The notes under the pieces were generated by a model that was given only the letters and a program-made list of their open reading frames with translations, ran no database searches and had not been told where the DNA came from. Shown here piece by piece: positions 1-64,000 of a stretch of DNA of 64,000 bases (its first letter is position 1; each line of letters begins with the position of its first letter). Both the position numbers and the translations under genes were made by a program. The stretch is from Aggregicoccus sp. 17bor-14 (lineage in GTDB: Bacteria; Myxococcota; Myxococcia; Myxococcales; Myxococcaceae), in NCBI RefSeq assembly GCF_009659535.1, contig NZ_VJZZ01000003.1:442947-506946 (forward strand). Reading direction: 5' to 3'.

Positions 1-543
1 ATCAACTTCGACGAGGAGGAGCCCATCGAGACGCTGCTGCGGCTCACCGGCGGCATCGGCGTGGACCGCGCCATCGACGTGGTGGGCGTGGACGCGGAGC
101 AGCCGCACCACGGCCCGGCCGCGAAGGCCGCGAAGAAGGAGGCCGCGAAGTTCAAGGCCGAGGTGAAGGAGGTCGCCCCGAAGACGAACCCGGACGGCGA
201 CAACTGGGTGCCCGGAGATGCGCCGAGCCAGGCGCTCACCTGGGCCGTCACCGCGCTCGCCAAGGCGGGCACGCTCTCCATCATCGGCGTGTACCCGCAG
301 ACGGCGCGCACCTTCCCCATCGGCGTGGCGATGAACAAGAACCTCACCGTGAAGATGGGCAACTGCAACCACCGCAAGTACATCCCCAAGCTGGTGGAGC
401 TGGTGCGCACCGGCGCGGTGGACCCCACGGCCATCCTCAGCCACGTGGAGCCCATGGGCAGCGCCATCGACGCCTACCGCAACTTCGACCTGCGCAAGCC
501 CGGCTGGCACAAGGTGGAGCTCGAGCCGCCGATGCTCACCTGA
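1..543 (+). CDS. Zn-dependent alcohol dehydrogenase, C-terminal part (5' end outside window)
   Basis: The reading frame is open from base 1, so the gene begins upstream of the window and only about 180 C-terminal residues are seen. They fit the second half of a medium-chain Zn-alcohol dehydrogenase of the formaldehyde-dehydrogenase-like branch: the end of the Rossmann domain (GVDRAIDVVG), a long charged insertion (residues about 30-65), the GTLSIIGVYP strand and the family-typical MNKNLTVKMGNCNHRKY substrate-side segment. The Zn ligands and cofactor glycine motif lie outside the window. Probable role is NAD(P)-dependent oxidation of a small alcohol or aldehyde adduct in the cytosol; the substrate cannot be told. 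Confidence 0.85.
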   Translation: MNFDEEEPIETLLRLTGGIGVDRAIDVVGVDAEQPHHGPAAKAAKKEAAKFKAEVKEVAPKTNPDGDNWVPGDAPSQALTWAVTALAKAGTLSIIGVYPQTARTFPIGVAMNKNLTVKMGNCNHRKYIPKLVELVRTGAVDPTAILSHVEPMGSAIDAYRNFDLRKPGWHKVELEPPMLT

Positions 544-547
544 GCGC

Positions 548-1804
548 TCAGCGCAGCAGATCCTCTCGCGGTGGGGTCCAGGGCGGCACGTGCTCGGGGC
601 AGCGCGTGTCCGCGGGGCCCAGCGCCAGCTCCGCGAAGCCGCGCCCCTCCTCGCTGTCGTAGCGCGCATCGCCCACCCACGGGCCCTCCGGCTCTCCGGG
701 GACGGAGGGGCCCGGGTCCATCGCGAAGGGGATGCGCGCGAAGTGCGAGAAGGCGCGCGCGACGCAGCGGTCGCGGAACACGCCGCGCAGCTGCGCGAGC
801 TTCTGCACGTGCTCGTCGCGCCACACCACCGCGCCCGTGGGCGGGGTGGCGAGCGCCGCGTAGGGCAGCGTGGTGGGGCGAGAGAAGGCGAAGCGCGGGC
901 AGCCTGTGGCCTCCCCGAGCGGAGGCCACGGCGCGAGCTGCGCGCGGCGCAGCGCGTACTGCTCGCCCTGCACCATCACCGCGATGGCCTCCCAGCACAG
1001 CGGATTCGCAGGCAGCGGCGTGAGCACCGCGTCCTGCACCCGCCAGCCGGGGAACGCGGTCGCCGCGCTCGCCTCCAGTGAGGTGCGCGCGCGCACGGAG
1101 CCGAGCCCGAAGGCCGCCAGCGCCGCGAGGCTCAGCCCCACCGCCCACGCCATGCGCGCGTGCGCGCTGCGCCGCCAGCCCACGGCCAGCAGCGCCACCC
1201 CGAGCAGCGTGACGAAGAGCGCCGAGCCGCGCGAGACGAAGGGCAGCACCCAGCACGTGACGGCCATGCCCGCGAGCAGCACGCCCCACACGCCCTGCGC
1301 GAGGCGCGAGCGCATGGAGGGCAGCAGCAGCGCGAGCCCGCCCACCCAGAACAGCGGCTCCACGATGAAGATGGTGTCGCCGTAGAGCCAGCCGTCCCAC
1401 ACCGGCCAGAAGGGGTGCACGCCGTAGTTGTTCGAGCTGTCCAGCGCGAGGTGCAGCGCGGGGCCCAGCAGCGCGAGCAGCACCAGCAGCGCCCAGCCCT
1501 CGCGTCCCGGCGAGCGCCCCGTGCGGCGCGCCCACAGCCAGGGCACGGCGAGCGAGAGCAGCCCGAGCGGCAGCCCCAGCGCGAGCGTATGCGTGTGGCC
1601 GCGGTGGTGGAGCACGTAGGCGAGCGGGCTGCGCTCCAGCGCCGTGTACAGGAGGTCCGCGTCCGGCAGGTTGTTGGCCAGCGCGGACGTCACCCACGCC
1701 ACCCGCCCGTAGCCAGCGAGGCTGCGCAGGCGCTCGGAGCCGCGCGCCGCGAGCAGCGTCTCCGCCGCGAGCATCCCCGCCACGCTGTGACTCACGTTGT
1801 CCAT
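548..1804 (-). CDS. YdjM-family membrane-bound metal-dependent hydrolase (DUF457)
   Basis: About 418 residues. I chose the ATG at 1804 (MDNVSHSVAGMLAAETLL), where family similarity begins; the open frame runs 32 codons further upstream. The family's His-rich motifs are present: DNVSH at the N-terminus, HHRGHTHTL near residue 65 and HLALDSSNNYGVHPF near 120, followed by several hydrophobic helices between about 60 and 240. YdjM-like proteins (PF04307) are inner-membrane proteins of putative hydrolase function. The C-terminal 170 residues form a soluble, probably periplasmic domain that I do not recognise. It is convergent with the dehydrogenase, only 4 bases apart. Confidence 0.8.
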   Translation of the reverse strand: MDNVSHSVAGMLAAETLLAARGSERLRSLAGYGRVAWVTSALANNLPDADLLYTALERSPLAYVLHHRGHTHTLALGLPLGLLSLAVPWLWARRTGRSPGREGWALLVLLALLGPALHLALDSSNNYGVHPFWPVWDGWLYGDTIFIVEPLFWVGGLALLLPSMRSRLAQGVWGVLLAGMAVTCWVLPFVSRGSALFVTLLGVALLAVGWRRSAHARMAWAVGLSLAALAAFGLGSVRARTSLEASAATAFPGWRVQDAVLTPLPANPLCWEAIAVMVQGEQYALRRAQLAPWPPLGEATGCPRFAFSRPTTLPYAALATPPTGAVVWRDEHVQKLAQLRGVFRDRCVARAFSHFARIPFAMDPGPSVPGEPEGPWVGDARYDSEEGRGFAELALGPADTRCPEHVPPWTPPREDLLR

Positions 1805-1913
1805 TCGCAGACCGTCCGGGAAGGGGGAGCGGCGCAAGAAAGCGGACCCCCGGCGGCAGTGCAAGCCCGAGCCGGACCCGCGGGCCAGGGTGAATGCCAT
1901 GTCAGCCCCGCCG

Positions 1914-1919
1914 TCTACA
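1914..1919 (+). promoter_or_regulatory. candidate -10 element upstream of the 1981 ORF
   Basis: TACACT keeps the conserved T1, A2 and T6 of a housekeeping -10 box and lies in the gap between the YdjM-type gene (reverse) and the small ORF at 1981. No convincing -35 box is visible. Weak evidence. Confidence 0.25.
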
Positions 1920-1980
1920 CTTTGAGCTGTGGACGGGCCCCGCCAGACGGGGACGCCTCACGGGCAGGAGGTGAGCAGCC

Positions 1981-2172
1981 ATGCGCGGGGTCATCACCGG
2001 GCGCGAGGTGGCACACAACGTCGGGCTCATCCGGCGCGAGTTCGGCGTGCGGTGCCTCGTGCGCTGCCTCTGGGCGCTCGCCACCGGTAAGCCGACCACC
2101 TTCCTGGAGGTCGCCTGCTCGCGCGCTTCCGAGCAGGCCCGCGCCTCCGAGCCGCCTCGACCGGGGCCATGA
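1981..2172 (+). CDS. small conserved-looking hypothetical protein (63 aa)
   Basis: ATG at 1981 is preceded by AGGAGGTGAGCAGCC, a strong ribosome-binding site (AGGAGG, 9 bases before the start). The N-terminal 45 residues (MRGVITGREVAHNVGLIRREF and a basic LVRCLWALATG helix) look like genuine protein rather than GC noise; the last 18 residues are low complexity. No domain or function is recognised. It has two Cys around residues 24-28 and one at about 45. Possibly a short regulatory or membrane-associated protein. Confidence 0.5.
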   Translation: MRGVITGREVAHNVGLIRREFGVRCLVRCLWALATGKPTTFLEVACSRASEQARASEPPRPGP

Positions 2173-2186
2173 CGAAACCGTGAAGG
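2170..2186 (+). promoter_or_regulatory. tandem TGA(C/A) half-sites, 11-bp period, upstream of carboxypeptidase-reg-like gene
   Basis: Two TGA(C/A) half-sites start at 2170 and 2181, one helical turn (11 bp) apart, inside a block sharing GAAACCGTGAAGG (2174-2186) with the region upstream of the related gene at 4783. The spacing is that of tandem sites bound by OmpR/PhoB-family regulators. That a regulator binds here is inference from the shared motif. Confidence 0.35.
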
Positions 2187-2240
2187 GAGCATGTGGGGCC
2201 GGTGCCACCCCATGTCAGCCCCGGCGAGAGGATGCGAAGC

Positions 2241-2618
2241 ATGACCGCGCCCCCGCCCCGCCCTGGCTGCCTCCTCGAGTTCCCCGCGACGAGCCCCACC
2301 GGAACGCTGGTGGGCACCGTGCACGACGCCCGGACGCAGGAACCCCTCGCCGGGGTGCGGGTGAGCGTGAGCTCGCCGGAGCTCCCCGCCGAGCGCATCG
2401 CCGTGACGGATGTCTTGGGCTGGTACCGCTTCGCGGAGCTCGCGCCGGGGAGCTACGGGCTGCGCTTCGAGCGGCGGCACTTCGAGCCGTGCGCGCGGGC
2501 CCGCGTGGAGCTGAGCGGGGGGCGGCTCGTGCATGTCGTCGTGGACCTGCGGCCTGCAGACGCGGAGGAGCACAGCATCGGCGGCGATGAGATGCAGGTT
2601 CTGGAGATGGACCCATGA
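2241..2618 (+). CDS. carboxypeptidase regulatory-like domain protein (paralog 1 of 3)
   Basis: 125 residues from the ATG at 2241, which has GAGAGG 9 bases upstream. Residues about 20-95 form one carboxypeptidase-D regulatory-like Ig fold (GTVHDARTQEPLAGVRVSV ... TDVLGWYRFAELAPGSYGLRFE). No signal peptide is visible, unlike its two paralogs. Such domains form the N-terminus of many TonB-dependent receptors, but no plug or barrel follows. It overlaps the next gene by ATGA, so the two are translationally coupled. Possibly a degraded or detached receptor module. Confidence 0.7.
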   Translation: MTAPPPRPGCLLEFPATSPTGTLVGTVHDARTQEPLAGVRVSVSSPELPAERIAVTDVLGWYRFAELAPGSYGLRFERRHFEPCARARVELSGGRLVHVVVDLRPADAEEHSIGGDEMQVLEMDP

Positions 2619-3055
2619 GCGACCGGGTGCTCGGAGTACTGCTGGTGCTTGGCCTTTCCTCGGGGGCACGCGCTGCGGAGGTGCGCGGGCAGGTGACAGA
2701 AGCGACGACGAAGCAGCCAGTCGCAGAGATTGTCGTGACGGCTACCTCTCCCAATCTGCAGGGCGAACAGGTCGTGGTCACCGATGCTCAGGGCGAGTAC
2801 CGCATCAGCCAGCTGCCCGTGGGCGAATACACCCTGCGCTTCGAGCACGAGCGTTTCATGCCATATGAGCGTGCGGCGCTCCCGGTGCGAGACGAGTACA
2901 CGCTCCGCGTGAACGCAGAGCTTCTGCGATCTCGCTTCCTGGAGGCAGTTACGACCAACTGCCGTGCGCCCACCATCGATATCCAGTCCACGAGCACGGG
3001 CGTGAACGTGGGAGCGGACTTCCTCCGCAACGTGCCCCTCCTCCCCGGCCACTGA
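2615..3055 (+). CDS. secreted carboxypeptidase regulatory-like protein ending in a TonB-plug-like segment (paralog 2 of 3)
   Basis: 146 residues with an N-terminal signal peptide (VLGVLLVLGLSSGARA), then a regulatory-like Ig domain (about 22-110; VRGQVTEATTKQPVAEIVV, TDAQGEYRISQLPVGEYTLRF). The last 35 residues (APTIDIQSTSTGVNV, FLRNVPLLPG) resemble the first strand of a TonB-dependent receptor plug, in the form common in myxobacterial receptors, but a stop comes directly after. The 63 bases to the next gene cannot hold a barrel. So it is a stand-alone receptor N-terminus, either a relic or an independent envelope protein. Confidence 0.75.
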   Translation: MSDRVLGVLLVLGLSSGARAAEVRGQVTEATTKQPVAEIVVTATSPNLQGEQVVVTDAQGEYRISQLPVGEYTLRFEHERFMPYERAALPVRDEYTLRVNAELLRSRFLEAVTTNCRAPTIDIQSTSTGVNVGADFLRNVPLLPGH

Positions 3056-3117
3056 CCGGCCGCGCCTGCGGGCCTGCTTTGCACTACGCTCCTGCGCCCC
3101 CTCGGACAGGAGCTCTC

Positions 3118-4704
3118 GTGTCTCGCCTTCTCGCGCTCTCCCTGCTGCTGCTCACCCCTGTCGCGTTCGCGCAGGGCCTCCCGCCTGACCTGGACACCAC
3201 GGTGCGCCGCACGCTCGAGACCTTCGAGGTCCCGGGCATGGCGATTGCCGTGGTGAAGGACGGCAAGGTGGTGCTGGCCAAGGGCTACGGCGTGAAGAAG
3301 CTCGGGCAGAAGGCGCCCGTCACGGCGGACTCGCTCTTCGGCATCGCGTCCAACTCGAAGGCCTTCACGGCCGCGGCGCTCGCGATGCTCGTGGAGGAGG
3401 GCAAGCTCAACTGGGACGACCGCGTCATCGACCACCTGCCCTCGTTCCAGATGTACGACCCGTACGTCACGCGCGAGCTCACCGTGCGCGACCTGCTCGT
3501 GCACCGCAGCGGCCTGGGGCTGGGCGCGGGTGACCTGCTCTACTTCCCCGCCTCCACCTTCAGCGAGGAGGAGATCGTCTCGCGCCTGCGCTACATCCGC
3601 CCGGCCACCAGCTTCCGCAGCCGCTACGCGTACGACAACATCCTCTACCTCGTGGCCGGCAAGGTCATCGAGCGCGTGAGCGGCCAGCGCTGGGAGGACT
3701 TCGTGCGCAGCCGCATCTTCGCGCCGCTCGGGATGACCTCGAGCAACCTCACCATCAAGGAGCTGCGCGCGAGCCGCGACATGGCCTCGCCGCACGCGAA
3801 GGCGGACGGAGTGCTCACCGCCATCCCGCCCATGGCCTTCGACAACAACCCGCCGGCGGCGGCCATCAACTCCAGCGTGAACGACCTCTCGCGCTGGATG
3901 CTGCTGCAGCTCGCGCGGGGCGAGGTCCCCGGCTCGGGCGGCAAGAAGCGCCTCTTCAGCGAGAAGCAGTCCGAGGAGATGTGGAGCCCGCAGACGCTGC
4001 TGCCCATCACCGCGGCCTCGCCCTCGCTGGCGGCGCTCAAGCCGAACTTCTCGGCGTACGGGCTGGGCTGGACGCTGCGCGACTACCGCGGGAAGAAGAT
4101 CGTGGCGCACACCGGAGGCCTGCCCGGCTACTACTCGCGCGTGACGCTGGTGCCGGAGCTGAACCTGGGCATCGTGGTGCTGACGAACCAGGAGATGCGC
4201 AGCGGCTTCGAGGTCCCGACCTACGCGCTGCTCGACGCCTTCCTCGGCGCGCCCGCCACCGACTGGGTCGCGGCGTTCAAGGCCGCGGACGCCGAGCGCA
4301 ACGAGAAGGCGGAGAAGAAGGTGGCGGAGAAGCGCAGCGGGCGCAGCACCACCTCGCGTCCCTCGCTGCCGCTCGAGCGCTACGCGGGCACCTACCGCGA
4401 CCCCTGGTACGGCGACGTCACGCTGAAGCAGGAGGGCGGCAAGCTGGTGCTGCGCTTCAGCCACACGCCCTCGCTCACGGGCGAGCTGGAGCACTGGCAG
4501 TACGACACCTTCGTCGCGCACTGGAAGGACCGCTCGCTCAACGCGGACGCCTACGTCAGCTTCTCGCTGGAGCCGGACGGCAGCATCGGCGGCATGCGCA
4601 TGCAGCCGGTCTCCTCGCTCACCGACTTCAGCTTCGACTTCCAGGACCTGCAGTTCACGCCCGTGCCGGCGGGCGGGGCAGCGTCGACGACCGCGCAGCA
4701 CTGA
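3118..4704 (+). CDS. secreted serine hydrolase, class C beta-lactamase fold, with C-terminal DUF3471-like domain
   Basis: 528 residues. The GTG at 3118 is preferred because AGGAG sits 6 bases upstream and a clean signal peptide follows (LLALSLLLLTPVAFAQ). The catalytic SxxK is SNSK near residue 78, the YxN motif is YDN near 178 and the third box is HTG near 330. Residues about 415-525 form a DUF3471/lipocalin-like C-terminal domain common in this esterase/peptidase branch. Expected location is periplasmic or secreted; substrates could be D-Ala peptides or esters, and resistance function should not be assumed. It lies between three regulatory-like paralogs. Confidence 0.9.
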   Translation: MSRLLALSLLLLTPVAFAQGLPPDLDTTVRRTLETFEVPGMAIAVVKDGKVVLAKGYGVKKLGQKAPVTADSLFGIASNSKAFTAAALAMLVEEGKLNWDDRVIDHLPSFQMYDPYVTRELTVRDLLVHRSGLGLGAGDLLYFPASTFSEEEIVSRLRYIRPATSFRSRYAYDNILYLVAGKVIERVSGQRWEDFVRSRIFAPLGMTSSNLTIKELRASRDMASPHAKADGVLTAIPPMAFDNNPPAAAINSSVNDLSRWMLLQLARGEVPGSGGKKRLFSEKQSEEMWSPQTLLPITAASPSLAALKPNFSAYGLGWTLRDYRGKKIVAHTGGLPGYYSRVTLVPELNLGIVVLTNQEMRSGFEVPTYALLDAFLGAPATDWVAAFKAADAERNEKAEKKVAEKRSGRSTTSRPSLPLERYAGTYRDPWYGDVTLKQEGGKLVLRFSHTPSLTGELEHWQYDTFVAHWKDRSLNADAYVSFSLEPDGSIGGMRMQPVSSLTDFSFDFQDLQFTPVPAGGAASTTAQH

Positions 4705-4711
4705 GGCGGGC

Positions 4712-4729
4712 GTGAGGAAACCGTGAAGG
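4712..4729 (+). promoter_or_regulatory. second copy of tandem GTGA motif (11-bp period)
   Basis: CGTGA at 4711-4715 and again at 4722-4726, an 11-bp period, with GAAACCGTGAAGG (4717-4729) identical to the block at 2174-2186. It lies between the serine hydrolase and the third regulatory-like paralog, so both paralog transcription units carry the same upstream element. See the finding. Confidence 0.35.
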
Positions 4730-4782
4730 AGCGATGCGGCGTGCGTGCCGCATTGCTCCGCGGGGAGCAGGAAGATGTGGCC

Positions 4783-5232
4783 ATGAGCTCCCAGACCTTG
4801 CGTCTCGCGGCAGTCCTCCTCCTGCTACCGGGTGCGGTGCACGCGGGTTCCATCCTCGGCACTGCGCTCGATGTCGACACCCGGCGGCCCCTGCCCGGCG
4901 TGACCGTGAGGATCTCTTCGCCGAGCCTCGCCTTCGAGCAGGCGGTTCTGACGGACGCGGACGGCCGCTATCAACTCGCAGGGCTGCCGCCCGGCCGGTA
5001 TCGGATGCGGTTCGAGGGTCCCAGCGTGGACCCCTACTCCAGGTCCGGCGTCCAGCTGCATGCCGAGGGAACCCTGCGCATCAACGTGGAGCTGCTCCGC
5101 GCGTCCAACGCTCGTGGGGAGTGCGTGCTCTGGGTCTTTGGTCCCGCTCCCATCACGGACGTGGGCTCCGCACAGCAGGGGATGAGCTTCAACAGGAGCT
5201 TCACCGACAACCTCCCGCTCCCGCGGCTCTGA
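4783..5232 (+). CDS. secreted carboxypeptidase regulatory-like protein (paralog 3 of 3)
   Basis: 149 residues from ATG 4783, chosen because a signal peptide follows at once (LRLAAVLLLLPGAVHA). One Ig-like regulatory domain (about 22-105: GTALDVDTRRPLPGVTVRI, TDADGRYQLAGLPPGRYRMRF), then a tail APITDVGSAQQGMSF ... FTDNLPLPRL that again mimics the start of a TonB-receptor plug and stops there. Organisation is the same as in the protein at 2615. Ig folds of this kind carry no catalytic residues. Likely periplasmic or outer-membrane associated; function unknown. Confidence 0.75.
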   Translation: MSSQTLRLAAVLLLLPGAVHAGSILGTALDVDTRRPLPGVTVRISSPSLAFEQAVLTDADGRYQLAGLPPGRYRMRFEGPSVDPYSRSGVQLHAEGTLRINVELLRASNARGECVLWVFGPAPITDVGSAQQGMSFNRSFTDNLPLPRL

Positions 5233-5298
5233 GCGGATCGGCTTGCACCAGCACGCATCGGACTGCATCGAAGAGCCCGCCCATCTCGAGGCCTCCGC

Positions 5299-6237
5299 AT
5301 GCGACTGACCCCTGTCCTCCTCCTCGCGCTGCTCCTCGCCTCCGGCTGCGCGAGCGCGCCGCACCCCTCGCCCACGGCCGACCTCGCGGCCGTGCAGCAC
5401 GCCGCCACCGACCCCGCCTTCCTCTGGGAGGCCAAAGGGCCCGAGGGCCGCGGCACCGCGTACGTAGTGGGCTCCGTGCACTTCGCGAAGGCCGGCGCGC
5501 TCGCGCTGCCCGCCTCCATGCTGGACGCGTTCGCGCGCTCGGACGCGCTCGTGGTGGAGGTGGACCCTTCGCAGGTCTCCCCTGCGCAGACGCAGCAGCT
5601 GGTGCGCGCGCTGGGGCTCTTGCCGGGAGGCCAGCGGCTCTCGGCGCGGCTGGACCCGGCGACCCAGCGGCTGCTGGAGCTCGAGCTCAAGCGCGCGAGC
5701 ATCCCCCGGCAGAACCTGGAGCCGCTGCGCCCCTGGCTCGCCGCGGTGACGCTCTCCGTCGTGGAGCTGCAGCGCGCGGGCTTCGACGGCGACGCCGGCG
5801 TGGACCGCCTCTTCCTCGCCCGGGCGCAGGCGGCGAAGAAGCCGGTGCTCGCGCTGGAGACGGCCGAGTCGCAGCTGCGCATGTTCGCGGAGCTCTCCGA
5901 GCCCTTGCAGCAGCTGATGCTGCGCGATCAGCTGGTGAGCATGGGCAAGGGGGGTGAGCAGCTCACCTACTTCATGCGCGCCTGGGATGCGGGAGACGGC
6001 GACGCGGTGGACGCGGCGCTGCAGCAGGGCGCGAAGGACCCGGAGCTGCGCCCCTTCTACGAGCGCGTCTTCTACGCGCGCAACGCGCAGATGGCCGCGG
6101 CCCTCGACGCGCAGCTCACGCAGGGCCGCACGCTCTTCGTGGTCGTGGGGGCCGGCCACGTGGTGGGCGCACGTGGCGTGCTCGCCTACCTCGCCGAGCG
6201 CGGCTACGCCGTGCAGCAGCTGCGGCGCGGTCCCTGA
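5299..6237 (+). CDS. TraB/GumN-family lipoprotein
   Basis: 312 residues. Lipoprotein signal LLLALLLASGC with Cys at about 17. The rest matches the TraB/GumN fold: an N-terminal GSVHFAK motif near residue 58, EVDP near 85, GVDRLFL near 170 and C-terminal VVGAGHVVGARGV near 285, whose Gly/His positions are the conserved putative metal-site elements. Bacterial members are envelope-anchored and mostly uncharacterised; a metalloprotease-like activity has been proposed for the superfamily. It is monocistronic as far as can be seen. Confidence 0.85.
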   Translation: MRLTPVLLLALLLASGCASAPHPSPTADLAAVQHAATDPAFLWEAKGPEGRGTAYVVGSVHFAKAGALALPASMLDAFARSDALVVEVDPSQVSPAQTQQLVRALGLLPGGQRLSARLDPATQRLLELELKRASIPRQNLEPLRPWLAAVTLSVVELQRAGFDGDAGVDRLFLARAQAAKKPVLALETAESQLRMFAELSEPLQQLMLRDQLVSMGKGGEQLTYFMRAWDAGDGDAVDAALQQGAKDPELRPFYERVFYARNAQMAAALDAQLTQGRTLFVVVGAGHVVGARGVLAYLAERGYAVQQLRRGP

Positions 6238-6292
6238 TATCCTCGGGCGATCGTTGCGAATTGCAGTCCTCTGGCCTTTCGACCCCCGCCCC

Positions 6293-6323
6293 TTGTGTGG
6301 GCAGGTGTCATTCCTGGTAAATA
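6293..6323 (+). promoter_or_regulatory. candidate promoter upstream of 6333 gene
   Basis: TTGTGT (6293-6298) and TAAATA (6318-6323) lie 19 bases apart in a locally AT-rich patch just before the gene at 6333. The -10 is very close to the start codon, which would give an extremely short leader. Suggestive only. Confidence 0.3.
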
Positions 6324-6332
6324 ACGCTTTCC

Positions 6333-6917
6333 ATGAAGACCTCCCCCCTCCCCCGATCCTTCCGGCTCGTGGCGCTGCTGCTGCTGGGCGCGCACGGCTC
6401 GGCGTGGGCACAGGACGCTGCGGCGCCTGCTGCGCAGCCGGCGACCCCTGCGGCCACCGAGCCCGCGCCTGCCGCCTCCACCGAGCCCGCGGCCGCGGCC
6501 GCCTCCGACGCGCCGGTGCAGGCTCCGGCGGCGACGCCCCCCGCTCCGGCCACGGGCCTGCCCCAGTACACGCCGCGCCCGATGACCCGCGCGCAGCGTG
6601 AGCTGCAGCGCCGGCTCAGCCTGCGCCACTACGCGCTGATGGGCACGTCGCTGGTGCTCACCGGCGGCGGCCTCTACTTCGGGGCCAAGTCCAAGGGCAG
6701 CTTGAATCGCGCGCACGCGGCGCAGACGCAGATCGCCGCGCAGGATGCGCTCAAGAGCTCGCGCGAGCAGGCGCGCGCGGCCAACTGGGCCTTCATCGGG
6801 GCGGGGACCGCGGTGGTCGCCGCGGTGGTCACCTACTTCATCAGCCCGCCCACGCCGCCGCCGGAAGAGCCGGGCTCCAGCCCCTACAGTGGCTCGCTCT
6901 ACGGGGTGTCGCGATGA
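6333..6917 (+). CDS. hypothetical envelope protein, Ala/Pro-rich, two membrane segments
   Basis: 194 residues. Signal peptide to about residue 26 (LVALLLLGAHGSAWAQ), an Ala/Pro/Glu-rich linker (27-85), then two hydrophobic stretches (about 108-125 GTSLVLTGGGLYFGA and 149-171 IGAGTAVVAAVVTYFI) separated by a charged helix, and a Pro-rich tail. No family is recognised. The stop codon overlaps the next start by ATGA, so it is cotranscribed and coupled with the Cys-rich lipoprotein that follows, suggesting a shared envelope location. Confidence 0.75.
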   Translation: MKTSPLPRSFRLVALLLLGAHGSAWAQDAAAPAAQPATPAATEPAPAASTEPAAAAASDAPVQAPAATPPAPATGLPQYTPRPMTRAQRELQRRLSLRHYALMGTSLVLTGGGLYFGAKSKGSLNRAHAAQTQIAAQDALKSSREQARAANWAFIGAGTAVVAAVVTYFISPPTPPPEEPGSSPYSGSLYGVSR

Positions 6918-8455
6918 GCGCGCGCACTGCCTCCCTGGTCCTCGCCCTCGCCGCCGGCGCGCTGGGCTGCAACGTGGTGGACCCGGTGGCCTCGCTGCAC
7001 GAGTTCACGGACAGCTGCACCGTGCGCGAGAACTGCTCGGACGGCTTCGTCTGCGCGCAGGGCCACTGCGTCACGGGCCCGGGCGACGAGTGCCGGGAGG
7101 GCTTCAAGGTGGCTCCCTGCGAGCTCACGGCGGGCGTGTGCGCGGGCGTCGAGCGCGTGTGCCTGCCCAGTGGCCGAAGTGAGGCCACCTGCAGCGGGGT
7201 CTCCTACGGCCCCACCTACGAGGTGCGCGAGACCACCTGTGGCGACGGTCTGGACAACGACTGCGACGGCCTGCCGGACGCGCGCCGCGGCGTCCAGCTC
7301 GCCGTGACCTCGGACTCCAGCCTCTACCTTCGGATCCTGGACGCACGCGTCGTGCGCTTCGGCGCCGGCTACCTCGCCGCCTATGTGGATCATGTCTGGC
7401 TCGCCCCGACCAACAGCACCCCCATGCGCAAGTCGGTGGCCTACCGGGTGCTGGACGCGAAGCTGGGCCTGGCCGGCAAGTTCGCGCAGACGCTGGGGCT
7501 CTACGCCGCCACCATGGAAGTCCACAACCTGCAGGTCATCCCCTACGACGCAGGCGCCTTCATCACCTGGACGACCGACGTGCCGGACCCGGCGGATCCG
7601 AAGGTTCAGCACCGGGTGCGCAAGGTGAGCCGCGTCGACGTCGGCGGCGCCGTGGACGGGTCCTCGGTGGGGATTGCCGAGCGCGAGCTGTCGCTCCCCA
7701 CGGCGGACCCGTACGCCCCGGTGCGCGCGGCCGTCGCCAACGACCACTCGTCGGTCGTGTTCACCTGGCTCGAGAACGGCGTGCTGGTGGGCCAGGCCTT
7801 CGGGATGGACCTCAAGCCGCTGAGCGGGAAGGTCACGCTGAGCGCTCCGGGGCCGGGAGATTCCTCCAATCCCTCCCTCAACCTGCAGGACATCTCGCCG
7901 CAGGGCAGCTCGGGCTATGCACTGGGCTGGAGCGTGGCGGGGTGGAGCAATGGCTCGCGCAACGCCGTGCGCTTCCGCACTGCCTCCAGCAGCCTCGACC
8001 AGCTCGGCGAGGTGACGGGCGCGGATGCCCCCGGCACGGTGAACGACCTGCGCCTGCTCGCGACCCTCGCTCCCTCCGACGAGCCGCTCGCGGCCTGGCT
8101 CACGACCTCCTCCACGCAGGGCGTCACGGCCTCGGCGGTGGGCACCGGCGTGGTGGTGGCCCGGCCCTTCAGCCCCGAGGGGACCATCCGCCCGCCCGTG
8201 GGGCTGGAGGGCGTGTCCCAGCTCAACGTCGTGCGCGTAGGCGACGGCCTGCTGATGACCTACCCCGAGCCCCAGGGCGACTCCGAGGTCCAGTTGGTGC
8301 GGCACATCGCGGCGGATGGAACCACGTCGGTGCGGCAGCTCGACTCGGGGAGTGTGACCGGCACCGTCACGCTGCTGCCCGACGTGGACGCCTCCATGTG
8401 GACGGGGGCGTACATCCAGAGCGATCGCCTCCGCATCGGCGCTACCTGCCACTAG
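6914..8455 (+). CDS. Cys-rich lipoprotein with MopE-type motif (duplicate 1)
   Basis: 513 residues. Lipoprotein signal ending LAAGALGC (Cys 19). Residues 20-115 are Cys-rich (CTVRENCSDGFVCAQGHC, CELTAGVCAGVERVC) and end in GDGLDNDCDG, the acidic MopE-type putative metal-binding motif widespread in myxobacterial surface proteins. Residues 120-510 are beta-strand rich with no recognised enzyme motif; a propeller-like fold is possible. A close paralog follows at 8581, and both have the same hairpin after the stop. Probably displayed on the outer membrane. Confidence 0.8.
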   Translation: MSARTASLVLALAAGALGCNVVDPVASLHEFTDSCTVRENCSDGFVCAQGHCVTGPGDECREGFKVAPCELTAGVCAGVERVCLPSGRSEATCSGVSYGPTYEVRETTCGDGLDNDCDGLPDARRGVQLAVTSDSSLYLRILDARVVRFGAGYLAAYVDHVWLAPTNSTPMRKSVAYRVLDAKLGLAGKFAQTLGLYAATMEVHNLQVIPYDAGAFITWTTDVPDPADPKVQHRVRKVSRVDVGGAVDGSSVGIAERELSLPTADPYAPVRAAVANDHSSVVFTWLENGVLVGQAFGMDLKPLSGKVTLSAPGPGDSSNPSLNLQDISPQGSSGYALGWSVAGWSNGSRNAVRFRTASSSLDQLGEVTGADAPGTVNDLRLLATLAPSDEPLAAWLTTSSTQGVTASAVGTGVVVARPFSPEGTIRPPVGLEGVSQLNVVRVGDGLLMTYPEPQGDSEVQLVRHIAADGTTSVRQLDSGSVTGTVTLLPDVDASMWTGAYIQSDRLRIGATCH

Positions 8456-8480
8456 GGCGCTGAGTCGCAGTCCTGTTCGA

Positions 8481-8520
8481 GAGGGCCCTGCGCGCAGCCC
8501 CTGCTGCACGCAGGGCCCTC
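8481..8520 (+). terminator. strong hairpin terminator after duplicate 1
   Basis: GAGGGCCCTGCG at 8481-8492 pairs perfectly with CGCAGGGCCCTC at 8509-8520 (12 bp, 16-base loop), followed by CCCTCTTTCG. The same GAGGGCCCTG stem recurs after the paralogous gene at 10216-10248. Confidence 0.7.
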
Positions 8521-8580
8521 CCCTCTTTCGGGCTCCCGGCGCATGGGCCAGGCCCACCGTCGGAGCAAGGAGCAGCACGG

Positions 8581-10194
8581 ATGCACCCGTACGCGCAGTA
8601 CCAAGTCCTGATGTCGCAGCACGCAGCGCACGCGCGAGGCTCGCGCGCCACCGCCCTGCTCCTCGCGCTCGCCGCCGGCGCGCTGGGCTGCAACGTGGTG
8701 GACCCGGTGGCCGGGCTGCACGAGTTCACGGACGCGTGCGTCGTGCGCGAGAACTGCTCGGACGGCTTCGTCTGCGTGCAGGGCCACTGCGTCACCGCCC
8801 CCGGCGCCGAGTGCGTCGAGGGCTTCAAGGCCGCGCCCTGCGAGCTCACGGCCGGCGTGTGCGCGGGCGCCGAACGCGCATGCCTGCCCAGTGGACGCAG
8901 CGAGGCCACCTGCAACATCGCTGCGTACGGTCCCCACTACGAGCCCGTCGAGCTCAGCTGTGACGGCCTGGACAACGACTGCGACGGCGTCGCGGACGCG
9001 CGCCGCGTCGTCTCGCTGCCCATCCTCACGTACTCCTCGTTCTCCGGAACCGCCACCGAGATGCACGCCGTGCGCTTCGGCAGCAACTACCTCGCTGCGT
9101 GGCTCGACAACAAGCGCAACGTCGGCGTCACGGGCCGCAGTGCAATCTCCTATCGTGTCCTCGACGCGCGCTTGATGCCCATGAGCAGCGGGACGGTGGA
9201 GCTGGAGGGCTACGACGCCAGCATCGACAACAACACCGGCCTTCCCCGCTCCACGTCCTCCCGGGTGGCCGGCCTGCAGCAGGTGCGCTTCGCGGGAGGC
9301 GCATTCATCCTGTGGTCCAGCTTCGATGCGTCCACGAGCCGCAACGTGCACAAGATGGTTCGCCTGGATGCCGTCGCCGCGGCATCGGGCGCGGTGGTGG
9401 GTGCTGCGCCGCGCGCGCTGACGCTGCCGGGCTCCCCTGCCCCCTCGCTCGACGGCGTCCGCGCGGCCGTGGCCGCCGATGGCTCGAGTCTCCTCGTCGC
9501 GTGGCTGACCGGCACGCAGGTGATGGGGCAGTCGTACAATCTGGACCTGACCCCGCGCGCGGAGCCCGTGGTGCTCAGCGCGTCGCTCGCCTCTGACGAC
9601 TACGAGCCCTCCCTCGGCCAGCTGGACGTCTCTCCCCACGGCAGCTCGGACTTCGCGGTGGCGTGGGGCAGCACCGCGTCGGACGGGACGAGCCGGCGCG
9701 TGGTGCGCTTCCGCACCGTGTCCGGGGACCTCGCGCAGCTCGGCGAGGTGGTGGGCTCGGACGTCAAGGGCGCGCTCTCCGGCCTGCGACTGCTCGCCGG
9801 CACGACTCCCAGCGAGCAGCCGCTCGCGGCGTGGCTCACGCAGGCGGAGACCTCCAGCAGCAGCTCGGTGCATGCGGCCGCCTCGACAGGGGGCGACCTC
9901 GTCGTCGCGCGGCCCTTCACGCCGTCGGGCCCGGCGGCTCAGCCGGTGGGCGTGACGGGCGTGCGGCGCCTCGATGCGGTGCGCGACGGCGACGACCTGC
10001 TGCTGCCCTACGTGGAGGGCAGCTCGCTCGTGGTGAGGCGGATCGGGGCAGACGGCACCACCGAGGTGCACTCGCTCGGCGCTCCGGCGGACGCGAGCGC
10101 CTTCGCGGTGCTCACGGACGTGGACCCTGCGCTCTACACGGTGGCCTTCACCCAGGGAGGCACCCCGCAGGTGGGCGCGACCTGCCGCCACTGA
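8581..10194 (+). CDS. Cys-rich lipoprotein with MopE-type motif (duplicate 2)
   Basis: 537 residues. ATG 8581 has AAGGAG 8 bases upstream. The lipobox LAAGALGC falls at about residue 38 because of an extended N-region. The Cys-rich module (about 38-135) is nearly identical to that of the gene at 6914, including CVVRENCSDGFVC, CELTAGVCAGAERAC and GLDNDCDG, while the C-terminal 400 residues have diverged although they align throughout. The pattern suggests duplication with conservation of the exported Cys-rich head. Function unknown. Confidence 0.8.
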   Translation: MHPYAQYQVLMSQHAAHARGSRATALLLALAAGALGCNVVDPVAGLHEFTDACVVRENCSDGFVCVQGHCVTAPGAECVEGFKAAPCELTAGVCAGAERACLPSGRSEATCNIAAYGPHYEPVELSCDGLDNDCDGVADARRVVSLPILTYSSFSGTATEMHAVRFGSNYLAAWLDNKRNVGVTGRSAISYRVLDARLMPMSSGTVELEGYDASIDNNTGLPRSTSSRVAGLQQVRFAGGAFILWSSFDASTSRNVHKMVRLDAVAAASGAVVGAAPRALTLPGSPAPSLDGVRAAVAADGSSLLVAWLTGTQVMGQSYNLDLTPRAEPVVLSASLASDDYEPSLGQLDVSPHGSSDFAVAWGSTASDGTSRRVVRFRTVSGDLAQLGEVVGSDVKGALSGLRLLAGTTPSEQPLAAWLTQAETSSSSSVHAAASTGGDLVVARPFTPSGPAAQPVGVTGVRRLDAVRDGDDLLLPYVEGSSLVVRRIGADGTTEVHSLGAPADASAFAVLTDVDPALYTVAFTQGGTPQVGATCRH

Positions 10195-10215
10195 GCGGCC
10201 CTGCCGCGCACCCTG

Positions 10216-10248
10216 GAGGGCCCTGTGTGCCTTGCACGCAGGGCCCTC
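10216..10248 (+). terminator. strong hairpin terminator after duplicate 2
   Basis: GAGGGCCCTGTGTGC (10216-10230) pairs with GCACGCAGGGCCCTC (10234-10248) through 15 positions including one T-G wobble, with a CTT loop, followed by TGTCTTTCC. The lower 10 bp equal those of the hairpin at 8481-8520. Confidence 0.75.
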
Positions 10249-10277
10249 TGTCTTTCCGGGCCCGCGCGCGCCTGCGC

Positions 10278-10283
10278 TAATCT
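10278..10283 (+). promoter_or_regulatory. candidate -10 for glutamine amidotransferase
   Basis: GCGCTAATCT contains TAATCT (T1, A2, T6 conserved) 30 bases before the start codon, just after the preceding terminator. No clear -35. The leader would carry the AAGGAGCGAGG ribosome-binding site. Confidence 0.35.
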
Positions 10284-10313
10284 CCCGCGGCGGACGCAAG
10301 GAGCGAGGCACAC

Positions 10314-11012
10314 ATGCGGGCAGTGGTGTACCAGCACGCGGAGCACGAGGGCCTGGGGCTGCTGGGCCCGGCGCTGCAGCGCGCAGGCTTCGAGGTGGTG
10401 ACGCGCATGCGCCAGGTGCGACACCACGAGGACGCGGAGGCGCCGCTGCTGGTGGTGCTCGGCGGACCCATGGGCGTGTACGAGGCGGACCAGCACCCCT
10501 TCCTGCACCAGGAGCGCGCGGTGCTCGCCGAGCGCCTGGGCGCGGGGCGCCCCAACCTCGGCATCTGCCTGGGCGCGCAGCTGCTCGCGGCGGCCGCGGG
10601 CAGCGAGGTCTCTCGAGGCAAGAACGGGCTCGAGGTGGGCGTGGCCCCGGTGCGCTGGACGAAGGACGGGCTCGCGGACCCCGTGCTCGCACCCGCCGCC
10701 CCGCGCAGCACCGTGGCCCACTGGCACTCGGACACCTGGGCGCCGGTGCCGGGCGCCGCGCTGCTCGCCTCCACGGACCGCTACGCCCAGCAGGGCTTCC
10801 GGCTGGGGCCCTCCTACGGGCTGCAGTTCCACCTGGAGCTGGGCGCGGAGGCCTTCGACCACTGGCTCTCGCTGGGAGAGGGCGAGCTGCAGGCCGCCGG
10901 CCGCGAGCTCGCGCCGCTGCGCAAGGACCTGGGCAAGCTGCGCGCCGCCGAGGCGGAGAACACGGCGCTGCTCACCCGGCTCGCCGAGCACTTCGCGCAC
11001 GCGGCACGCTGA
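10314..11012 (+). CDS. class I glutamine amidotransferase (GMP-synthase-like GATase1)
   Basis: 232 residues, ATG 10314 with AAGGAG upstream. The catalytic triad of a stand-alone class I GATase is visible: nucleophile Cys in NLGICLGAQLLAAA (near 83), His in GLQFHLELGAEAF (near 171) and the Glu two residues later. LGGPMGVYEAD (near 43) forms the oxyanion strand. Such proteins hydrolyse glutamine or related gamma-glutamyl compounds in the cytosol; this stand-alone type is often annotated as GMP-synthase-like, but no ATP-pyrophosphatase partner is present here. The acyltransferase 19 bases downstream may be cotranscribed. Confidence 0.88.
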   Translation: MRAVVYQHAEHEGLGLLGPALQRAGFEVVTRMRQVRHHEDAEAPLLVVLGGPMGVYEADQHPFLHQERAVLAERLGAGRPNLGICLGAQLLAAAAGSEVSRGKNGLEVGVAPVRWTKDGLADPVLAPAAPRSTVAHWHSDTWAPVPGAALLASTDRYAQQGFRLGPSYGLQFHLELGAEAFDHWLSLGEGELQAAGRELAPLRKDLGKLRAAEAENTALLTRLAEHFAHAAR

Positions 11013-11031
11013 GGGGACCGCACCGCACTCC

Positions 11032-11583
11032 ATGGCACGGCTCGCGAAGTGGATGCTCCGCGCGGGCGGCTGGCGGCTCCTGGGCCAGCCCCCCGCGCTC
11101 GACAAGTACCTCGTCGTCTTCTACCCCCACACGTCCAACTGGGACTTCGTGCTCGGCATCCTCGCGGGCTGGGGCCTGGGGCTGGACGTCACCTTCCTCG
11201 GCAAGCACACCCTCTTCCAGGGCCCCCTGGGCCCGCTCATGCGCGCGCTGGGCGGCCACCCGGTACGCCGCGAGGAGCGCTCCAACATGGTGGAGCAGGT
11301 GGCGCAGCTGGTGCGCAGCCGCGAGCGCATCGTGCTGGCGCTCGCGCCCGAGGGCACGCGCAAGCGCGCCGAGGCCTGGAAGAGCGGCTTCTATTACATC
11401 GCGCGCGAGGCCCACCTGCCCGTGGTGCCCGCCTTCCTCGACGCGCGCACCCGCACGGTGGGGCTGGGCCCCCCGCTCTACCTCACCGGCGACGTGCAGG
11501 CGGACATGGCGGTGCTGCGCGACTTCTACGCGGACAAGCAGGCCCTGCGTCCCGAGGGGGCGGGACCCGTTGTCCTGCGCTGA
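11032..11583 (+). CDS. 1-acyl-sn-glycerol-3-phosphate acyltransferase family protein
   Basis: 183 residues, short for a PlsC protein (usually about 240) but complete in motifs. The HX4D catalytic box appears as HTSNWD (near 33), the phosphate-binding box as APEGTR (near 106) and the third block as LPVVPAF (near 130). It would transfer an acyl chain to a lysophospholipid-type acceptor at the inner-membrane face. This HTSNWD subtype also occurs in putative ornithine- or glycerophospholipid acyltransferases. Stop is 9 bases from the convergent FrnE gene. Confidence 0.88.
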   Translation: MARLAKWMLRAGGWRLLGQPPALDKYLVVFYPHTSNWDFVLGILAGWGLGLDVTFLGKHTLFQGPLGPLMRALGGHPVRREERSNMVEQVAQLVRSRERIVLALAPEGTRKRAEAWKSGFYYIAREAHLPVVPAFLDARTRTVGLGPPLYLTGDVQADMAVLRDFYADKQALRPEGAGPVVLR

Positions 11584-11592
11584 AGGCCTGCG

Positions 11593-12219
11593 CTAGCCCT
11601 GCGAGCGGGGCTTCGCGCCCAGGCGCTCCATGGCCTGGCGGAAGGCGGGGTACTCGTGCGCGCCCTGGATGGCGAGGCGGTCGCCGAGCACGAAGGTGGG
11701 CACGGCGCTCACGCCCATCTCCTGCGCCTCGCGCACGGCCTCCTCCACCAGGGCGCGGTAGGTGCCCGCCTCGAGCGCGGCCTGCAGCGCGTCCGGGTCC
11801 AGGCCGCTCTCCTCGGCGGCGCCGCGCAGGGTGGCGTACTGCCAGAGGTCCTCGCCGTCGCTCCAGTAGCGGCGCAGCAGCGCGGCGTGGAAGGGCTCGA
11901 GCTGGCCGTGGGCGCGCGCGAACTCGGCCGCCTCGTGCGCGCGGCGCGTGGAGGGGATGACCTCTCGCTCCACCATGGTGAGGCCGGCGGCGCGCGCGCG
12001 CAGCTTGAGGGGGTTGTTCGGGTCCTTCATCCGCTCACGCACGTAGGCGGGCAGCGGCAGGCCCTCCGGCGGCGTCTCGGGGCGCAGGAAGAACGGCCTC
12101 CAGTCCACCTGGACGTCGAACTCCCTCTTCAGCTTCTCGACCTCCACGAGGCCGACGTAGCACCAGGGTCAGACGAAGTCGGACCAGACGCGGATGACGA
12201 CGGGGGCGGGCGTGCTCAT
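11593..12219 (-). CDS. FrnE/DsbA-family thiol oxidoreductase, predicted selenoprotein (in-frame TGA = Sec17)
   Basis: From ATG 12219 (GAGGT about 6 bases upstream) the frame reads MSTPAPVVIRVWSDFV, then TGA at 12169-12171, then PWCYVGLVEVEKLK and on to TAG at 11593. The TGA falls exactly at the first Cys of the DFxCPWC active site, so read-through gives UPWC in a 208-residue protein. Downstream features are typical of FrnE-like DsbA proteins: STRRAHEAAEFARAHG and the cis-proline motif GVSAVPTFV. A SECIS-like hairpin follows the TGA. Without recoding, the product would lack the active site or need a GTG start inside that hairpin. Role: cytosolic disulfide or redox chemistry; substrate unknown. 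Confidence 0.85.
12137..12155 (-). promoter_or_regulatory. bacterial SECIS-like hairpin
   Basis: In the mRNA, UCGGCCUC (complement of 12148-12155) pairs with GAGGUCGA (complement of 12137-12144): 8 bp with one G-U pair around a GUG triloop (12145-12147). The loop begins after 21 bases from the UGA and has G first. This agrees with the known bacterial SECIS pattern (loop roughly 16-37 bases downstream, G in its first two positions) recognised by SelB. Confidence 0.75.
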
Positions 12220-12280
12220 GGCGCTACCTCTAGCGCCGTGCGGCGGCCCGCGCCACCGCGAAAAGCGCGGGGCCGCCCGC

Positions 12281-14335
12281 CTACTTGTCGCGCCCGCCCC
12301 ACTGCACCACCTGCAGCAGGTTGCTGTAGTCGTCCGTCCAGGCGCGCCGCTCCAGCGGCGGCTTCGGCTTCGTCACGCGGCCCTGGAAGGGCGGGGAGAC
12401 GAAGAGCCCGTCGCGCGCGGAGAGCAGCACCCAGGTGGAGCCGTAGCGGTGCAGGGTCTCGTCCGGGTCGTCCTCGGCGTCCACCACCGCGGCGCGCAGG
12501 CCCACCTCGCGCGCGGCGAGCGCCACCACCGGGGTGAGCTCGAGGTGGCGGTTGCTCACGTGCACCGCGAGCACCCCGCCGGGCGCCAGGTGGCGCCGGT
12601 AGAGGAGGAAGGCCTCGCGGGTGAGCAGGTGCACGGGGATGGCGTCGCTCGAGAAGGCGTCGATGGCGAGCACGTCGAAGTCCTGGGGCGGCTCGCGCGC
12701 GAGCGACAGGCGCGCGTCTCCCAGCACCACCTTCACCTCGGCGGGGCAGTCCGCGAGGAAGGAGAAGTCTTCGCGGGCCACGCGCACCACGAGCGGGTTG
12801 AGCTCGTAGAAGCGGTAGTGGTCGCCCGCACGCCCGTACGCCGCGAGCGTGCCGGTGCCCAGCCCCACCACGCCCACGCGCGCCACGGGGCGCTGGGCGG
12901 CCTCCTGCAGCGCGAGCCCCACGCCCGAATCCGGGCCGTAGTACGTGGTGGGCTGGCGGCGCTGCAGCGGGTCCAGCAACTGCTCGCCGTGGGTGATGGT
13001 GCCGTGATTGAGGACGCGCGCGCTGAAACCGTCCATCACCCGCAGCGTGCCGTAGAAGTTGCGCGCCTCGCGCCGCGCGGAGTGCTCCGGCGCGAGCATC
13101 CGCTGCGCGAGGCACACCGTGACGCCCACCGCCACCAGCGCCGAGCTCGCCCAGCGCACCTGCGTGCGGGCGCGCAGCGAGTCCGCCCCCAGCGCCGAGG
13201 CCAGCGCGAGCAGCAGCGTCAGCGCGCCGAGCAGCAGGGGCAGCTCCCACTCGTGGGTGAGCAGCGCGGGGGCGGCGAGCGCTACGAGCGCCCCGCCCAG
13301 CGCGCCCCCCAGCGAGGTGAGCAGGTAGAAGCCCGTGAGCTGCGTGGGCGGCGGCCGCAGCCGCGCGAGCTCCGCGTGCGCCGCGAGGCAGGCGAGCAGC
13401 AGCGCCGCGCAGAACAGCGGCACCAGCAGCCCCACGGACAGGTTGTCCTCCTCGCGGCCCAGCGCGTACGCGACCCCCAGCACCGCGGCCTGCAGCAGCG
13501 GCAGCATCAGCCCGGGGCGGTAGCGCGCGCCGCGCGCGAAGCACACCACGTAGCTGAGCAGGTAGAGCGCGAGCGGCACCACCCAGAGGAAGGGGATGGG
13601 GGCCACGTTCTGCGTCAGGTGCGCCGTCACCGCGAGCAGCAGCCCCGAGGTGCAGGCGCTCAAGGCCACCCACAGGAGCCGGCGCCCCGGGCCCGCGGGC
13701 GCCTGCGCTGCGGCCTCGTGCTCCTCGGGCGGGGACGGCGCGGCCTCCCCTCCCCGGCGCGCATCCCACGCGATGAGCCCGCACACGACGGCGAAGACGG
13801 CGTAGCCCGCGCTCCACAGCAGCGCCTGCAGGTGGGTGGGCACCCAGGGCTCCACCAGCACGGGGTAGCCCAGCAGCGCGCAGAAGGAGGCCGCGTTGCT
13901 CACGGCGTAGAGCCAGTAGGGCATGGGATCGCCCGTGCGCCGGGCGTACCAGGCGGAGAGGAGCGGGCTCGTCGCGCTGAGCACCGTGTAGGGCAGCCCC
14001 ACGCACGCCGCGAGCAGCAGCAGGATGCGCAGCACCGGCTGCCCCGGGTCCCCGGGCTGCCAGCGCGCGCTGGGCGCGATGGGCAGCGTGAGCAGGCTGA
14101 GCGCAAGCAGCCCCAGGTGCACGCCCGCCTGCGCGCGCGGGGAGAGCAGGCGCACGAGCAGGTGCGCGTAGAGGTAGCCGAGCAGCAGCGCCACCTGGAA
14201 GAAGAGCACGCACGCGGTCCACACCCCCGCCGCCCCGCCGAACCAGGGGAGGATCAGCTTCGCGAGGATGGGCTGGACCTGGAAGAGGAGGAAGGCTCCC
14301 AGGAACACGGCTGGAGCGGGGCGGCTGGCGCGCAA
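12281..14335 (-). CDS. membrane-fused spermidine-synthase-like protein
   Basis: 684 residues. The N-terminal ~390 residues contain about ten or more hydrophobic helices (FLGAFLLFQVQPILAKLILP at the start). The C-terminal half is a SAM-dependent aminopropyltransferase-like Rossmann domain: VGVVGLGTGTLAAYG near 490, YELNPLVVRVA near 515, VVLGDARL near 540 and DVLAIDAFSSDAIPVHLLT near 560. Family members are fused MFS-like/spermidine synthase proteins of unknown substrate; polyamine synthesis is not proven. Upstream of the FrnE gene in the same direction lies nothing shared; it reads toward that gene with 61 bases between. Confidence 0.88.
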   Translation of the reverse strand: MRASRPAPAVFLGAFLLFQVQPILAKLILPWFGGAAGVWTACVLFFQVALLLGYLYAHLLVRLLSPRAQAGVHLGLLALSLLTLPIAPSARWQPGDPGQPVLRILLLLAACVGLPYTVLSATSPLLSAWYARRTGDPMPYWLYAVSNAASFCALLGYPVLVEPWVPTHLQALLWSAGYAVFAVVCGLIAWDARRGGEAAPSPPEEHEAAAQAPAGPGRRLLWVALSACTSGLLLAVTAHLTQNVAPIPFLWVVPLALYLLSYVVCFARGARYRPGLMLPLLQAAVLGVAYALGREEDNLSVGLLVPLFCAALLLACLAAHAELARLRPPPTQLTGFYLLTSLGGALGGALVALAAPALLTHEWELPLLLGALTLLLALASALGADSLRARTQVRWASSALVAVGVTVCLAQRMLAPEHSARREARNFYGTLRVMDGFSARVLNHGTITHGEQLLDPLQRRQPTTYYGPDSGVGLALQEAAQRPVARVGVVGLGTGTLAAYGRAGDHYRFYELNPLVVRVAREDFSFLADCPAEVKVVLGDARLSLAREPPQDFDVLAIDAFSSDAIPVHLLTREAFLLYRRHLAPGGVLAVHVSNRHLELTPVVALAAREVGLRAAVVDAEDDPDETLHRYGSTWVLLSARDGLFVSPPFQGRVTKPKPPLERRAWTDDYSNLLQVVQWGGRDK

Positions 14336-14418
14336 GCGGGGACTCCAGGTGGGAGGCGCGGCCCTCGAGACTTACCCCATCCGGCCCGGGAGCGCGGGGG
14401 TAGGATGCCCCCCTGCCC

Positions 14419-14655
14419 GTGCCCCGACGCCCGCCTCCTCCACGCCCTGCCCTGGCCGACGTGCTGCCCGACGTGCGCGACGGCCTCACCCGCCCCGAGC
14501 GCCTGGTGCTCCATGTCCTGGGCGAATTGCAGCGCGAGTACGGCGAGCGCCACGTGCCCAGCGCCGTGCTCTACGGCCGGCTCTCCGAGCACCTGAGCCT
14601 CTCGCCGCGCGACTTCGAGGCGCTGCTCGCCCGGCTCGTGGGGCGCCGCGGCTGA
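14419..14655 (+). CDS. small hypothetical protein (78 aa)
   Basis: GTG 14419 start. After a Pro/Arg-rich N-terminus the sequence LTRPERLVLHVLGELQREYG ... VLYGRLSEHLSLSPRDF ... LLARLVGRRG looks like three amphipathic helices, possibly a winged-helix-like or helical domain. The real start could be a later codon such as GTG 14461. No function recognised. Divergent from the spermidine-synthase-like gene. Confidence 0.5.
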   Translation: MPRRPPPPRPALADVLPDVRDGLTRPERLVLHVLGELQREYGERHVPSAVLYGRLSEHLSLSPRDFEALLARLVGRRG

Positions 14656-14658
14656 GGT

Positions 14659-14678
14659 CTCTCCGTCCGCGGGGAGAG
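14659..14678. repeat. degenerate CTCTCC/GGAGAG hairpin (REP-like)
   Basis: CTCTCC (14659-14664) and GGAGAG (14673-14678) flank an 8-base loop immediately after the stop at 14655, followed by a degenerate form of the CCGGGGTGAGGG tail. It is the weakest copy of the hairpin family seen at 29843, 32411, 40944, 43190 and 63333. Confidence 0.35.
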
Positions 14679-14730
14679 GGCCGAGGTGGGATTGCGGCGC
14701 CGCGGGGACGGCGTGCCACAATGCCTCCGC

Positions 14731-15885
14731 ATGTCCCCCTCCACGCACCGCGTGCAGCTGCTGCGCGCGCCGCCGCCGGGCCCCGCCGTGGGGCCCGCGA
14801 CGCTGGCCCTCGCGCGCACGCTGCAGCTCTCGCGCACCGAGGCCGGGCTGCTGCTGGGCGCCGCCCCCTGCGTGCTCCCTCGCGGCCTCGCGCCAGACGC
14901 CGCCGCGGGGCTCCTGCGCGCGTTGCAGGCCGCGGGCGCCGAGGCGCGCGTGCTCGAGGCGCCCGCCTCCGCGGGGCGCTGCAGCGACCACGCCGCGCTC
15001 GAGGACGACGGGAGCTGCGAGGGCTGCGGCGCGCGCACCTGCGCCCTGTGCACGCTCGTGCGCGGGGCGCGCCGCTGCGCCGCGTGCGAGCGGCGGCGCT
15101 CGCGCGCGCGGCACTTCAAGGCCCTGCGCGTGGCCGTGCTGCTCGGGGTGCTCTGCGTCGCGGCGGGCTGGGCGTTCTCGGTGCAGCGCGGGCGGGATGC
15201 GCGCACGGCGTGGGTGCGCCCGCTGCGGGTCGCGGTGGTGCTGGTGGGCGAGGACACGCGGGGCTCGCGGGCACTGGCCGACAGCGCTCCCGAGCTCGAG
15301 GACTGGTTCGCGCGAGAGCTGCGGCGCTACCGCCCCGAGGGGCTCGAGCGGCCGGTGCAGCTGCAGGTGTTCGGGCCCGTCGTCGCGGGCACGCCGCTGC
15401 CGTGGCCCGCGGAGGACGGCGGGTGGCTCGCGCGGCTGCGCTATGCGCGGGCGCTAGACGCGGCGCTCGCGCCGGTGAACGCCGCCGTGGGGCTCACGCC
15501 GCGCGGCTACGACGCGCGCCTCTACGCGGTGGTGGAGCCCGGCGGCGCGGGCAGCTTCGCGGAGGGCATCGGCGCCGCCGGCGGCGAGCTGGGCCTCGTG
15601 CGCGTGCGGGTGGATGGCGCCGACGCGACGCTCGCCCTCACCGCGCTCGCGCACGAGCTGCTGCACTGCCTCGGGGCCACGGACAAGTACGACGCGGGAG
15701 GCCACGCGCGGCTGCCCGAGGGGCTCGCGGAGCCGGAGCGTGCACTTCCCCAGCGCAGGGCCGAGGTGATGGTGGGCGAGGTCCCGCTCGCCGCGGGCAG
15801 CGGCCGCCTCCCGGAGAGCCTCGAGGAGGTCTCGGTGGGACCGGTGACCGCTCGCGAGGTGCACTGGTCCGACGTCGCGCCCTGA
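14731..15885 (+). CDS. membrane protein with B-box-like zinc finger and HExxHxxGxxD metalloprotease domain
   Basis: 384 residues from ATG 14731 (MSPSTHRVQLLRAPP). Residues about 1-75 are a globular domain of unknown type; about 80-120 hold a Cys/His cluster of B-box type (CSDHAALEDDGSCEGC, CALC, CAAC); a membrane helix lies near 130-150 (LRVAVLLGVLCVAAGWAF). The outer domain ends in AHELLHCLGATDKYD, with HELLH at 308-312 and the third ligand pattern HxxGxxD of snapalysin-type metzincins. The Cys-rich part would be cytosolic and the peptidase periplasmic. Substrate unknown. Confidence 0.75.
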   Translation: MSPSTHRVQLLRAPPPGPAVGPATLALARTLQLSRTEAGLLLGAAPCVLPRGLAPDAAAGLLRALQAAGAEARVLEAPASAGRCSDHAALEDDGSCEGCGARTCALCTLVRGARRCAACERRRSRARHFKALRVAVLLGVLCVAAGWAFSVQRGRDARTAWVRPLRVAVVLVGEDTRGSRALADSAPELEDWFARELRRYRPEGLERPVQLQVFGPVVAGTPLPWPAEDGGWLARLRYARALDAALAPVNAAVGLTPRGYDARLYAVVEPGGAGSFAEGIGAAGGELGLVRVRVDGADATLALTALAHELLHCLGATDKYDAGGHARLPEGLAEPERALPQRRAEVMVGEVPLAAGSGRLPESLEEVSVGPVTAREVHWSDVAP

Positions 15886-16133
15886 GCAGGCGCTGCGGCG
15901 CGGAGCGCACGTCCGGCAGCTATGTGCCGGAGGCGGGGAGGCAGTGGCGCCCCACCAGCTCCAGCAGCTCGGTGAGGTCGTAGGGGGCTCACCAGGTCTC
16001 CCTTCGGACACGCGCAGGCGCTCCGGCCGATGCTTCCACGGGACCCGGCCGCCTGCGCAGCGGCCACTTACGTCCCGCCGCCATCCGCTTGCGCGCACGC
16101 GCCCACGGGCCCTCTCGCGCCTGCGCCGGGCGC

Positions 16134-16139
16134 TAGACT
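16134..16139 (+). promoter_or_regulatory. candidate -10 for the 16179 ORF
   Basis: GCGCTAGACT contains TAGACT with T1, A2 and T6 conserved, 39 bases before the start codon. The preceding 15886-16130 stretch holds no gene, only a short response-regulator-like relic on the reverse strand (see findings). Confidence 0.35.
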
Positions 16140-16178
16140 TCGAGGTGGGGCACGGGGGGACACGGCGGGAGCGGACGG

Positions 16179-16415
16179 ATGACGCACCTCAGCGACGAGC
16201 GGCACGAGCGCCTGGCACAGGAGCGGGCCAAGCTCTCCCTGGACCTGGCCATGCTCTGCGAGCACCAGGCCCACCTCGAGCAGCTGCTTCGCGACGGCGC
16301 GCAGCCGCGCAGCGCCTCGCCCGCGGCCATCGCGGAGGCGGCGGAGGACCTCCAGGCCGCCATCCGCTTCGTGAGGAGCCGCCTCGCGGGCCTCGAGCGC
16401 GTGGCGCTCGCGTAG
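16179..16415 (+). CDS. small helical hypothetical protein (78 aa)
   Basis: ATG 16179 is preceded by GGGAGCGGACGG. Composition is Ala/Leu/Glu/Arg rich with heptad-like spacing over most of its length (ERLAQERAKLSLDLAML, EAAEDLQAAIRFVRSRL), so a two-helix coiled coil is likely. No Cys clusters, signal peptide or known domain. Function unknown; its stop lies 30 bases from the convergent cytochrome gene. Confidence 0.6.
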   Translation: MTHLSDERHERLAQERAKLSLDLAMLCEHQAHLEQLLRDGAQPRSASPAAIAEAAEDLQAAIRFVRSRLAGLERVALA

Positions 16416-16445
16416 TCGCCCTCCCCGCCCGCCTCAGCGCGAGTC

Positions 16446-18245
16446 TCAGCGGGACTCCAGATAGGCGCGCAGGTCCGCCTGCGCCTGCGCGTCCAGCGCG
16501 CCTACGCGGCCGTGCACCTCTCCGCCCGCGCACGCGCCGAAGACGTCCTGGAGCGAGAGCGCGCACCCGTCGTGCAGGTAGGGTGCGCGCAGGGCGAGGC
16601 CCTCCAGCGGCGGCGCCTGGAAGCTGCCGCCCGTGCCGATGTCCGCGCTCACCGCCTGCACGCCGCGCGCGCCCGCGTGACAGCTGTTGCAACCCAGTTG
16701 CGTCGAGCCGAACAGCGCCTCGCCCCGCGCGACCGCCGCTGCGTCCAGCGGGAGCGGCGCGGGCTCGGCGGGCAGCGTCTCCAGCCAGCGCGAGAGCGCC
16801 GTCACGTCCTCCGCCGGAGGGACGGGCACGCCCATGCGCACCACCAGGGTGTCCTTCAGCGCGGAGGCCACGTCCGGCACGGCTCCGTCCCAGTGGAAGG
16901 GGGCCGTGGCCGCGAGCCCCCCGCCCAGCGGCGGCGTGCGCCGCGCGCCCAGCGACTCGAGGTGCCACACGCGCCCGTCCTGCGTGCCCTCGGGGTGGCA
17001 GGAGGCGCAGGAGATGCCGCTGGGGGCGGGCTCGTAGAAGCGGCGGTGGCCGGCGTCCCCCGCGAGGTGCTCGCCCAGGGTGAGCGCCTGGTACTCGGGT
17101 GTGCCCAGCAGCCGCACCAGCCCCACCGGCTCGCGCGTCTGCACCAGCAGCGTCCCCGCGGGGGAGAACGCCGCGGCGATGGGCTGCGCGTAGAGCTGGA
17201 AGCTGCGCTCGCCGGACAGCGCGCAGTCGCCCTGGCGTCCGCCCGCGAGCCACGCGCGGCTGCCCACCATCACCCGCCGGCTGCCGGCCGCGACCGCCAC
17301 CACCCGGTCTCCCGCGGGCGAGAACGCGAGGTCTCCGGGCAGCACGCCGAGCGCCGCCTGCAGGTCGCGTCCCTGCGCCGCGCCGGAGGCCGAGCGCTGG
17401 TAGAGGGCGCTGTGCACCACGCCGTCGCCGCAGGTGGGGTCGCCGGCGAGCGGCTCCAGGCCCGCGTACGCAGGGCGCCCGGAGGTGGCGTGCAGCGGCA
17501 GGGTCGCGGTGGAGGCCAGCTGGTGCAGCAGCAGCAGCCCGCCCTGCGGGTCCGCCACGAGGCGCGAGGCCACGCCGGGCTCGAAGGCCACGTAGGCCGC
17601 GGAGCCGGGCGCGCCCACGGGATGGAGCGCTGCGGGCCGCACGCGCTCCGCCACCTGCCCGTTGACGTCCACCCGCAGCAGCTCCGCGCTGCGGAAGCGG
17701 CTCACCCAGAGCTGCTCGCCGTCGAAGACGACGTCGCGCAGGTCCGCCGCCAGGTGCAGCGTGCTCAGCGGCGCGCCACCCTCGGGCAGCAGCGCCACCA
17801 GCTCGCCCCCGGCGCAGGCCACGTACAGCCGCCCGAAGCCATGGGTGAGCCCGCGCGGCGCCGGGCACACCGCGCGCCGCGAGAGCACGCTGCCGCGCTC
17901 GACGTCTAGCGCCACGACGCCGCCGCCGCGGCGCAGCAGCACGTGCACCCGGCCCGCTTCGTCCTCCACCAGGCGCCCCGGCTCGTCGCCCGGCTGCAGC
18001 GCGAGCTGCGCGTGCACCTGCCACGCGGCGAGGTCCACCACCCACACCGCGTCGCGGTCGGGGTCGGCCGCCACGGCGTAGCGTCCGTCGTGGGTGACCA
18101 ACAGCGTGCCGCCGCTCACCGGGCGCGGCACGGGCTCGGCGGCGGGTACCTCGGGCGGCGGCGGCGGCTGCTCGGGCACGGAGGGAGCGCTCCCCGTGCA
18201 CGCGAGCAGCAGCGCCCCCAGCAGCGCTGCGAGCGCTCTACTCAC
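16446..18245 (-). CDS. lipoprotein with beta-propeller and two c-type haem motifs (cytochrome-c-peroxidase-like C-terminus)
   Basis: About 599 residues. The start is uncertain: GTG 18245 gives a compact lipoprotein signal (LAALLGALLLACTG), TTG 18254 is in frame too. Residues about 45-400 have propeller-like repeats (GGTLLVTHDGRYAVAADPD, DLAFSPAGDRVVAVA). CASCH near 413 and CNSCH near 519 are haem c attachment sites in domains like those of di-haem cytochrome c peroxidase/MauG relatives. Predicted periplasmic electron-transfer or oxidase role. The start overlaps the stop of the upstream PQQ-like propeller gene, so the two are coupled and probably act together. Confidence 0.82.
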   Translation of the reverse strand: MSRALAALLGALLLACTGSAPSVPEQPPPPPEVPAAEPVPRPVSGGTLLVTHDGRYAVAADPDRDAVWVVDLAAWQVHAQLALQPGDEPGRLVEDEAGRVHVLLRRGGGVVALDVERGSVLSRRAVCPAPRGLTHGFGRLYVACAGGELVALLPEGGAPLSTLHLAADLRDVVFDGEQLWVSRFRSAELLRVDVNGQVAERVRPAALHPVGAPGSAAYVAFEPGVASRLVADPQGGLLLLHQLASTATLPLHATSGRPAYAGLEPLAGDPTCGDGVVHSALYQRSASGAAQGRDLQAALGVLPGDLAFSPAGDRVVAVAAGSRRVMVGSRAWLAGGRQGDCALSGERSFQLYAQPIAAAFSPAGTLLVQTREPVGLVRLLGTPEYQALTLGEHLAGDAGHRRFYEPAPSGISCASCHPEGTQDGRVWHLESLGARRTPPLGGGLAATAPFHWDGAVPDVASALKDTLVVRMGVPVPPAEDVTALSRWLETLPAEPAPLPLDAAAVARGEALFGSTQLGCNSCHAGARGVQAVSADIGTGGSFQAPPLEGLALRAPYLHDGCALSLQDVFGACAGGEVHGRVGALDAQAQADLRAYLESR

Positions 18246-19974
18246 CGTAGACAAACAGGTGGCCCGCGTTCATCGAGTAGATGCGGCCCTGCGCGTCCAG
18301 CACGGTGGGCGTGTAGCCCGAGCGCAGCGAGCGCTGGAGGAAGGCGCGGGCCTTCTCCTGACCGCCCTGGGCAATCTGGTACAGGTTGCCGTCCTCGCTC
18401 GCCACGTGCACGGTGCCGTTCTTGTCCACCGCGGGAGCGTTGATGCACCACTCCTGGCCGTCGCCCTCCACGGTCTGGCAGGTGACCTGGCCGTCGGCGC
18501 CGCGCTCGCACACCTTCGGGTTGTTCGCCTTGTGCTGCCACTCCACCTGCAGGTCGCGCGAGAGCTGGGTGATGAAGAACTCCTCGTCCGCGGGCAGGTT
18601 CGCGTAGTGGTTGTCCTTGAGGAGGATGGAGTAGGTGTCGTCGTGCCACCACACCGCCGGGGTGATGTCCCAGCCGAACCCGTAGAAGCCCATCACCTCG
18701 CCGCTCTTGCCGTTGAACTTGATGAGGTGGCCGCGCGAGCCGTTGTAGCCGGAGTAGCTGCCGTAGAGCACGTGACCGTCCGGGAGCACCACGGGCGAGG
18801 CCGTGCTGCTGTCGTTCACCCGCGCGGCGGGGCGCTGGTTGGTGTTCGGGTCCACGCCCTTCGTGGCCCCCGAGCGGCAGCCCTCCACCGTCACGCCGCA
18901 GCCGTCATCGAAGAGGTCGCGCAGCGAGCGCGCCCACTTCGGGGTGAGGTCCGGGTTCACCGCGACCAGGTACGAGTAGCGGTCGTTGCGGTGCGCGCGG
19001 CTCACCACGTACACCGTGCCGTCCGCCCCGATGGCCGGCGAGGAGTTGATGCCCGGGCGCTGCGAGAAGCAGGTGGCCTGGGGAGGCTGCGCGGGCGAGC
19101 CGTCCGCGTTGGGCGGGGGCGGCAGCGGCTTCGGCGCGTTGCTCGAGAAGGCGGTGTAGCAGAGGGCGCCCGGCTGCGGCGCTCCGGGCACCAGGTCCTG
19201 GTAGCGGGCGCTGCTCACCTGGTCCGAAGCGGATACGCGCACCAGCCAGCTCTCCGCATCCGCGGTGGGGTTCGTCAGGTCGAGCTGCACCACGTTGTAG
19301 AAGACGTTTCCCGCGCCATCGATGGCCGGCGGCCCCGCGACGTGGGCCTTCGCCCCCACGCTCGGCGGGACGAGCCGCTTCACCAGCGCGCCCGAGTGCC
19401 GGTCCACCTTGTGCAGCGCGCCGCCCGCGCCCGGCACGTAGAGGAAGTCGCCGAAAGCGGCCGCGTGGAACATCTGCTCGAAGCCGACCCCTACGATGGG
19501 CTTCCAGTCGCTCGCGTAGTCCCACTGGTGCACGAGCTGGCCGTTCACCCACTTGAAGTAGCTCTCGTTCCACACCTGCGAGTCGTAGTCGGCGGCGCTG
19601 CAGGAGGCCGGCGAGGACTGGCAGGGCGTGTACGCGCCGGACTTCACCTCGGTGTAGACGTCATCGCCCATCACCAGCGGCGCCTGGTAGTGGATGAGCA
19701 GGTCCCCGTCGGTGGTGAGCGGGTCCGTCTCCTGCCCCACGAAGGGGTCGTAGACCACGTCCGCGAGGATGCGCGCGGGGCGCTTCGCCACGGCGTCGAT
19801 CACGCCGCGGTGCGAGCTGTCCCCGCCCACCTGGGTCCACTGCGTGAGGGGCGCCGGCGCGGGCACCTTGTCCCCGGTGGAGGGCTCGTCGGACATGCAG
19901 GCGGACGTGGCGACCAGCAGGCCCAGCGCCGCAGTAGCGGACGTGGCGATGGCGAAGCGGAGACGTGAGCGCAT
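18238..19974 (-). CDS. PQQ-like beta-propeller lipoprotein
   Basis: 578 residues with lipoprotein signal ALGLLVATSAC (Cys 26). The body consists of propeller blades with recurring patterns such as PAIGADGTVYVVSRAH, SPVVLPDGHVLYGSY, PAVDKNGTVHVASEDGNLY and a final TVLDAQGRIYSMNAGHLF, as in PQQ-binding-like repeat proteins; six Cys suggest periplasmic disulfides. Quinone-dehydrogenase active-site residues are not evident, so a BamB-like scaffold or a sensor role is possible. It is first in a two-gene unit with the haem-containing lipoprotein, suggesting a redox pair. Confidence 0.85.
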   Translation of the reverse strand: MRSRLRFAIATSATAALGLLVATSACMSDEPSTGDKVPAPAPLTQWTQVGGDSSHRGVIDAVAKRPARILADVVYDPFVGQETDPLTTDGDLLIHYQAPLVMGDDVYTEVKSGAYTPCQSSPASCSAADYDSQVWNESYFKWVNGQLVHQWDYASDWKPIVGVGFEQMFHAAAFGDFLYVPGAGGALHKVDRHSGALVKRLVPPSVGAKAHVAGPPAIDGAGNVFYNVVQLDLTNPTADAESWLVRVSASDQVSSARYQDLVPGAPQPGALCYTAFSSNAPKPLPPPPNADGSPAQPPQATCFSQRPGINSSPAIGADGTVYVVSRAHRNDRYSYLVAVNPDLTPKWARSLRDLFDDGCGVTVEGCRSGATKGVDPNTNQRPAARVNDSSTASPVVLPDGHVLYGSYSGYNGSRGHLIKFNGKSGEVMGFYGFGWDITPAVWWHDDTYSILLKDNHYANLPADEEFFITQLSRDLQVEWQHKANNPKVCERGADGQVTCQTVEGDGQEWCINAPAVDKNGTVHVASEDGNLYQIAQGGQEKARAFLQRSLRSGYTPTVLDAQGRIYSMNAGHLFVYGE

Positions 19975-20095
19975 CGGTGCGGTACCCCCTCCGTCCTCCG
20001 GGGGAAGCGCGCGCGGCCGCGCTCCCTGACTCCGGGGACTGACGAGCTCCCAGGATAACCCGAAGGCTTCCCGAAGGGCGAGTCCGGCCCGTCGT

Positions 20096-21004
20096 TCAGC
20101 GGCGCGCTGCGCCCCGCGCGCGCGGCGGCGGAGGCTGCAGCTCGGCGAGCGCCAGGTCTGCCACCGCGCGCACGCGTGGCAGGGCGAGCGCGCTCTTCGC
20201 GCACACCAGGTGCAGCGTGGACTCGCGGTGCGGCCCCAGGTCCACGTCCAGGGAGACCAGCTCCATGGGCAGCGAGAGCCGGTGGCGCGGTCCTCCGAGG
20301 ATCATCGCCCCCAGCCCCGCCTCGCAGGCGCGCCACTGCACCAGGTAGTTGTCCGAGGTGAACGAGGGCCGGAAGTCCGGGATGAGCGCCTTGAGCTGCG
20401 GGGTGGGCGGGATGTCCTCGAAGGGCGCGGCCCAGGAGATCCAGTCGAGCTGCTGCAGCGTGGGGCGACGCGGCAGGCGCTCGGCGTAGCTGCGCGCCAC
20501 CACCACGCGGTTGGGAGTGGTGAAGCTGCCGAGCACCGCGAGCTCGCTGGACACGGTGGGCTGCAGCCGCAGCGCGAGGTCCGCCTCGCCACGCGTGAGA
20601 TCCAGCCGCTGCACCGCGGAGAGCACCTCGAGGCGCAGCTCGGGGTGGCGCTCGCGCACCCGCGCCGCGAGCGGCGCCACGAAGTCGAAGGCCAGGCCCG
20701 GTGGTGCCGTCACCCGCACCACGCCTCGCAGGCCCGCCCCCTGGCCCAGCTCGGAGGCGCGCTCCACCTCCGCGGCCCACTCCGCCATGCGCCGCGCCGG
20801 CTCCAGCAGCCGCTCGCCCGCGCCGGTGAGCGCGGCCCCTTCCGCGCGCCGCTGGAACAGCTGCGCCCCCAGCCGGTACTCGAGGTCCGCGAGCCGGCGG
20901 CTCACCGTGGGCTGCCCCACCTGCAGCCGCCGCGCGGCCCCCGAGAGGCTCCCGGCCTCCGCGACCGCGAGGAAGAGCTGCACGTCGTCCCAGGCGAGGC
21001 TCAT
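20096..21004 (-). CDS. LysR-family transcriptional regulator
   Basis: 302 residues from ATG 21004 (MSLAWDDVQLFLAVAEAGS); an in-frame ATG 15 bases upstream is less likely. The N-terminal winged helix-turn-helix is clear (LSGAARRLQVGQPTVSRRLADLEYRLG, residues about 18-45) and the rest is a LysR substrate-binding domain. It is divergent from the metallo-beta-lactamase-fold lipoprotein at 21112, which is its probable target; the shared 107-bp gap carries a perfect palindrome. Effector unknown. Confidence 0.92.
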   Translation of the reverse strand: MSLAWDDVQLFLAVAEAGSLSGAARRLQVGQPTVSRRLADLEYRLGAQLFQRRAEGAALTGAGERLLEPARRMAEWAAEVERASELGQGAGLRGVVRVTAPPGLAFDFVAPLAARVRERHPELRLEVLSAVQRLDLTRGEADLALRLQPTVSSELAVLGSFTTPNRVVVARSYAERLPRRPTLQQLDWISWAAPFEDIPPTPQLKALIPDFRPSFTSDNYLVQWRACEAGLGAMILGGPRHRLSLPMELVSLDVDLGPHRESTLHLVCAKSALALPRVRAVADLALAELQPPPPRARGAARR

Positions 21005-21023
21005 CGGGCACCCATCCATTTCC

Positions 21024-21037
21024 GCATGGCTCCATGC
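21024..21037. promoter_or_regulatory. palindrome in LysR/MBL intergenic region
   Basis: GCATGGCTCCATGC has perfect 6-bp arms around CT. CGCATGGCT is repeated at 21023-21031 and 21064-21072, 41 bp apart. Position between divergent LysR and target genes suggests an operator; binding is inferred. Confidence 0.4.
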
Positions 21038-21111
21038 CTTCTTAGCGGATTTCCATCCACGGTCGCATGGCTACGATTCACCCATCACCCGCTGACGAAG
21101 GACCCGCCGCC

Positions 21112-22041
21112 ATGCGCCACCTCCTGCTCCCCGCCCTCCTCCTGCTCGCCGGCTGCACCGCGAGCAGCCACGCCACCCAGCCGGCCGCGCTGGGCCAGCC
21201 CAGCCGCAGCAGCGCGCTGCTCGCGGTGCTGGAGCAGCCCGGTCCCATCGAGGTGCAGACGGTGCGCTCCACCTCGTGGGCGGTGACGCGCGCGGGGATG
21301 ATCAACCTGAACAATCCCCGGGCGAAGGCCGCCGGCCTCACGGACGGCGAGGAGCCCATCGAGGTGGACTTCCACGTGCTGCGCCACCCGCGCTTCGGCA
21401 CCTTCCTCATCGACACCGGCGTGGAGCGCGCGCTGCGCGATGCGCCCGAGCGCGCGGCGGTGCGCGGGCTCGTGGCGCGCGAGCTGCACACGGAGAAGAT
21501 GGGCTTCGAGCACCCGCTGGGCGACTGGCTCGCGCAGCAGCACGTGCAGGTGCAGGGGGTGCTCTTCACCCACCTGCACCTGGACCACGTCTCGGGCGCG
21601 CCGGACCTGCCGCGCGGCACGCCGCTCTTCGCGGGCCCCGGTGAGACGCGCCCGCGCGCCTTCCTCAACCTCTTCACCCGCGGCAGCATCGACCGCGCAC
21701 TCGAGGGCCTGCCGCCGGTGGGCGAGTGGCGCTACGCGAAGGACCCGGACGGGCGCTTCGACGGCGTGGTGGACGTGTTCGGCGATGGCTCCCTCTTCGC
21801 GCTCTGGACGCCCGGCCACACGCCCGGCAGCACCGCGTACCTCGCGCGCACGCCGCAGGGGCCGGTGCTCTTCACCGGCGATACCTCGCACACCGCCTGG
21901 GGATGGGAGCACGACGTGGAGCCGGGCACCTTCACCGGCGACCCGAAGGAGAACGCCCGCAGCCTCGCCGTCCTGCGCACGCTGGTGCGCGAGCACCCGG
22001 CCATCCGGGTGCGCCTCGGCCACCAGCAGCTCCCCGAGTAG
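21112..22041 (+). CDS. metallo-beta-lactamase-fold hydrolase lipoprotein (AHL-lactonase-like)
   Basis: 309 residues from ATG 21112, chosen for its lipoprotein signal (MRHLLLPALLLLAGC). The MBL dinuclear metal site is complete: FTHLHLDHVSG (HxHxDH at 154-159), GHTPGSTAY near 240 with its His ligand, and FTGDTSH near 258 with the bridging Asp; a C-terminal GHQQ supplies the last His. The LIDTGVERAL and HLHLDH arrangement resembles N-acyl-homoserine-lactonase-type enzymes, but envelope anchoring argues for a different or extracellular substrate. Divergent from a LysR gene. Confidence 0.87.
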   Translation: MRHLLLPALLLLAGCTASSHATQPAALGQPSRSSALLAVLEQPGPIEVQTVRSTSWAVTRAGMINLNNPRAKAAGLTDGEEPIEVDFHVLRHPRFGTFLIDTGVERALRDAPERAAVRGLVARELHTEKMGFEHPLGDWLAQQHVQVQGVLFTHLHLDHVSGAPDLPRGTPLFAGPGETRPRAFLNLFTRGSIDRALEGLPPVGEWRYAKDPDGRFDGVVDVFGDGSLFALWTPGHTPGSTAYLARTPQGPVLFTGDTSHTAWGWEHDVEPGTFTGDPKENARSLAVLRTLVREHPAIRVRLGHQQLPE

Positions 22042-22078
22042 GCGAGCCGGACGGGGCTGCGCCGCCGCCCAACCCATG

Positions 22079-22084
22079 TAGACT
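22079..22084 (+). promoter_or_regulatory. candidate -10 for 22135 gene
   Basis: TAGACT (as at 16134) lies 50 bases before the ATG at 22135. The leader ends with GGGGGGAGCACAC before the start. Confidence 0.3.
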
Positions 22085-22134
22085 GCCCTTTACGTCCAGG
22101 CCGCTCACCGGGCGCGCCCACGGGGGGAGCACAC

Positions 22135-22533
22135 ATGCAGCTGTTCGAAGAGCCGGGAATCGCCCGGGCGCACTGGGAGCCGAGCGCGCGCGCGGTGCGG
22201 GTGGAGTGGCTGGCCTTCACGCCGTCTGCCCTCATCCGCAAGGTGGCCGCGCGCGGCATGAAGGAGTGCCAGACGCACGCGGCCCGCGCGTGGATCGCCG
22301 ACACGCGCAACACGCGCGGCGCGATGCTGCTCGAGGACCAGGAGTGGCTCGCGAAGGCAGGGCTCCCGGCGCTGCGCCAGGTGGGCATCCGCGCGGTCAT
22401 CACCATCACGCCCACCAGCGCGCTCACCGCCGCCTCCAACCGCCGCTGGCAGGCGAGCCTGCAGAGCCCCGAGTGGAGCGTGGTGGAGGTGGCGACGCTG
22501 GAGGAGGCGCTCGCCCTCTGCGCGAAGCTCTGA
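22135..22533 (+). CDS. hypothetical cytosolic protein (132 aa), possibly STAS/SpoIIAA-like
   Basis: ATG 22135 with GGGGGGAG upstream. The protein alternates strands and helices (VRVEWLAFTP, RAWIADTRNTRGAML, WLAKAGLPALRQVGIRAVITITP, WSVVEVATLEEALALCAKL). The order and the WIADTR core resemble small STAS/SpoIIAA-like or similar alpha/beta proteins, but I cannot assign a family firmly. No signal peptide or catalytic motif. Monocistronic and convergent with the MFS gene. Confidence 0.65.
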   Translation: MQLFEEPGIARAHWEPSARAVRVEWLAFTPSALIRKVAARGMKECQTHAARAWIADTRNTRGAMLLEDQEWLAKAGLPALRQVGIRAVITITPTSALTAASNRRWQASLQSPEWSVVEVATLEEALALCAKL

Positions 22534-22537
22534 GGGC

Positions 22538-23833
22538 TCAGGGCGCTCGCCGTGTGCGCCCCAGCGCGAGTGCCACGCAGAAGCCCAGCACGCACAGCGC
22601 GGCGACGTAGTGCGCCGGGGCGAGCGGCCAGCGCGCGAGCAGCAGCGTCACGGCGAGCGGGGTGAGCCCGCCGAACACCGCGTAGGCCACGTTGTAGCTG
22701 AAGGACAGGCCGCTGAAGCGGACGGCCGCGGGGAAGGCGCGCACCATCACCGTGGGCACCACGCCCACCACGCCCACGCACGCACCCGCGAGCGCCGAGA
22801 GCGCCACCAGCTGCTGCGGCGCCGCGCCCACGCCGCGGTACAGCGCGTACGCCGCCCCGAGCAGCAGGAGGCACCCTGCCCCGAGCGCGCGCGCCGTGCC
22901 GAAGCGGTCCACCGCGAGCCCGAACAGGACGCAGCCGAAGGTGAGGCACAGCGTGGCCACGCTGCTCGCCGCGAGCGCGTGCGCGGGCGCGATGCCGTGC
23001 AGCCGCTGCATCAGGGTGGGCGTCATCAGGATGACCACCACGATGGCGGCCGTGAGCACCCAGGTGAGCAGCATGGACAGGGCCACCGCGCGCCCGTGCC
23101 CGCGCAGCGCGGCCCCCAGCGGCAGGCCCTGCACCAGCGCCTTGCGCTCGCGCAGTTCCTCGAAGACGGGCGTCTCCGCGAGCCAGCGGCGCAGGAACAC
23201 CGCGAGGAAGCCGAAGAGCCCGCCCACGAGGAAGGGCAGGCGCCAGCCCCAGGCGAGCACCTGCGCCGCGCCCAGCGCCCCGTTCACCGCCGTGGCCACG
23301 AGCGAGCCCAGCAGGATGCCCAGGGTGAGCCCCGCGGTGAGGATGCCGCAGGCGAGCCCCACGCGCTGTGCGGGGACGTGCTCGGAGACGAAGACCCACG
23401 CCCCGGGAACCTCGCCGCCCACCGCCGCGCCCTGCAGCATGCGCAGGAGCAGCAGCGCGAGCGGCGCTGCGTAGCCCGCGCTCGCGTAGGTGGGCAGCAG
23501 GCCGATGAGCAGGGTGGGCACCGCCATGAGCAGCACGCTGAGGCTGAACATGCGCTTGCGGCCCGTGCGGTCCCCGTGGTGCGCCATCACGATGCCGCCC
23601 AGCGGCCGCGCGAGGTAGCCCGCGGCGAAGAGCCCGTAGGACTGCAGGTCGCGCAGCCAGGTGGGCGTGTCCGGCGGGAAGAAGAGCTGGCCGATCACCG
23701 CCGTGAAGAACACGAAGATGATGAAGTCGTAGAACTCGAGCGCGCCGCCCAGCGCCGCGAGCGCGAGCGTGCGCGCGTCCTGGCGGGTGAGCGGGCGCGG
23801 CGGGGCGGACTCGAGGGCGGCAGGAGCGTGCAC
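22538..23833 (-). CDS. MFS transporter, metabolite:H+ symporter (MHS) type
   Basis: 431 residues from GTG 23833; an upstream extension of the open frame is a shadow of the divergent glycosylase gene. Twelve membrane segments are expected. MHS signatures are present: ALGGALEFYDFIIFVFF in TM1, the cytoplasmic loop RPLGGIVMAHHGDRTGRKRMF between TM2 and TM3, and LLLRMLQGAAVGGEVPGAWVF in TM4. Relatives such as ProP, ShiA and KgtP take up osmolytes or organic acids with protons; the substrate here is unknown. A -10-like TATGCT lies 8 bases before the GTG. Confidence 0.88.
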   Translation of the reverse strand: MHAPAALESAPPRPLTRQDARTLALAALGGALEFYDFIIFVFFTAVIGQLFFPPDTPTWLRDLQSYGLFAAGYLARPLGGIVMAHHGDRTGRKRMFSLSVLLMAVPTLLIGLLPTYASAGYAAPLALLLLRMLQGAAVGGEVPGAWVFVSEHVPAQRVGLACGILTAGLTLGILLGSLVATAVNGALGAAQVLAWGWRLPFLVGGLFGFLAVFLRRWLAETPVFEELRERKALVQGLPLGAALRGHGRAVALSMLLTWVLTAAIVVVILMTPTLMQRLHGIAPAHALAASSVATLCLTFGCVLFGLAVDRFGTARALGAGCLLLLGAAYALYRGVGAAPQQLVALSALAGACVGVVGVVPTVMVRAFPAAVRFSGLSFSYNVAYAVFGGLTPLAVTLLLARWPLAPAHYVAALCVLGFCVALALGRTRRAP

Positions 23834-23841
23834 GGCGCGCG

Positions 23842-23847
23842 AGCATA
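23842..23847 (-). promoter_or_regulatory. candidate -10 of MFS gene, near-leaderless
   Basis: TATGCT on the reverse strand sits 8 bases from the GTG start, so transcription would begin at or next to the start codon. Compare 30527-30532. Confidence 0.35.
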
Positions 23848-23899
23848 GGCGAGGCGCACCTTGCACGGGGTGCGCCGTCGCGCCGAGACTCCGCGCGCC

Positions 23900-24574
23900 A
23901 TGAAGCCCTCCCTGCAGCCCGTGCTCGACCCGGCCAAGGCCGTGCGCGCCCTGAAGCGCGCGGACCCGCAGCTCGCGCGCGTCATCGCGCTCGCCGGGCC
24001 CTGCACGCTCGCCCCTACCGAGCACCCGCCCTTTCGCGCCCTCTTCCGCTCCATCGTCTTCCAGCAGCTGAGCACCAAGGCTGCGAGCACCATCCTGGGC
24101 CGCGTGGTCGCGCTCTACCCCGGGGACTTCCCCACGCCCGCGGCCGTGCTCGCCACGGCGGACGAGACCCTGCGCGCAGCGGGCCTGAGCGCGAACAAGG
24201 TGCGCTCGGTGAAGGACCTCTCCGAGAAGGCGCTCGCGGGCATCGTGCCCTCGCGCGAGGCGCTCGCGGGGCTCCCGGACGCGGAGGTCATCCAACACTG
24301 CACGCAGGTGCGCGGCGTGGGGCAGTGGACCGTGGAGATGATGCTGATGTTCCACCTCGGCCGCCCGGACGTGCTCCCGGTGGACGACCTGGGCATCCAG
24401 AAGGGCGCGCAGCGCGTGTACGGCCTGCGCAAGCTGCCCTCCGCCGAGCGCCTCACGAAGCTCGCCGCCCCGTGGCGCCCCTGGCGCAGCGTGGGCAGCT
24501 GGTACCTGTGGCGCGCGCTCGAGCTGCCGGAGGGTGCGCTCGGAGCTGCGGTGCGCCCGCCGCGCCCGCGCTGA
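23900..24574 (+). CDS. DNA-3-methyladenine glycosylase, AlkA/HhH-GPD family
   Basis: 224 residues from ATG 23900. The helix-hairpin-helix is QVRGVGQWTVEMMLMFHLGR (about 138-157) and the catalytic Asp is in VLPVDDLGIQ (Asp 162/163), as in AlkA-type HhH-GPD glycosylases; no FeS cysteines follow, which fits the alkylbase rather than the MutY/Nth branch. FQQLSTKAASTILGR near 55 is the usual substrate-side helix. It excises alkylated purines from DNA in base-excision repair. Divergent from the MFS transporter with a short spacer. Confidence 0.92.
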   Translation: MKPSLQPVLDPAKAVRALKRADPQLARVIALAGPCTLAPTEHPPFRALFRSIVFQQLSTKAASTILGRVVALYPGDFPTPAAVLATADETLRAAGLSANKVRSVKDLSEKALAGIVPSREALAGLPDAEVIQHCTQVRGVGQWTVEMMLMFHLGRPDVLPVDDLGIQKGAQRVYGLRKLPSAERLTKLAAPWRPWRSVGSWYLWRALELPEGALGAAVRPPRPR

Positions 24575-24604
24575 GCACGGGCGCGGCAGGACGCGAAGGC
24601 GCGG

Positions 24605-25405
24605 CTACTTCGCCGCCGTGCCGAACACTTCCTTGAACATCTTCGTCGTCGCCGCGAAGGACTCCTTGTCCGCCTTCGGGTTGTAGGCGAGCGCGGGCAT
24701 CTTCGCCTTGGCCGCCTCGGGGTTGGTGAAGCCGTGCTTCGCGCCGGGGTACTGCACCACCTCGGCCTTCACGCCGGCGTCCGCGAGCGCCTTCTTGTAG
24801 GCGTTCACCACCTCGGGCGGGTTCATCGGGTCCGCCTCGCCGTTGTTCACGAGGATGCGGGTCTGGGTGCCCTGCTTCGGGGCGGGCAGGTCCTTGAGGC
24901 CCGCGTGGAAGGTGGACACCGCGTCCAGGTCCTCGCCGGCCGCGACCATGGACAGCGCGATGCTGCCGCCCATGCAGTAGCCCACCGCGGCGATCTTCTC
25001 CCCGTCCACGTGCGGGTCGCTCTTGAGCTGCGCGAGCGCCGCGTCGAAGCGGGCCTTCGTCGTCGCCGGGTCCTTCATCGCCTCGGCCGCCATCGCGCCC
25101 GCGTCCTGCGGGTGGGTGGTCACCTTGCCGTTGCCGTACATGTCCAGCGCGAAGGCCACGTAGCCCGCCTTCGCGAAGCGCTTGGCCTGGTTGAGCGCGT
25201 GCGCGTTGTTGCCCCACCACTCGTGGATGACGAGCACGCCGGGCCGCTTGCCCTTGACGGCGTCGTCCCACGCGAGCGTGCCCTTGAGCACCGTCTCGCC
25301 CTGCTTGTACGTCACCGGCTTCGTCTTCACCGCGGCGCTCGCCACGCCCGCGACGAGCATGGACACCGCGAGCAAGGCCATCCGAATCCCAGAAGTGCTG
25401 CGCAT
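24605..25405 (-). CDS. dienelactone hydrolase family protein, exported
   Basis: 266 residues with a signal peptide (MALLAVSMLVAGVASAA). The alpha/beta hydrolase triad of the DLH family is visible: Cys nucleophile in VGYCMGGS near 143, Asp in NGEADPMNP near 200 and His in AKHGFTNP near 230; VIHEWWGNN near 65 is the family's early motif. Members hydrolyse dienelactones or other small esters/lactones. Export is unusual for chlorocatechol pathways and suggests a broader periplasmic esterase. Its stop is 30 bases from the convergent glycosylase gene. Confidence 0.9.
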   Translation of the reverse strand: MRSTSGIRMALLAVSMLVAGVASAAVKTKPVTYKQGETVLKGTLAWDDAVKGKRPGVLVIHEWWGNNAHALNQAKRFAKAGYVAFALDMYGNGKVTTHPQDAGAMAAEAMKDPATTKARFDAALAQLKSDPHVDGEKIAAVGYCMGGSIALSMVAAGEDLDAVSTFHAGLKDLPAPKQGTQTRILVNNGEADPMNPPEVVNAYKKALADAGVKAEVVQYPGAKHGFTNPEAAKAKMPALAYNPKADKESFAATTKMFKEVFGTAAK

Positions 25406-25646
25406 CGTGTGTGCTCCTTCTCCTGTGTGACTGCCACTCAGAGCCGCTCCCGACCCGGACGGGGAGAGCGCGCCCTCTCTCTGCGCCGCTCTGCGTCAGC
25501 GCGCAAGCCGTTCAGCAGGCAGGCGCCATGACCGGGCGCGTCAACTGCGCCCTCCTGACGTACGCATGACAGGCGGGCCGCAGATTGGCTGTTCCCCTCT
25601 CCGCCGGCAGTTTCGCCGCGCCACCCACCCAGGACTGCTCCCAGGC

Positions 25647-26678
25647 ATGGACCACGCCACCAGCACCGACTACGGCCGTCCCCCCCAGAGCGAGGCCGAG
25701 CGCCGGGCCGCCGAGCGCGCGCTCATCGCGAGCACCCGCCCCTTCGCCGCCCAGGACGCGGCGCGCAGCTGGTTCCACGTCCTCAGCACCCTCGCCGTGC
25801 TCGCCGGCGCGCTCGTGCTGGCGGCGCTCGCCCCCTGGTGGCCGCTGCGGCTGCTGGGCGGCGTGGTGGAGTCGCTGGTGCTGGTGCGCGGCTTCATCCT
25901 CGTGCACGACCACCTGCACGGCTCGCTGCTCGCGAGCAGCCGGCTGGGGCGCGCCCTGTTCAACACGATGGGCGTGCTGATGCTCACCCCGCCGCGCGTG
26001 TGGAACGAGACGCACAACCACCACCACGCGAACACCGCGCGGCTCGCGGCGCCCGCCTCGGGCACCTTCACCACCTGGACCTCGCAGCAGTGGCAGGAGG
26101 CGAGCGCGCTGGAGCGCCTGGCCTACGTGGCCGAGCGCCACCCGCTCACCCTGCTCTTCGCCTACCCCTTCGCCTTCTTCGGCGCGCTGAGCCTCGTGCC
26201 CTTCCTGCGCAACCCGCGCCGCTACTGGAGCGCGGGGCTCGCCGTGGCGCTGCACCTGGCGCTCAGCGCCGCGCTCGTGCACTTCGCGGGCGTGGGCGTG
26301 TACCTCTCCGCGATGCTGCTGCCCTTGTTCGCGGCGTACGCCTTCGGGGCCTACCTCTTCTACGCCCAGCACAACTTCCCGGACGTCGTGCTGCGCGAGG
26401 ACGCATCCTGGACGCACGCGGACGCGGCGCTCGAGGCCAGCAGCTACCTCGCCTGCGGCCCGGTGATGGCGTGGTTCACCGGCAACATCGGCTACCACCA
26501 CATCCACCACCTCAACCCGCGCATCCCCTTCTACCGGCTGCCCGAGGCGATGGCCGCGCTGCCCGCGCTACAGTGCCCGCGCGTGACGACGCTGCACCCG
26601 CGCGACGTGCTCGCCTGCCTGCGGCTCGACGTGTGGGACGCGGCCCGCGCACGCATGGTGGCCGTGCGCGAGCTGTGA
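25647..26678 (+). CDS. membrane fatty acid desaturase
   Basis: 343 residues from ATG 25647 (MDHATSTDYGRPPQ). The three His boxes of membrane di-iron desaturases are present: HDHLHG at 87-92, HNHHHAN starting at 123 and HHIHHL starting at 284. Hydrophobic segments lie near 45-85, 165-185 and 200-235. It would introduce a double bond in an acyl-lipid or acyl-CoA chain at the inner membrane, relevant to the many unsaturated fatty acids of myxobacteria. Regiospecificity cannot be predicted. The 241 bases upstream hold no other gene. Confidence 0.92.
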   Translation: MDHATSTDYGRPPQSEAERRAAERALIASTRPFAAQDAARSWFHVLSTLAVLAGALVLAALAPWWPLRLLGGVVESLVLVRGFILVHDHLHGSLLASSRLGRALFNTMGVLMLTPPRVWNETHNHHHANTARLAAPASGTFTTWTSQQWQEASALERLAYVAERHPLTLLFAYPFAFFGALSLVPFLRNPRRYWSAGLAVALHLALSAALVHFAGVGVYLSAMLLPLFAAYAFGAYLFYAQHNFPDVVLREDASWTHADAALEASSYLACGPVMAWFTGNIGYHHIHHLNPRIPFYRLPEAMAALPALQCPRVTTLHPRDVLACLRLDVWDAARARMVAVREL

Positions 26679-26688
26679 GCGCCCTGCG

Positions 26689-26868
26689 CTAGTTGTGGGG
26701 CGGGAAGGCCGCGGGCTTGCCCGTGCCGCCGTTGCCCTCGGGCTGGGGGCCGCTCTCCTTCTCCTCGAGCGTCTCGCGCCCGCCGCCCTTGTGGCGCAGG
26801 GACTCGTCCTGCTCGGAGCCGGCCTGCTGCTCGCGCTTGTTCGCGTCGTCCTGGTTCGGGTCCTTCAT
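26689..26868 (-). CDS. small hydrophilic hypothetical protein (59 aa)
   Basis: ATG 26868 with AGAGGTGACGCC directly upstream. The protein is strongly charged and disordered-looking (MKDPNQDDANKREQQAG, Gly/Glu/Pro-rich tail). It is only the end of a longer open frame whose upstream part is antisense noise within the next gene. Follows the DUF2231 gene with 32 bases between, so likely cotranscribed. Such small acidic proteins are common in myxobacteria; function unknown. Confidence 0.55.
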   Translation of the reverse strand: MKDPNQDDANKREQQAGSEQDESLRHKGGGRETLEEKESGPQPEGNGGTGKPAAFPPHN

Positions 26869-26900
26869 GGCGTCACCTCTGGGTGAGGGGTTGAACGGCG

Positions 26901-27575
26901 TTACGGAGGGCTGAGCAGCACAGGGCCGGTGGGAGTCGCGCGCGGGGTGGTGTCCTGCACGAGGCGCGGCGAGGTGTCCGGCTCGCGCACGCCCTCGGCA
27001 CCGCGCGCGAGGGGCTCCTCGCCAGAGACGAGCCGGCCCACGCGGCCCAGCACCCAGCGCAGGCCCGCGGCCGCATCGCGCACGAGCGCGGCGGGGGCCT
27101 CGCGGCTGAGCAGGGGCGGGCCCTTGAGAGTGCCCTGCGGCTGGGTGCCCGGCATGGGGTTCACCCCCACGCCCAGCTCGTAGACCATCTTCCCGCCGAG
27201 GCTCGCGGTGTACATCGCGGCCCCCACCGCCCCGAGCGCCACCGCACACTGCACGGGCGAGGGGCGGTTCGCCTGGCGCCAGAGGGTGACGCCGATGGCC
27301 CCCAGGGTGATGAGCGCGTTGCCTGCGCCGTGCAGGAAGGTCATGTCGCGCGCGTGCGGCTCCTCCATGCGCACCTCCTGGCTCGCGGCGAGCCCCGCCA
27401 CGCCGGCGAAGAGGGCGCTGAGCGTGCCCGCCACCCACAGCCTGCGGCCCACGCGCTCCCAGGCCCGGTCGCCGGTGGCCACCGCGATGAGGTCCGCGAC
27501 GGTGGCGGTGGGCAGCAGCGCCAGCGGCGCGTGGACGACCGAGGGGTGCAGCTCGTGCAGCAGCATCTTGCTCAT
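26901..27575 (-). CDS. DUF2231 membrane protein
   Basis: 224 residues. The family start motif LHPSVVHAPLALLP is at about 9-22, with membrane helices near 15-35, 45-65, 80-98 and 110-130 in the DUF2231 arrangement; HGAGNALITLGAIG and SLGGKMVYELGVGVN are further conserved-looking blocks. The C-terminal 75 residues are Pro/Arg rich and likely cytoplasmic. Conserved His residues hint at haem or metal binding, which is not established. Pairs with the small downstream protein. Confidence 0.85.
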   Translation of the reverse strand: MSKMLLHELHPSVVHAPLALLPTATVADLIAVATGDRAWERVGRRLWVAGTLSALFAGVAGLAASQEVRMEEPHARDMTFLHGAGNALITLGAIGVTLWRQANRPSPVQCAVALGAVGAAMYTASLGGKMVYELGVGVNPMPGTQPQGTLKGPPLLSREAPAALVRDAAAGLRWVLGRVGRLVSGEEPLARGAEGVREPDTSPRLVQDTTPRATPTGPVLLSPP

Positions 27576-27850
27576 CGCTGGGTCTCCTCTCCAGGGGCTG
27601 CGGTCCGGCGCGGGGTCGACGCCCGCCCGTGCCCGGTGAAGCTACGCACCGCGTCCGGAGGCGTCCGCGCCGCATGTCCGCCCGGCTGCCCTCTCCCCGA
27701 GGGGGCCTGCACGCGCGGGTATGGCAGCCCCTGAACGCTTGGCCCGAGCGCCGGGCGCCCACGGCGGCGCGGGAGGACTAACGTTGAGGGTGGTACGCGC
27801 GGCCTGCTGCGCACCCCGGACCGTCTCTCCGCTCGCCACAGGAGTCGACC

Positions 27851-29800
27851 ATGAGCCCCCCCTCCCCCTCCTCTCCCCCTGCCAGCGCGAAGGGCCCCCT
27901 GATGCGCGTGCGCGACATGGAGGAGTACCAGGCGCTGTACCGCCGCAGCCTCGAGGACCCGCAGGGCTTCTGGGCGGAGCAGGCGCAGCGGCTCGACTGG
28001 TTCCATCCGCCGCGCAACGTGATGGACGTGGACATGAGCGAGGTGGACTTCAGCTGGTACGGCGGCGCCCGGCTCAACGTCTCCTACAACTGCGTGGACC
28101 GGCACCTGGAGAAGCGCGGGGACAAGACCGCCATCCTCTGGGTGGGCAACGAGCCGGGGCAGACGCGCCACATCACGTTCCGCGAGCTCAAGCACCAGGT
28201 GGCCCGCATGGCCAACGTGCTCAAGGCGCACGGGGTGAAGAAGGGCGACCGGGTCATCATCTACATCCCGATGATCCCCGAGGCCGCGTACGCGATGCTC
28301 GCCTGCACGCGCATCGGCGCGGTGCACTCGGTGGTGTTCGCGGGCTTCAGCTCCGAGTCCCTGCGCGATCGCATCCGCGACTGCGGCGCCCAGGTGGTCA
28401 TCACCAGCAACGAGGCCTTCCGCGGCAACAAGGCAGTGCCAGTGAAGGCGCTGGTGGACGCGGCCGTGGACGGCCTGGACCAGGTTCGCACCGTGCTCGT
28501 CGCGCGGCGCACCGAGCGCGAGGTGCCGATGCGCGCGGGCCGCGACCTGTGGCTCGACGACGAGATGGCCCGCCAGCGCTCCACCTGCCCCATGGAGTGG
28601 ATGAGCGCGGAGGATCCGCTCTTCATCCTCTACACCTCGGGCAGCACGGGAAAGCCCAAGGGCGTGCTGCACACCACCGCGGGCTACCTCGTGTACGCGG
28701 CGATGACGCACCAGCTCGTGTTCGGGCTGCAGGAGGACGACATCTTCTTCTGCACCGCGGACGTGGGCTGGGTCACCGGCCACAGCTACCTGGTGTACGG
28801 CCCGCTCGCCAACGGCGCCACCACGGTGATGTTCGAGGGCACGCCCATGTACCCGGACGCGGGGCGCCTCTGGCAGGTGGTGGACGAGGTGAAGGCCACC
28901 ATCCTCTACACGGCCCCCACCGCGCTGCGCTCGCTCATCCGCGCGGGCGACGAGCACGTGAAGAAGTACAGCCGCAAGAGCCTGCGCGTGCTGGGCAGCG
29001 TGGGCGAGCCCATCAACCCCGAGGTGTGGCGCTGGTACCACGAGGTGGTGGGCGAGAAGCGCTGCCCCGTGGTGGACACCTGGTGGCAGACGGAGACGGG
29101 CGGCATCCTCATCACCCCGCTCGCAGGCGTGACGCCACCCAAGCCCGGCAGCGCCACCCTGCCCTTCTTCGGCGTGGAGCCCCTGCTGGTGGACGAGGAC
29201 GGCAACACGCTGAAGGGCAACGACGTGAGCGGCAACCTCTGCCTCAACCGCACCTGGCCCGGCCAGGCGCGCACCATCTGGGGCGACCACCGCCGCTTCA
29301 AGGAGACCTACTTCACGCGCTTCCCGGGCCTCTACTTCACGGGCGACGGCTGCCGGCGCGACGAGGACGGCTACTACTGGATCACCGGCCGCGTGGACGA
29401 CGTGCTCAACGTGTCCGGTCACCGCCTGGGCACCGCGGAGATCGAGAGCGCGCTCGTCTCCCACGAGAGCGTGGCCGAGGCCGCCGTGGTGGGCTTCCCG
29501 CACGACATCAAGGGCACCGGCATCTACGCCTACGTGATGCTCAAGGCGGACGCGGCCGAGGGCAACAACCGCGAGCAGACCGTGGGCATGCTCAAGGAGC
29601 ACGTGCGCAAGGTCATCGGACCCATCGCCACGCCGGACCGCATCCGCGTGGTGAGCGGCCTGCCCAAGACGCGCTCCGGGAAGATCATGCGCCGCATCCT
29701 GCGCAAGGTCGCCGAGGGCCACACCGAGGACCTCGGCGACACCAGCACGCTCGCCGACCCCGGCGTGGTGGAGGAGCTGCTCAAGGCAGACGCGCACTGA
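27851..29800 (+). CDS. acs: acetyl-CoA synthetase (acetate--CoA ligase)
   Basis: 649 residues, the usual length. ATG 27851 has AGGAG upstream. ANL-family motifs are complete: the P-loop [11 protein letters not shown] near 260, the [13 protein letters not shown] block near 307, YWITGR and the C-terminal [11 protein letters not shown] with Lys about 611, the residue acetylated in Acs enzymes to switch off adenylation. N-terminal [19 protein letters not shown] is Acs-like. It converts acetate, ATP and CoA to acetyl-CoA in the cytosol, feeding the TCA cycle. The 275 bases upstream show no other gene and no convincing sigma-54 site. Confidence 0.95.
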
Positions 29801-29842
29801 GCCGGGCAGCGATGAAACATGGAGGGAGAGGGCGACGCGGTC

Positions 29843-29863
29843 CCCTCTCCCCCTGGGAGAGGG
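29843..29863. repeat. REP-like hairpin CCCTCTCCC/GGGAGAGGG
   Basis: Perfect 9-bp arms (29843-29851 and 29855-29863) around a 3-base loop, between the convergent ends of acs and the dioxygenase gene. Member of a family spread through this window; could serve as a bidirectional terminator. Confidence 0.6.
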
Positions 29864-29864
29864 A

Positions 29865-30479
29865 TTACCCGCCGCCCGCCGCGCGCCCGTAGAACCACGC
29901 CGTGAGCGCGAGCCGCGGCGCGTGCGAGGGCAGCACCTCGTGCTCGAGCCGCTCGCTCAAGAAGACGACGAGCCGGTCGAGCACGGGCTCCGCGTCCACG
30001 GGGCCCGCCTCGGTGAACAGCCGCAGCTGCCCGCCGTGCGCGGGCTCCCACGCAGGATTCAGGTAGAGGATCGCCGTCAGCCGCCGGTTGTCCCCCGCGG
30101 CCCCCGGGAACGCGTCGCGGTGGCGCACGTAGCGCGCGCCCTCGCCGGGGTAGAGCGCGAGCTGCACGTCGAAGCGACCGAGTCCCAGGTACGCCGCGCG
30201 GCTCACCTCGTCGCCGAGCTGGCGGAAGGCGTCGAAGGCCTCGCCCAGCACCGTGCCGGGCGCAGTCTCGAGCCACGCGATGAGATCCTGCCGGGTCTGC
30301 GCCTCCACCCGCCGGTCCGCACCGCGCCGCACGCCTGCGGGCGCGAGCTCTCCGGCCCGTGCGAGCGCGGCCTCGCGCACGCGCAGCGCCGCCGCCTCTC
30401 CGAGGAACGCGGGCCGCACGAAGTAGCCCTGCTCTCCAAGGGCCTGGACCTCGGCGTCGCTGAGGGTGAAGGTGGGCAT
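29865..30479 (-). CDS. 2OG-Fe(II) oxygenase, EGLN/PHD-like prolyl hydroxylase type
   Basis: 204 residues from ATG 30479. The iron-binding triad is HRD (YVRHRDAFPG, near 118) and the distal His in LEHEVLPS near 182, and the 2-oxoglutarate Arg is in RLALTAWFYG near 190. The wording LTAILYLNPAWEPAHGGQLRLF closely follows animal HIF prolyl hydroxylases (YLN.DW....GG.LR.F), so it belongs to the bacterial PHD-like group, known to hydroxylate a prolyl residue of EF-Tu in Pseudomonas. Cytosolic oxygen-dependent protein hydroxylation is likely. Confidence 0.85.
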   Translation of the reverse strand: MPTFTLSDAEVQALGEQGYFVRPAFLGEAAALRVREAALARAGELAPAGVRRGADRRVEAQTRQDLIAWLETAPGTVLGEAFDAFRQLGDEVSRAAYLGLGRFDVQLALYPGEGARYVRHRDAFPGAAGDNRRLTAILYLNPAWEPAHGGQLRLFTEAGPVDAEPVLDRLVVFLSERLEHEVLPSHAPRLALTAWFYGRAAGGG

Positions 30480-30526
30480 CACGGCCCTGCTCTAGCGCAA
30501 GGGGGCGGCCCGCGTCGCGGACGCAG

Positions 30527-30532
30527 TACACT
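30527..30532 (+). promoter_or_regulatory. candidate -10 for DUF4230 gene, near-leaderless
   Basis: TACACT keeps T1, A2, T6 and ends 8 bases before ATG 30541. Transcription would start at or beside the start codon; no ribosome-binding site is present, consistent with a leaderless mRNA. Confidence 0.4.
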
Positions 30533-30540
30533 GCAGGGCC

Positions 30541-31179
30541 ATGACGCCCTCTCCCACCCCGCCCCGCGCCCTCTCGCGCCTGCTGCTCGTGCTGCTGGGG
30601 CTGGGAGCCGGAGCGCTCATCGCCTGGCTCGCGCTGAGACCCGCGCCGCAGCGGCTCCCGGACGGCCCCACGGTGGTGGAGCAGATGCGCGAGGTGGCGC
30701 GGCTCGAGACGCTCGAGGTCTCGCTCTACAAGAAGGTGGACTTCACGCCGGAGCCGCCGCCGCCGGGCTCGCTGTGGCGCGACGTGCTCACCTGGGGCCG
30801 CTACTCGGTGAATCCGCCGCGCGGCAAGGTGCTGGTCTTCGCGGACGCGCAGCTGGGCTACGACTTCGGCGCCTTCGACGCGCGCTCGCTGCACGTGGAG
30901 GGCACGCGGGTGGACGTGAAGCTGCCGCCGCTCAAGGTGCAGGTGCAGCTCAAGCCGGCGGAGACCGAGGTCATCGGCTCCAACCTGGACACGGCGGAGA
31001 CGGCGCAGCTGCTCGAGCATGCGCGCGCGGCGTTCGAACAGGAGGTGTCCCAGGACGCGCGGTTGCGCGAGCGGGCGCGCGGCTCGGCGGAGCGCTCGCT
31101 GCGGGGGCTGCTGCTCTCGCTCGGCTACCGCGAGGTGCGCTTCGTGGAGCGCCTGCCGGATGCGGGCGGCGCGGGGTAG
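30541..31179 (+). CDS. DUF4230 domain protein, single N-terminal membrane helix
   Basis: 212 residues. Membrane anchor at about 12-31 (LLLVLLGLGAGALIAWLAL). The rest fits DUF4230: EQMREVARLETLEVSLYKKV near 50, GKVLVFADAQLGYDF near 97, VKLPPLKVQVQLKPAE near 125 and ERARGSAERSLRGLL near 180. The family is predicted periplasmic and lacks a known function. Its last 55 bases overlap the 3' end of the convergent LysR gene, an unusually long convergent overlap. Confidence 0.85.
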   Translation: MTPSPTPPRALSRLLLVLLGLGAGALIAWLALRPAPQRLPDGPTVVEQMREVARLETLEVSLYKKVDFTPEPPPPGSLWRDVLTWGRYSVNPPRGKVLVFADAQLGYDFGAFDARSLHVEGTRVDVKLPPLKVQVQLKPAETEVIGSNLDTAETAQLLEHARAAFEQEVSQDARLRERARGSAERSLRGLLLSLGYREVRFVERLPDAGGAG

Positions 31180-32072
31180 CTGGGGCGCAGGTCCTCCTGC
31201 ACGTAGCGCTGCGCCTCGGCGAGCACCCAGGTGCGGAAGGCCGCGAGCCCCGCGTGCGACTGCGAGCGTGGCGGGAAGACGAGGTAGTGCGCGTACTCGG
31301 AGCGCAGCCGCTCGGGGAAGAGGCGCACGAGCCGGCCTGACTCCACCAGCGGGCGCATCAGCGTGAGGCGGCCCAGCGCCACGCCGAGCCCCTCTGCGGC
31401 GGCGCGGTGCAGGGTCTCCGAGTCGTCGAAGTTCGCCACGTAGCGCGGCGGTGGCGTGCCGCCGTGTGCGGCGAACCACTCGTTCCAGGTGCCGCCCGCT
31501 GCCCCCAGCAGGGGAAAGCGCGAGAGGGTGCGCAGCGTGGGCCGCCCGAGCCGCTCGAGGAGCGCGGGGCTCGCGGAGGGGGTGACCCAGTCGTCGAAGA
31601 GGTGCACGGCCTGCAGGCCCGGCCACTGCCCGCGCCCGAAGCGCAGGCCCGCATCCACGGAGGTATCGCGCTCGAAGTCCACGAGGTCCGTGGTGGACTG
31701 CAGGTTGATCTCCAGCTGCGGGTGCGCCGCGAGGAACGCAGGGAGCCGCGGCACCAGCCAGCTGGAGGCGAAGGAGGGCATCAGGGTGAGCGTGAGCACC
31801 TCGTCGCGCCGGGCGCGGTAGGGGCGCAGCGCCTGCTCCAGCGCGTCCAGGTGCACGTCCACGCGCTCGAGCAACTGGCGTCCGTCGGGGGTCAGCTCCA
31901 CGCCGCGCGCCTGGCGCGTGAAGAGGCGCTGGCCAAGGTGCTCCTCGAGGCCGCGGATCTGGTGGCTCAGCGCGCTCACCGTGAGGTGCAGCGACTCGGC
32001 CGCGCGCGAGAGGTTTCCGCGGCGGGCGGCGGCGACGAAGCCCTGGAGGGCATTGAGGGGTGGCCGGCTCAT
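31125..32072 (-). CDS. LysR-family transcriptional regulator (GcvA-like)
   Basis: 315 residues. Winged-helix domain FVAAARRGNLSRAAESLHLTVSALSHQIRGLE (about 12-43), followed by a type-2 periplasmic-binding-like effector domain of the GcvA type (NLQSTTDLVDFERDTSVDAGLRFG, AAAEGLGVALGRLTLM). Divergent from a small ORF at 32213. The 140-bp gap has two near-identical 15-bp palindromes, so autoregulation and control of the small ORF are likely. The 3' end overlaps DUF4230. Confidence 0.92.
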   Translation of the reverse strand: MSRPPLNALQGFVAAARRGNLSRAAESLHLTVSALSHQIRGLEEHLGQRLFTRQARGVELTPDGRQLLERVDVHLDALEQALRPYRARRDEVLTLTLMPSFASSWLVPRLPAFLAAHPQLEINLQSTTDLVDFERDTSVDAGLRFGRGQWPGLQAVHLFDDWVTPSASPALLERLGRPTLRTLSRFPLLGAAGGTWNEWFAAHGGTPPPRYVANFDDSETLHRAAAEGLGVALGRLTLMRPLVESGRLVRLFPERLRSEYAHYLVFPPRSQSHAGLAAFRTWVLAEAQRYVQEDLRPSYPAPPASGRRSTKRTSR

Positions 32073-32085
32073 GGGGTGACCTGCC

Positions 32086-32100
32086 TTGAAGAAAGCTCAA
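32086..32100. promoter_or_regulatory. LysR-type operator palindrome, site 1
   Basis: TTGAAGAAAGCTCAA: 4-bp arms TTGA/TCAA in the T-N11-A form of LysR sites, 14 bp upstream of the LysR start. A CAACCC/GGGTTG palindrome adjoins it (32099-32110). Matches site 2 at 11 of 15 positions. Confidence 0.5.
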
Positions 32101-32149
32101 CCCTGGGTTGCAAAACTCTCGCTTTTGCCTCTGAAGGCACCTCCTTACC

Positions 32150-32164
32150 TTGAGCCCAGCTCAA
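32150..32164. promoter_or_regulatory. LysR-type operator palindrome, site 2
   Basis: TTGAGCCCAGCTCAA: perfect 6-bp arms around CCA, T-N11-A form. Its centre is 64 bp from that of site 1, close to six helical turns. Confidence 0.55.
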
Positions 32165-32212
32165 CGGCCAGGGGCGCTTCGTCCCGGGCGAGTGGAGCGC
32201 GGGGAGTCAGCG

Positions 32213-32410
32213 ATGAGCACGTACAAGGACTTGCTGTTCCTGCAGGGCTACATGGGTGCGGCCAGTGTCGAGGCCGAGCGCGAGACAGGTGCGCTCGAGG
32301 CGCCAGCGTCCGCAGCGAAGGTGCGTCGTCTCGAAGCGGTGCCTCAGCCCCGGCGGCTCACGCTCGTCCGCACGAGCGTCGACGCCCGCGAGGCCGGAGG
32401 CTGCTGCTGA
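32213..32410 (+). CDS. small protein divergent from LysR (65 aa)
   Basis: ATG 32213. The first 25 residues (MSTYKDLLFLQGYMGAASVE) look structured; the rest is basic, ending VDAREAGGCC. No family is recognised. A weak GGGGAGTCAGCG precedes the start. The case for it being real rests on the twin LysR-type palindromes in the shared promoter and on its good N-terminal sequence. A 42-base repeat starts directly after its stop codon. Function unknown; possibly a short regulator. Confidence 0.5.
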   Translation: MSTYKDLLFLQGYMGAASVEAERETGALEAPASAAKVRRLEAVPQPRRLTLVRTSVDAREAGGCC

Positions 32411-32452
32411 CCGCGTCCTCCCTCTCCCCCTGGGAGAGGGCCGGGGTGAGGG
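32411..32452. repeat. 42-bp REP-like repeat, copy B
   Basis: Begins at the base after a TGA stop and matches the repeat at 43190-43231 at 38 of 42 positions. Contains CCCTCTCCC (32420-32428) and GGGAGAGGG (32432-32440), a 9-bp-arm hairpin, then CCGGGGTGAGGG. Confidence 0.7.
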
Positions 32453-32465
32453 TGCCGGGCGAAGC

Positions 32466-33767
32466 TCACGCGCCCCGGCGCAACCCACCGCGCTCGAGCA
32501 CGAAGCGCCCGGCGATTCCGTCGCCAGAGCCCTGCAGTCCATCAAGCCCCTCGCGCGTGCGCGACAGCACCGCCAGCTCGCGCCAGCCGAGGAAGGCCCA
32601 CAGCGCGTCCTCCCCCACCTGCAGCGCGAGACGCGCCTGCAGCTCGTGGGTGAGCAACCGCGCAGCGTCGCTGCCATCTCCAGCCGCCACGGCCCACAGC
32701 CCCGTTGTCTCTGACGCCAGCGCCACGCCGCCCTGCTCATCGCGCTGCACCGGCCGCAGCGCGGCGGGACGCGCCTCGAGGTTCCGCCACGCGGCCGCAT
32801 CCACGGTCTCGGGCGCAAGGCCCCAGGCCTCGCGCGGCACGTAGCGCACGAGCTCCGGGTCTTGGAGGACGTAGAAGACGCGCAGCCCCGCCGGGCCCTC
32901 GCGATGGAGGCTGCCGAACGCGCGCGTGACGAATCCGTCGGGCCGCAGCACCGGCAGCACCTGCGCGAGCAGCTCGTCCGCGGAGGCCTCGCCTCCTCCT
33001 TCGCGCAGCCTTGCGGCAAGCGCCGAGACATGCCCCTCCAGCGCCTCACCACTCGCGACGAAGCCTGCGTGCAGCGAGGCAAGGTCCACACGTGACAGAG
33101 GCCCCTGGCGCGGCTGCACCCAGAGCTGCTCTCCCTCCACGCGGTGGAGGGCACCTTGCCCCCGCAGCGCTCCGATGAGCGCATCCACGAAGCTCGCCCG
33201 ACTGGCCGCCGACATGTCTCGCCCTGCAGCGGCCTCGCTCGGAGCCCGCGTGCCCGAACGCACGCTCTCCCCGCGCGCCACGACCGATTCCGTCGTGCCT
33301 CCCGCCTCGCACGATTCGCCTGGCGTTCCTGCCAGCTCCGCCTCGAGCAGCCGCGCCTCCTCATCCAGCGGGTCCGCGCGGAGCACGCGTGCCACGAGTT
33401 CTGCCGCGCGCGCCCGCTCCCCGCGGCGCAGCGCGAGCACGGCAAGCACCTTGAGGGCCTCGGGGTCCTCGGGAGCGAGCGCGAGCGCCCTCTGCAGCGC
33501 GGCCTCCCCCTCGCGGTAGCGCTCGAGCGCGAGCAGGGCCCGCGCGTGGCCCAGGTGCACCTGCAGCTCGCGCGGGAAGTCGCGCACGAGCGCCTCGAGC
33601 AGCCGCAGCGCCTCGAGCTCGGCGCCGGCATCGATGCGCGCGTGGGCGAGCGCGAGCCGCAGCGTGGGCCCGCCCTCGCGCGCCGCCGCCGCCTCGAGCA
33701 GCGCGAGCTCCGCCGGGGAGAGCCGCTCCCCCGCCTCCACCTTGCGGCGGACGGCCTCGAGGTTCAT
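32466..33767 (-). CDS. TPR protein with DUF1444-like C-terminus
   Basis: 433 residues. Residues about 20-160 form tetratricopeptide-like helical repeats (LQVHLGHARALLALERYREGE, ALKVLAVLALRRGERARAAE). After a Ser/Gly/Glu linker (about 155-190), residues 190-430 resemble DUF1444 proteins (LLPVLRPDGFVTRAF, GLRVFYVLQDPELVRYV). No signal peptide, so cytosolic. TPRs suggest a protein-interaction role; the DUF1444 part has no known activity. Separated from the DUF1684 gene upstream by 13 bases, so they form an operon. Confidence 0.78.
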   Translation of the reverse strand: MNLEAVRRKVEAGERLSPAELALLEAAAAREGGPTLRLALAHARIDAGAELEALRLLEALVRDFPRELQVHLGHARALLALERYREGEAALQRALALAPEDPEALKVLAVLALRRGERARAAELVARVLRADPLDEEARLLEAELAGTPGESCEAGGTTESVVARGESVRSGTRAPSEAAAGRDMSAASRASFVDALIGALRGQGALHRVEGEQLWVQPRQGPLSRVDLASLHAGFVASGEALEGHVSALAARLREGGGEASADELLAQVLPVLRPDGFVTRAFGSLHREGPAGLRVFYVLQDPELVRYVPREAWGLAPETVDAAAWRNLEARPAALRPVQRDEQGGVALASETTGLWAVAAGDGSDAARLLTHELQARLALQVGEDALWAFLGWRELAVLSRTREGLDGLQGSGDGIAGRFVLERGGLRRGA

Positions 33768-33780
33768 CGGCCCCTGCGCC

Positions 33781-34701
33781 TCAGTGCGTGCCCGCGCGCT
33801 TCTCGCCGGCCTCCACGCGCACCGCGAGGCGGTTGTCGCGCGGGGGCAGCGGGCAGGTGGCGAAGGAGGTGAACGCGCAGGGCGGGTTCGTGGCGCGGTT
33901 GAAGTCGAGCACCGTCTTCCCGTTCTTCGGCAGCGGCGCGTAGAGGAAGCGCCCGGGAGCGTAGGTGTCGGTGCGGTTGGTCTGGTCCGCGAAGATGATG
34001 AAGAGCTGGTCGTCGCCCGGCTCGATCACCGGCGTCAGGTGGTACTCCTTGCCCTGGAAGCGGAAGACGAGCGTGCCCGGCGAGGGCATGTCCTCCACCG
34101 CGCCGAGCACGTTGGGCACGGCGACGGACTTCTGCCCCCGCCCCGGCTCGAGCCGCGCCTCGACGCGCCAGGCCGGGTCGTAGGGGAAGAGCGGGATGCC
34201 CTTGAACTCACGGCGCGCGGGCGAGGCCGTGTCGCGCACGCGCAGGCCGAGCTTTCCCTGGCGCGAGATGACGTGGAACTGGATGGTGCCCACCTCGAGC
34301 ACGTCCGGCTCACCGGCCGCGTCCGAGTGCAGCGCGCCGCCCGTGAAGGGCTGGTCCTTCGCGCTCACGCTCACGCCCTTCGCAGGGGTGAAGCTGAGGC
34401 TCGTGCCGTGGCGGGTGAGCGTTCCCACCAGCGGGGGCGCGCTGGGGGGCAGCGGGATGTCGCTGTCGGGCGCCGAGCCCACGCGGCTGTCGCCCTCCTT
34501 CAGCCAGTGCAGGCCCACCAGGCTGAGCCAGCCGTCCTCGGCGGTGAGGCGGCGCACCCGCTCCTCGTGCCACGCCTGCTGCTCGGAGGCGGGGTCCGTC
34601 TTGGAGCTCTTCTCGGAGCCCTTCTCGGCGGTCTTGGCCGGCTGGGCAGGGGCGGCGCTCACGAGCAGCGACAGGGCAAGCGGCAGGGACATCGACGGCA
34701 T
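33781..34701 (-). CDS. DUF1684 secreted protein
   Basis: 306 residues with a signal peptide (MSLPLALSLLVSAAPAQ). Residues about 45-300 match the DUF1684 family: WHEERVRRLTAEDGWLSLVGLHWL at the start, a central KLGLRVRDTASPARREF block, and the invariant end LDFNRATNPPCAFTSFATCPLPPRDNRL. The family is found in many environmental bacteria and is uncharacterised; its conserved NPPCAF ... CPLPP segment suggests a structural or active-site role. Upstream member of an operon with the TPR protein; downstream of the glyoxalase with 38 bases between. Confidence 0.88.
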   Translation of the reverse strand: MPSMSLPLALSLLVSAAPAQPAKTAEKGSEKSSKTDPASEQQAWHEERVRRLTAEDGWLSLVGLHWLKEGDSRVGSAPDSDIPLPPSAPPLVGTLTRHGTSLSFTPAKGVSVSAKDQPFTGGALHSDAAGEPDVLEVGTIQFHVISRQGKLGLRVRDTASPARREFKGIPLFPYDPAWRVEARLEPGRGQKSVAVPNVLGAVEDMPSPGTLVFRFQGKEYHLTPVIEPGDDQLFIIFADQTNRTDTYAPGRFLYAPLPKNGKTVLDFNRATNPPCAFTSFATCPLPPRDNRLAVRVEAGEKRAGTH

Positions 34702-34739
34702 GGAGACTCTCCGGGTTCTCGAGAACGGCGGGGAAGACT

Positions 34740-35138
34740 TCAGGCGCGCGGCGCGGCCTTCTGCTCGATGAGCTCGACGCGGTAGCCGTCCGGGTCCTCG
34801 ACGAAGGCGATGACGGTGGTGCCGTGCTTCATCGGCCCCGGCTCGCGCACGATGCGGCCACCCGCGGCGCGCAGCCGCTCGCAGGTGGCGTAGATGTCCT
34901 GCACGCCGAGCGCGATGTGGCCGTAGGCGTTGCCCAGCTCGTACGCCTTCGTGTCCCAGTTGTGGGTGAGCTCGATGGCGGTGTGGGTGTCCTCGGGGCC
35001 GAAGCCCACGAAGGCGAGCGTGAAGCGCCCCTCCGGGTACTCGTGGCGGCGCAGCAGGCGCATCCCGAGGATGCGCGTGTAGAAGTCCAGGGAGCGCTCG
35101 AGGTCGCCCACTCGCAGCATGGTGTGGAGGATCCGCAT
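34740..35138 (-). CDS. gloA: lactoylglutathione lyase (glyoxalase I)
   Basis: 132 residues, typical length. Metal ligands are at the expected places: His5 ([10 protein letters not shown]), Glu near 56 ([10 protein letters not shown]), His near 74 (YGHIALGV) and Glu near 122 ([11 protein letters not shown]). [15 protein letters not shown] is glyoxalase-I specific. The enzyme converts the methylglyoxal-glutathione hemithioacetal to S-lactoylglutathione in the cytosol. Reading toward the DUF1684 gene. A GCGCTAGAAC box lies about 10 bases before its start. Confidence 0.93.
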
Positions 35139-35259
35139 GGTGTGCAGGGTTCTAGCGCCCGGCGGCTCGGCGTGCAGCCGCTTCGCACAAAAGGTTCAGG
35201 CCTGGTCGCCTCCCCCTGGCCCGCTTGCCGCCGCGCCCGCGCAGGCTTAACGGTCGTCC

Positions 35260-36210
35260 ATGCGCGCCATGGTCATCCCCCGCTTCGGCGGTCCCGAGGT
35301 CTTCGAGGAGCGGGAGGTGAAGATCCCTCCGCCCGGTCCCTACCAGCTGCTCGTGCGGGTGCGCGCGAGCGGCACCAACCCGGTGGATGCGAAGCTGCGG
35401 CAGGACGGGAGCTGGGCGGGGCTGAAGCTGCCCGCGGTCATCGGCTACGACGTGTCGGGCACGGTGGAGGCGGTGGGCCCCGGCGTCACGGACTTCCACG
35501 TGGGCGACGCGGTGTTCTACACGCCGGAGATCTTCGGCAACCCCTGGGGCAGCTACGCGGAGCTGAACCTGGTGAACGCGAGCATCGTCGCGCCCAAGCC
35601 GATGAACCTCTCGCACGAGGAGGCGGCGGCCGTGCCGCTCGCGGGGGGCACGGCGTGGGAGGCGCTCGCCCGGCGCATCCAGCTTCATCAGGGAGAGACC
35701 ATCCTCATCCACGGCGGCGCCGGCGGCGTGGGCAGCTTCGCGGTGCAGATGGCGCGCGCGGTGGGCGCGCGCGTGCTCGCCACCGCGGGGACGGAGAACC
35801 AGGAGACGCTGCGCCGCCTGGGCGCGCACGTGGCCATCGACTACCGCAAGGAGGACCCGGCGGAGGTGGCGCTGCGCGAGACGGACGGCACGGGGGTGGA
35901 CGCGGTGTTCGACACCGCGGGCGTGAACATCCTGCCGAGCCTGCGCGCCACGCGGACCTCGGGAAGGCTCGCGACGATTCTCGGCGTGCAGGGAGACCTG
36001 AGCCTCCTGTACCAGAAGAACCAGACGCTGCACGGCGTGTTCCTGCTGCGCGAGCGCGAGCGGCTGGAGGAGATGACCCAGCTCATCGAGAAGGGCGGCG
36101 TGAAGCCGCTGGTGGAGCAGGTGCTGTCACTCAACCAGGTGGCCGAGGCCCACCGCCGCCTCGACTCGGGCCACGGGCGCGGCAAGCTCGTGCTGAAGGT
36201 GGCGCCGTAG
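35260..36210 (+). CDS. quinone oxidoreductase-like medium-chain dehydrogenase
   Basis: 316 residues, zinc-free MDR type. VRVRASGTNPVDAKLRQ (about 28-44) and PAVIGYDVSGTVEAVGPGV (about 53-71) mark the quinone-oxidoreductase branch; the cofactor motif is HGGAGGVGSFAVQMARA near 150, favouring NADPH. Zn-binding Cys are absent. Reduces quinones or enones in the cytosol. The start could be ATG 35260 or 35269; the first gives the canonical MRAMVIP start. A nested hairpin follows the stop. Confidence 0.9.
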   Translation: MRAMVIPRFGGPEVFEEREVKIPPPGPYQLLVRVRASGTNPVDAKLRQDGSWAGLKLPAVIGYDVSGTVEAVGPGVTDFHVGDAVFYTPEIFGNPWGSYAELNLVNASIVAPKPMNLSHEEAAAVPLAGGTAWEALARRIQLHQGETILIHGGAGGVGSFAVQMARAVGARVLATAGTENQETLRRLGAHVAIDYRKEDPAEVALRETDGTGVDAVFDTAGVNILPSLRATRTSGRLATILGVQGDLSLLYQKNQTLHGVFLLRERERLEEMTQLIEKGGVKPLVEQVLSLNQVAEAHRRLDSGHGRGKLVLKVAP

Positions 36211-36220
36211 AGGGAACGAG

Positions 36221-36288
36221 GGTGAGGGTGCCGAGCGCCACCGGGTTGCATCTGCGAGGAGCAACCCGGCGTCCGTGAAACCCTCACC
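36221..36288. terminator. nested hairpins between convergent genes
   Basis: Inner stem CCGGGTTGC (36241-36249)/GCAACCCGG (36261-36269), 11-base loop; outer arms GGTGAGGGT (36221-36229)/ACCCTCACC (36280-36288). It lies between the convergent ends of the quinone oxidoreductase and the secreted protein and could stop transcription both ways. No T-run. Confidence 0.5.
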
Positions 36289-36315
36289 TCGACCCGCTCC
36301 CGGAGAGAGCTCGTC

Positions 36316-37218
36316 TCAGTACGCGTAGCTCGCCACGTCCGCGCGCACCTTGGAGACGATGCCGCCCCAGTTGCCGTTCGCGTAGTGGTTGTAGCTCTCG
36401 CCGTCGTCGCGGAAGTCCACCGTGTGGTAGCTCCACTTCGCGCGGCCGCCCTCGCACGCGTTGGTGCCCAGCGTGAGGTCGTTGCAGAACCAGTCGCTCG
36501 GGTTGCAGTAGCTCCCGCCGCTGCTGCCCGAGACGCCGCCGGTGGAGTGGTACGCGACCACCTCGTCGTCCTGGCCCGGGAGGATGCCGGAGTACAGCGT
36601 GCCCTTGGCGCCCGCGAACATGTAGAACCAGCGCCCGCCGGTGACGTTGTGGTTGTAGAGCGCGCGCGCCGTGGTGGTGACGAGGTCGCTCACCAGCGGC
36701 TCGCTCAGGAGCCAGTCACCGTCGTCCGCGAGCTCGCTGCCGCCGCCCGCGCCGCTCGCCACGTCCACCCACTTGATGTTCCACCCGGTCTGGGTGGTGC
36801 CATCCGTGTTGCCGCACTGGCCCGCGCTGTTGGGCACCGCGTTCTTCTTGTAGCGCTGGCTCGTGCCGTACAGGCTCAGCGCGTAGCCGATCTGCAGGTC
36901 GCCCGCCGAGTGCACCGCCACGTAGCACCAGTTGCTCCCCGTGCAGAAGCAGTCGAGCGCATCGCGGATGCGGCCGTTCTCGCTGCCCACGTGCTGGCTG
37001 CCCACCCAGTTCACCGCGCGCGGGTTCACGCCGGTGGCAGAGGACGCGGGGCCCCAGTAGCTGAAGTCCGCGTAGTTGCCGGGCTGGGTGGTGCCGCCGT
37101 TGCGGCCGTGGATCCACAGCGTGTAGTTCGTCGCCGAGGCCTCGGTCGCACCAAGGAGGCTCAGGGAGACGCACAGCAGGACGAACGCGGGGAACAGGGA
37201 CTTCGCAAGACGCGGCAT
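36316..37218 (-). CDS. secreted protein of unknown family, possible alpha/beta hydrolase
   Basis: 300 residues. Signal peptide to about residue 29 (FVLLCVSLSLLGATEASA). Mature part is rich in Gly, Trp, Tyr and Cys (six Cys), as in extracellular enzymes. YTLWIHGRNGGTT near 32 resembles an oxyanion HG motif and VAVHSAGDLQIGYAL near 100 a nucleophile elbow (HSAG instead of GxSxG); DDGDW near 167 and HYANGNWGG near the end could complete a triad. I cannot name a family; lipase or peptidase activity is only inferred. Base composition and codon use are somewhat less GC-extreme. Confidence 0.7.
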   Translation of the reverse strand: MPRLAKSLFPAFVLLCVSLSLLGATEASATNYTLWIHGRNGGTTQPGNYADFSYWGPASSATGVNPRAVNWVGSQHVGSENGRIRDALDCFCTGSNWCYVAVHSAGDLQIGYALSLYGTSQRYKKNAVPNSAGQCGNTDGTTQTGWNIKWVDVASGAGGGSELADDGDWLLSEPLVSDLVTTTARALYNHNVTGGRWFYMFAGAKGTLYSGILPGQDDEVVAYHSTGGVSGSSGGSYCNPSDWFCNDLTLGTNACEGGRAKWSYHTVDFRDDGESYNHYANGNWGGIVSKVRADVASYAY

Positions 37219-37326
37219 GGGGAGGCCTCCGGCTCAGGCACTGCGTTGAGTGAGCCCCACACCGGCAACCTGCTGCACACCTTCGCGCCGACCTGCGGGG
37301 CGGCGCGTACTTTGACCCCAAAATCA

Positions 37327-37358
37327 GCGGGGCCCGACGCAGCACGCGTGGGCCCCGC
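37327..37358 (-). terminator. intrinsic terminator of S9 peptidase gene
   Basis: GCGGGGCCC (37327-37335) and GGGCCCCGC (37350-37358) form a 9-bp stem with a 14-base loop; on the reverse strand it is followed by TGATTTTGGGG, a short T-run. Placed 36 bases after the peptidase stop. Confidence 0.65.
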
Positions 37359-37393
37359 AGACTAATCGACACTCAGTTGCATGACGCCCAGCG

Positions 37394-39463
<2,070 letters not shown>

Positions 39464-39621
39464 GGCAGGGGACCTCCGGAGCGGTGGAAACGCAGCGACA
39501 GGCGACGCTGCCGCCTTCGCCGGGCGCTGTCCACCGCAACCTCGCCCGCCGCCCGCCGCCCGCAGCGGGCGCGGGCGCCGGATTGGCGCAAGGCGCACAC
39601 CTGGCATAGACCTTGGGGGGC

Positions 39622-40971
39622 ATGCCCACCGCCGAGCCCCTGTTGCCGGACCTGCTGGACGCAGCGCTGCAGCAGCAGCGCCAGCGCGCGGTCGCGATGG
39701 GTGCGCGCGTGCGGCTGGTGGGCGCGGCGCTGCTCCTGCCGCTGGTGAGCGCGCTGTGGCTGCTGGGGGGCGAGGACTGGAAGCCCTACGTGCTGCCGCT
39801 CGCGCTCTACTTCGCGAGCGCGCTCGCGCTCTTCCTGCTGCGCGAGCGCCGCGGCGTGGCGGTGCGCGCGCTGGTGCAGTCGCTCCTGGACGTGGTGCTC
39901 GTCTTCTGGGTGCAGCACGAGGCGCTGCCGGTGAGCCCCTTTCCCGCGGGCGTGGCGGGCTTCAGCCTGGGGCTGTTCGGCCTGCTGGTGGTGCTCAGCG
40001 GCCTGACGCTCTCGCTGCGCGTCACGCTGCTCACCGCGGCGCTGGGCACGCTCGCGCAGGTGGCGCTGATGCGCGAGGCGGGCGTGGGCCTGGGCGCGCA
40101 GCTGGTCGCAGGCGTGGTGCTCTTCCTCATCGCCTCGGTGAGCCAGTTCGGCGCGCTGCGCGTGCGCTCGCTGGCGCTGGGGCTCACGCGGGTGGAGGTG
40201 GAGCGGCAGCTGGAGCACCGGCGGGTGGAGGAGGTGGAGGCGGCGCACGCGCAGCTGCAGCGCCTGCAGCGCGAGAAGGACGCGCTGAGCGAGCTGGTGG
40301 TGCACGACCTGCGCAGCCCCCTCACCGCGGTGCTGCTCAACTTGGAATGGCTCGCCTCGGAGGTGGGCCCGGAGCGCCCGCAGTGGGCCGAGTCCCTGCG
40401 CGACTGCGAGGCGCTCGCGCGCCGCCTCACCGGCATGGTGACGGACCTGCTCGAGGTGAGCCGGCTCGAGGAGGGGCGGCTCACCCTCAAGCGCACGGCG
40501 CTGTCCGCGGCGCGCCTGGTGGACGAGGTGCGCCGCCAGGCCGCGCCGCTCGCGCGCACGAAGGGGCTGCAGGTGGAGGCCTCGGTGCCTCCGTCGCTCG
40601 AGGTGGTGGCGGACCGCGCGCTGCTCACCCGCGTGATGGAGAACCTCGCCGCCAACGCCGCGCGCCACACCCCGAAGGGTGGACGCATGCAGCTGGAGGC
40701 GCAGCTGCGGGACGACGAGGTGCTGCTCGCGGTGCACAACGACGGGCGGCCCATCCCGCCGCCCGCGCGCGAGCACCTCTTCGACAAGTTCGCGCAGGGC
40801 AGCGACGAGAAGAACGCGCGCAGCGGCTGGGGCCTGGGGCTCTACTTCTGCCGGCTCGCGGTGGAGGCCCACGGCGGCCGCATCCAGGTGGAGGACGTGC
40901 CCGGCTGGAGCACCTCCTTCGTCGTGCGGCTGCCAAGCGCTCCCCCCTCACCCGGGAGAGGGGCGGGCTAG
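39622..40971 (+). CDS. membrane sensor histidine kinase
   Basis: 449 residues from ATG 39622. Six hydrophobic segments between about 30 and 175 form an integral membrane sensor without a periplasmic domain. A coiled coil (about 190-225) leads to the H-box ELVVHDLRSPLTAVL (His 228). N-box ENLAANAARHTPKGG, G1 NDGRPIPP, F-box LFDKFAQ and G2 GWGLGLYFCR are intact, so it should be active. No response regulator is adjacent. The last residues SPGRGAG are encoded by a REP-like hairpin, and the stop overlaps the convergent gene by 4 bases. Confidence 0.9.
   Translation: MPTAEPLLPDLLDAALQQQRQRAVAMGARVRLVGAALLLPLVSALWLLGGEDWKPYVLPLALYFASALALFLLRERRGVAVRALVQSLLDVVLVFWVQHEALPVSPFPAGVAGFSLGLFGLLVVLSGLTLSLRVTLLTAALGTLAQVALMREAGVGLGAQLVAGVVLFLIASVSQFGALRVRSLALGLTRVEVERQLEHRRVEEVEAAHAQLQRLQREKDALSELVVHDLRSPLTAVLLNLEWLASEVGPERPQWAESLRDCEALARRLTGMVTDLLEVSRLEEGRLTLKRTALSAARLVDEVRRQAAPLARTKGLQVEASVPPSLEVVADRALLTRVMENLAANAARHTPKGGRMQLEAQLRDDEVLLAVHNDGRPIPPPAREHLFDKFAQGSDEKNARSGWGLGLYFCRLAVEAHGGRIQVEDVPGWSTSFVVRLPSAPPSPGRGAG
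40944..40963. repeat. REP-like hairpin within the 3' end of the kinase gene
   Basis: CCCCTC (40944-40949)/GAGGGG (40958-40963), loop ACCCGGGA, codes for the kinase C-terminus and lies at the convergent ends of two genes. Degenerate member of the CCCTCTCCC family. Confidence 0.45.
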
Positions 40972-41381
40972 GGCTCCACGCGCACCAGCGTCGCCGGAGG
41001 CACGGCCTCCACGGGCTTGCCCTTCTCGTCCAACGGCTGGAGCCTCAGCCCGCCCTGGAGCACGACGAAGCCGCGCACGCCGCCCTCCCCCTCGAGCTCC
41101 AGCCGGTACACCGTGGCCTCGGGCTTTCCGGGCACCCCGTGCGTCTCGCGCCAGTGGCCGCGGTGCTCGTAGCGCCGGTCGCCGTCCCAGCTGTGCCGGT
41201 CCTCCTCCTGGAGGAGGCAGCGGCCGTCCGGCTCCAGCGTGAGACGGGTGAGGATGATGCTGCAGTTGTCGCAGGGCAGGCGTCCCTCGTAGACGGTGTG
41301 GACCGTGAGGGGCGGCGGCCGGGTATCCGGGCGCGTGGCGCAGGCGAGCGCCAGCAAGCCGAGGCAGAGGAGCGCGCGCAT
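40968..41381 (-). CDS. NlpE-like lipoprotein
   Basis: 137 residues from ATG 41381 with lipoprotein signal LLCLGLLALAC (Cys 14). YEGRLPCDNCSIILTRLTL (about 31-49) matches the N-terminal domain of copper-resistance lipoprotein NlpE, including the CxxC motif (YxGxLPCxxC). DGRCLLQEEDRH, GHWRETHG and VYRLELEG continue the small beta-barrel. In Escherichia coli NlpE reports surface and lipoprotein stress; whether this shorter protein signals is unknown. Convergent with the kinase gene. Confidence 0.8.
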   Translation of the reverse strand: MRALLCLGLLALACATRPDTRPPPLTVHTVYEGRLPCDNCSIILTRLTLEPDGRCLLQEEDRHSWDGDRRYEHRGHWRETHGVPGKPEATVYRLELEGEGGVRGFVVLQGGLRLQPLDEKGKPVEAVPPATLVRVEP

Positions 41382-41404
41382 GCGCAGAAGGTGCGCACCC
41401 CGCG

Positions 41405-42205
41405 TCAGGCGCGCACGCCGACGATCTCCAGGTACGCGACGTCCAGCGCCAGCGTGCCGTCCTTCGCGAGGTTGCTGCGCTCGAACACCTCGCGGAGATC
41501 CTTCTCCAGCGCCCCCGCGCCCTCCCCCAGCGTGCGGAAGGCCGAGAGCGTGGGGCCGTACCAGGTCCGGAAGTAGTCCACGCAGGCCTGCGGCGACGGA
41601 AAGCGCCAGGGGCAGGTCTGCCGGGTGAGGCGAAGCTCGCGGCAGTGCGGGCCGAGCAGCTCCTTCACCCGCGCCTCGTTGCCCCACATCACCGCGGGCT
41701 GCACGCCAGCGGGCGGCGGCACGTGGCGCGCGACGGCGCGGAACATGTCCCCCACCGTGCTCTCCGGCGTCCAGTTCGCCATCCCGATGCGCCCGCCCGG
41801 GCGGCACACGCGCGCGAGCTCTCGCGCCACCGCCTCCTGGTCCGGCGCGAACATGGCGCCGATGGTGGACATCACCACGTCGAACTGGCCGTCCTTGAAC
41901 TGCAGCTTCTGCGCATCCGCCACCTCGGTGCGCAGCGCGAGGCCATCCACCTCGGCGCGCCGCTTCGCCTCCTCCAGCAGCTCGGGCACGTAGTCGGTGG
42001 CGAGCACGTCCGCGAAGCGCCGGGCCGCCGGCAGCGACGCGTTGCCGTTGCCCGCGGCCACGTCGAGCACGCGCTCGCCGGCGTGCACGTCGAGCTGCCG
42101 CACCAGCGACTCGCCGATCCAGTTGAGCAGGCTCCCCACCCTGCCGTAGCCGAGGCTCCAGACCTTCTGCTGCTTCCCGGTGATGCCTGCGAAGTCCACG
42201 CTCAT
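41405..42205 (-). CDS. class I SAM-dependent methyltransferase
   Basis: 266 residues from ATG 42205 (MSVDFAGITGKQQKVW), preceded by GGGGGAGAG; the much longer open frame upstream is antisense noise. Motif I is VLDVAAGNGNASLPAA near 48, acidic motif TDYVPELLEEAKRRA near 70, motif II VADAQKLQFKDGQFDVVMSTIGAMFAPD near 97 and post-II RVCRPGGRIGMANWTPEST near 135. It belongs to the UbiE/Coq5-like branch of small-molecule methyltransferases; substrate unknown. Reads toward the NlpE-like gene, 23 bases apart. Confidence 0.9.
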   Translation of the reverse strand: MSVDFAGITGKQQKVWSLGYGRVGSLLNWIGESLVRQLDVHAGERVLDVAAGNGNASLPAARRFADVLATDYVPELLEEAKRRAEVDGLALRTEVADAQKLQFKDGQFDVVMSTIGAMFAPDQEAVARELARVCRPGGRIGMANWTPESTVGDMFRAVARHVPPPAGVQPAVMWGNEARVKELLGPHCRELRLTRQTCPWRFPSPQACVDYFRTWYGPTLSAFRTLGEGAGALEKDLREVFERSNLAKDGTLALDVAYLEIVGVRA

Positions 42206-42279
42206 GCGCGCTCTCCCCCGTGTGGTGGTGACCGAAGGGCGCAGGGTGGGCGCCTGCGCGAGCAGGGGCGAGCGCACTC

Positions 42280-42300
42280 CGGTACACAGACTTCGGTACA
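42280..42300. repeat. CGGTACA direct repeat in divergent promoter region
   Basis: CGGTACA occurs at 42280-42286 and 42294-42300 (14-bp period) in the 198-bp gap between the divergent methyltransferase and NIPSNAP genes. It may be a regulatory site; nothing else is visible in this gap. Confidence 0.3.
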
Positions 42301-42403
42301 GGAGGGGGCGCCTCGAGCGGCGGCGCTCGCTCGTCCGAATGAGGGCCGGCTCTGTCCTATTGCCCCCGCACGCTGCCTCCGAACCCCGCTTCTGGAGGCA
42401 CCC

Positions 42404-43189
42404 ATGCAGGCCCTCTCCGTCCTCGGACTCCTCGCCGCCCTCGGCGCCACCCCGCACGCAGACACCTGCTGCCGGGTGCTCGAGCTGCGGCAGTACACGC
42501 TGTACCCCGGCAAGCGCGACGTGCTCGTGGAGCTCTTCGAGCGCGAGTTCATCGAGAGCCAGGAGGCCGAAGGGATGCGGCTCGTCGGCCACTTCCGCGA
42601 CGCCGGGCGCCCGGAGCGCTTCGTGTGGCTGCGCGGCTTCCCGGACATGGCGTCGCGCGAGCGCTCGCTGAAGGCCTTCTACGGCGGGCCGGTGTGGAAG
42701 GCGCACCGCAGCGAGGCCAACGCGACGATGCAGGACTCCTCGGACGTGCTGCTGCTGCGCCCGCTGAAGGAGGACACGGCCTTCTCCCTCCCGCCCACTC
42801 CGCGCCCGCCGGTGGGCACGCGCGAGCGCCCCGCCTCCCTCGTCGTGGCCACCGTGCTGCTCCTGAAGCAGCCGGTGGACGCGGAGCTCACGCAGCTCTA
42901 CGCGCAGCAGGTGGTACCGGCGCTGAGGGCTGCGGGGGCCGCGCCGGTGGCCGCCCTGCAGACGGAGTACGCGAAGAACACCTTCCCCGCGCTGCCCGTG
43001 CGCGAGGGCGAGCACGCGCTGGTGTGGCTGTGCCGCTTCGAGAGCCTCGAGGCCTACCGCGCCTTCCAGGAGCGGCTCGCCCACTCCGAGTCCTGGAGCA
43101 AGCGAGTCCTCCCTGCGCTGCAGCCGCGGCTCGCGAAGCCCCTCCAGACGCTGCAACTCGAGCCCACCGCGCGCTCCCTGCTGCGCTGA
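42404..43189 (+). CDS. NIPSNAP-family protein, two tandem domains
   Basis: 261 residues from ATG 42404 (GGAGGCACCC upstream). Residues about 22-120 form one dimeric ferredoxin-like NIPSNAP domain (VLELRQYTLYPGKRDVLVELF, FVWLRGFPDMASRERSLKAFYGGPVW), and about 138-250 a second diverged copy (VVATVLLLKQPVDAELTQLY, LVWLCRFESLEAYRAFQERL). The start region may be a short signal peptide (VLGLLAALGATPHA), so export is possible. Bacterial members have no defined role. A 42-base repeat begins at the next base after its stop. Confidence 0.85.
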   Translation: MQALSVLGLLAALGATPHADTCCRVLELRQYTLYPGKRDVLVELFEREFIESQEAEGMRLVGHFRDAGRPERFVWLRGFPDMASRERSLKAFYGGPVWKAHRSEANATMQDSSDVLLLRPLKEDTAFSLPPTPRPPVGTRERPASLVVATVLLLKQPVDAELTQLYAQQVVPALRAAGAAPVAALQTEYAKNTFPALPVREGEHALVWLCRFESLEAYRAFQERLAHSESWSKRVLPALQPRLAKPLQTLQLEPTARSLLR

Positions 43190-43231
43190 CCGCGTCCTGC
43201 CTCTCTCCCTGGGAGAGGATCGGGGTGAGGG
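43190..43231. repeat. 42-bp REP-like repeat, copy C
   Basis: Starts at the base after the TGA of the NIPSNAP gene, 38/42 identical to 32411-32452. The hairpin core is CTCTCCC (43203-43209)/GGGAGAG (43211-43217). Confidence 0.7.
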
Positions 43232-43276
43232 ATGAGCCGCCGGCGCAAGCACGTGCGCCGGCGGCGAAACCACACG

Positions 43277-44788
43277 CTACGGCGTCGGCATGGTCGCGTG
43301 AGCCGGCGGGCTCACGGGACGCTCGGGGCGCTGCGGCCCATGTCCGCCGTTGCCCGGTTGCTGCGGACCACCCGCCATGCCGCCGCCCTGCTGCACCGGG
43401 GTCATCCCCACGTACGAGCCCGGCTGGCGCCCGTCCGCCGCGGCGGTGCCGAGGCGCAGCGCGAGAATCGAGCGGCCCTGCAGGGTGACCTCGGCACGAC
43501 CCGCGAGCTCCTTCACCGGAACGTCCACGGTGCCGATGGTCTGCGAGCCCTGCGGCCCGTCCGCGAGCACGCGGAAGGTGATGCGCCGCTCGTCGAAGCC
43601 GTTGGTCACGAGCACCATCTCCGCGTCATACGAGGCGAGCACGCCGTTCTGGGTCCCCGTGGTGAGCAGCGCGCCCTCGGGCAGCTGCGTCTCGATGCGC
43701 ACGTTGGGGCGGTTCTCGGCGGGCAGGCTCATGGCGAGGTCCTCGACGAGCCCCATGCTGCCGCGCTTGTCCGCCTGCTGCACGATGCGGTTCGCCAGGC
43801 GCAGGAAGAGCGGCGAGGAGGTGCCCACCCACGCGTCGCCGTCCGGGCGCACCGGGGACACGAGCACCGAGCGCACCTGCACGCGGTAGGGGCGCGGCTC
43901 CACGCGCTCGAGCTGGTCGCGCGCGTAGCCGTCGTCCTGGCCGGTGGTGAGCGCCTGACGGAAGCCCTGCGCGGCGCCCGCCCAGTCGCGGTTCTGCACC
44001 CGCTCCTCGGCCTGGCCCACGCGCCGCACGTACTCGAGCGCCGCCTCCGCGCGGCCACCGCCGTGCATCGCGAGCGCCGCCTGGTAGCGGTCTTCGGCCG
44101 CGCGCCAGTCGTGGGCGTGGCGGGCGGCGTCGCCGTCGCGCGCGAGGCGCTCGTACTCGGCCTGCGTGAACTGGGCGTACTCCTGCTGGATGCCGTTGGC
44201 CCACGCAGCCGAGCCGCCGTCCTGCGCGGCGACGAGGCTCGCGAGGTTCGCGGCGGCCTGCAGGTTGCCCTCGCGGCGGTAGCCCTCCACGCGCTCGTGG
44301 CCGCGCTGGACGAAGGCCTGGCGCACGGCCTCGGCGCGCGCCTTCACCTCGGGAGAGGAGGAGAGCTGCAGGGCGCGCTGCACCGAGGCCACCGCCTCGG
44401 GGAACTGGCCGCGCGCGGTCGCCGCATCCGCGGCCTCCAGGTGCGAGAGGGCCACCTGGTTCGCGGCGTTGGCGCGGAAGGAGGCGAGCTCGGCGTTGCC
44501 GCCGTCGATCTGCAGGGCGAAGTCCGCCTCCTGGAGCGCGCAGTTCCAGTCGTTCACCTGGGCGCAGGCCTGGGCGCGCTTCTGGGTGTCGGCCATCGCG
44601 TGGTCGCGCGCCTCGGCGAACTTCTTCTGCAGCTCCGGCGTGGGCTCGTCCCCGAGCGCGGCGCGGTAGCTCATGTACGCGCTCTTCCAGTCCCCCACCG
44701 CCGCGGCGCGGTCGCCGCTCTTCTCGTGCGCGGTGCACGCGCCCAGCAGCATCGAGGACACCAGGATTCCGAGGACGATTCGCTTCAT
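43277..44788 (-). CDS. TPR-like lipoprotein
   Basis: 503 residues from ATG 44788 with GGGAGCT upstream. Lipoprotein signal VLGILVSSMLLGAC (Cys about 18). Residues 25-285 are helical repeats of TPR type (GDWKSAYMSYRAALGDEP, GQFPEAVASVQRALQLS, HDWRAAEDRYQAALAM, RDWAGAAQGFRQALTT), followed by a beta-rich domain (about 290-460) and a Gly/Pro/Gln-rich tail. Probably an outer-membrane-associated scaffold. Function unknown. Confidence 0.85.
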   Translation of the reverse strand: MKRIVLGILVSSMLLGACTAHEKSGDRAAAVGDWKSAYMSYRAALGDEPTPELQKKFAEARDHAMADTQKRAQACAQVNDWNCALQEADFALQIDGGNAELASFRANAANQVALSHLEAADAATARGQFPEAVASVQRALQLSSSPEVKARAEAVRQAFVQRGHERVEGYRREGNLQAAANLASLVAAQDGGSAAWANGIQQEYAQFTQAEYERLARDGDAARHAHDWRAAEDRYQAALAMHGGGRAEAALEYVRRVGQAEERVQNRDWAGAAQGFRQALTTGQDDGYARDQLERVEPRPYRVQVRSVLVSPVRPDGDAWVGTSSPLFLRLANRIVQQADKRGSMGLVEDLAMSLPAENRPNVRIETQLPEGALLTTGTQNGVLASYDAEMVLVTNGFDERRITFRVLADGPQGSQTIGTVDVPVKELAGRAEVTLQGRSILALRLGTAAADGRQPGSYVGMTPVQQGGGMAGGPQQPGNGGHGPQRPERPVSPPAHATMPTP

Positions 44789-44884
44789 GGGGTGCAGCTC
44801 CCGTGGGGACAGGGGACGTGGGGGAGCGCGCAGGATAGCGGAAGGCGTGCCCCTGGCCGAATGGACGGCCTGAGAGCACGTGCA

Positions 44885-44912
44885 TTCAAGCAGGCGAGCA
44901 GGCATCTAGAGT
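44885..44912 (+). promoter_or_regulatory. candidate promoter for the VOC gene
   Basis: TTCAAG (44885-44890) and TAGAGT (44907-44912) with 16-base spacing, 55 bases before the GTG at 44968, in a less GC-rich part of the divergent gap. Confidence 0.4.
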
Positions 44913-44967
44913 GGCAGCCAGAGTAGGCGCCGCACCCACAGCCCCACGCCTATCCCGAGGAGCTCCC

Positions 44968-45354
44968 GTGATCGACCACCTGAGCGTCGTCGTCAGCGAC
45001 TACGCGAAGAGCAAAGCCTTCTACCTCAAAGCGCTCGCCCCGACCGGCCACTCGCGGCTCGTCGAACTGCCGGCCGCGCATGGCACTCAGGGAGAGAGCG
45101 CAGGCTTCTGCCACGAGGACGGCTCGGACTTCTGGATCCGCCAGGGAGAGGCGATCAAGCCTCCGATCCACGTGGCTTTTCGAGTGAGCTCTCGCGCCGC
45201 AGTGGACGCGTTCCACGCCGCGGCCCTCGCGGCGGGCGGACGGGACAACGGCGCACCGGGCTTGCGACCGCAGTACCACGCCCACTACTACGGCGCTTTC
45301 GTGCTCGATCCGGACGGCCACAACATCGAGGCCGTCTGCCACGAGCCGGAGTAG
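44968..45354 (+). CDS. VOC-superfamily glyoxalase/dioxygenase-like protein
   Basis: 128 residues from GTG 44968 (GAGGAGCTCCC upstream; VIDHLSVVVSDYAKSKAFY). One VOC fold with potential ligands His4, HVAF near 67 and a final Glu in GHNIEAVCHE near 122. This IDHLSVxVSDxxxSKxFY type is common in small glyoxalase/bleomycin-resistance-like proteins that act as dimers on small molecules; metal dependence and substrate are unknown. Divergent from the TPR lipoprotein. Codon use is a little less GC-rich than its neighbours, which may mean recent acquisition. Confidence 0.88.
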   Translation: MIDHLSVVVSDYAKSKAFYLKALAPTGHSRLVELPAAHGTQGESAGFCHEDGSDFWIRQGEAIKPPIHVAFRVSSRAAVDAFHAAALAAGGRDNGAPGLRPQYHAHYYGAFVLDPDGHNIEAVCHEPE

Positions 45355-45369
45355 CCCGGAGGCCCTCTC

Positions 45370-47436
45370 TCACGAGGCGTGCGTGGGCGGCGGAGGCGTG
45401 TCCCCCGCGCCCCCCGGGTCCGCGAGCGCGTGCGCGCCGGACTGGCCGAGGAACTCGTCCAGCGCGCCCACGTCGATGGGCTTGCGGAACACCGCGTCCA
45501 CCAGCGCGAGGTTCGCGCGGTTCTGCCCGCGCACGTCCATGCCGGTGACGATGGCGAGCAGCACCTGGGGACTTCTCTTGCGCAGCTCGCGCGCCACCTC
45601 CCAGCCGCTCATGTCCGGCATCAGCGCGTCCAGCAGCGCCGCGTCGTAGCGCTGCATCTCCCACATCTTCAGCGCCACGTCGCCGCTCGGGGCCACGTGG
45701 ACGTTGTAGCCCTCCTCGCCCAGCACCTCGGCCATCATCCGGGCGTTGTCCGCGTCGTCGTCCACCACCAGCACCTTGCGGGTGAGCTGGAAGCGGCGCG
45801 GGACGGGCGTGCGCGCGGCGGCGGGCTGCTGCTCGCGCCCCACCTCGAGCGCGCGCGGCAGGCGCACCACGAAGGCGGCGCCCTTCGCGTCCTTCACGCC
45901 CTCCTCGGGCTTCACGTTCTCCACCGTGAGCTCGCCGCCCCAGCGTTGGACCTGGTGGCGCGCCACGGCGAGCAGCAGCGAGACGTGCGGCGTACTCGAG
46001 GCGCGGTTGAGCGGGTCGAAGAGCTGCGCGAGCGCGTCCACGGAGTACGGCGGCCCCATGTCCTGGATGCGCAGGGTGAGCCAGCTGTTCTCCTCGGTGC
46101 GGCTGGAGAGCATGAGGCGCCCGCCCTGCGGCATGCGATCTCTCGCGGCGAAGAGCAGGTTCACCACCAGCTCGCGCAGGAAGCCCGCGTCCACGTGCAC
46201 CTTGGCGCTGTGCGCCGAGAGCCGCACGTCCAGCTCCACCGGGTGCTCGCGGTTCTCCAGCTCGGAGCGCGCGAGCTCGAGTGCCTCGCGCACCACGCCG
46301 TCCAGCTCGGCGTCGGTGAGGCTCTCCTCGGTGCGCTGCACGCTGAACTCCTGCAGCCGGCTGATGAGGTCGCCGATGTTGCCCACGGTGCGGTCGAGCG
46401 CGTCCAGGTGCTCCGGCTTGAACTCGCGGCGCAAGAGCGTGATGCGCAGGCGCAGCACGTTGAGGAAGTTGTTGAGCGCGTGCGCGGCGCCGCCGGCCAA
46501 TTGCCCCAGTGCCTGCGTGCGCGTGCGCTGCAGCAGGCGCCCCTGCAGGCGGCGCAGCTCGTCGTGCGCGGTGACGAGCGCGGCCGTCTTCGCGGCGGCC
46601 TCGGTGCGGTCGCTCACCGTCTGGATGGCGCCCACCAGCTCCCCCGAGCCGCCCTCCTCCCACAGCGGCGTCGCACTCAACTCCAGGATCGCCTCGCCCG
46701 CGCCGGGCCGCTGCACGCGCATCTTCACGGTGCGCACCGGGCGGCGCTCCTTGAGGGCGCGCTGGTAGGGCAGGTCCTGGACCTTGAAGGGCTCGTTGCC
46801 CGGGTAGTGCTTTGCCTGCAGCTGGGTGAGCAGCGCGCCCAGGAGGCCCGAGTCGCGGCTGCCCACCACCATGCGCAGGGGCACCCCGAGCAGCCGGCTC
46901 ACGGGGGGCGTCACGAAGGACACGGTGCCGTCCGTCTCGGCGAGCAGGATGCCCACCTCCACGTGGTTGAGCACGCTCTCCATCACGGCCGCCTCGCGGA
47001 AGCGCACCTCCTCGGTGCGCAGCACGCGGCTGAAGGAGGCCTGCGCGCTCGCGTGCGCCTCGCCCACCAGGTTCGCGATGAGCTCGGCCACCTCCGGCTC
47101 GAGCCCGCCGCTGTAGCGCGCGTACACGCGCAGCAGCACCTCCTGCAGCGCCTTGAACTCGCGCGCGAGATCCTCGGCCTCGAAGCGCTGGTCGTAGCGG
47201 CGCGCGCCGTGGTTGCGCACCACCTCGGGCCACAGGCGCAGCGCGTCGTCCCCCCGGTCCCTGAGCAGGCGGACGAGCTCGTCGATGAGCCGGGCGAGCG
47301 GCGCGCGCAGGTCGCGCCCCGGCAGGTCCACCTCGTAGGTCTCGGCGCGCAGGCGCTTGCTCCACAGGCGCACCACGCGCTCGTGTTCACTCTCCAGCAT
47401 GTCGGCCAGGGCCGCGATGGGATCGAGGTTCGCCAC
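45370..47436 (-). CDS. hybrid histidine kinase-like protein with RsbRD-type N-domain, PAS and receiver; ATPase motifs degenerate
   Basis: 688 residues, soluble. Residues about 10-145 resemble the RsbRD N-terminal sensor domain, 150-275 a PAS domain (NHVEVGILLAETDGTVSFV), 305-370 the dimerisation domain with His319 (GGAAHALNNFLNVL), 415-530 the HATPase region and 554-665 a receiver with DDD at 559-561, Asp603 and Lys652. The ATPase domain lacks key residues: the N-box reads NLLFAARDRM (Ala430 where Asn is invariant), G1 is DMGPP and the G2 glycines are HVSLLLA. The receiver is intact. It may be a pseudokinase scaffold whose receiver is phosphorylated by another kinase. Confidence 0.85.
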   Translation of the reverse strand: MANLDPIAALADMLESEHERVVRLWSKRLRAETYEVDLPGRDLRAPLARLIDELVRLLRDRGDDALRLWPEVVRNHGARRYDQRFEAEDLAREFKALQEVLLRVYARYSGGLEPEVAELIANLVGEAHASAQASFSRVLRTEEVRFREAAVMESVLNHVEVGILLAETDGTVSFVTPPVSRLLGVPLRMVVGSRDSGLLGALLTQLQAKHYPGNEPFKVQDLPYQRALKERRPVRTVKMRVQRPGAGEAILELSATPLWEEGGSGELVGAIQTVSDRTEAAAKTAALVTAHDELRRLQGRLLQRTRTQALGQLAGGAAHALNNFLNVLRLRITLLRREFKPEHLDALDRTVGNIGDLISRLQEFSVQRTEESLTDAELDGVVREALELARSELENREHPVELDVRLSAHSAKVHVDAGFLRELVVNLLFAARDRMPQGGRLMLSSRTEENSWLTLRIQDMGPPYSVDALAQLFDPLNRASSTPHVSLLLAVARHQVQRWGGELTVENVKPEEGVKDAKGAAFVVRLPRALEVGREQQPAAARTPVPRRFQLTRKVLVVDDDADNARMMAEVLGEEGYNVHVAPSGDVALKMWEMQRYDAALLDALMPDMSGWEVARELRKRSPQVLLAIVTGMDVRGQNRANLALVDAVFRKPIDVGALDEFLGQSGAHALADPGGAGDTPPPPTHAS

Positions 47437-47557
47437 GGGTGCCCCACACGGTGGCCACGCGCCGCCTGCCCGGCCACCCTCCCCTCTCCCCGTGTGTCCA
47501 CCGCCTGGCGGGCGCCGTTGCCCCGGGGCGCGCGAGGCCTCACCTTCCCGCGTGGGA

Positions 47558-48358
47558 ATGGGGTCCAGCGGCCGCGGACAGAACGAGCTGAGCGAGCGGG
47601 GCGCGGAGCGCCTCTCGGATCAGACCATGGTGCAGCTGTACCGCGGCGAGCTGGGGCGCGCGGACCGCTGGCGCACGCGCCTGGACACCACCACCAACTG
47701 GGCCATCACCACCACCGCGGCCGTCATCTCCTTCGGCTTCGCGAGCCCCGCGAGCCCCCACGCCATCCTGCTCGTGGGGCTCTGGATGGTGGTCACCTTC
47801 CTGCTCATCGAGGCGCGCCGCTACCGCTACTACGACCTGTGGAACCGCCGCACCCGCCTGCTCGAGGACGGCTTCTGGGCCCCGAAGCTGCGGCACGAGC
47901 CGGTGGACCCGGACGCGATGCGCGAGCTGGCCATCGAGCTGGAGCGCCCGCAGATCACGCTCAGCCTCTTCAGCGCCATCAGCACCCGGCTCAACCGCGC
48001 CTACGGCCCCATCTTCCTCGTGCTGCTGCTCGCCTGGTTCGTGAAGGTGTACACCCACCCCGCCCCGCCCGAGCACTTCCAGGACTTCGTCGCGCGCGCC
48101 CACATCGGGCCGGTGCCCGGCTGGTTCGTGATGGCCACGGTGACCTTCCTGTGCGCCCTGGCGACTTTCTTGTTCGCCAACTCCTTCCTCGGGCGCGCGC
48201 CGCTGGGAGAGCTGCGCACGCGGCCCCGCGGCCCCCGGCGCGCCCTGCTCAGCACCCTGGTGCGCCCCTACGCCGTGCGAAAGCCGCGCCGCCAGGGGGG
48301 CCCCCGCCGGGTGGGGCCGCCGCCTCCGCCCCCCTCCACGCCGCCCATCACGCACTGA
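47558..48358 (+). CDS. DUF2270 membrane protein
   Basis: 266 residues from ATG 47558. YRGELGRADRWRTRLDTTTNWAITTTAAVISFGF (about 25-58) is the family signature leading into the first helix pair; EARRYRYYDLWNRRTRLLEDGFWAP follows, and two more helices lie near 152-170 and 190-215. The C-terminus is Pro/Arg-rich. DUF2270 proteins are inner-membrane proteins of unknown function. Divergent from the hybrid kinase with 121 bases between and no other gene visible there. Confidence 0.87.
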   Translation: MGSSGRGQNELSERGAERLSDQTMVQLYRGELGRADRWRTRLDTTTNWAITTTAAVISFGFASPASPHAILLVGLWMVVTFLLIEARRYRYYDLWNRRTRLLEDGFWAPKLRHEPVDPDAMRELAIELERPQITLSLFSAISTRLNRAYGPIFLVLLLAWFVKVYTHPAPPEHFQDFVARAHIGPVPGWFVMATVTFLCALATFLFANSFLGRAPLGELRTRPRGPRRALLSTLVRPYAVRKPRRQGGPRRVGPPPPPPSTPPITH

Positions 48359-48489
48359 GCCGCACACCCACATCTGCGGGGTGATGGCCCCGTTAACCCG
48401 CGCTGCTGCGCGCTGGGGAGCAGGCGGGCACCCGGGCGCGCTTTCGGGCTTCTCCCCTCGGGGCGCTTGGCGCTAAAGACTCGGCCACC

Positions 48490-49494
48490 ATGGCTTCTAC
48501 GCGCACTGTCACGATCATCAATGGCGACGGCATCGGCCCCGAGGTGATGGCCGCCACCGTCCGCGTCCTCGAGGCGACCAAGGCCCCGCTCGAGTTCGAG
48601 TACAAGGACGCCGGCACCGAGGTGGTCGCCAAGTACGGCACCAACCTCCCGCACGAGACGGTGGAGGCCGTCCTGCGCAGCAACGTCGCCCTCAAGGGCC
48701 CCACCGGCACCGTGGTGGGCGGCGGCATGGCCAGCGCCAACGTGGGCCTGCGCAAGCGCCTGGACCTCTACGCGAGCCTGCGCCCCGTCAAGAGCGTGCC
48801 CAGCGTGAAGACCCGCTACGAGGAGGTGGACCTCATCGTGGTGCGCGAGAACACCGAGAGCCTCTACGCCGGCCTCGAGCACATCATCGTGCCGGGCGTG
48901 GTGGAGAGCCTGAAGATCATCACCGAGAAGGCGAGCACCCGCATCGCCCGCTTCGCCTTCGACCACGCGAAGAAGATGGGGCGCAAGAAGGTGTCGGCCG
49001 TGCACAAGGCCAACATCATGAAGCTCTCGGACGGCCTCTTCCTCGACTGCTGCCGCAAGGTGGCGCGCGAGTACCCCGAGCTGCAGTACGAGGAGGTCAT
49101 CGTCGACAACCTCTGCATGCAGCTGGTGAAGAACCCCAACCGCTTCGACGTGCTCGTCACCGAGAACCTCTACGGCGACATCCTCTCGGACCTGTGCGCG
49201 GGCCTGGTGGGCGGCCTCGGCCTCGTGCCGGGCGCCAACATCGGCGAGCGCACCGCCGTGTTCGAGGCCGTGCACGGCACCGCCCCGGACATCGCCGGCA
49301 AGGGCATCGCCAACCCCACCGCGCTGCTGATGAGCGCGGTGATGATGCTCGAGTGGCTGGACCTGCGCGACGAGGCGAAGAAGATCGAGCTCGCGCTGCA
49401 GAAGGTGTACGGCGAGGGCAAGGTGCGCACCGGCGACCTCGGCGGCGGCGCCACCACCCGCGAGTTCACCGACGCGGTCATCGCCGCGCTGTAG
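48490..49494 (+). CDS. icd: NAD-dependent isocitrate dehydrogenase
   Basis: 334 residues, the length of the mitochondrial-type NAD-IDH subunits rather than the 410-residue NADP enzyme. [10 protein letters not shown] near 11, the isocitrate-binding [13 protein letters not shown] (about 118-130), [27 protein letters not shown] with the metal-binding Asp residues, and the [19 protein letters not shown] (about 258-276) NAD-side segment are all present. Isopropylmalate dehydrogenase is the alternative, but the ENTE motif with Ser after it and this local context favour IDH. It oxidises isocitrate to 2-oxoglutarate in the TCA cycle. Confidence 0.88.
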
Positions 49495-49518
49495 TCCCCC
49501 GGGGCCGGCGGGCGCGCT

Positions 49519-49965
49519 TCAGTGCGGCGCGCCCGCGTCCTCTGCTTCCGTGCGCCGGCGCTCCTCGAGCGCCCGGCGCACCCGTTCCACCAGCTGGGCG
49601 ATGTCGTAGGGCTTGAGCAGCAGCTCGAGCACTCCGGGCCCGGTGAGCGCCTCCGCCCCCTTGCGGTTGGTCGTCGTGAGCACCACCGGCACGCCCCGCA
49701 TCTCGGGCAGCGCGCGGAAGCTCGCGTAGTACGCCCAGCTCACGTCGAAGGGCACGCTGATGTCGTAGACCACCACCTCCGGGCGCACGAGCTGCAGGAG
49801 CGCGCGCGGCTTCACCCGCCCGTGCTGCAGCTCCCACGCGCGCACCCCCCAGGTGCGAAAGCCCTCTCCTTCGAGCAGCTGCCCCATCAGCGCGAGCGCA
49901 TCCTCGCTCGCGTTCACGATGAGCACCGCGGGAAGCTGCGCCTCTGCGTCGTGCGCCTCGGCCAT
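49519..49965 (-). CDS. receiver-domain protein with altered acidic pocket
   Basis: 148 residues from ATG 49965 with GGAGGGCTCC upstream. A single receiver fold: Asp68 (VVVYDIS) as phosphoacceptor position, Thr in VVLTTTNRK and Lys in LLLKPYD near 128. The usual DD pair after strand 1 is replaced: LIVNASEDA has Asn18-Ala19, so Mg binding and phosphorylation are doubtful. No output domain. May act as a pseudo-receiver or adaptor. Convergent with the isocitrate dehydrogenase gene. Confidence 0.85.
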
Positions 49966-50097
49966 GGAGCCCTCCTGAGGGGAAAGGGTAGCCCCCGGCC
50001 CCACCGGCCACAGCGCGCGTCGGGTACGGGTTTCCCCGCAAGGCCGGGCGGCGGCGGGGCAGGCGGGGGCAAGGGCGCGGGGCCCCGCCCGCCGGCG

Positions 50098-50475
50098 CTA
50101 GCCCACCGTCACCTTGCGCACGCCGCGCGCGCTCAGGAGGCCCGGCAGCCGCTCGCGCTGGTCGCCCTGCAGCACCAGCGCGTCCTCCTCGCGGGTGCCG
50201 CCGCAGCCCAGGCTCCCCTTGAGCGCCTTGAGCCAGACCTCCAGCTCCGCGTCGCGCAAGCCCAGCCCCTCCACCACCGTCACCTCCTTGCCCCCGCGCC
50301 CCTTGCGCTCCATGCGCACCACGGCGCGCGCGGGGCCCTTCGGCTCAAGAGGGGGCGCGGCCTCGCGCGGAGGCGGCCCGGGCGGCAGCCCCTCGCGCGC
50401 GCCGGCAAGCTGCGCGAAGGGGTTGTGGAAGGGGGCCGCGGGCGGCGGCGGCAGCGTCTTGTCCTTCTTCGACAC
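50098..50475 (-). CDS. yciH: SUI1/eIF1-like translation factor (YciH family)
   Basis: 125 residues. A Pro-rich disordered N-terminus (1-50) precedes the SUI1 fold: ARAVVRMERKGRGGKEVTVVEGL (about 49-71) with the basic loop, LKALKGSLGCGGTREEDALVLQGDQRERL (about 83-111) with the hallmark GCGGT, and final LSARGVRKVTVG. Bacterial YciH proteins are eIF1 homologues implicated in start-site fidelity or stress-related inhibition of initiation. Its start is 15 bases from the stop of the VKOR-DsbA gene upstream, so the two form an operon. Confidence 0.92.
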   Translation of the reverse strand: MSKKDKTLPPPPAAPFHNPFAQLAGAREGLPPGPPPREAAPPLEPKGPARAVVRMERKGRGGKEVTVVEGLGLRDAELEVWLKALKGSLGCGGTREEDALVLQGDQRERLPGLLSARGVRKVTVG

Positions 50476-50490
50476 GGCAGAGGCCTCCGC

Positions 50491-51843
50491 TCAGTGCTCG
50501 TGGCCTTCGTGTGCCTCGGGGGCCGGCGCCGCGGGCAGCCGCGCGAAGGCGGGCGCGTCCGGGTTACCGCCGGTCATGATCAGCGCGTAGAGGAAGGGCG
50601 GGAAGGCCATCGCCTCGCGGCCGTTCACCACGACCAGCGGGGTGCCCTTCAGGTCGTGCTTCATGGCGTAGTCGATGTCCTGCTGCAGCTTCGCCTGCGT
50701 GTCGGCGCTGTCCATGCAGGCCTGCAGCTGGGCGCGCGGCACCGAGCCCGCCGAGGCGATCTCCACCACGCTCTCCGGCGTGAGCCCCACCTGGTTCGCG
50801 AAGAGGCGCTCGCGCAGGGACCAGAAGTCCTCCGCGCCCTCCAGGCAGATCTGCGCCTTGGCCGCGAGGCAGCGCACGTTGGTGCCATCGGTGGCCCGCG
50901 GCGGCATCTTCGGGTTGCACGCCGAGTCGAGCGGGAACTGGCGCGCCTCGAGCGAGAAGCTGCCCGGGGGCGCGCGGCGCTTGAGCTCCGCCACCGCCTC
51001 CACCAGCGCCTTGCAGTGCGGGCAGCGGCTGTCCGTCCACTCGACCATCTTCACCGGCGCCTCCTTCGGGCCGTAGAGCCGGCGCGCGGGGGCGAAGGCC
51101 GCCTGCGGCTTGGAGGCGCGGTAGGCCGCGAGCGCGGTGGCCATGAACTGCTTCTCGCGCGGGCCGAGCTCGTCGATGTACTCCTCGAGCGAGCCCGGGG
51201 CGGCCGGCCCCTGCTGCGCCTGCGCGGGGAGCAGCGACCCCGCCCCTTCCGCGCTCGCGCTCGGCGTGGCGAGCCCCGGCCCCAGCAGCGCGAGGAACGC
51301 CGCGAGCGCGATGCCGCCGCTCCAGCCCAGCGCCTTGCCCCACTCGCCCGCGAGCGGCGCGAGCGGACCGGGCAGCCCCTTGAGGGCCACCGCCGCGAAC
51401 GCGAGCACCAGCACGTAGGTGCCGAGGCAGGTGGGGCACAGCGCGCCCGCGTTCGCGCTCGCCACCGCGAACACCAGCGTCCCCACCACGCCCGCAGCCG
51501 CCGTGAGGCGCAGCCCGTTCACCGCCGGGCGCACCGCCTGCCGCTTGCGCGCCCAGACGAGGTAGAGCGCCGCGAGCGCGCTCGCGGTGAGGCCCCACAC
51601 CAGCCCCAGCCCCGCCACCGGCATCCCCAGCACGTGGTGCACGGCCGAGGCGAAGGGCGAGTTCCACACCGTCTCGCAGTTCACGTGCTCGGACACGCCA
51701 CACACCGTGGCGCCGCCGGAGCGCAGCGTGAGCAGCTGCATCCACTGGAACACCGCGAGGGCCGTCTCGGCGAGCCCCAGCACGAGCAGCGCCGTGGCGG
51801 CGCGGGTGGGAACGGGCGACTGGGTTTGGGCCTTCTGACGCAT
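50491..51843 (-). CDS. VKOR-DsbA fusion disulfide-forming protein
   Basis: 450 residues. The VKOR part (about 12-185) has five or so helices, the loop cysteines Cys48 and Cys56 and the redox motif CPTC at 136-139 (ANAGALCPTCLGTYVL). After a linker (190-255) follows a DsbA-type thioredoxin fold with CPHC at 274-277 and the cis-Pro motif GTPLVVVNG near 405. The VKOR half would reoxidise the DsbA half using quinone, replacing a DsbA/DsbB pair in the periplasm. The C-terminus ends in a His-rich EAHEGHEH. Divergent from ygfZ and followed by yciH. Confidence 0.92.
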   Translation of the reverse strand: MRQKAQTQSPVPTRAATALLVLGLAETALAVFQWMQLLTLRSGGATVCGVSEHVNCETVWNSPFASAVHHVLGMPVAGLGLVWGLTASALAALYLVWARKRQAVRPAVNGLRLTAAAGVVGTLVFAVASANAGALCPTCLGTYVLVLAFAAVALKGLPGPLAPLAGEWGKALGWSGGIALAAFLALLGPGLATPSASAEGAGSLLPAQAQQGPAAPGSLEEYIDELGPREKQFMATALAAYRASKPQAAFAPARRLYGPKEAPVKMVEWTDSRCPHCKALVEAVAELKRRAPPGSFSLEARQFPLDSACNPKMPPRATDGTNVRCLAAKAQICLEGAEDFWSLRERLFANQVGLTPESVVEIASAGSVPRAQLQACMDSADTQAKLQQDIDYAMKHDLKGTPLVVVNGREAMAFPPFLYALIMTGGNPDAPAFARLPAAPAPEAHEGHEH

Positions 51844-51878
51844 GCGTGCTTGCTCCGTGGCAAATGCCGTGGGGGCTC

Positions 51879-51884
51879 TATATA
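51879..51884 (+). promoter_or_regulatory. candidate -10 for ygfZ, near-leaderless
   Basis: TATATA in an otherwise GC-rich gap of 50 bases, ending 9 bases before ATG 51894. A start at or beside the ATG would give a leaderless message; no ribosome-binding site is present. Confidence 0.4.
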
Positions 51885-51893
51885 GCGACCGGC

Positions 51894-52958
51894 ATGGAAC
51901 CGCTGAGCCTGCATTTTGTTCACGAGAAGGCCCAGGCCCGCTTCTCGGAGGTGGGAGGCCGGGAGCTGGTGGCGTCTTACGGCGCCCCAGGTGGGCCCGA
52001 AGCCGAGTACCGCGCCGCCCGCGAGGCCGTGGCCGTGCACGACGCGTCCTACCGCGAGTGGGTGCGCCTCACCGGGGAGGACCGCGCCAGCTTCCTGCAC
52101 GGCATGGTCACCCAGGACGTGAAGGGGCTCGCCCCCCTCGCCACCGCCTACGCCACGCTCGTCACGGTGAAGGGCAGCATGGTGGCGGACGCGCGCCTGG
52201 TGCGCCGCGAGGAGGACCTGCTCCTGGACGTGGAGCCGGGCGCGGGCGCCCGCGTGCGCGAGTTCCTGGAGAAGTACCTCATCAGCGAGGACGCCGAGCT
52301 GCACGACGCGACGGCCCAGCTGGGGCTGCTGCGGCTGCTCGGCCCCCAGGCCCCCGGGCTGCTCGGCGGCCTGACGGAGGGCCCCCTGCCCTCGCCCGGC
52401 ACCAGCCGCCCCGCCACCGTCGCGGGTGTTCAGCTCCTGCTGGTGGGGCCTCCGGCCACCGGGGGCTTCGGCGTCCCCCAGGTGGACCTGCTCTGCCCGC
52501 GCGAGGGCCTGGAGCCGGTGTGGGCAGCCCTCACGGCCGTCGGCGCCAGGCCCCTGGGCTACGAGGCGCTGGAGCTCTTGCGGGTGGAGGCGGGCACGCC
52601 GCGCTTCGGCCAGGACCTGGTGGAGACCACCATCCCGCTCGAGGCGAACCTCCAGCACGCCATCTCGTACAACAAGGGTTGCTACATCGGGCAGGAGGTC
52701 ATCGCCCGCGCCACCTTCCGCGGCCACATGAACCGCACCCTCGCGGGCTTCCTCCTCGGGGACGCGCCGGCCCCCGCCGGCAGCGACCTCATGCGCGAGG
52801 GCAAGCGCGTGGGCTGGCTCACCAGCGTGGTGCACTCGCCGCGGCTCGGCCAGTGGGTGGCGCTTGGCTTCGTGCGGCGCGAGGTGGAGCCGGGCACCGC
52901 CCTGCAGCTGGGCGAGGGCCCGCGCACGGCCACCGTGCGGGCGCTGCCCTTCGGCTGA
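51894..52958 (+). CDS. ygfZ: YgfZ/GcvT-domain folate-binding protein
   Basis: 354 residues from ATG 51894 (MEPLSLHFVHEKAQARF). The first residues resemble GcvT, and the YgfZ signature KGCYIGQEVIARA lies near 261-273 with the Cys required for FeS-protein maintenance (pattern KGCYxGQE). The end is the typical C-terminal barrel (GWLTSVVHSPRLGQWVALGFVRRE). YgfZ/IBA57 proteins support folate-dependent assembly or repair of certain FeS enzymes in the cytosol. An aminomethyltransferase of glycine cleavage is the alternative, but no gcvH/gcvP is here. Confidence 0.9.
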   Translation: MEPLSLHFVHEKAQARFSEVGGRELVASYGAPGGPEAEYRAAREAVAVHDASYREWVRLTGEDRASFLHGMVTQDVKGLAPLATAYATLVTVKGSMVADARLVRREEDLLLDVEPGAGARVREFLEKYLISEDAELHDATAQLGLLRLLGPQAPGLLGGLTEGPLPSPGTSRPATVAGVQLLLVGPPATGGFGVPQVDLLCPREGLEPVWAALTAVGARPLGYEALELLRVEAGTPRFGQDLVETTIPLEANLQHAISYNKGCYIGQEVIARATFRGHMNRTLAGFLLGDAPAPAGSDLMREGKRVGWLTSVVHSPRLGQWVALGFVRREVEPGTALQLGEGPRTATVRALPFG

Positions 52959-53028
52959 GGGGCGCACGAAAGGACCCTTGTGCGGGCGCGCCCTGCGCCC
53001 CACCGTGGGCTCGAGGAGGAGGCAGCAC

Positions 53029-53628
53029 ATGCGGACGGCGTGGATGCTGGGGCTGGGCCTGGGGCTGTTCGTCGCCGCGGCCGCGGGTGCGCAGCAGATG
53101 CCGCCCACTGCCCTCGGGCTGCGGCTCAACCTGAGCGCGGGCGTCGAGGTCTACACCGGAGAGCTGGGCAACGCGTACACCGTGGGGCCCGCCGGAGGCG
53201 TCTCGCTCTCGATGCAGCCCCTGCCCTTCCTGGGCGCGGAGGTGGGCTACGTCGCCGGGCTGCACCAGGTGGACAGCACCCTCAACGACGGCGGGCTCGT
53301 GAAGGGCTACGACATCGTGCACCACGGGCTGCACCTCGCCGCCACGCTCGGCCCCTGGCTGCACGGCGTGCGGCCCTATGCGCTCGCCGGCGGGGGCGTG
53401 AGCCTCACCGACGTGCGCGGCCCCAAGAACCCCGACTTCCGCGACGACGTGGACTTCTTCGTGCCCGTGGGCGCAGGCCTCATGGTGAGCGCCGGCCGCT
53501 TCGCGCTCGACGCGCGCCTGAGCTACCAGTTCCTCTTCGACCAGGAGAGCGTGAGCGCGCCGGACGGCAACGGGGGCGCGAGCGGCGGGCGCTACCAGGC
53601 GATGGTGGGCCTGAGCTTCGCCCTCTAG
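53029..53628 (+). CDS. outer-membrane beta-barrel-like protein
   Basis: 199 residues from ATG 53029 (GAGGAGGAGGCAGCAC upstream). Signal peptide LGLGLGLFVAAAAGAQ. The mature protein has alternating strands with aromatic girdles typical of an 8-stranded barrel (LGLRLNLSAGVEVYTG, FLGAEVGYVAGLHQV, HHGLHLAATLGPWLHGV, YALAGGGVSLTD, FALDARLSYQFLF, final YQAMVGLSFAL), ending in Leu as many outer-membrane proteins end in a hydrophobic residue. OmpA/Opa-like outer-membrane location is inferred. Confidence 0.82.
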   Translation: MRTAWMLGLGLGLFVAAAAGAQQMPPTALGLRLNLSAGVEVYTGELGNAYTVGPAGGVSLSMQPLPFLGAEVGYVAGLHQVDSTLNDGGLVKGYDIVHHGLHLAATLGPWLHGVRPYALAGGGVSLTDVRGPKNPDFRDDVDFFVPVGAGLMVSAGRFALDARLSYQFLFDQESVSAPDGNGGASGGRYQAMVGLSFAL

Positions 53629-53631
53629 CGC

Positions 53632-55266
53632 TCAGGGCGCGGCGGTGGCCGCCACCTTCCCCGCCGCGGGCGGCGCGGCGTGCACCTGGCCCACGTAGAA
53701 GTAGCCGTCGAAGCCGCGCGGGTAGCGGTCCGGCGCCATGGGCAGGACGAAGAAGCGCTCCGGGCCGTAGCGCTGCAGCGCGCGCTGGTAGCGCTCCTGC
53801 AGTCGCACCCCGGGGCCCGCGGCGCTCGTCAGCACCTGCCGCTCTCCATCCTCGTGCACCCCGGGGCGCGAGTCCTGCCCCGCGTCAAGCTTCACCGTGT
53901 GCACCACCCCGCCCTCCGACGAGGTGCGTGTGCCGCCCTGCGTGGGGTGCGCCCCGCACGCGAGCGCGGCCCTGGGACCGAGCCGGCAGTCCCACGCGCT
54001 GCCGTGGCGGTAGAGCACGTCGTAGGAGTGGAAGGGGACGCCCGCGCGCGAGAGGTGCCAGCCCATGGGCACGAAGTCCCGGTCCCACGGCACGCCGCGC
54101 TCGTTGCTCGCGTGCACGTTGCCGGTGAGCACGATGAAGCTCGCGCGCGGCTGCTGCTTGCGCGCTGCGAGCAGCCGCTGGGCCATCGCCGCGTCGTGGG
54201 CGCTGCCCTGCAGCCCCTCCACGTCGAAGGAGAGCACCGCCACCCGCAGTCCCTGGCGCCCCAGCGTCCGCGCGCGCTCGATGAGCTCCACCAGCGCGCG
54301 GCTGCTGCGCCCGTCCTGCTCCGGGCGATGCCAGAAGGGCCCCGCGGTGAGCGCCTCCACGTCCTCCTCGTCCCCGTCGCTCTGGAGGTAGCGGTCCAGC
54401 GCCCGCTGCTCGCGCACGGGCAGCTCGAGCGCGAGCACCACCGGCGCGCCCAGGTGCGCCGCGTGGCACACCGCCTGTCCCACGAAGCGCGGCACCTCCT
54501 GCGTGCCGTGCACCTCGCCCAGCACGAGGAAGCCGCCGGGCGCGAGCGCGCGGTCGAAGCCCTCGTCGAGGCCCGGGATGGCCGGCCCGCAGCGCGTCTC
54601 GCGCACGTCTTCGGGCACGGGCACGGGCGGGAGCGACGACCCCAGCGCCACGGCGGCCTGCGCCGCAATCGGCCCCGCGCTGGGCAGGCCGCCAGTGAGC
54701 GCGAGGGCGGCAGGGCCTCCCTGCAGGCGCGCGCGCAGGGCCTGCTCCACGGAGAGGTCTCGGAAGAAGTTCTGCTCGAAGCGCTTGTCCGAGGGGTCCA
54801 GCGGATGCGGCGGCGGCGGGGTGGCGGGCTCGGCGTCCTCGCCCGCGCCCTCCTCCTCGCTCACCAACTGCTGCGACGTGGGCACCACTGCCCAGACCTG
54901 CGGGCCGAGCACGGTGTGGCGGAAGACGCGCAGGTGCGTGCCACCGCGAAGGTCCGGCTGCACCTGCGCGTAGTAGCGCACGCGCGCGCTGAAGCCCTCG
55001 CCCAGCGTGGCCTCCTTGAAGTCGGTGCGCAGCGCCATCACCTCGGGCTTGTCGCCGTGCTGTACGTCGAGCGCGAAGCCGCGCTCGCGGAAGTACGCCT
55101 CCACCGCGGGCCACACCTGCGCAGGGGGGCGCGGGTACACGTACCGGGCCGTCTCGAGCAGCGCATCTCGCTGCTGCGCCTGCGCGCGCTGCGCCTGCAC
55201 CGAGGCACAGCCGGAGGAGACCAGCGACAGCAGCGCGCACAGCAGGGCCAGGCCGGGAGCTCGCAT
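53632..55266 (-). CDS. ChaN-like lipoprotein with N-terminal extension
   Basis: 544 residues. Lipoprotein signal LLSLVSSGC (Cys 20). Residues 25-130 form a separate beta-rich domain (YVYPRPPAQVWPAVEAYFRERGFAL); residues about 230-470 resemble the ChaN/EreA/TIKI-like fold (FLVLGEVHGTQEVPRFVGQ with the GE.HG motif, VLALELPVREQ, SFIVLTGNVHASNERGVP), as in haem-binding ChaN of Campylobacter or erythromycin-esterase relatives. Haem uptake or a hydrolase are both possible. A TraB-type protein of a related superfamily is at 5299. Convergent with the barrel gene, 3 bases apart. Confidence 0.75.
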   Translation of the reverse strand: MRAPGLALLCALLSLVSSGCASVQAQRAQAQQRDALLETARYVYPRPPAQVWPAVEAYFRERGFALDVQHGDKPEVMALRTDFKEATLGEGFSARVRYYAQVQPDLRGGTHLRVFRHTVLGPQVWAVVPTSQQLVSEEEGAGEDAEPATPPPPHPLDPSDKRFEQNFFRDLSVEQALRARLQGGPAALALTGGLPSAGPIAAQAAVALGSSLPPVPVPEDVRETRCGPAIPGLDEGFDRALAPGGFLVLGEVHGTQEVPRFVGQAVCHAAHLGAPVVLALELPVREQRALDRYLQSDGDEEDVEALTAGPFWHRPEQDGRSSRALVELIERARTLGRQGLRVAVLSFDVEGLQGSAHDAAMAQRLLAARKQQPRASFIVLTGNVHASNERGVPWDRDFVPMGWHLSRAGVPFHSYDVLYRHGSAWDCRLGPRAALACGAHPTQGGTRTSSEGGVVHTVKLDAGQDSRPGVHEDGERQVLTSAAGPGVRLQERYQRALQRYGPERFFVLPMAPDRYPRGFDGYFYVGQVHAAPPAAGKVAATAAP

Positions 55267-55376
55267 GCCCCTGCAACGCTAGACGCAGGCCCCGCATAGC
55301 GGCAACGCGCTGCGCCACCCTCGTCCTGCACTTGTCCTGGAGGACGCCCCCCGTGTGCGCTTCCCCCCGGCTGCTG

Positions 55377-55382
55377 TAGGCT
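55377..55382 (+). promoter_or_regulatory. candidate -10 for GAF kinase gene
   Basis: TAGGCT (T1, A2, T6 kept) 40 bases before ATG 55423, in the gap after the divergent ChaN-like gene. No clear -35. Confidence 0.3.
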
Positions 55383-55422
55383 GCCGCGCCGCCGCGACCG
55401 CGGCGGAAGAGGGGGCCACCCG

Positions 55423-56718
55423 ATGCGCACAGCGAGCAACCTGACGGTGAGCCAGTACCAGCTCGCGGCCCTCAACCGCATCGCCTTCCTCGCCGCCACG
55501 GCCGCGGACGTGTGCACGCTCTTCCAGGAGGCCGGCACCGAGCTGATGCACGCCTTCTCGGCGGACGGGATGGGCGTGCTGCTCTTGGACCCCGTCACGG
55601 GCGAGCGCGTGGTGGCGCACCGGCGCGGCCTCACGCCGGAGGGCGAGGCGCTGTGGGCGGCGCTCCCCACGCGCGACACCCTCACTGCCCAGGTGGTGGC
55701 GGACGGCCGCGCCCGCTCCTGGCTGCGCGAGGACTTCGCCCCCGCCGCGCAGGCCATCCTCGCGCACACCGGCTACTGGGCCGAGGCCGCGGTGCCCCTG
55801 CAGATCCACGCGCGCGTGCTCGGCTGCCTCAACGTCACCTTCCGCCAGCCGCGCCGCCTGGACCCCGCCCAGCTCGAGCTGCTGCACGCCATGGCCAGCC
55901 ACTTCGCCGCCGCCGTGGAGAGCCAGCGCCTGCTCGCGCGCCAGCGCGCGGTGAGCGCCGAGAACGCCCAGCTCTACGAGGAGCTGCGGCTCGCCAGCGC
56001 CGAGCTCGCGCGCAACCAGACGCAGCTCGCCCAGCGCGGCCACCTCGCCTCGCTCGGTGAGATGACGGCGGTGCTCGCGCACGAGCTGCGCAACCCGCTC
56101 GCCATCCTCGGCAACGCGCACGCCCTGCTCGAGCGGCGCGAGAACGCCGAGCCGGAGCTGCGCCGCCAGGCGCTGCGCGCGATGGGCCAGGAGCTCAAGC
56201 GCATGAACCAGCTGGTGGAGGAGCTCCTGCACTTCGGGCGCCCCACCGCGCCCAGCTTCGAGCCGCTGTGCCTCTGGGCCCTGGTGGAGGAGGTGAAGGA
56301 GGCCGTGAGCGCGCACCTGCCGCCGCAGGTGGAGGTCAGCGTGGAGCTGCACGGCGAGATGCCCCGCATCTCCTTCGACGCGCGCCTCATCCGCCAGGCG
56401 CTGGTGAACCTCGCGCTCAACGGCGCCCAGGCCATGCCCGCCGGAGGCCGCCTCACCCTGCGCCTGCAGGAGACCTCGCGCGGCGCCCAGCTCGAGGTGG
56501 AGGACGAGGGCATGGGCATCACCCCCGAGGTGCGCGCGCGCATGTTCGAGCCCTTCTTCACCACGCGCGCCACCGGCACCGGCCTCGGGCTCGCGCTGGT
56601 GCAGCACGCGGTCGTGCAGCACCAGGGACACCTCGAGGTGCACAGCGCCCCCGGCGAGGGCACCACCTTCCGCATCGAGCTGCCCCGGAGCCCCAGCGCT
56701 CCCGCGCCGAGCGCCTGA
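55423..56718 (+). CDS. soluble GAF-domain sensor histidine kinase
   Basis: 431 residues. GAF domain about 20-170 (ALNRIAFLAATAADVCTLF ... VPLQIHARVLGCLNVTFRQP), coiled coil about 175-205, H-box VLAHELRNPLAIL (His220), then an intact ATPase domain: N-box NLALNGAQAMPAGG, G1 DEGMGITPEV, F-box MFEPFFTT, G2 GTGLGLALVQHA. It should autophosphorylate and is NtrB/ZraS-like in type. It is cytosolic, sensing a small ligand or redox state via GAF. Its stop is 3 bases from a convergent, degenerate receiver gene. Confidence 0.92.
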   Translation: MRTASNLTVSQYQLAALNRIAFLAATAADVCTLFQEAGTELMHAFSADGMGVLLLDPVTGERVVAHRRGLTPEGEALWAALPTRDTLTAQVVADGRARSWLREDFAPAAQAILAHTGYWAEAAVPLQIHARVLGCLNVTFRQPRRLDPAQLELLHAMASHFAAAVESQRLLARQRAVSAENAQLYEELRLASAELARNQTQLAQRGHLASLGEMTAVLAHELRNPLAILGNAHALLERRENAEPELRRQALRAMGQELKRMNQLVEELLHFGRPTAPSFEPLCLWALVEEVKEAVSAHLPPQVEVSVELHGEMPRISFDARLIRQALVNLALNGAQAMPAGGRLTLRLQETSRGAQLEVEDEGMGITPEVRARMFEPFFTTRATGTGLGLALVQHAVVQHQGHLEVHSAPGEGTTFRIELPRSPSAPAPSA

Positions 56719-56721
56719 GCG

Positions 56722-57132
56722 CTACGCGCGCGCGCCGTCGGTCTCGCGCCACGGGGCGAGCAGCCCGCGGCTGCTGCGCTGCGCGAGCGCGAGCAGCTCC
56801 GAGAGCCGCAGCGGGTGGCGCATGCTCAAGGACTCCTCGGACTCCTGCGCCGAGCTCTCGCTGCCCAAGATCGCCGCCAGGGTGCCCAGCGCCTCGTTGC
56901 GGTGCAGCCGCGGGACGAGCTCGTCGTCCGCCGGCTGCAGCAGCCGCACGTCGTGCACCACCAGCCGCGGCAGCGCGAGCCCCTCCATGCGCTCGAGCGC
57001 CTCTCCGAGGTCCACGGCGGTGTGCACCTCGTAGCCATGCGCGGTGAGCGCGAGGCACAGCGCCTGCTGCACCTCACTGCGGTGGTCGACGACGAGGATG
57101 CTGGGGAGCAGGCCAGAGGAAGACGTTGCCAT
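56722..57132 (-). CDS. degenerate receiver-domain protein
   Basis: 136 residues. The receiver fold is recognisable (SILVVDHRSEVQQALCLALTAHGYEVHTAVDLGEALERM) and Asp61 (RLVVHDVRLL) is at the phosphoacceptor place, but the second Asp of the DD pair is His17 and the Lys-Pro motif is replaced by RHPLRL. Hence phosphorylation chemistry is uncertain. No DNA-binding domain. Convergent with the adjacent GAF kinase; it might be a modified partner or sink. Confidence 0.8.
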   Translation of the reverse strand: MATSSSGLLPSILVVDHRSEVQQALCLALTAHGYEVHTAVDLGEALERMEGLALPRLVVHDVRLLQPADDELVPRLHRNEALGTLAAILGSESSAQESEESLSMRHPLRLSELLALAQRSSRGLLAPWRETDGARA

Positions 57133-57221
57133 GGTGTGGCTCCTGCGAGGTGCTTCAGGAGCATCCTACGCAATTTTCCGCCCTGGGTGAATACCCACCC
57201 TCCCCCTGTCGCCTGGAGGAC

Positions 57222-57896
57222 CTAGGCGGGCACCGCGTCCGGCTGCCGGCTCGCGTGCGCGGCCTGGAAGGCGGGCAGCTTCTCGCACTCGGCCTCGATG
57301 CGGGCGAGCAGCGGGTAGGACGCCACGTCCACCCCGAAGCGGCGCGAGGCGAAGAGCTGCGGGACGAGGCACACGTCCGCGAGGGTGACGCTGTCGCCCA
57401 CGCAGTAGCGCCCCGCGCTCGCGCCCAGGCTCTGCTCCAGCGCCGTGAGCCCGCGCGAGATCCAGTGCGCGCTCCACGCCTTGTCGTCCTGGCCCAGCGG
57501 CCCCTTCACGTGCTGCATCACCGAGAGGTTCTGCAGCGGCTGGATGCCCGAGTTCACCATCTCCGCGAGCATCCGCACCCGCGCGCGCGCGAACGCGTCC
57601 GTGGGCAGCAGCGCGGGGCTCGGGTGCCGCTCCTCGAGGAACTCCAGGATGGCGAGCGACTGCGAGAGGTACTGCGTCTGGCCGCTCGCGTCCTTCAGCT
57701 CGAGCACGGGCACCGTGCGCATCGGGTTCTTCGCGCGGTAGGCGTCGGTGTGCTGCTGCCCGCCGTCCTGCAGCAGGTGCACCGGCACGTACTCGTAGGA
57801 GAGCCCCTTGAGGTTGAGCGCGATGCGCACGCGCCAGCTGCAGCTGCTGCGCCAGTAGCCGTGCAGCCGCAGGGACTCCGGGCCCGCGCCGCTCAC
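57222..57896 (-). CDS. maiA: maleylacetoacetate isomerase (zeta-class GST)
   Basis: 224 residues from GTG 57896, which overlaps the TGA of fahA (GTGA). The zeta-class signature is present: LHGYWRSSCSWRVRIALNLKGL (Ser-Ser-Cys-x-Trp-Arg, about 9-30), then NPMRTVPVLE, SLAILEFLEERHP, and the C-terminal helical domain with VGDSVTLADVCLVPQLF (near 160). It isomerises maleylacetoacetate to fumarylacetoacetate with glutathione in tyrosine/phenylalanine breakdown. Translational coupling to fahA confirms the pathway. Upstream of its stop nothing further is in the operon. Confidence 0.93.
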   Translation of the reverse strand: MSGAGPESLRLHGYWRSSCSWRVRIALNLKGLSYEYVPVHLLQDGGQQHTDAYRAKNPMRTVPVLELKDASGQTQYLSQSLAILEFLEERHPSPALLPTDAFARARVRMLAEMVNSGIQPLQNLSVMQHVKGPLGQDDKAWSAHWISRGLTALEQSLGASAGRYCVGDSVTLADVCLVPQLFASRRFGVDVASYPLLARIEAECEKLPAFQAAHASRQPDAVPA

Positions 57897-58870
57897 GCCG
57901 CCACCACCGTGTTGTCGATGCGGCCGAACACGCTGGTGCCCGCGGCATCGAGCATCTCGATCTGGATGCGGTCCCCGGGCTTCATGAAGGGCGTCTTGGG
58001 CCCCCCCTGCTCGATGGTCTCGATCATCCGCACCTCCGCGAGGCAGGAGATGCCGCGCGCGCGGTCCTCGTTGGACACCGTGCCCGAGCCCAGGATGGTG
58101 CCCGCGGTGTAGCCGCGCGTCTTGGTGATGTGCTGCACGAGGTCGAAGAAGGAGAAGTGCATCTCGGGGCCCGCGTCCGTGTCCCCCACCACCTTGCCGT
58201 TGAGCGTGCAGCGCAGCCGCAGGTGCACGCGCCCGTCGTGCCAGGCCTCGCCCAGCTCGTCCGGCGTCACCGCGAAGGGGCTGAACGCGCTCGCGGGCTT
58301 GCTCTGGAAGAAGCCGAAGCCCTTCGCCAGCTCGTTGGGGATGAGGTTGCGCAGGGACACGTCGTTCACCAGCATCACCAGGCGCACGTAGCGCCCCGCA
58401 TCGCGCGCCTTCGTGCCCTGCGGCACGTCGCCGAGCACCACCGCCACCTCGCCCTCGAAGTCGAAGCCCCAGCTCACGTCCGCGCAGCGGATGGGGCCGG
58501 TGGGGTCCAGGAACTCGCTGCTGCCGCCCTGGTACACGAGCGGGTCGGTCTCCAGCGTGGGCGGCGGCTCTGCGTTGCGCGCCTTGCGCACCAGGCGCAC
58601 GTGGTTGAGGTAGGCGCTGCCGTCGATCCACTCGTAGGCGCGCGGCAGCGGCGAGCGCAGCATGGACACGTCCACCGGCTCGCCCTTCACCTGCCCGGCC
58701 TCCAGTTGCTGCGCGAGCGCGCGCAGCTTCGGCTCGGTGGCGTCCCACGCGTCCAGCGCGGCCTGCAGGTGCGGCGCGATGCCGGTGGCGGGCGCGTAGC
58801 GCGCACCGTCGCGCGTGACGACGATGAGCTTTCCGTCGCGGGTTCCGTCGTGCAGGGTGGCGAGCTTCAC
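57893..58870 (-). CDS. fahA: fumarylacetoacetase (FAH family)
   Basis: 325 residues. The FAH catalytic domain includes the metal ligand block WGFDFEGEVAVVLGDVPQGT (about 134-153) with its Glu residues and the later Asp/Glu positions, VNDVSLRNLIPNELAKGFGFFQSKP (about 168-192) and TILGSGTVSNE (near 265). It hydrolyses fumarylacetoacetate to fumarate and acetoacetate, the last step of tyrosine degradation. It is directly followed by maiA with a 4-base overlap. Confidence 0.93.
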   Translation of the reverse strand: MKLATLHDGTRDGKLIVVTRDGARYAPATGIAPHLQAALDAWDATEPKLRALAQQLEAGQVKGEPVDVSMLRSPLPRAYEWIDGSAYLNHVRLVRKARNAEPPPTLETDPLVYQGGSSEFLDPTGPIRCADVSWGFDFEGEVAVVLGDVPQGTKARDAGRYVRLVMLVNDVSLRNLIPNELAKGFGFFQSKPASAFSPFAVTPDELGEAWHDGRVHLRLRCTLNGKVVGDTDAGPEMHFSFFDLVQHITKTRGYTAGTILGSGTVSNEDRARGISCLAEVRMIETIEQGGPKTPFMKPGDRIQIEMLDAAGTSVFGRIDNTVVAA

Positions 58871-58996
58871 GGGCAGGGCTCCTGGCGCGCTGCCGCCGGA
58901 GCTCTCACGGGAGAGCGGGCGCGCGCCTGCGCTGGCTTTTCGGCCTCCCCTCCCTGCCTGTCAAGGGCGCAGCGCACGCACTGGACGCGCGTGCGC

Positions 58997-59215
58997 TCAG
59001 GCCTTCATCGGGGGTCCGCCCTTGCCCGGCTCCTTCACGGGCTTCGCGCCCCCGGTGGGCTCCTTCACCGGAGGCTCGGGGGCATCCTCGTCCGGCGCGG
59101 GCGGCGCCTCGGCGGGGGCGCGCCGCTGGGCGGGGTCCTCCACGGTGGGCGTGCGGTGCGGCGGCTCCTTCGCCGGCGGCTCCTTCGACTCGGGGCGCTT
59201 GTCCTTCGTGGTCAT
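58997..59215 (-). CDS. small Pro/Glu/Lys-rich hypothetical protein (72 aa)
   Basis: ATG 59215 with GAGAGG close upstream. Low complexity (KEPPAKEPPHRTP, PAPDEDAPEPPVKEP), disordered and hydrophilic, like the small protein at 26689. No domain. It may be expressed, or may be chance in GC-rich DNA; the ribosome-binding site and similar sister protein lean towards real. Confidence 0.4.
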   Translation of the reverse strand: MTTKDKRPESKEPPAKEPPHRTPTVEDPAQRRAPAEAPPAPDEDAPEPPVKEPTGGAKPVKEPGKGGPPMKA

Positions 59216-59347
59216 CGCCTCTCAGGTATGCACGGCGGGAGGGCGCGGCCACCTGCTGAACGTTCCCCGTGCCGCGAGTGTCCAGTGCTCCGGCGCGCGA
59301 GCGCCGTGGCGAGCACGCGCCCCGGGCACTTGCTACCCCTCGCCCCG

Positions 59348-60700
59348 ATGCGTTCCCTGCGCACGACCGCGGCGGCACTCTGGATGGCCCTGGCGAGCGG
59401 CCTCTTTGCCTGCGGCTTCTATGACGCCGTCCCCTCCCCCGGTGGCCCGCCCCTCCCGGGTGCGCCCGTGCCGCCCGTGCCCGACCCGCAGGCCGGCACG
59501 GGCGGAGGGAGCGGCGGCGGCGGCGGTGCGGGCGGTGGAGGGGGCGGAGGCAACGTCGATCTGCCGGATGGCAGCATCACCCTGCCCGACGGCGGCATTC
59601 GCGTTTCGGACGGGGGCATCACCCTGCCCGACGGCGGCGGCCACACACCAGATGGGGGCACGCTCGCCGACGGAGGCGCACTCGACGCAGGCGCCCCCGC
59701 GGGGCTCGACGGTGGCACGGACGCCGGGACGGACGGCGGAACAGACGCCGGCTGTCTCGACGCGCTCTGCTCGGTGCAGGTGCTCGCGGAGGGCGAGGGC
59801 GTGCCGATGGGCCTCGGGCTGAGCGACGGCGAGGTCTACTGGGTGAACCAGGGCCCCTCGGCGGTGCGCCGCGCTCCGAAGTCGGGCGGCCCGGCCACGA
59901 CCGTGCTGAGCGGTCCCAGCCTGCAGCCCGTCATCGCCGTGGACGCGCCCCGCGTGTTCGTCGTCGCCTCGACGCCGGAGGGCGACGCCCTGCTCGCAAG
60001 TCCCTTCGACCCGCCCTCCTGGGAGGTCCAGGCCCGCTGGAGCCCGGGCCCGCTGAGCATGAAGGCGCTCACGCTCGGGGACGGCGCGCTCTACGTGGAC
60101 ACGCCGGACGGGCTCCTCGAGGTCTCGACGTGGAGCGGGACACCGCAGTCCCTGCTGGGCCCGGGTGAGGGCCGGGTGCTCGCGGGAGCAATGGGGGGCG
60201 TCTACCTCGCGGATCGGCAGGCGCGCCAGCTCACGTACCTCTCAGGTGCCGGTGGATCCGAGACCGCTGCCTCGATTCCAGAGGGCATGGTGGTCGCGAC
60301 GCTGTCTCATCAGCCAGTCTCCGGCGCGCCGCTGTGGGTCGCGCTGCGGCCCGAGGCGCAGGACCCGAACAGCTGCCCCGGAGGTCCCATCCAGGTGCGG
60401 TGGAGCTCGTACGGTCCGCTCGTCCCGTTCACCTCCTCGCCGGGCTGCGTGGTGGCGCTCGCCTCGGACGACACCCACCTCTACTGGCTCGCGGTGCTGC
60501 CCGAGCGCGGCCTGGCCGTGCTGCGCGCGCCGCTGACGAGCGGCATCGCCGAGACCGTGGCGCAGACGCCCGGCTTCGGCTGGGGCTTCGCGATGGACGC
60601 CACGCACGTGTACTGGAGCGAGCGCACCACGGGCCGCATCCTTCGGGCGGCCAAGCCCCCGCGCGACACAAAGTTGGACCCTCCGCCGAACTGGCCCTAA
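59348..60700 (+). CDS. lipoprotein with Gly/Asp-Gly-Gly repeat linker and propeller-like domain
   Basis: 450 residues from ATG 59348. Lipoprotein signal WMALASGLFAC (Cys about 22). A Gly-rich stretch and repeats of the type LPDGG/DGGTDAG (about 50-135) form a flexible surface linker typical of myxobacterial lipoproteins. Residues 145-450 look like a 6-bladed propeller (GLSDGEVYWVNQ, VIAVDAPRVFVVAST, ALASDDTHLYWLAV, AMDATHVYWSERTTGRI) of the NHL/YWTD-like kind. No enzyme motif. The lytic transglycosylase gene starts 10 bases after it. Confidence 0.85.
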   Translation: MRSLRTTAAALWMALASGLFACGFYDAVPSPGGPPLPGAPVPPVPDPQAGTGGGSGGGGGAGGGGGGGNVDLPDGSITLPDGGIRVSDGGITLPDGGGHTPDGGTLADGGALDAGAPAGLDGGTDAGTDGGTDAGCLDALCSVQVLAEGEGVPMGLGLSDGEVYWVNQGPSAVRRAPKSGGPATTVLSGPSLQPVIAVDAPRVFVVASTPEGDALLASPFDPPSWEVQARWSPGPLSMKALTLGDGALYVDTPDGLLEVSTWSGTPQSLLGPGEGRVLAGAMGGVYLADRQARQLTYLSGAGGSETAASIPEGMVVATLSHQPVSGAPLWVALRPEAQDPNSCPGGPIQVRWSSYGPLVPFTSSPGCVVALASDDTHLYWLAVLPERGLAVLRAPLTSGIAETVAQTPGFGWGFAMDATHVYWSERTTGRILRAAKPPRDTKLDPPPNWP

Positions 60701-60709
60701 GGGGTCCGG

Positions 60710-61537
60710 GTGGCGCGTCGAGGGGCCAGAGGGCCGGGCATTCCGTGGTGGCTGTGGCTGGGGGCGCTCGTGCTCGCGCCGCTCGTGCTGCTCAACCTCG
60801 CCGTGGCCTTCTTCGGCGGCACGGTGGTGAGCCCCCTCTCGCCCTTCTTCCTCGAGGCCAAGGTGCACGCGCTCGGAGCCTACGCGCGCCACCGTCCAGG
60901 CTGCCTCGTGGTGGGCCACCCGGACCTCGAGCCCCTCATCGATGCCGCCGAGCGCCGCCACCACCTGCCGCGCGGGCTGCTGCAAGCGCTGGTGGAGGTG
61001 GAGAGCGAGAAGCGCGTGCACCGCATCTCGGCCGCTGGCGCCATGGGCCCCGGCCAGCTCATGCCCGGCACGGCGCGCCTCATGGACGTGGAGGACCCCT
61101 TCGACTCCACCCAGGCCATCGACGGCAGCGCGCGCTACCTCGCCGAGCAGCTGCGCCGCTTCGACAGCCTCCCGCTCGCCATCGCCGCCTACAACGCGGG
61201 CCCGGGCAACGTGAACGGCCGCGTGCCGCGCAACGGCGAGACCGAGTACTACGTGGCCAAGGTGCTGCGCGCCTACGGCCGCACGCGCCCGCCGCCCGAG
61301 CGCGTGGTGAGGCCCTCCCCGCCCCCTGCGGCCGCGCCCGTGGCCGCGGTGCTGCGCCCCGCTGCGTCCGGGACTGCGGTCGTGCGCCCGGCGCGCGCGT
61401 CGGCCGCACTGCGAACGGATACCGCAGCGAAGCGCGCGGTGCCGGCGCGCGGCACGACGCCGCGCGCCGCCCCGGTGAAGCGGGCACCGAAGCGCCGGGC
61501 GCAGGCCGCTGCGCCCGGCAAGCTTCCTGCGCGCTAG
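60710..61537 (+). CDS. membrane-anchored lytic transglycosylase (SLT domain)
   Basis: 275 residues from GTG 60710. Membrane anchor about 10-35 (WWLWLGALVLAPLVLLNLAV). The SLT domain (about 80-190) has the catalytic Glu in LLQALVEVESEKRV (near 102), SAAGAMGPGQLMPGTA (about 109-124), and IAAYNAGPGNV (near 162). The C-terminal 85 residues are Ala/Pro/Arg-rich and basic, possibly binding peptidoglycan or nucleic acid. It cleaves peptidoglycan to anhydromuropeptides in the periplasm. Probably cotranscribed with the upstream lipoprotein. Confidence 0.92.
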   Translation: MARRGARGPGIPWWLWLGALVLAPLVLLNLAVAFFGGTVVSPLSPFFLEAKVHALGAYARHRPGCLVVGHPDLEPLIDAAERRHHLPRGLLQALVEVESEKRVHRISAAGAMGPGQLMPGTARLMDVEDPFDSTQAIDGSARYLAEQLRRFDSLPLAIAAYNAGPGNVNGRVPRNGETEYYVAKVLRAYGRTRPPPERVVRPSPPPAAAPVAAVLRPAASGTAVVRPARASAALRTDTAAKRAVPARGTTPRAAPVKRAPKRRAQAAAPGKLPAR

Positions 61538-62319
61538 ACCTTCGCCTTGGCCTTGTTCGCCTTGGCGGTCATCTCGAGCATCATCGTCTCCACCGCCTTG
61601 AGGTCCTCCTCGGTGATCTCGAACACCTGCTTCTTGCCGATGCGGGCGTGGATCGCCTCGAAGAGCTCCTCGGAGAGGAAGGGGATGACCTTGCCCGAGC
61701 GGTACTCGCGCTCCTTCTCGCCGTAGAGGCCGAGGAAGGTCTCGTCGCGGAACCAGCTCTGCTTGTTCGCCTTCTGGATCTCCGCGAGCGCGTCGTCGCT
61801 GGGCTCGCGCTGCAGGAACTCGAAGAAGAGGCCGGTGGGCTTGCTGCCCGGGAAGTACCACTCGCCGGAGAACACCTGGATGAGGTTCTCCTCCGGGTCC
61901 TTCAGGATGGGCGTGACGAACTGCACGCCGCGCTCGCCCGCGTGCTTGTGGAACGCGATGAGGTCCGGGGTGCGCAGCGCGATGTGCTGCCAGTGCGCCA
62001 CGGACTCGTGCCCGTCCAGCATGTCGCGCACGTGCGACTGCTCGCCCTCGGGCTCCGAGGGCTGCACCACCGCGAAGATGGTGTTGAGCGGGTCCGTGTC
62101 CTTGCCCGAAGGCTTCCACTGCCCCATGCGCTGCGCGAAGGTCATCGAGACCTCCTTGCCGCCCGCCTTCGCCGGACGCCGCTTCTCGTAGAGCAGGTCC
62201 TCCGGCGTGGTCCCGAAGATGATCCGGAACGCGGCGTAGGCCACGTTGTAGAGCTTCGGGTGCAGCAGCAGCGTCATGTGATCGACGGTGAAGTTCAGGA
62301 ACGGGGCCTTGGCAGCCAT
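61534..62319 (-). CDS. half-size HPPD-like VOC dioxygenase
   Basis: 261 residues from ATG 62319; the in-frame ATG 62328 overlaps the AGAGG site that serves 62319. The metal triad of HPPD's catalytic domain is preserved: His in FTVDHMTLLL (about 12), HWQHIALRTPDL (near 112) and Glu in GLFFEFLQRE (near 167), with NLIQVFSGEW between. Full HPPDs have about 360 residues and two VOC halves; this protein has one HPPD-like half plus a helical tail (170-260). Could act in tyrosine catabolism or on another aryl-pyruvate-type substrate. Divergent LysR gene. Confidence 0.75.
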   Translation of the reverse strand: MAAKAPFLNFTVDHMTLLLHPKLYNVAYAAFRIIFGTTPEDLLYEKRRPAKAGGKEVSMTFAQRMGQWKPSGKDTDPLNTIFAVVQPSEPEGEQSHVRDMLDGHESVAHWQHIALRTPDLIAFHKHAGERGVQFVTPILKDPEENLIQVFSGEWYFPGSKPTGLFFEFLQREPSDDALAEIQKANKQSWFRDETFLGLYGEKEREYRSGKVIPFLSEELFEAIHARIGKKQVFEITEEDLKAVETMMLEMTAKANKAKAKV

Positions 62320-62408
62320 GGGGACCATCCTCTTTCCGGCCGGCGCTCCCCGGAGCGGGGGCGCAGGAATCCAGCCACCATTGACCGGAGAGAGGGGGCA
62401 GAGGGAAA

Positions 62409-62452
62409 GCACAATATTTCGTCAATGACTGTGAGTTGGATGCACAATGTGC
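62409..62452. promoter_or_regulatory. repeat/palindrome between HPPD-like and LysR genes
   Basis: GCACAAT at 62409-62415 and at 62442-62448 are direct repeats 33 bp (three turns) apart; the second lies in the palindrome GCACAATGTGC (62442-62452). The stretch is AT-rich for this genome and holds the divergent promoters. LysR binding is inferred. Confidence 0.45.
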
Positions 62453-62459
62453 CTCCGCC

Positions 62460-63362
62460 ATGCACGTCAGCCTCGAACAGGCCCGCGCCCTGGACGCGCT
62501 CGCGCGCCACGGGACCTTCATGGCCGCGGCCGCAGCCCTGCACAAGGGCCACACCGCGGTGCTCTACGCGGTGCAGTCGCTCGAGCGCCAGACGGGGCTC
62601 GCGCTGCTGGACCGGCATGGCTACCGCACCCGCCTGAGCGCCGAGGGCGAGCGCGTGCTCGCCCACTGCCGCCGCCTCCTCGCCGCCGAGGCCGAGCTGC
62701 TGGTGGCCTGCGAGGAGATGAAGACCGGCTGGGAGCCCTCGCTGCGCATCGTCTTCGACGGCATCTTCCCCGCCGAGCCCCTGCTGCGCACCGTGGGCGC
62801 CCTGCGCGCGCGAGGGGCGAACACCCGCTTCCACGTCTCGGCGGAGTTCCTCACCGGCGTGGAGGAGGCCTTCGAGCGCGAGGGCGCGCAGCTGATGGTC
62901 TCGCTCCTGCCGCCGCGGCTCGGGGGCCTGGTGGCCATTCATCTGCCCGATCTGCGCGCGCGCCTCGTCGCCCACCGCGACCATCCGCTCGCGCGCCGGC
63001 GCCGCGGCCCCTTGCGCGAGCCGGACCTCGCCGAGCACCTGCTGCTCACCGTGCGCGGCTCGGACCCGCGCCTGCAGATGAGCACCGGTGCGCTCGAGCA
63101 GCGCTCCACCGTGCACCTCAACAGCTTCGCCGCGAAGAAGGAGGCCATCCTGCAGGGGCTCGGCTTCGGCTGGCTCCCCGAGCACCTCATCGCGCAGGAG
63201 CTGCGCCGCCGCGAGCTCAAGGTGCTGCCGCTCGAGGGCGGCTCGCTGCACACCTTCCACCCGCGGCTCTACCACCGCGCGGGCGCCCACCTGGGGCGCG
63301 CGGCTTCAGGCGTCATCGAGGCCCTGACCGTCCCCTCTCCCTCTGGGAGAGGGTCAGGATGA
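62460..63362 (+). CDS. LysR-family transcriptional regulator
   Basis: 300 residues from ATG 62460. Winged-helix domain (LEQARALDALARHGTFMAAAAALHKGHTAVLYAVQSLE, about 4-42) and a LysR effector domain. The recognition helix is unusual (HTAVLYAVQSLE). It faces the HPPD-like gene and probably controls it. Its last residues (PSPSGRGSG) are coded by a REP-like hairpin, and the stop overlaps the convergent nagB by 9 bases. Confidence 0.9.
   Translation: MHVSLEQARALDALARHGTFMAAAAALHKGHTAVLYAVQSLERQTGLALLDRHGYRTRLSAEGERVLAHCRRLLAAEAELLVACEEMKTGWEPSLRIVFDGIFPAEPLLRTVGALRARGANTRFHVSAEFLTGVEEAFEREGAQLMVSLLPPRLGGLVAIHLPDLRARLVAHRDHPLARRRRGPLREPDLAEHLLLTVRGSDPRLQMSTGALEQRSTVHLNSFAAKKEAILQGLGFGWLPEHLIAQELRRRELKVLPLEGGSLHTFHPRLYHRAGAHLGRAASGVIEALTVPSPSGRGSG
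63333..63353. repeat. REP-like hairpin at LysR/nagB convergent ends
   Basis: CCCTCTCCC (63333-63341)/GGGAGAGGG (63345-63353), 9-bp arms, loop TCT. Outer CCTGA/TCAGG can extend the stem. Overlaps the final codons of the LysR gene and ends 1 base before the nagB stop, so it may terminate both genes. Confidence 0.65.
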
Positions 63363-64000
63363 GGGATTCGCACCCGTCTTCAAGTCCTCCGGCAGCAGCC
63401 GCGCCGCCGCCGGGTCCAGCCACACGTTCACCTCCGGGTGCAGCTGCAGCAGGGACGCCGGGCAGCGCGTGGAGAGCGGCCCGAGCACCAGCTGCCGCAC
63501 GGCCTCGGCCTTCGACTCCCCGAAGGCGAGCAGCAGCGCGCGGCGCGAGTGGAGGATGGCGCGCATGCCCAGCGTCAGCGCCTCCAGCGGCACGCGCGAG
63601 GGCTCGTCGCCGAACAGGGCCGCGTTCGCCACGCGCGTCTCGCGCGTGAGGCGCACGCGGTGGGTGAGCGCCTGCAGCGCCTCCGCGGGCTCGTTGAAGG
63701 CGAGGTGGCCGTTGCCGCCCAGCCCCAGCAGCAGCAGGTCCAGCCCGCCTGCGTCCGCGAGCGCGCGCTCGTAGCGCGCGCACTCCGCCTCGGCGTCCTC
63801 CGCCCTGCCATCGAGAAAGCCGATGGCCGCGGGCGCGAGGTTCACGTGTTGGAAGAGCTGCCGGTCCATGTACGCGCGGAAGCTGCCCGGATCGTCCCGG
63901 GGCAGCCCCAGGAACTCGTCCAGGTTGAAGGTGCGCGCGCGGGAGAAGTCCACCTGCCCGGCGCGGTGCAGGCGCACCAGCTCCCGGTACACCCCGAGCG
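63354..64000 (-). CDS. nagB: glucosamine-6-phosphate deaminase/isomerase (5' end outside window)
   Basis: About 215 residues are visible; the frame continues past 64000, so the N-terminal ~40 residues are missing. NagB features: LGVYRELVRLHRAG, FNLDEFLGLPRDDPGSFRAYM with the Asp near the active site, LLLGLGGNGHLAFNEPAEALQ (the GxNGHxxFNEP loop with catalytic His), and the C-terminal VNVWLDPAAARLL. It converts glucosamine-6-phosphate to fructose-6-phosphate and ammonia in amino-sugar use. The visible C-terminus is short, so allosteric elements of the E. coli enzyme may be lacking. Confidence 0.9.
   Translation of the reverse strand, partial: LGVYRELVRLHRAGQVDFSRARTFNLDEFLGLPRDDPGSFRAYMDRQLFQHVNLAPAAIGFLDGRAEDAEAECARYERALADAGGLDLLLLGLGGNGHLAFNEPAEALQALTHRVRLTRETRVANAALFGDEPSRVPLEALTLGMRAILHSRRALLLAFGESKAEAVRQLVLGPLSTRCPASLLQLHPEVNVWLDPAAARLLPEDLKTGANPSS

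Follow-up and report, generated by a model that had tools for sequence, protein, structure and literature searches.

An in-frame TGA at the active site of a FrnE/DsbA-type gene

We analysed a 64,000-nucleotide stretch of the Aggregicoccus sp. 17bor-14 genome (the window), in which a single minus-strand frame runs from ATG 12219-12217 to TAG 11595-11593 with one internal stop, TGA 12171-12169. This TGA is codon 17 and occupies the column of the first cysteine in DFV(U)PWC; with the TGA read as selenocysteine (Sec), the product has 208 aa and begins MSTPAPVVIRVWSDFVUPWCYVGL... The features of the locus are as follows.

11593..12219, minus strand: coding sequence of a predicted 208-aa FrnE/DsbA-type selenoprotein (Sec17, Cys20), stop codon included (from the frame, Pfam, alignment A2 and the structural model)
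12169..12171, minus strand: TGA codon 17, predicted to specify selenocysteine as the first residue of the U-P-W-C active site (from TGA or TGC/TGT at that column in orthologues)
12137..12155, minus strand: SECIS-like hairpin in the coding sequence, with arms 12155-12148 (TCGGCCTC) and 12144-12137 (GAGGTCGA) and loop GTG 12147-12145 (from comparison)
12227..12230, minus strand: plausible Shine-Dalgarno GAGG, 7 nt 5' of ATG 12219 (from direct reading of the sequence)
11698..11700, minus strand: codon of P174, the thioredoxin-fold cis-Pro (SAVPTFV; invariant in the 28-sequence alignment A2)

A mechanical list of open reading frames contains only GTG 12147-11593, a 184-aa protein without the active site, whose false start at GTG 12147 is the hairpin loop itself (12147-12145). 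A preliminary description of this DNA had placed the TGA at the first active-site Cys of a frame opening at ATG 12219, and had expected standard callers to return the truncated GTG 12147 protein; its coordinates and description are right, and the list of frames shows exactly this truncation. Standard ORF calling yields a truncated protein without the active site in many myxobacterial genomes. Besides residue 17, Cys20 is the only cysteine in the protein. No obvious signal peptide was found in it, and its N-terminus leads straight into the first strand of the fold.

Both flanks of the TGA (VVIRVWSDFV before, PWCYVGL... after) align to FrnE/DsbA proteins. Pfam DSBA spans residues 9-197 (E 1.1e-33), and the best PDB match by sequence is Deinococcus radiodurans FrnE (5.5e-25). 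An AlphaFold model of the 208-aa protein has a mean pLDDT of 92.8 and, when searched with Foldseek, gave FrnE 5coh as its best match (32% identity, E 9.8e-16, TM 0.84 normalised to the query). Across the 28 relatives of alignment A2, neither the active site D-x-V-C/U-P-x-C nor the cis-Pro P174 varies, in keeping with the FrnE/DsbA sequence on either side of the TGA and the cis-Pro motif that had been described earlier. The features of the FrnE subfamily, namely the DSBA domain, a CP(W/F)C-type active site (here with Sec for the first Cys) and the cis-Pro loop, are all present.

A C-terminal CX4C is found in many, not all, FrnE proteins and is not strictly defining. It is absent from the present protein sequence, which has no Cys beyond Cys20 and residue 17. 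FrnE of Streptomyces roseofulvus and of D. maricopensis are likewise without it (PMC8945050), so that its absence does not bar membership of the FrnE group. D. radiodurans FrnE (DR_0659; PDB 5cnw, 5coh, 5cp1), like the window protein a predicted cytoplasmic oxidoreductase, shares the fold (TM 0.84) and the CP(W/F)C-type active site (PMC8945050), but it has Cys where the window protein has Sec, and it uses in its regeneration a C-terminal CX4C that the window protein lacks. None of the NCBIfam models (June 2026) reaches its cut-off on the 208-aa protein, and annotation pipelines that depend on such models therefore have no rule for it.

The genome encodes selenocysteine machinery

The genome of the window (6.92 Mb, 99.95% complete) contains a tRNA-Sec (75 bits, anticodon tca), selA (567 bits), selB (327 bits) and selD (382 bits), all scoring above curated cut-offs. 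The window lies on contig C3, and the genome search places the sel genes on contigs C4, C8, C12 and C15. This agrees with the preliminary description, which had reported no selA, selB, selC or selD in the window and had proposed looking for them in the same genome, where selA, selB, selD and tRNA-Sec were all found. The selD gene (L048:1399-2451, minus strand) has an in-frame TGA of its own and encodes a Sec-type protein with HCAG-U-AAK (HCAGUAAK), so the genome's selenophosphate synthetase itself needs Sec decoding. Upstream of selD, at L048:2473-3864 (minus strand), a TPR-like and an FHA-like frame are continuous but for one TGA (EDAG-TGA-WFRRS); these are most likely two adjacent genes sharing a frame by accident.

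Relatives have Sec or Cys at the active-site column

An alignment of homologues, also proposed earlier as a check, showed TGA or TGC/TGT at exactly the active-site column in close orthologues. We surveyed 195 Myxococcota genomes, 69 of which have a close relative at E <= 1e-50 (counted from the table). One in-frame TGA was listed for 41 of these 69. In 30 of the 41 we located it, the other 11 being listed without position, and it fell at the active-site column in 29 of the 30 (29/69 of the genomes with a close relative). The TGA of the remaining genome, G148 (L158), was rejected as a Sec codon, since this copy reads TGT in the active-site column and the TGA lies instead at its C-terminus. A further 28 of the 69 genomes have no in-frame TGA, two of them being represented by fragments only, and most of the other close relatives have TGC or TGT at the column, including some at 70-76% identity. 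Among named genomes, TGA is found in Archangium violaceum, A. lansinium, Corallococcus exercitus, C. sicarius, C. carmarthensis, C. interemptor, Pyxidicoccus fallax, P. caerfyrddinensis and a Myxococcus sp., and Cys in Myxococcus qinghaiensis, M. eversor, M. dinghuensis, strain AM401, Corallococcus terminator, C. praedator and Citreicoccus inhibens. Cys is the residue that usually replaces Sec in relatives of selenoproteins. The retention of an in-frame TGA at this column in many genomes argues that its placement is not due to chance.

A TGA followed by a hairpin was also seen at the same column in a bacterial MAG (L087:4056-4622) and in a Chloroflexi MAG (L094:5001-5570), and Sec-containing FrnE is, judging from these sequences, probably not confined to Myxococcota.

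The distribution bears on whether the TGA is simply a stop, either as a nonsense mutation in a pseudogene or because a shorter functional protein starts at GTG 12147, the start offered by the mechanical ORF list. This explanation is very improbable and we regard it as effectively refuted: the TGA stands at one column in dozens of genomes across genera, with the protein conserved before and after it and the frame open downstream. A protein starting at GTG 12147 would moreover miss the entire active site together with the first strand, both invariant in the family, and this start is itself unconserved, the position lying in the hairpin loop and reading GGT in the Corallococcus copies.

A conserved SECIS-like hairpin follows the TGA

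The hairpin has an 8-bp stem and a three-base loop with G first, the loop starting right after the 21 nt 3' of the UGA; counting the T of the TGA as 1, positions 17-24 pair with 28-35. Taken alone, the window hairpin has a folding energy that is not exceptional (z -1.08 vs shuffles), and the case for a SECIS element therefore rests on comparison. An Rfam scan of the window gave no match; bacterial SECIS elements are expected to be too variable for Rfam.

In a first set of UPWC sequences, 21/21 Sec copies pair 7-8 of the 8 positions and have G in the loop, and 21/21 further TGA copies pair 8 of 8. Across 14 distinct sequences, pairing is seen in 98.2% of cells, both sides have changed in four of the pairs, and covariation reaches 0.224 vs 0.092 in shuffles, with 0/500 shuffles as high; when the register is slid by 1-3 columns, pairing falls to 26-53%. 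The two-sided changes (C-G to U-A in L077, U-A to A-U in L022 and a stem rebuilt by four such changes in L034) all come from these three divergent sequences, L034 lying on a very long tree branch. Draws of random synonymous codons matched the observed pairing in 0.03-7% of cases, depending on the sequence; many of the Sec copies are closely related, and these per-sequence probabilities are not independent. In the Cys copies of Myxococcus, Citreicoccus and others the stem is shorter or interrupted (5-7 of 8) or the loop is different. Those of Corallococcus terminator, C. praedator and G030 have a perfect stem (8 of 8) with loop GCC, which in Corallococcus looks like a fossil SECIS that has outlasted a recent switch from Sec to Cys; part of this stem could, however, owe its preservation to codon constraint.

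Read-through of the TGA as some other residue (near-cognate Trp or Cys) has in its favour that Cys would likewise give an active enzyme. We nevertheless hold it to be very unlikely, given the full Sec machinery with tRNA-Sec and a Sec-type SelD, a hairpin that pairs fully or almost fully wherever the codon is TGA and has decayed in several TGC/TGT copies, and an alternative residue in relatives that is always Cys. The TGC or TGT of the relatives at 70-76% identity might suggest that a TGC became TGA through sequencing or assembly error, but this is scarcely credible, the TGA recurring at the column in separately sequenced genomes of Archangium, Corallococcus, Pyxidicoccus and Myxococcus and the Sec-type hairpin being perfect in the window.

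The Sec machinery, the Sec/Cys column in homologues and the covarying SECIS hairpin strongly support reading TGA 12171-12169 as Sec, as the preliminary description had proposed. Taken together, this sequence analysis suggests, with a probability of roughly 95%, that the gene encodes a FrnE-type thiol-disulfide oxidoreductase of the DsbA family with the active site Sec17-Pro-Trp-Cys20, its UGA being decoded via SelB and the downstream SECIS hairpin.

Proposed mechanism and role

We posit that the mRNA would fold the SECIS hairpin inside the coding sequence, immediately 3' of the UGA, and that SelB carrying Sec-tRNA-Sec, helped by this hairpin, would decode UGA 12171-12169. Sec17 would then be the attacking residue of the enzyme, engaging a disulfide to form a mixed selenosulfide, which Cys20 would resolve to leave a Sec17-Cys20 selenenylsulfide. 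This bond may be reduced by an external reductant, thioredoxin or glutathione, as suggested by FrnE and by the absence of other cysteines; an external reductant would be required because the protein has no other cysteine and, in particular, no C-terminal CX4C. The enzyme is probably cytoplasmic, since it has no obvious signal peptide. Its function is proposed from FrnE at about 32% identity: the window protein probably reduces or isomerises disulfides in the cytoplasm when the cell is under oxidative or metal stress, cadmium and diamide sensitivity being the phenotype of the D. radiodurans frnE mutant (PMC8945050).

Relation to known DsbA-like selenoproteins

COG2761 is the FrnE group, and the genomes of L031, L033 and L035 may be those of Anaeromyxobacter. 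That Sec can stand for the catalytic Cys in DsbA-like proteins, as the preliminary description stated, is already known from UxxC forms that include COG2761 (PMC1088965, PMC1794560, PMC13188914). A COG2761 DsbA-like UxxC selenoprotein was reported from the Sargasso Sea in 2005 (PMC1088965), a DsbA-like selenoprotein from Anaeromyxobacter dehalogenans in 2006 (PMC1794560, Table 3), 'DsbA 1' and 'DsbA 2' selenoproteins from GOS (PMC2398784), and a 'DsbA-like protein form 1' (PF01323, UxxC) in a 2026 inventory (PMC13188914). Sec-containing FrnE is thus not new as a kind of selenoprotein, DsbA-like UxxC forms having been reported in 2005 and 2006. The COG2761/PF01323 proteins (including AACY01178397 and NIP15863.1), likened here by description, belong to the same Pfam family and have Sec at the N-terminal position, but come from marine metagenomic reads or other lineages, unlike the myxobacterial gene of the window.

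The A. dehalogenans selenoprotein is also myxobacterial, DsbA-like and Sec-containing; it probably belongs to a paralogous UPFC clade, unlike the UPWC protein of the window. This distant clade (L023-L026, L028-L031, L033, L035) has U-P-F-C at 33-41% identity (36-41% for L031, L033 and L035), and its hairpin differs, being SECIS-like AGCCTGGTCAGGCT with loop GGTC. We found no published report of the window protein's own myxobacterial subfamily in the open-access library searched. What is new is the present member, the misleading truncated ORF, and the repeated exchange of Sec and Cys at one conserved locus with the Sec machinery kept.

Probable exchange of Sec and Cys at one locus

Labelling the tree by Sec or Cys requires seven changes, at least five of them forced by well-supported branches; no root was inferred for the tree, so that the number of changes by itself says nothing about their direction. 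A convergent large gene stands ~1.3-2.1 kb from the FrnE gene in Corallococcus, Myxococcus, Pyxidicoccus and Citreicoccus, beside Sec and Cys copies alike, and this shared neighbour places the copies of these four genera at the same locus, which speaks to orthology, not function. The tested genomes with Cys copies (G016, G022, G030, G032 and G034) still have selA and tRNA-Sec, so that a loss of Sec decoding did not compel the change between Sec and Cys. The surroundings of the gene differ in the window's own genome: its neighbours there (MFS/spermidine synthase-like, acyltransferase, GATase and others) do not accompany the gene at 35 other loci, save for one partial 38% match in L057 to the window's cytochrome/MauG-type protein. 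As neighbours are not shared, we draw no function from gene context.

On balance, we favour the reading that one orthologous myxobacterial FrnE gene, largely at one locus, has undergone no fewer than five Sec/Cys switches with the Sec machinery kept, and that at least one Cys lineage (Corallococcus terminator/praedator) retains an intact fossil SECIS, which would make the change there a recent one from Sec to Cys. If true, this would amount to a natural experiment on the benefit of Sec to a FrnE enzyme. A single genus can hold both Sec and Cys orthologues at a shared locus, with the machinery still in place; such matched pairs allow one to ask why Sec persists in some cases and disappears in others, an old question in selenium biology.

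Other features of the genome and window

A second candidate DsbA-like selenoprotein lies on the same contig, ~78 kb outside the window (L051:2289-2891, plus strand; G000:C3:364788-365390). It has 200 aa, with WDDFLUPWCW and a TGA at codon 12, and ~28% identity to the window protein; its TGA is at the same place in two genomes of the same order (G047 and G058; 58-61% identity). Within the window, 6914-8455 and 8581-10194 (both plus strand) are adjacent, clearly similar lipoprotein-like ORFs (513 and 537 aa) that share LALAAGALGCNVVDPVA.LHEFTD close to their N-termini, and are probably a tandem duplication. The minus-strand gene at 16446-18254 encodes a 602-aa protein whose C-terminal part matches cytochrome c / MauG-type proteins.
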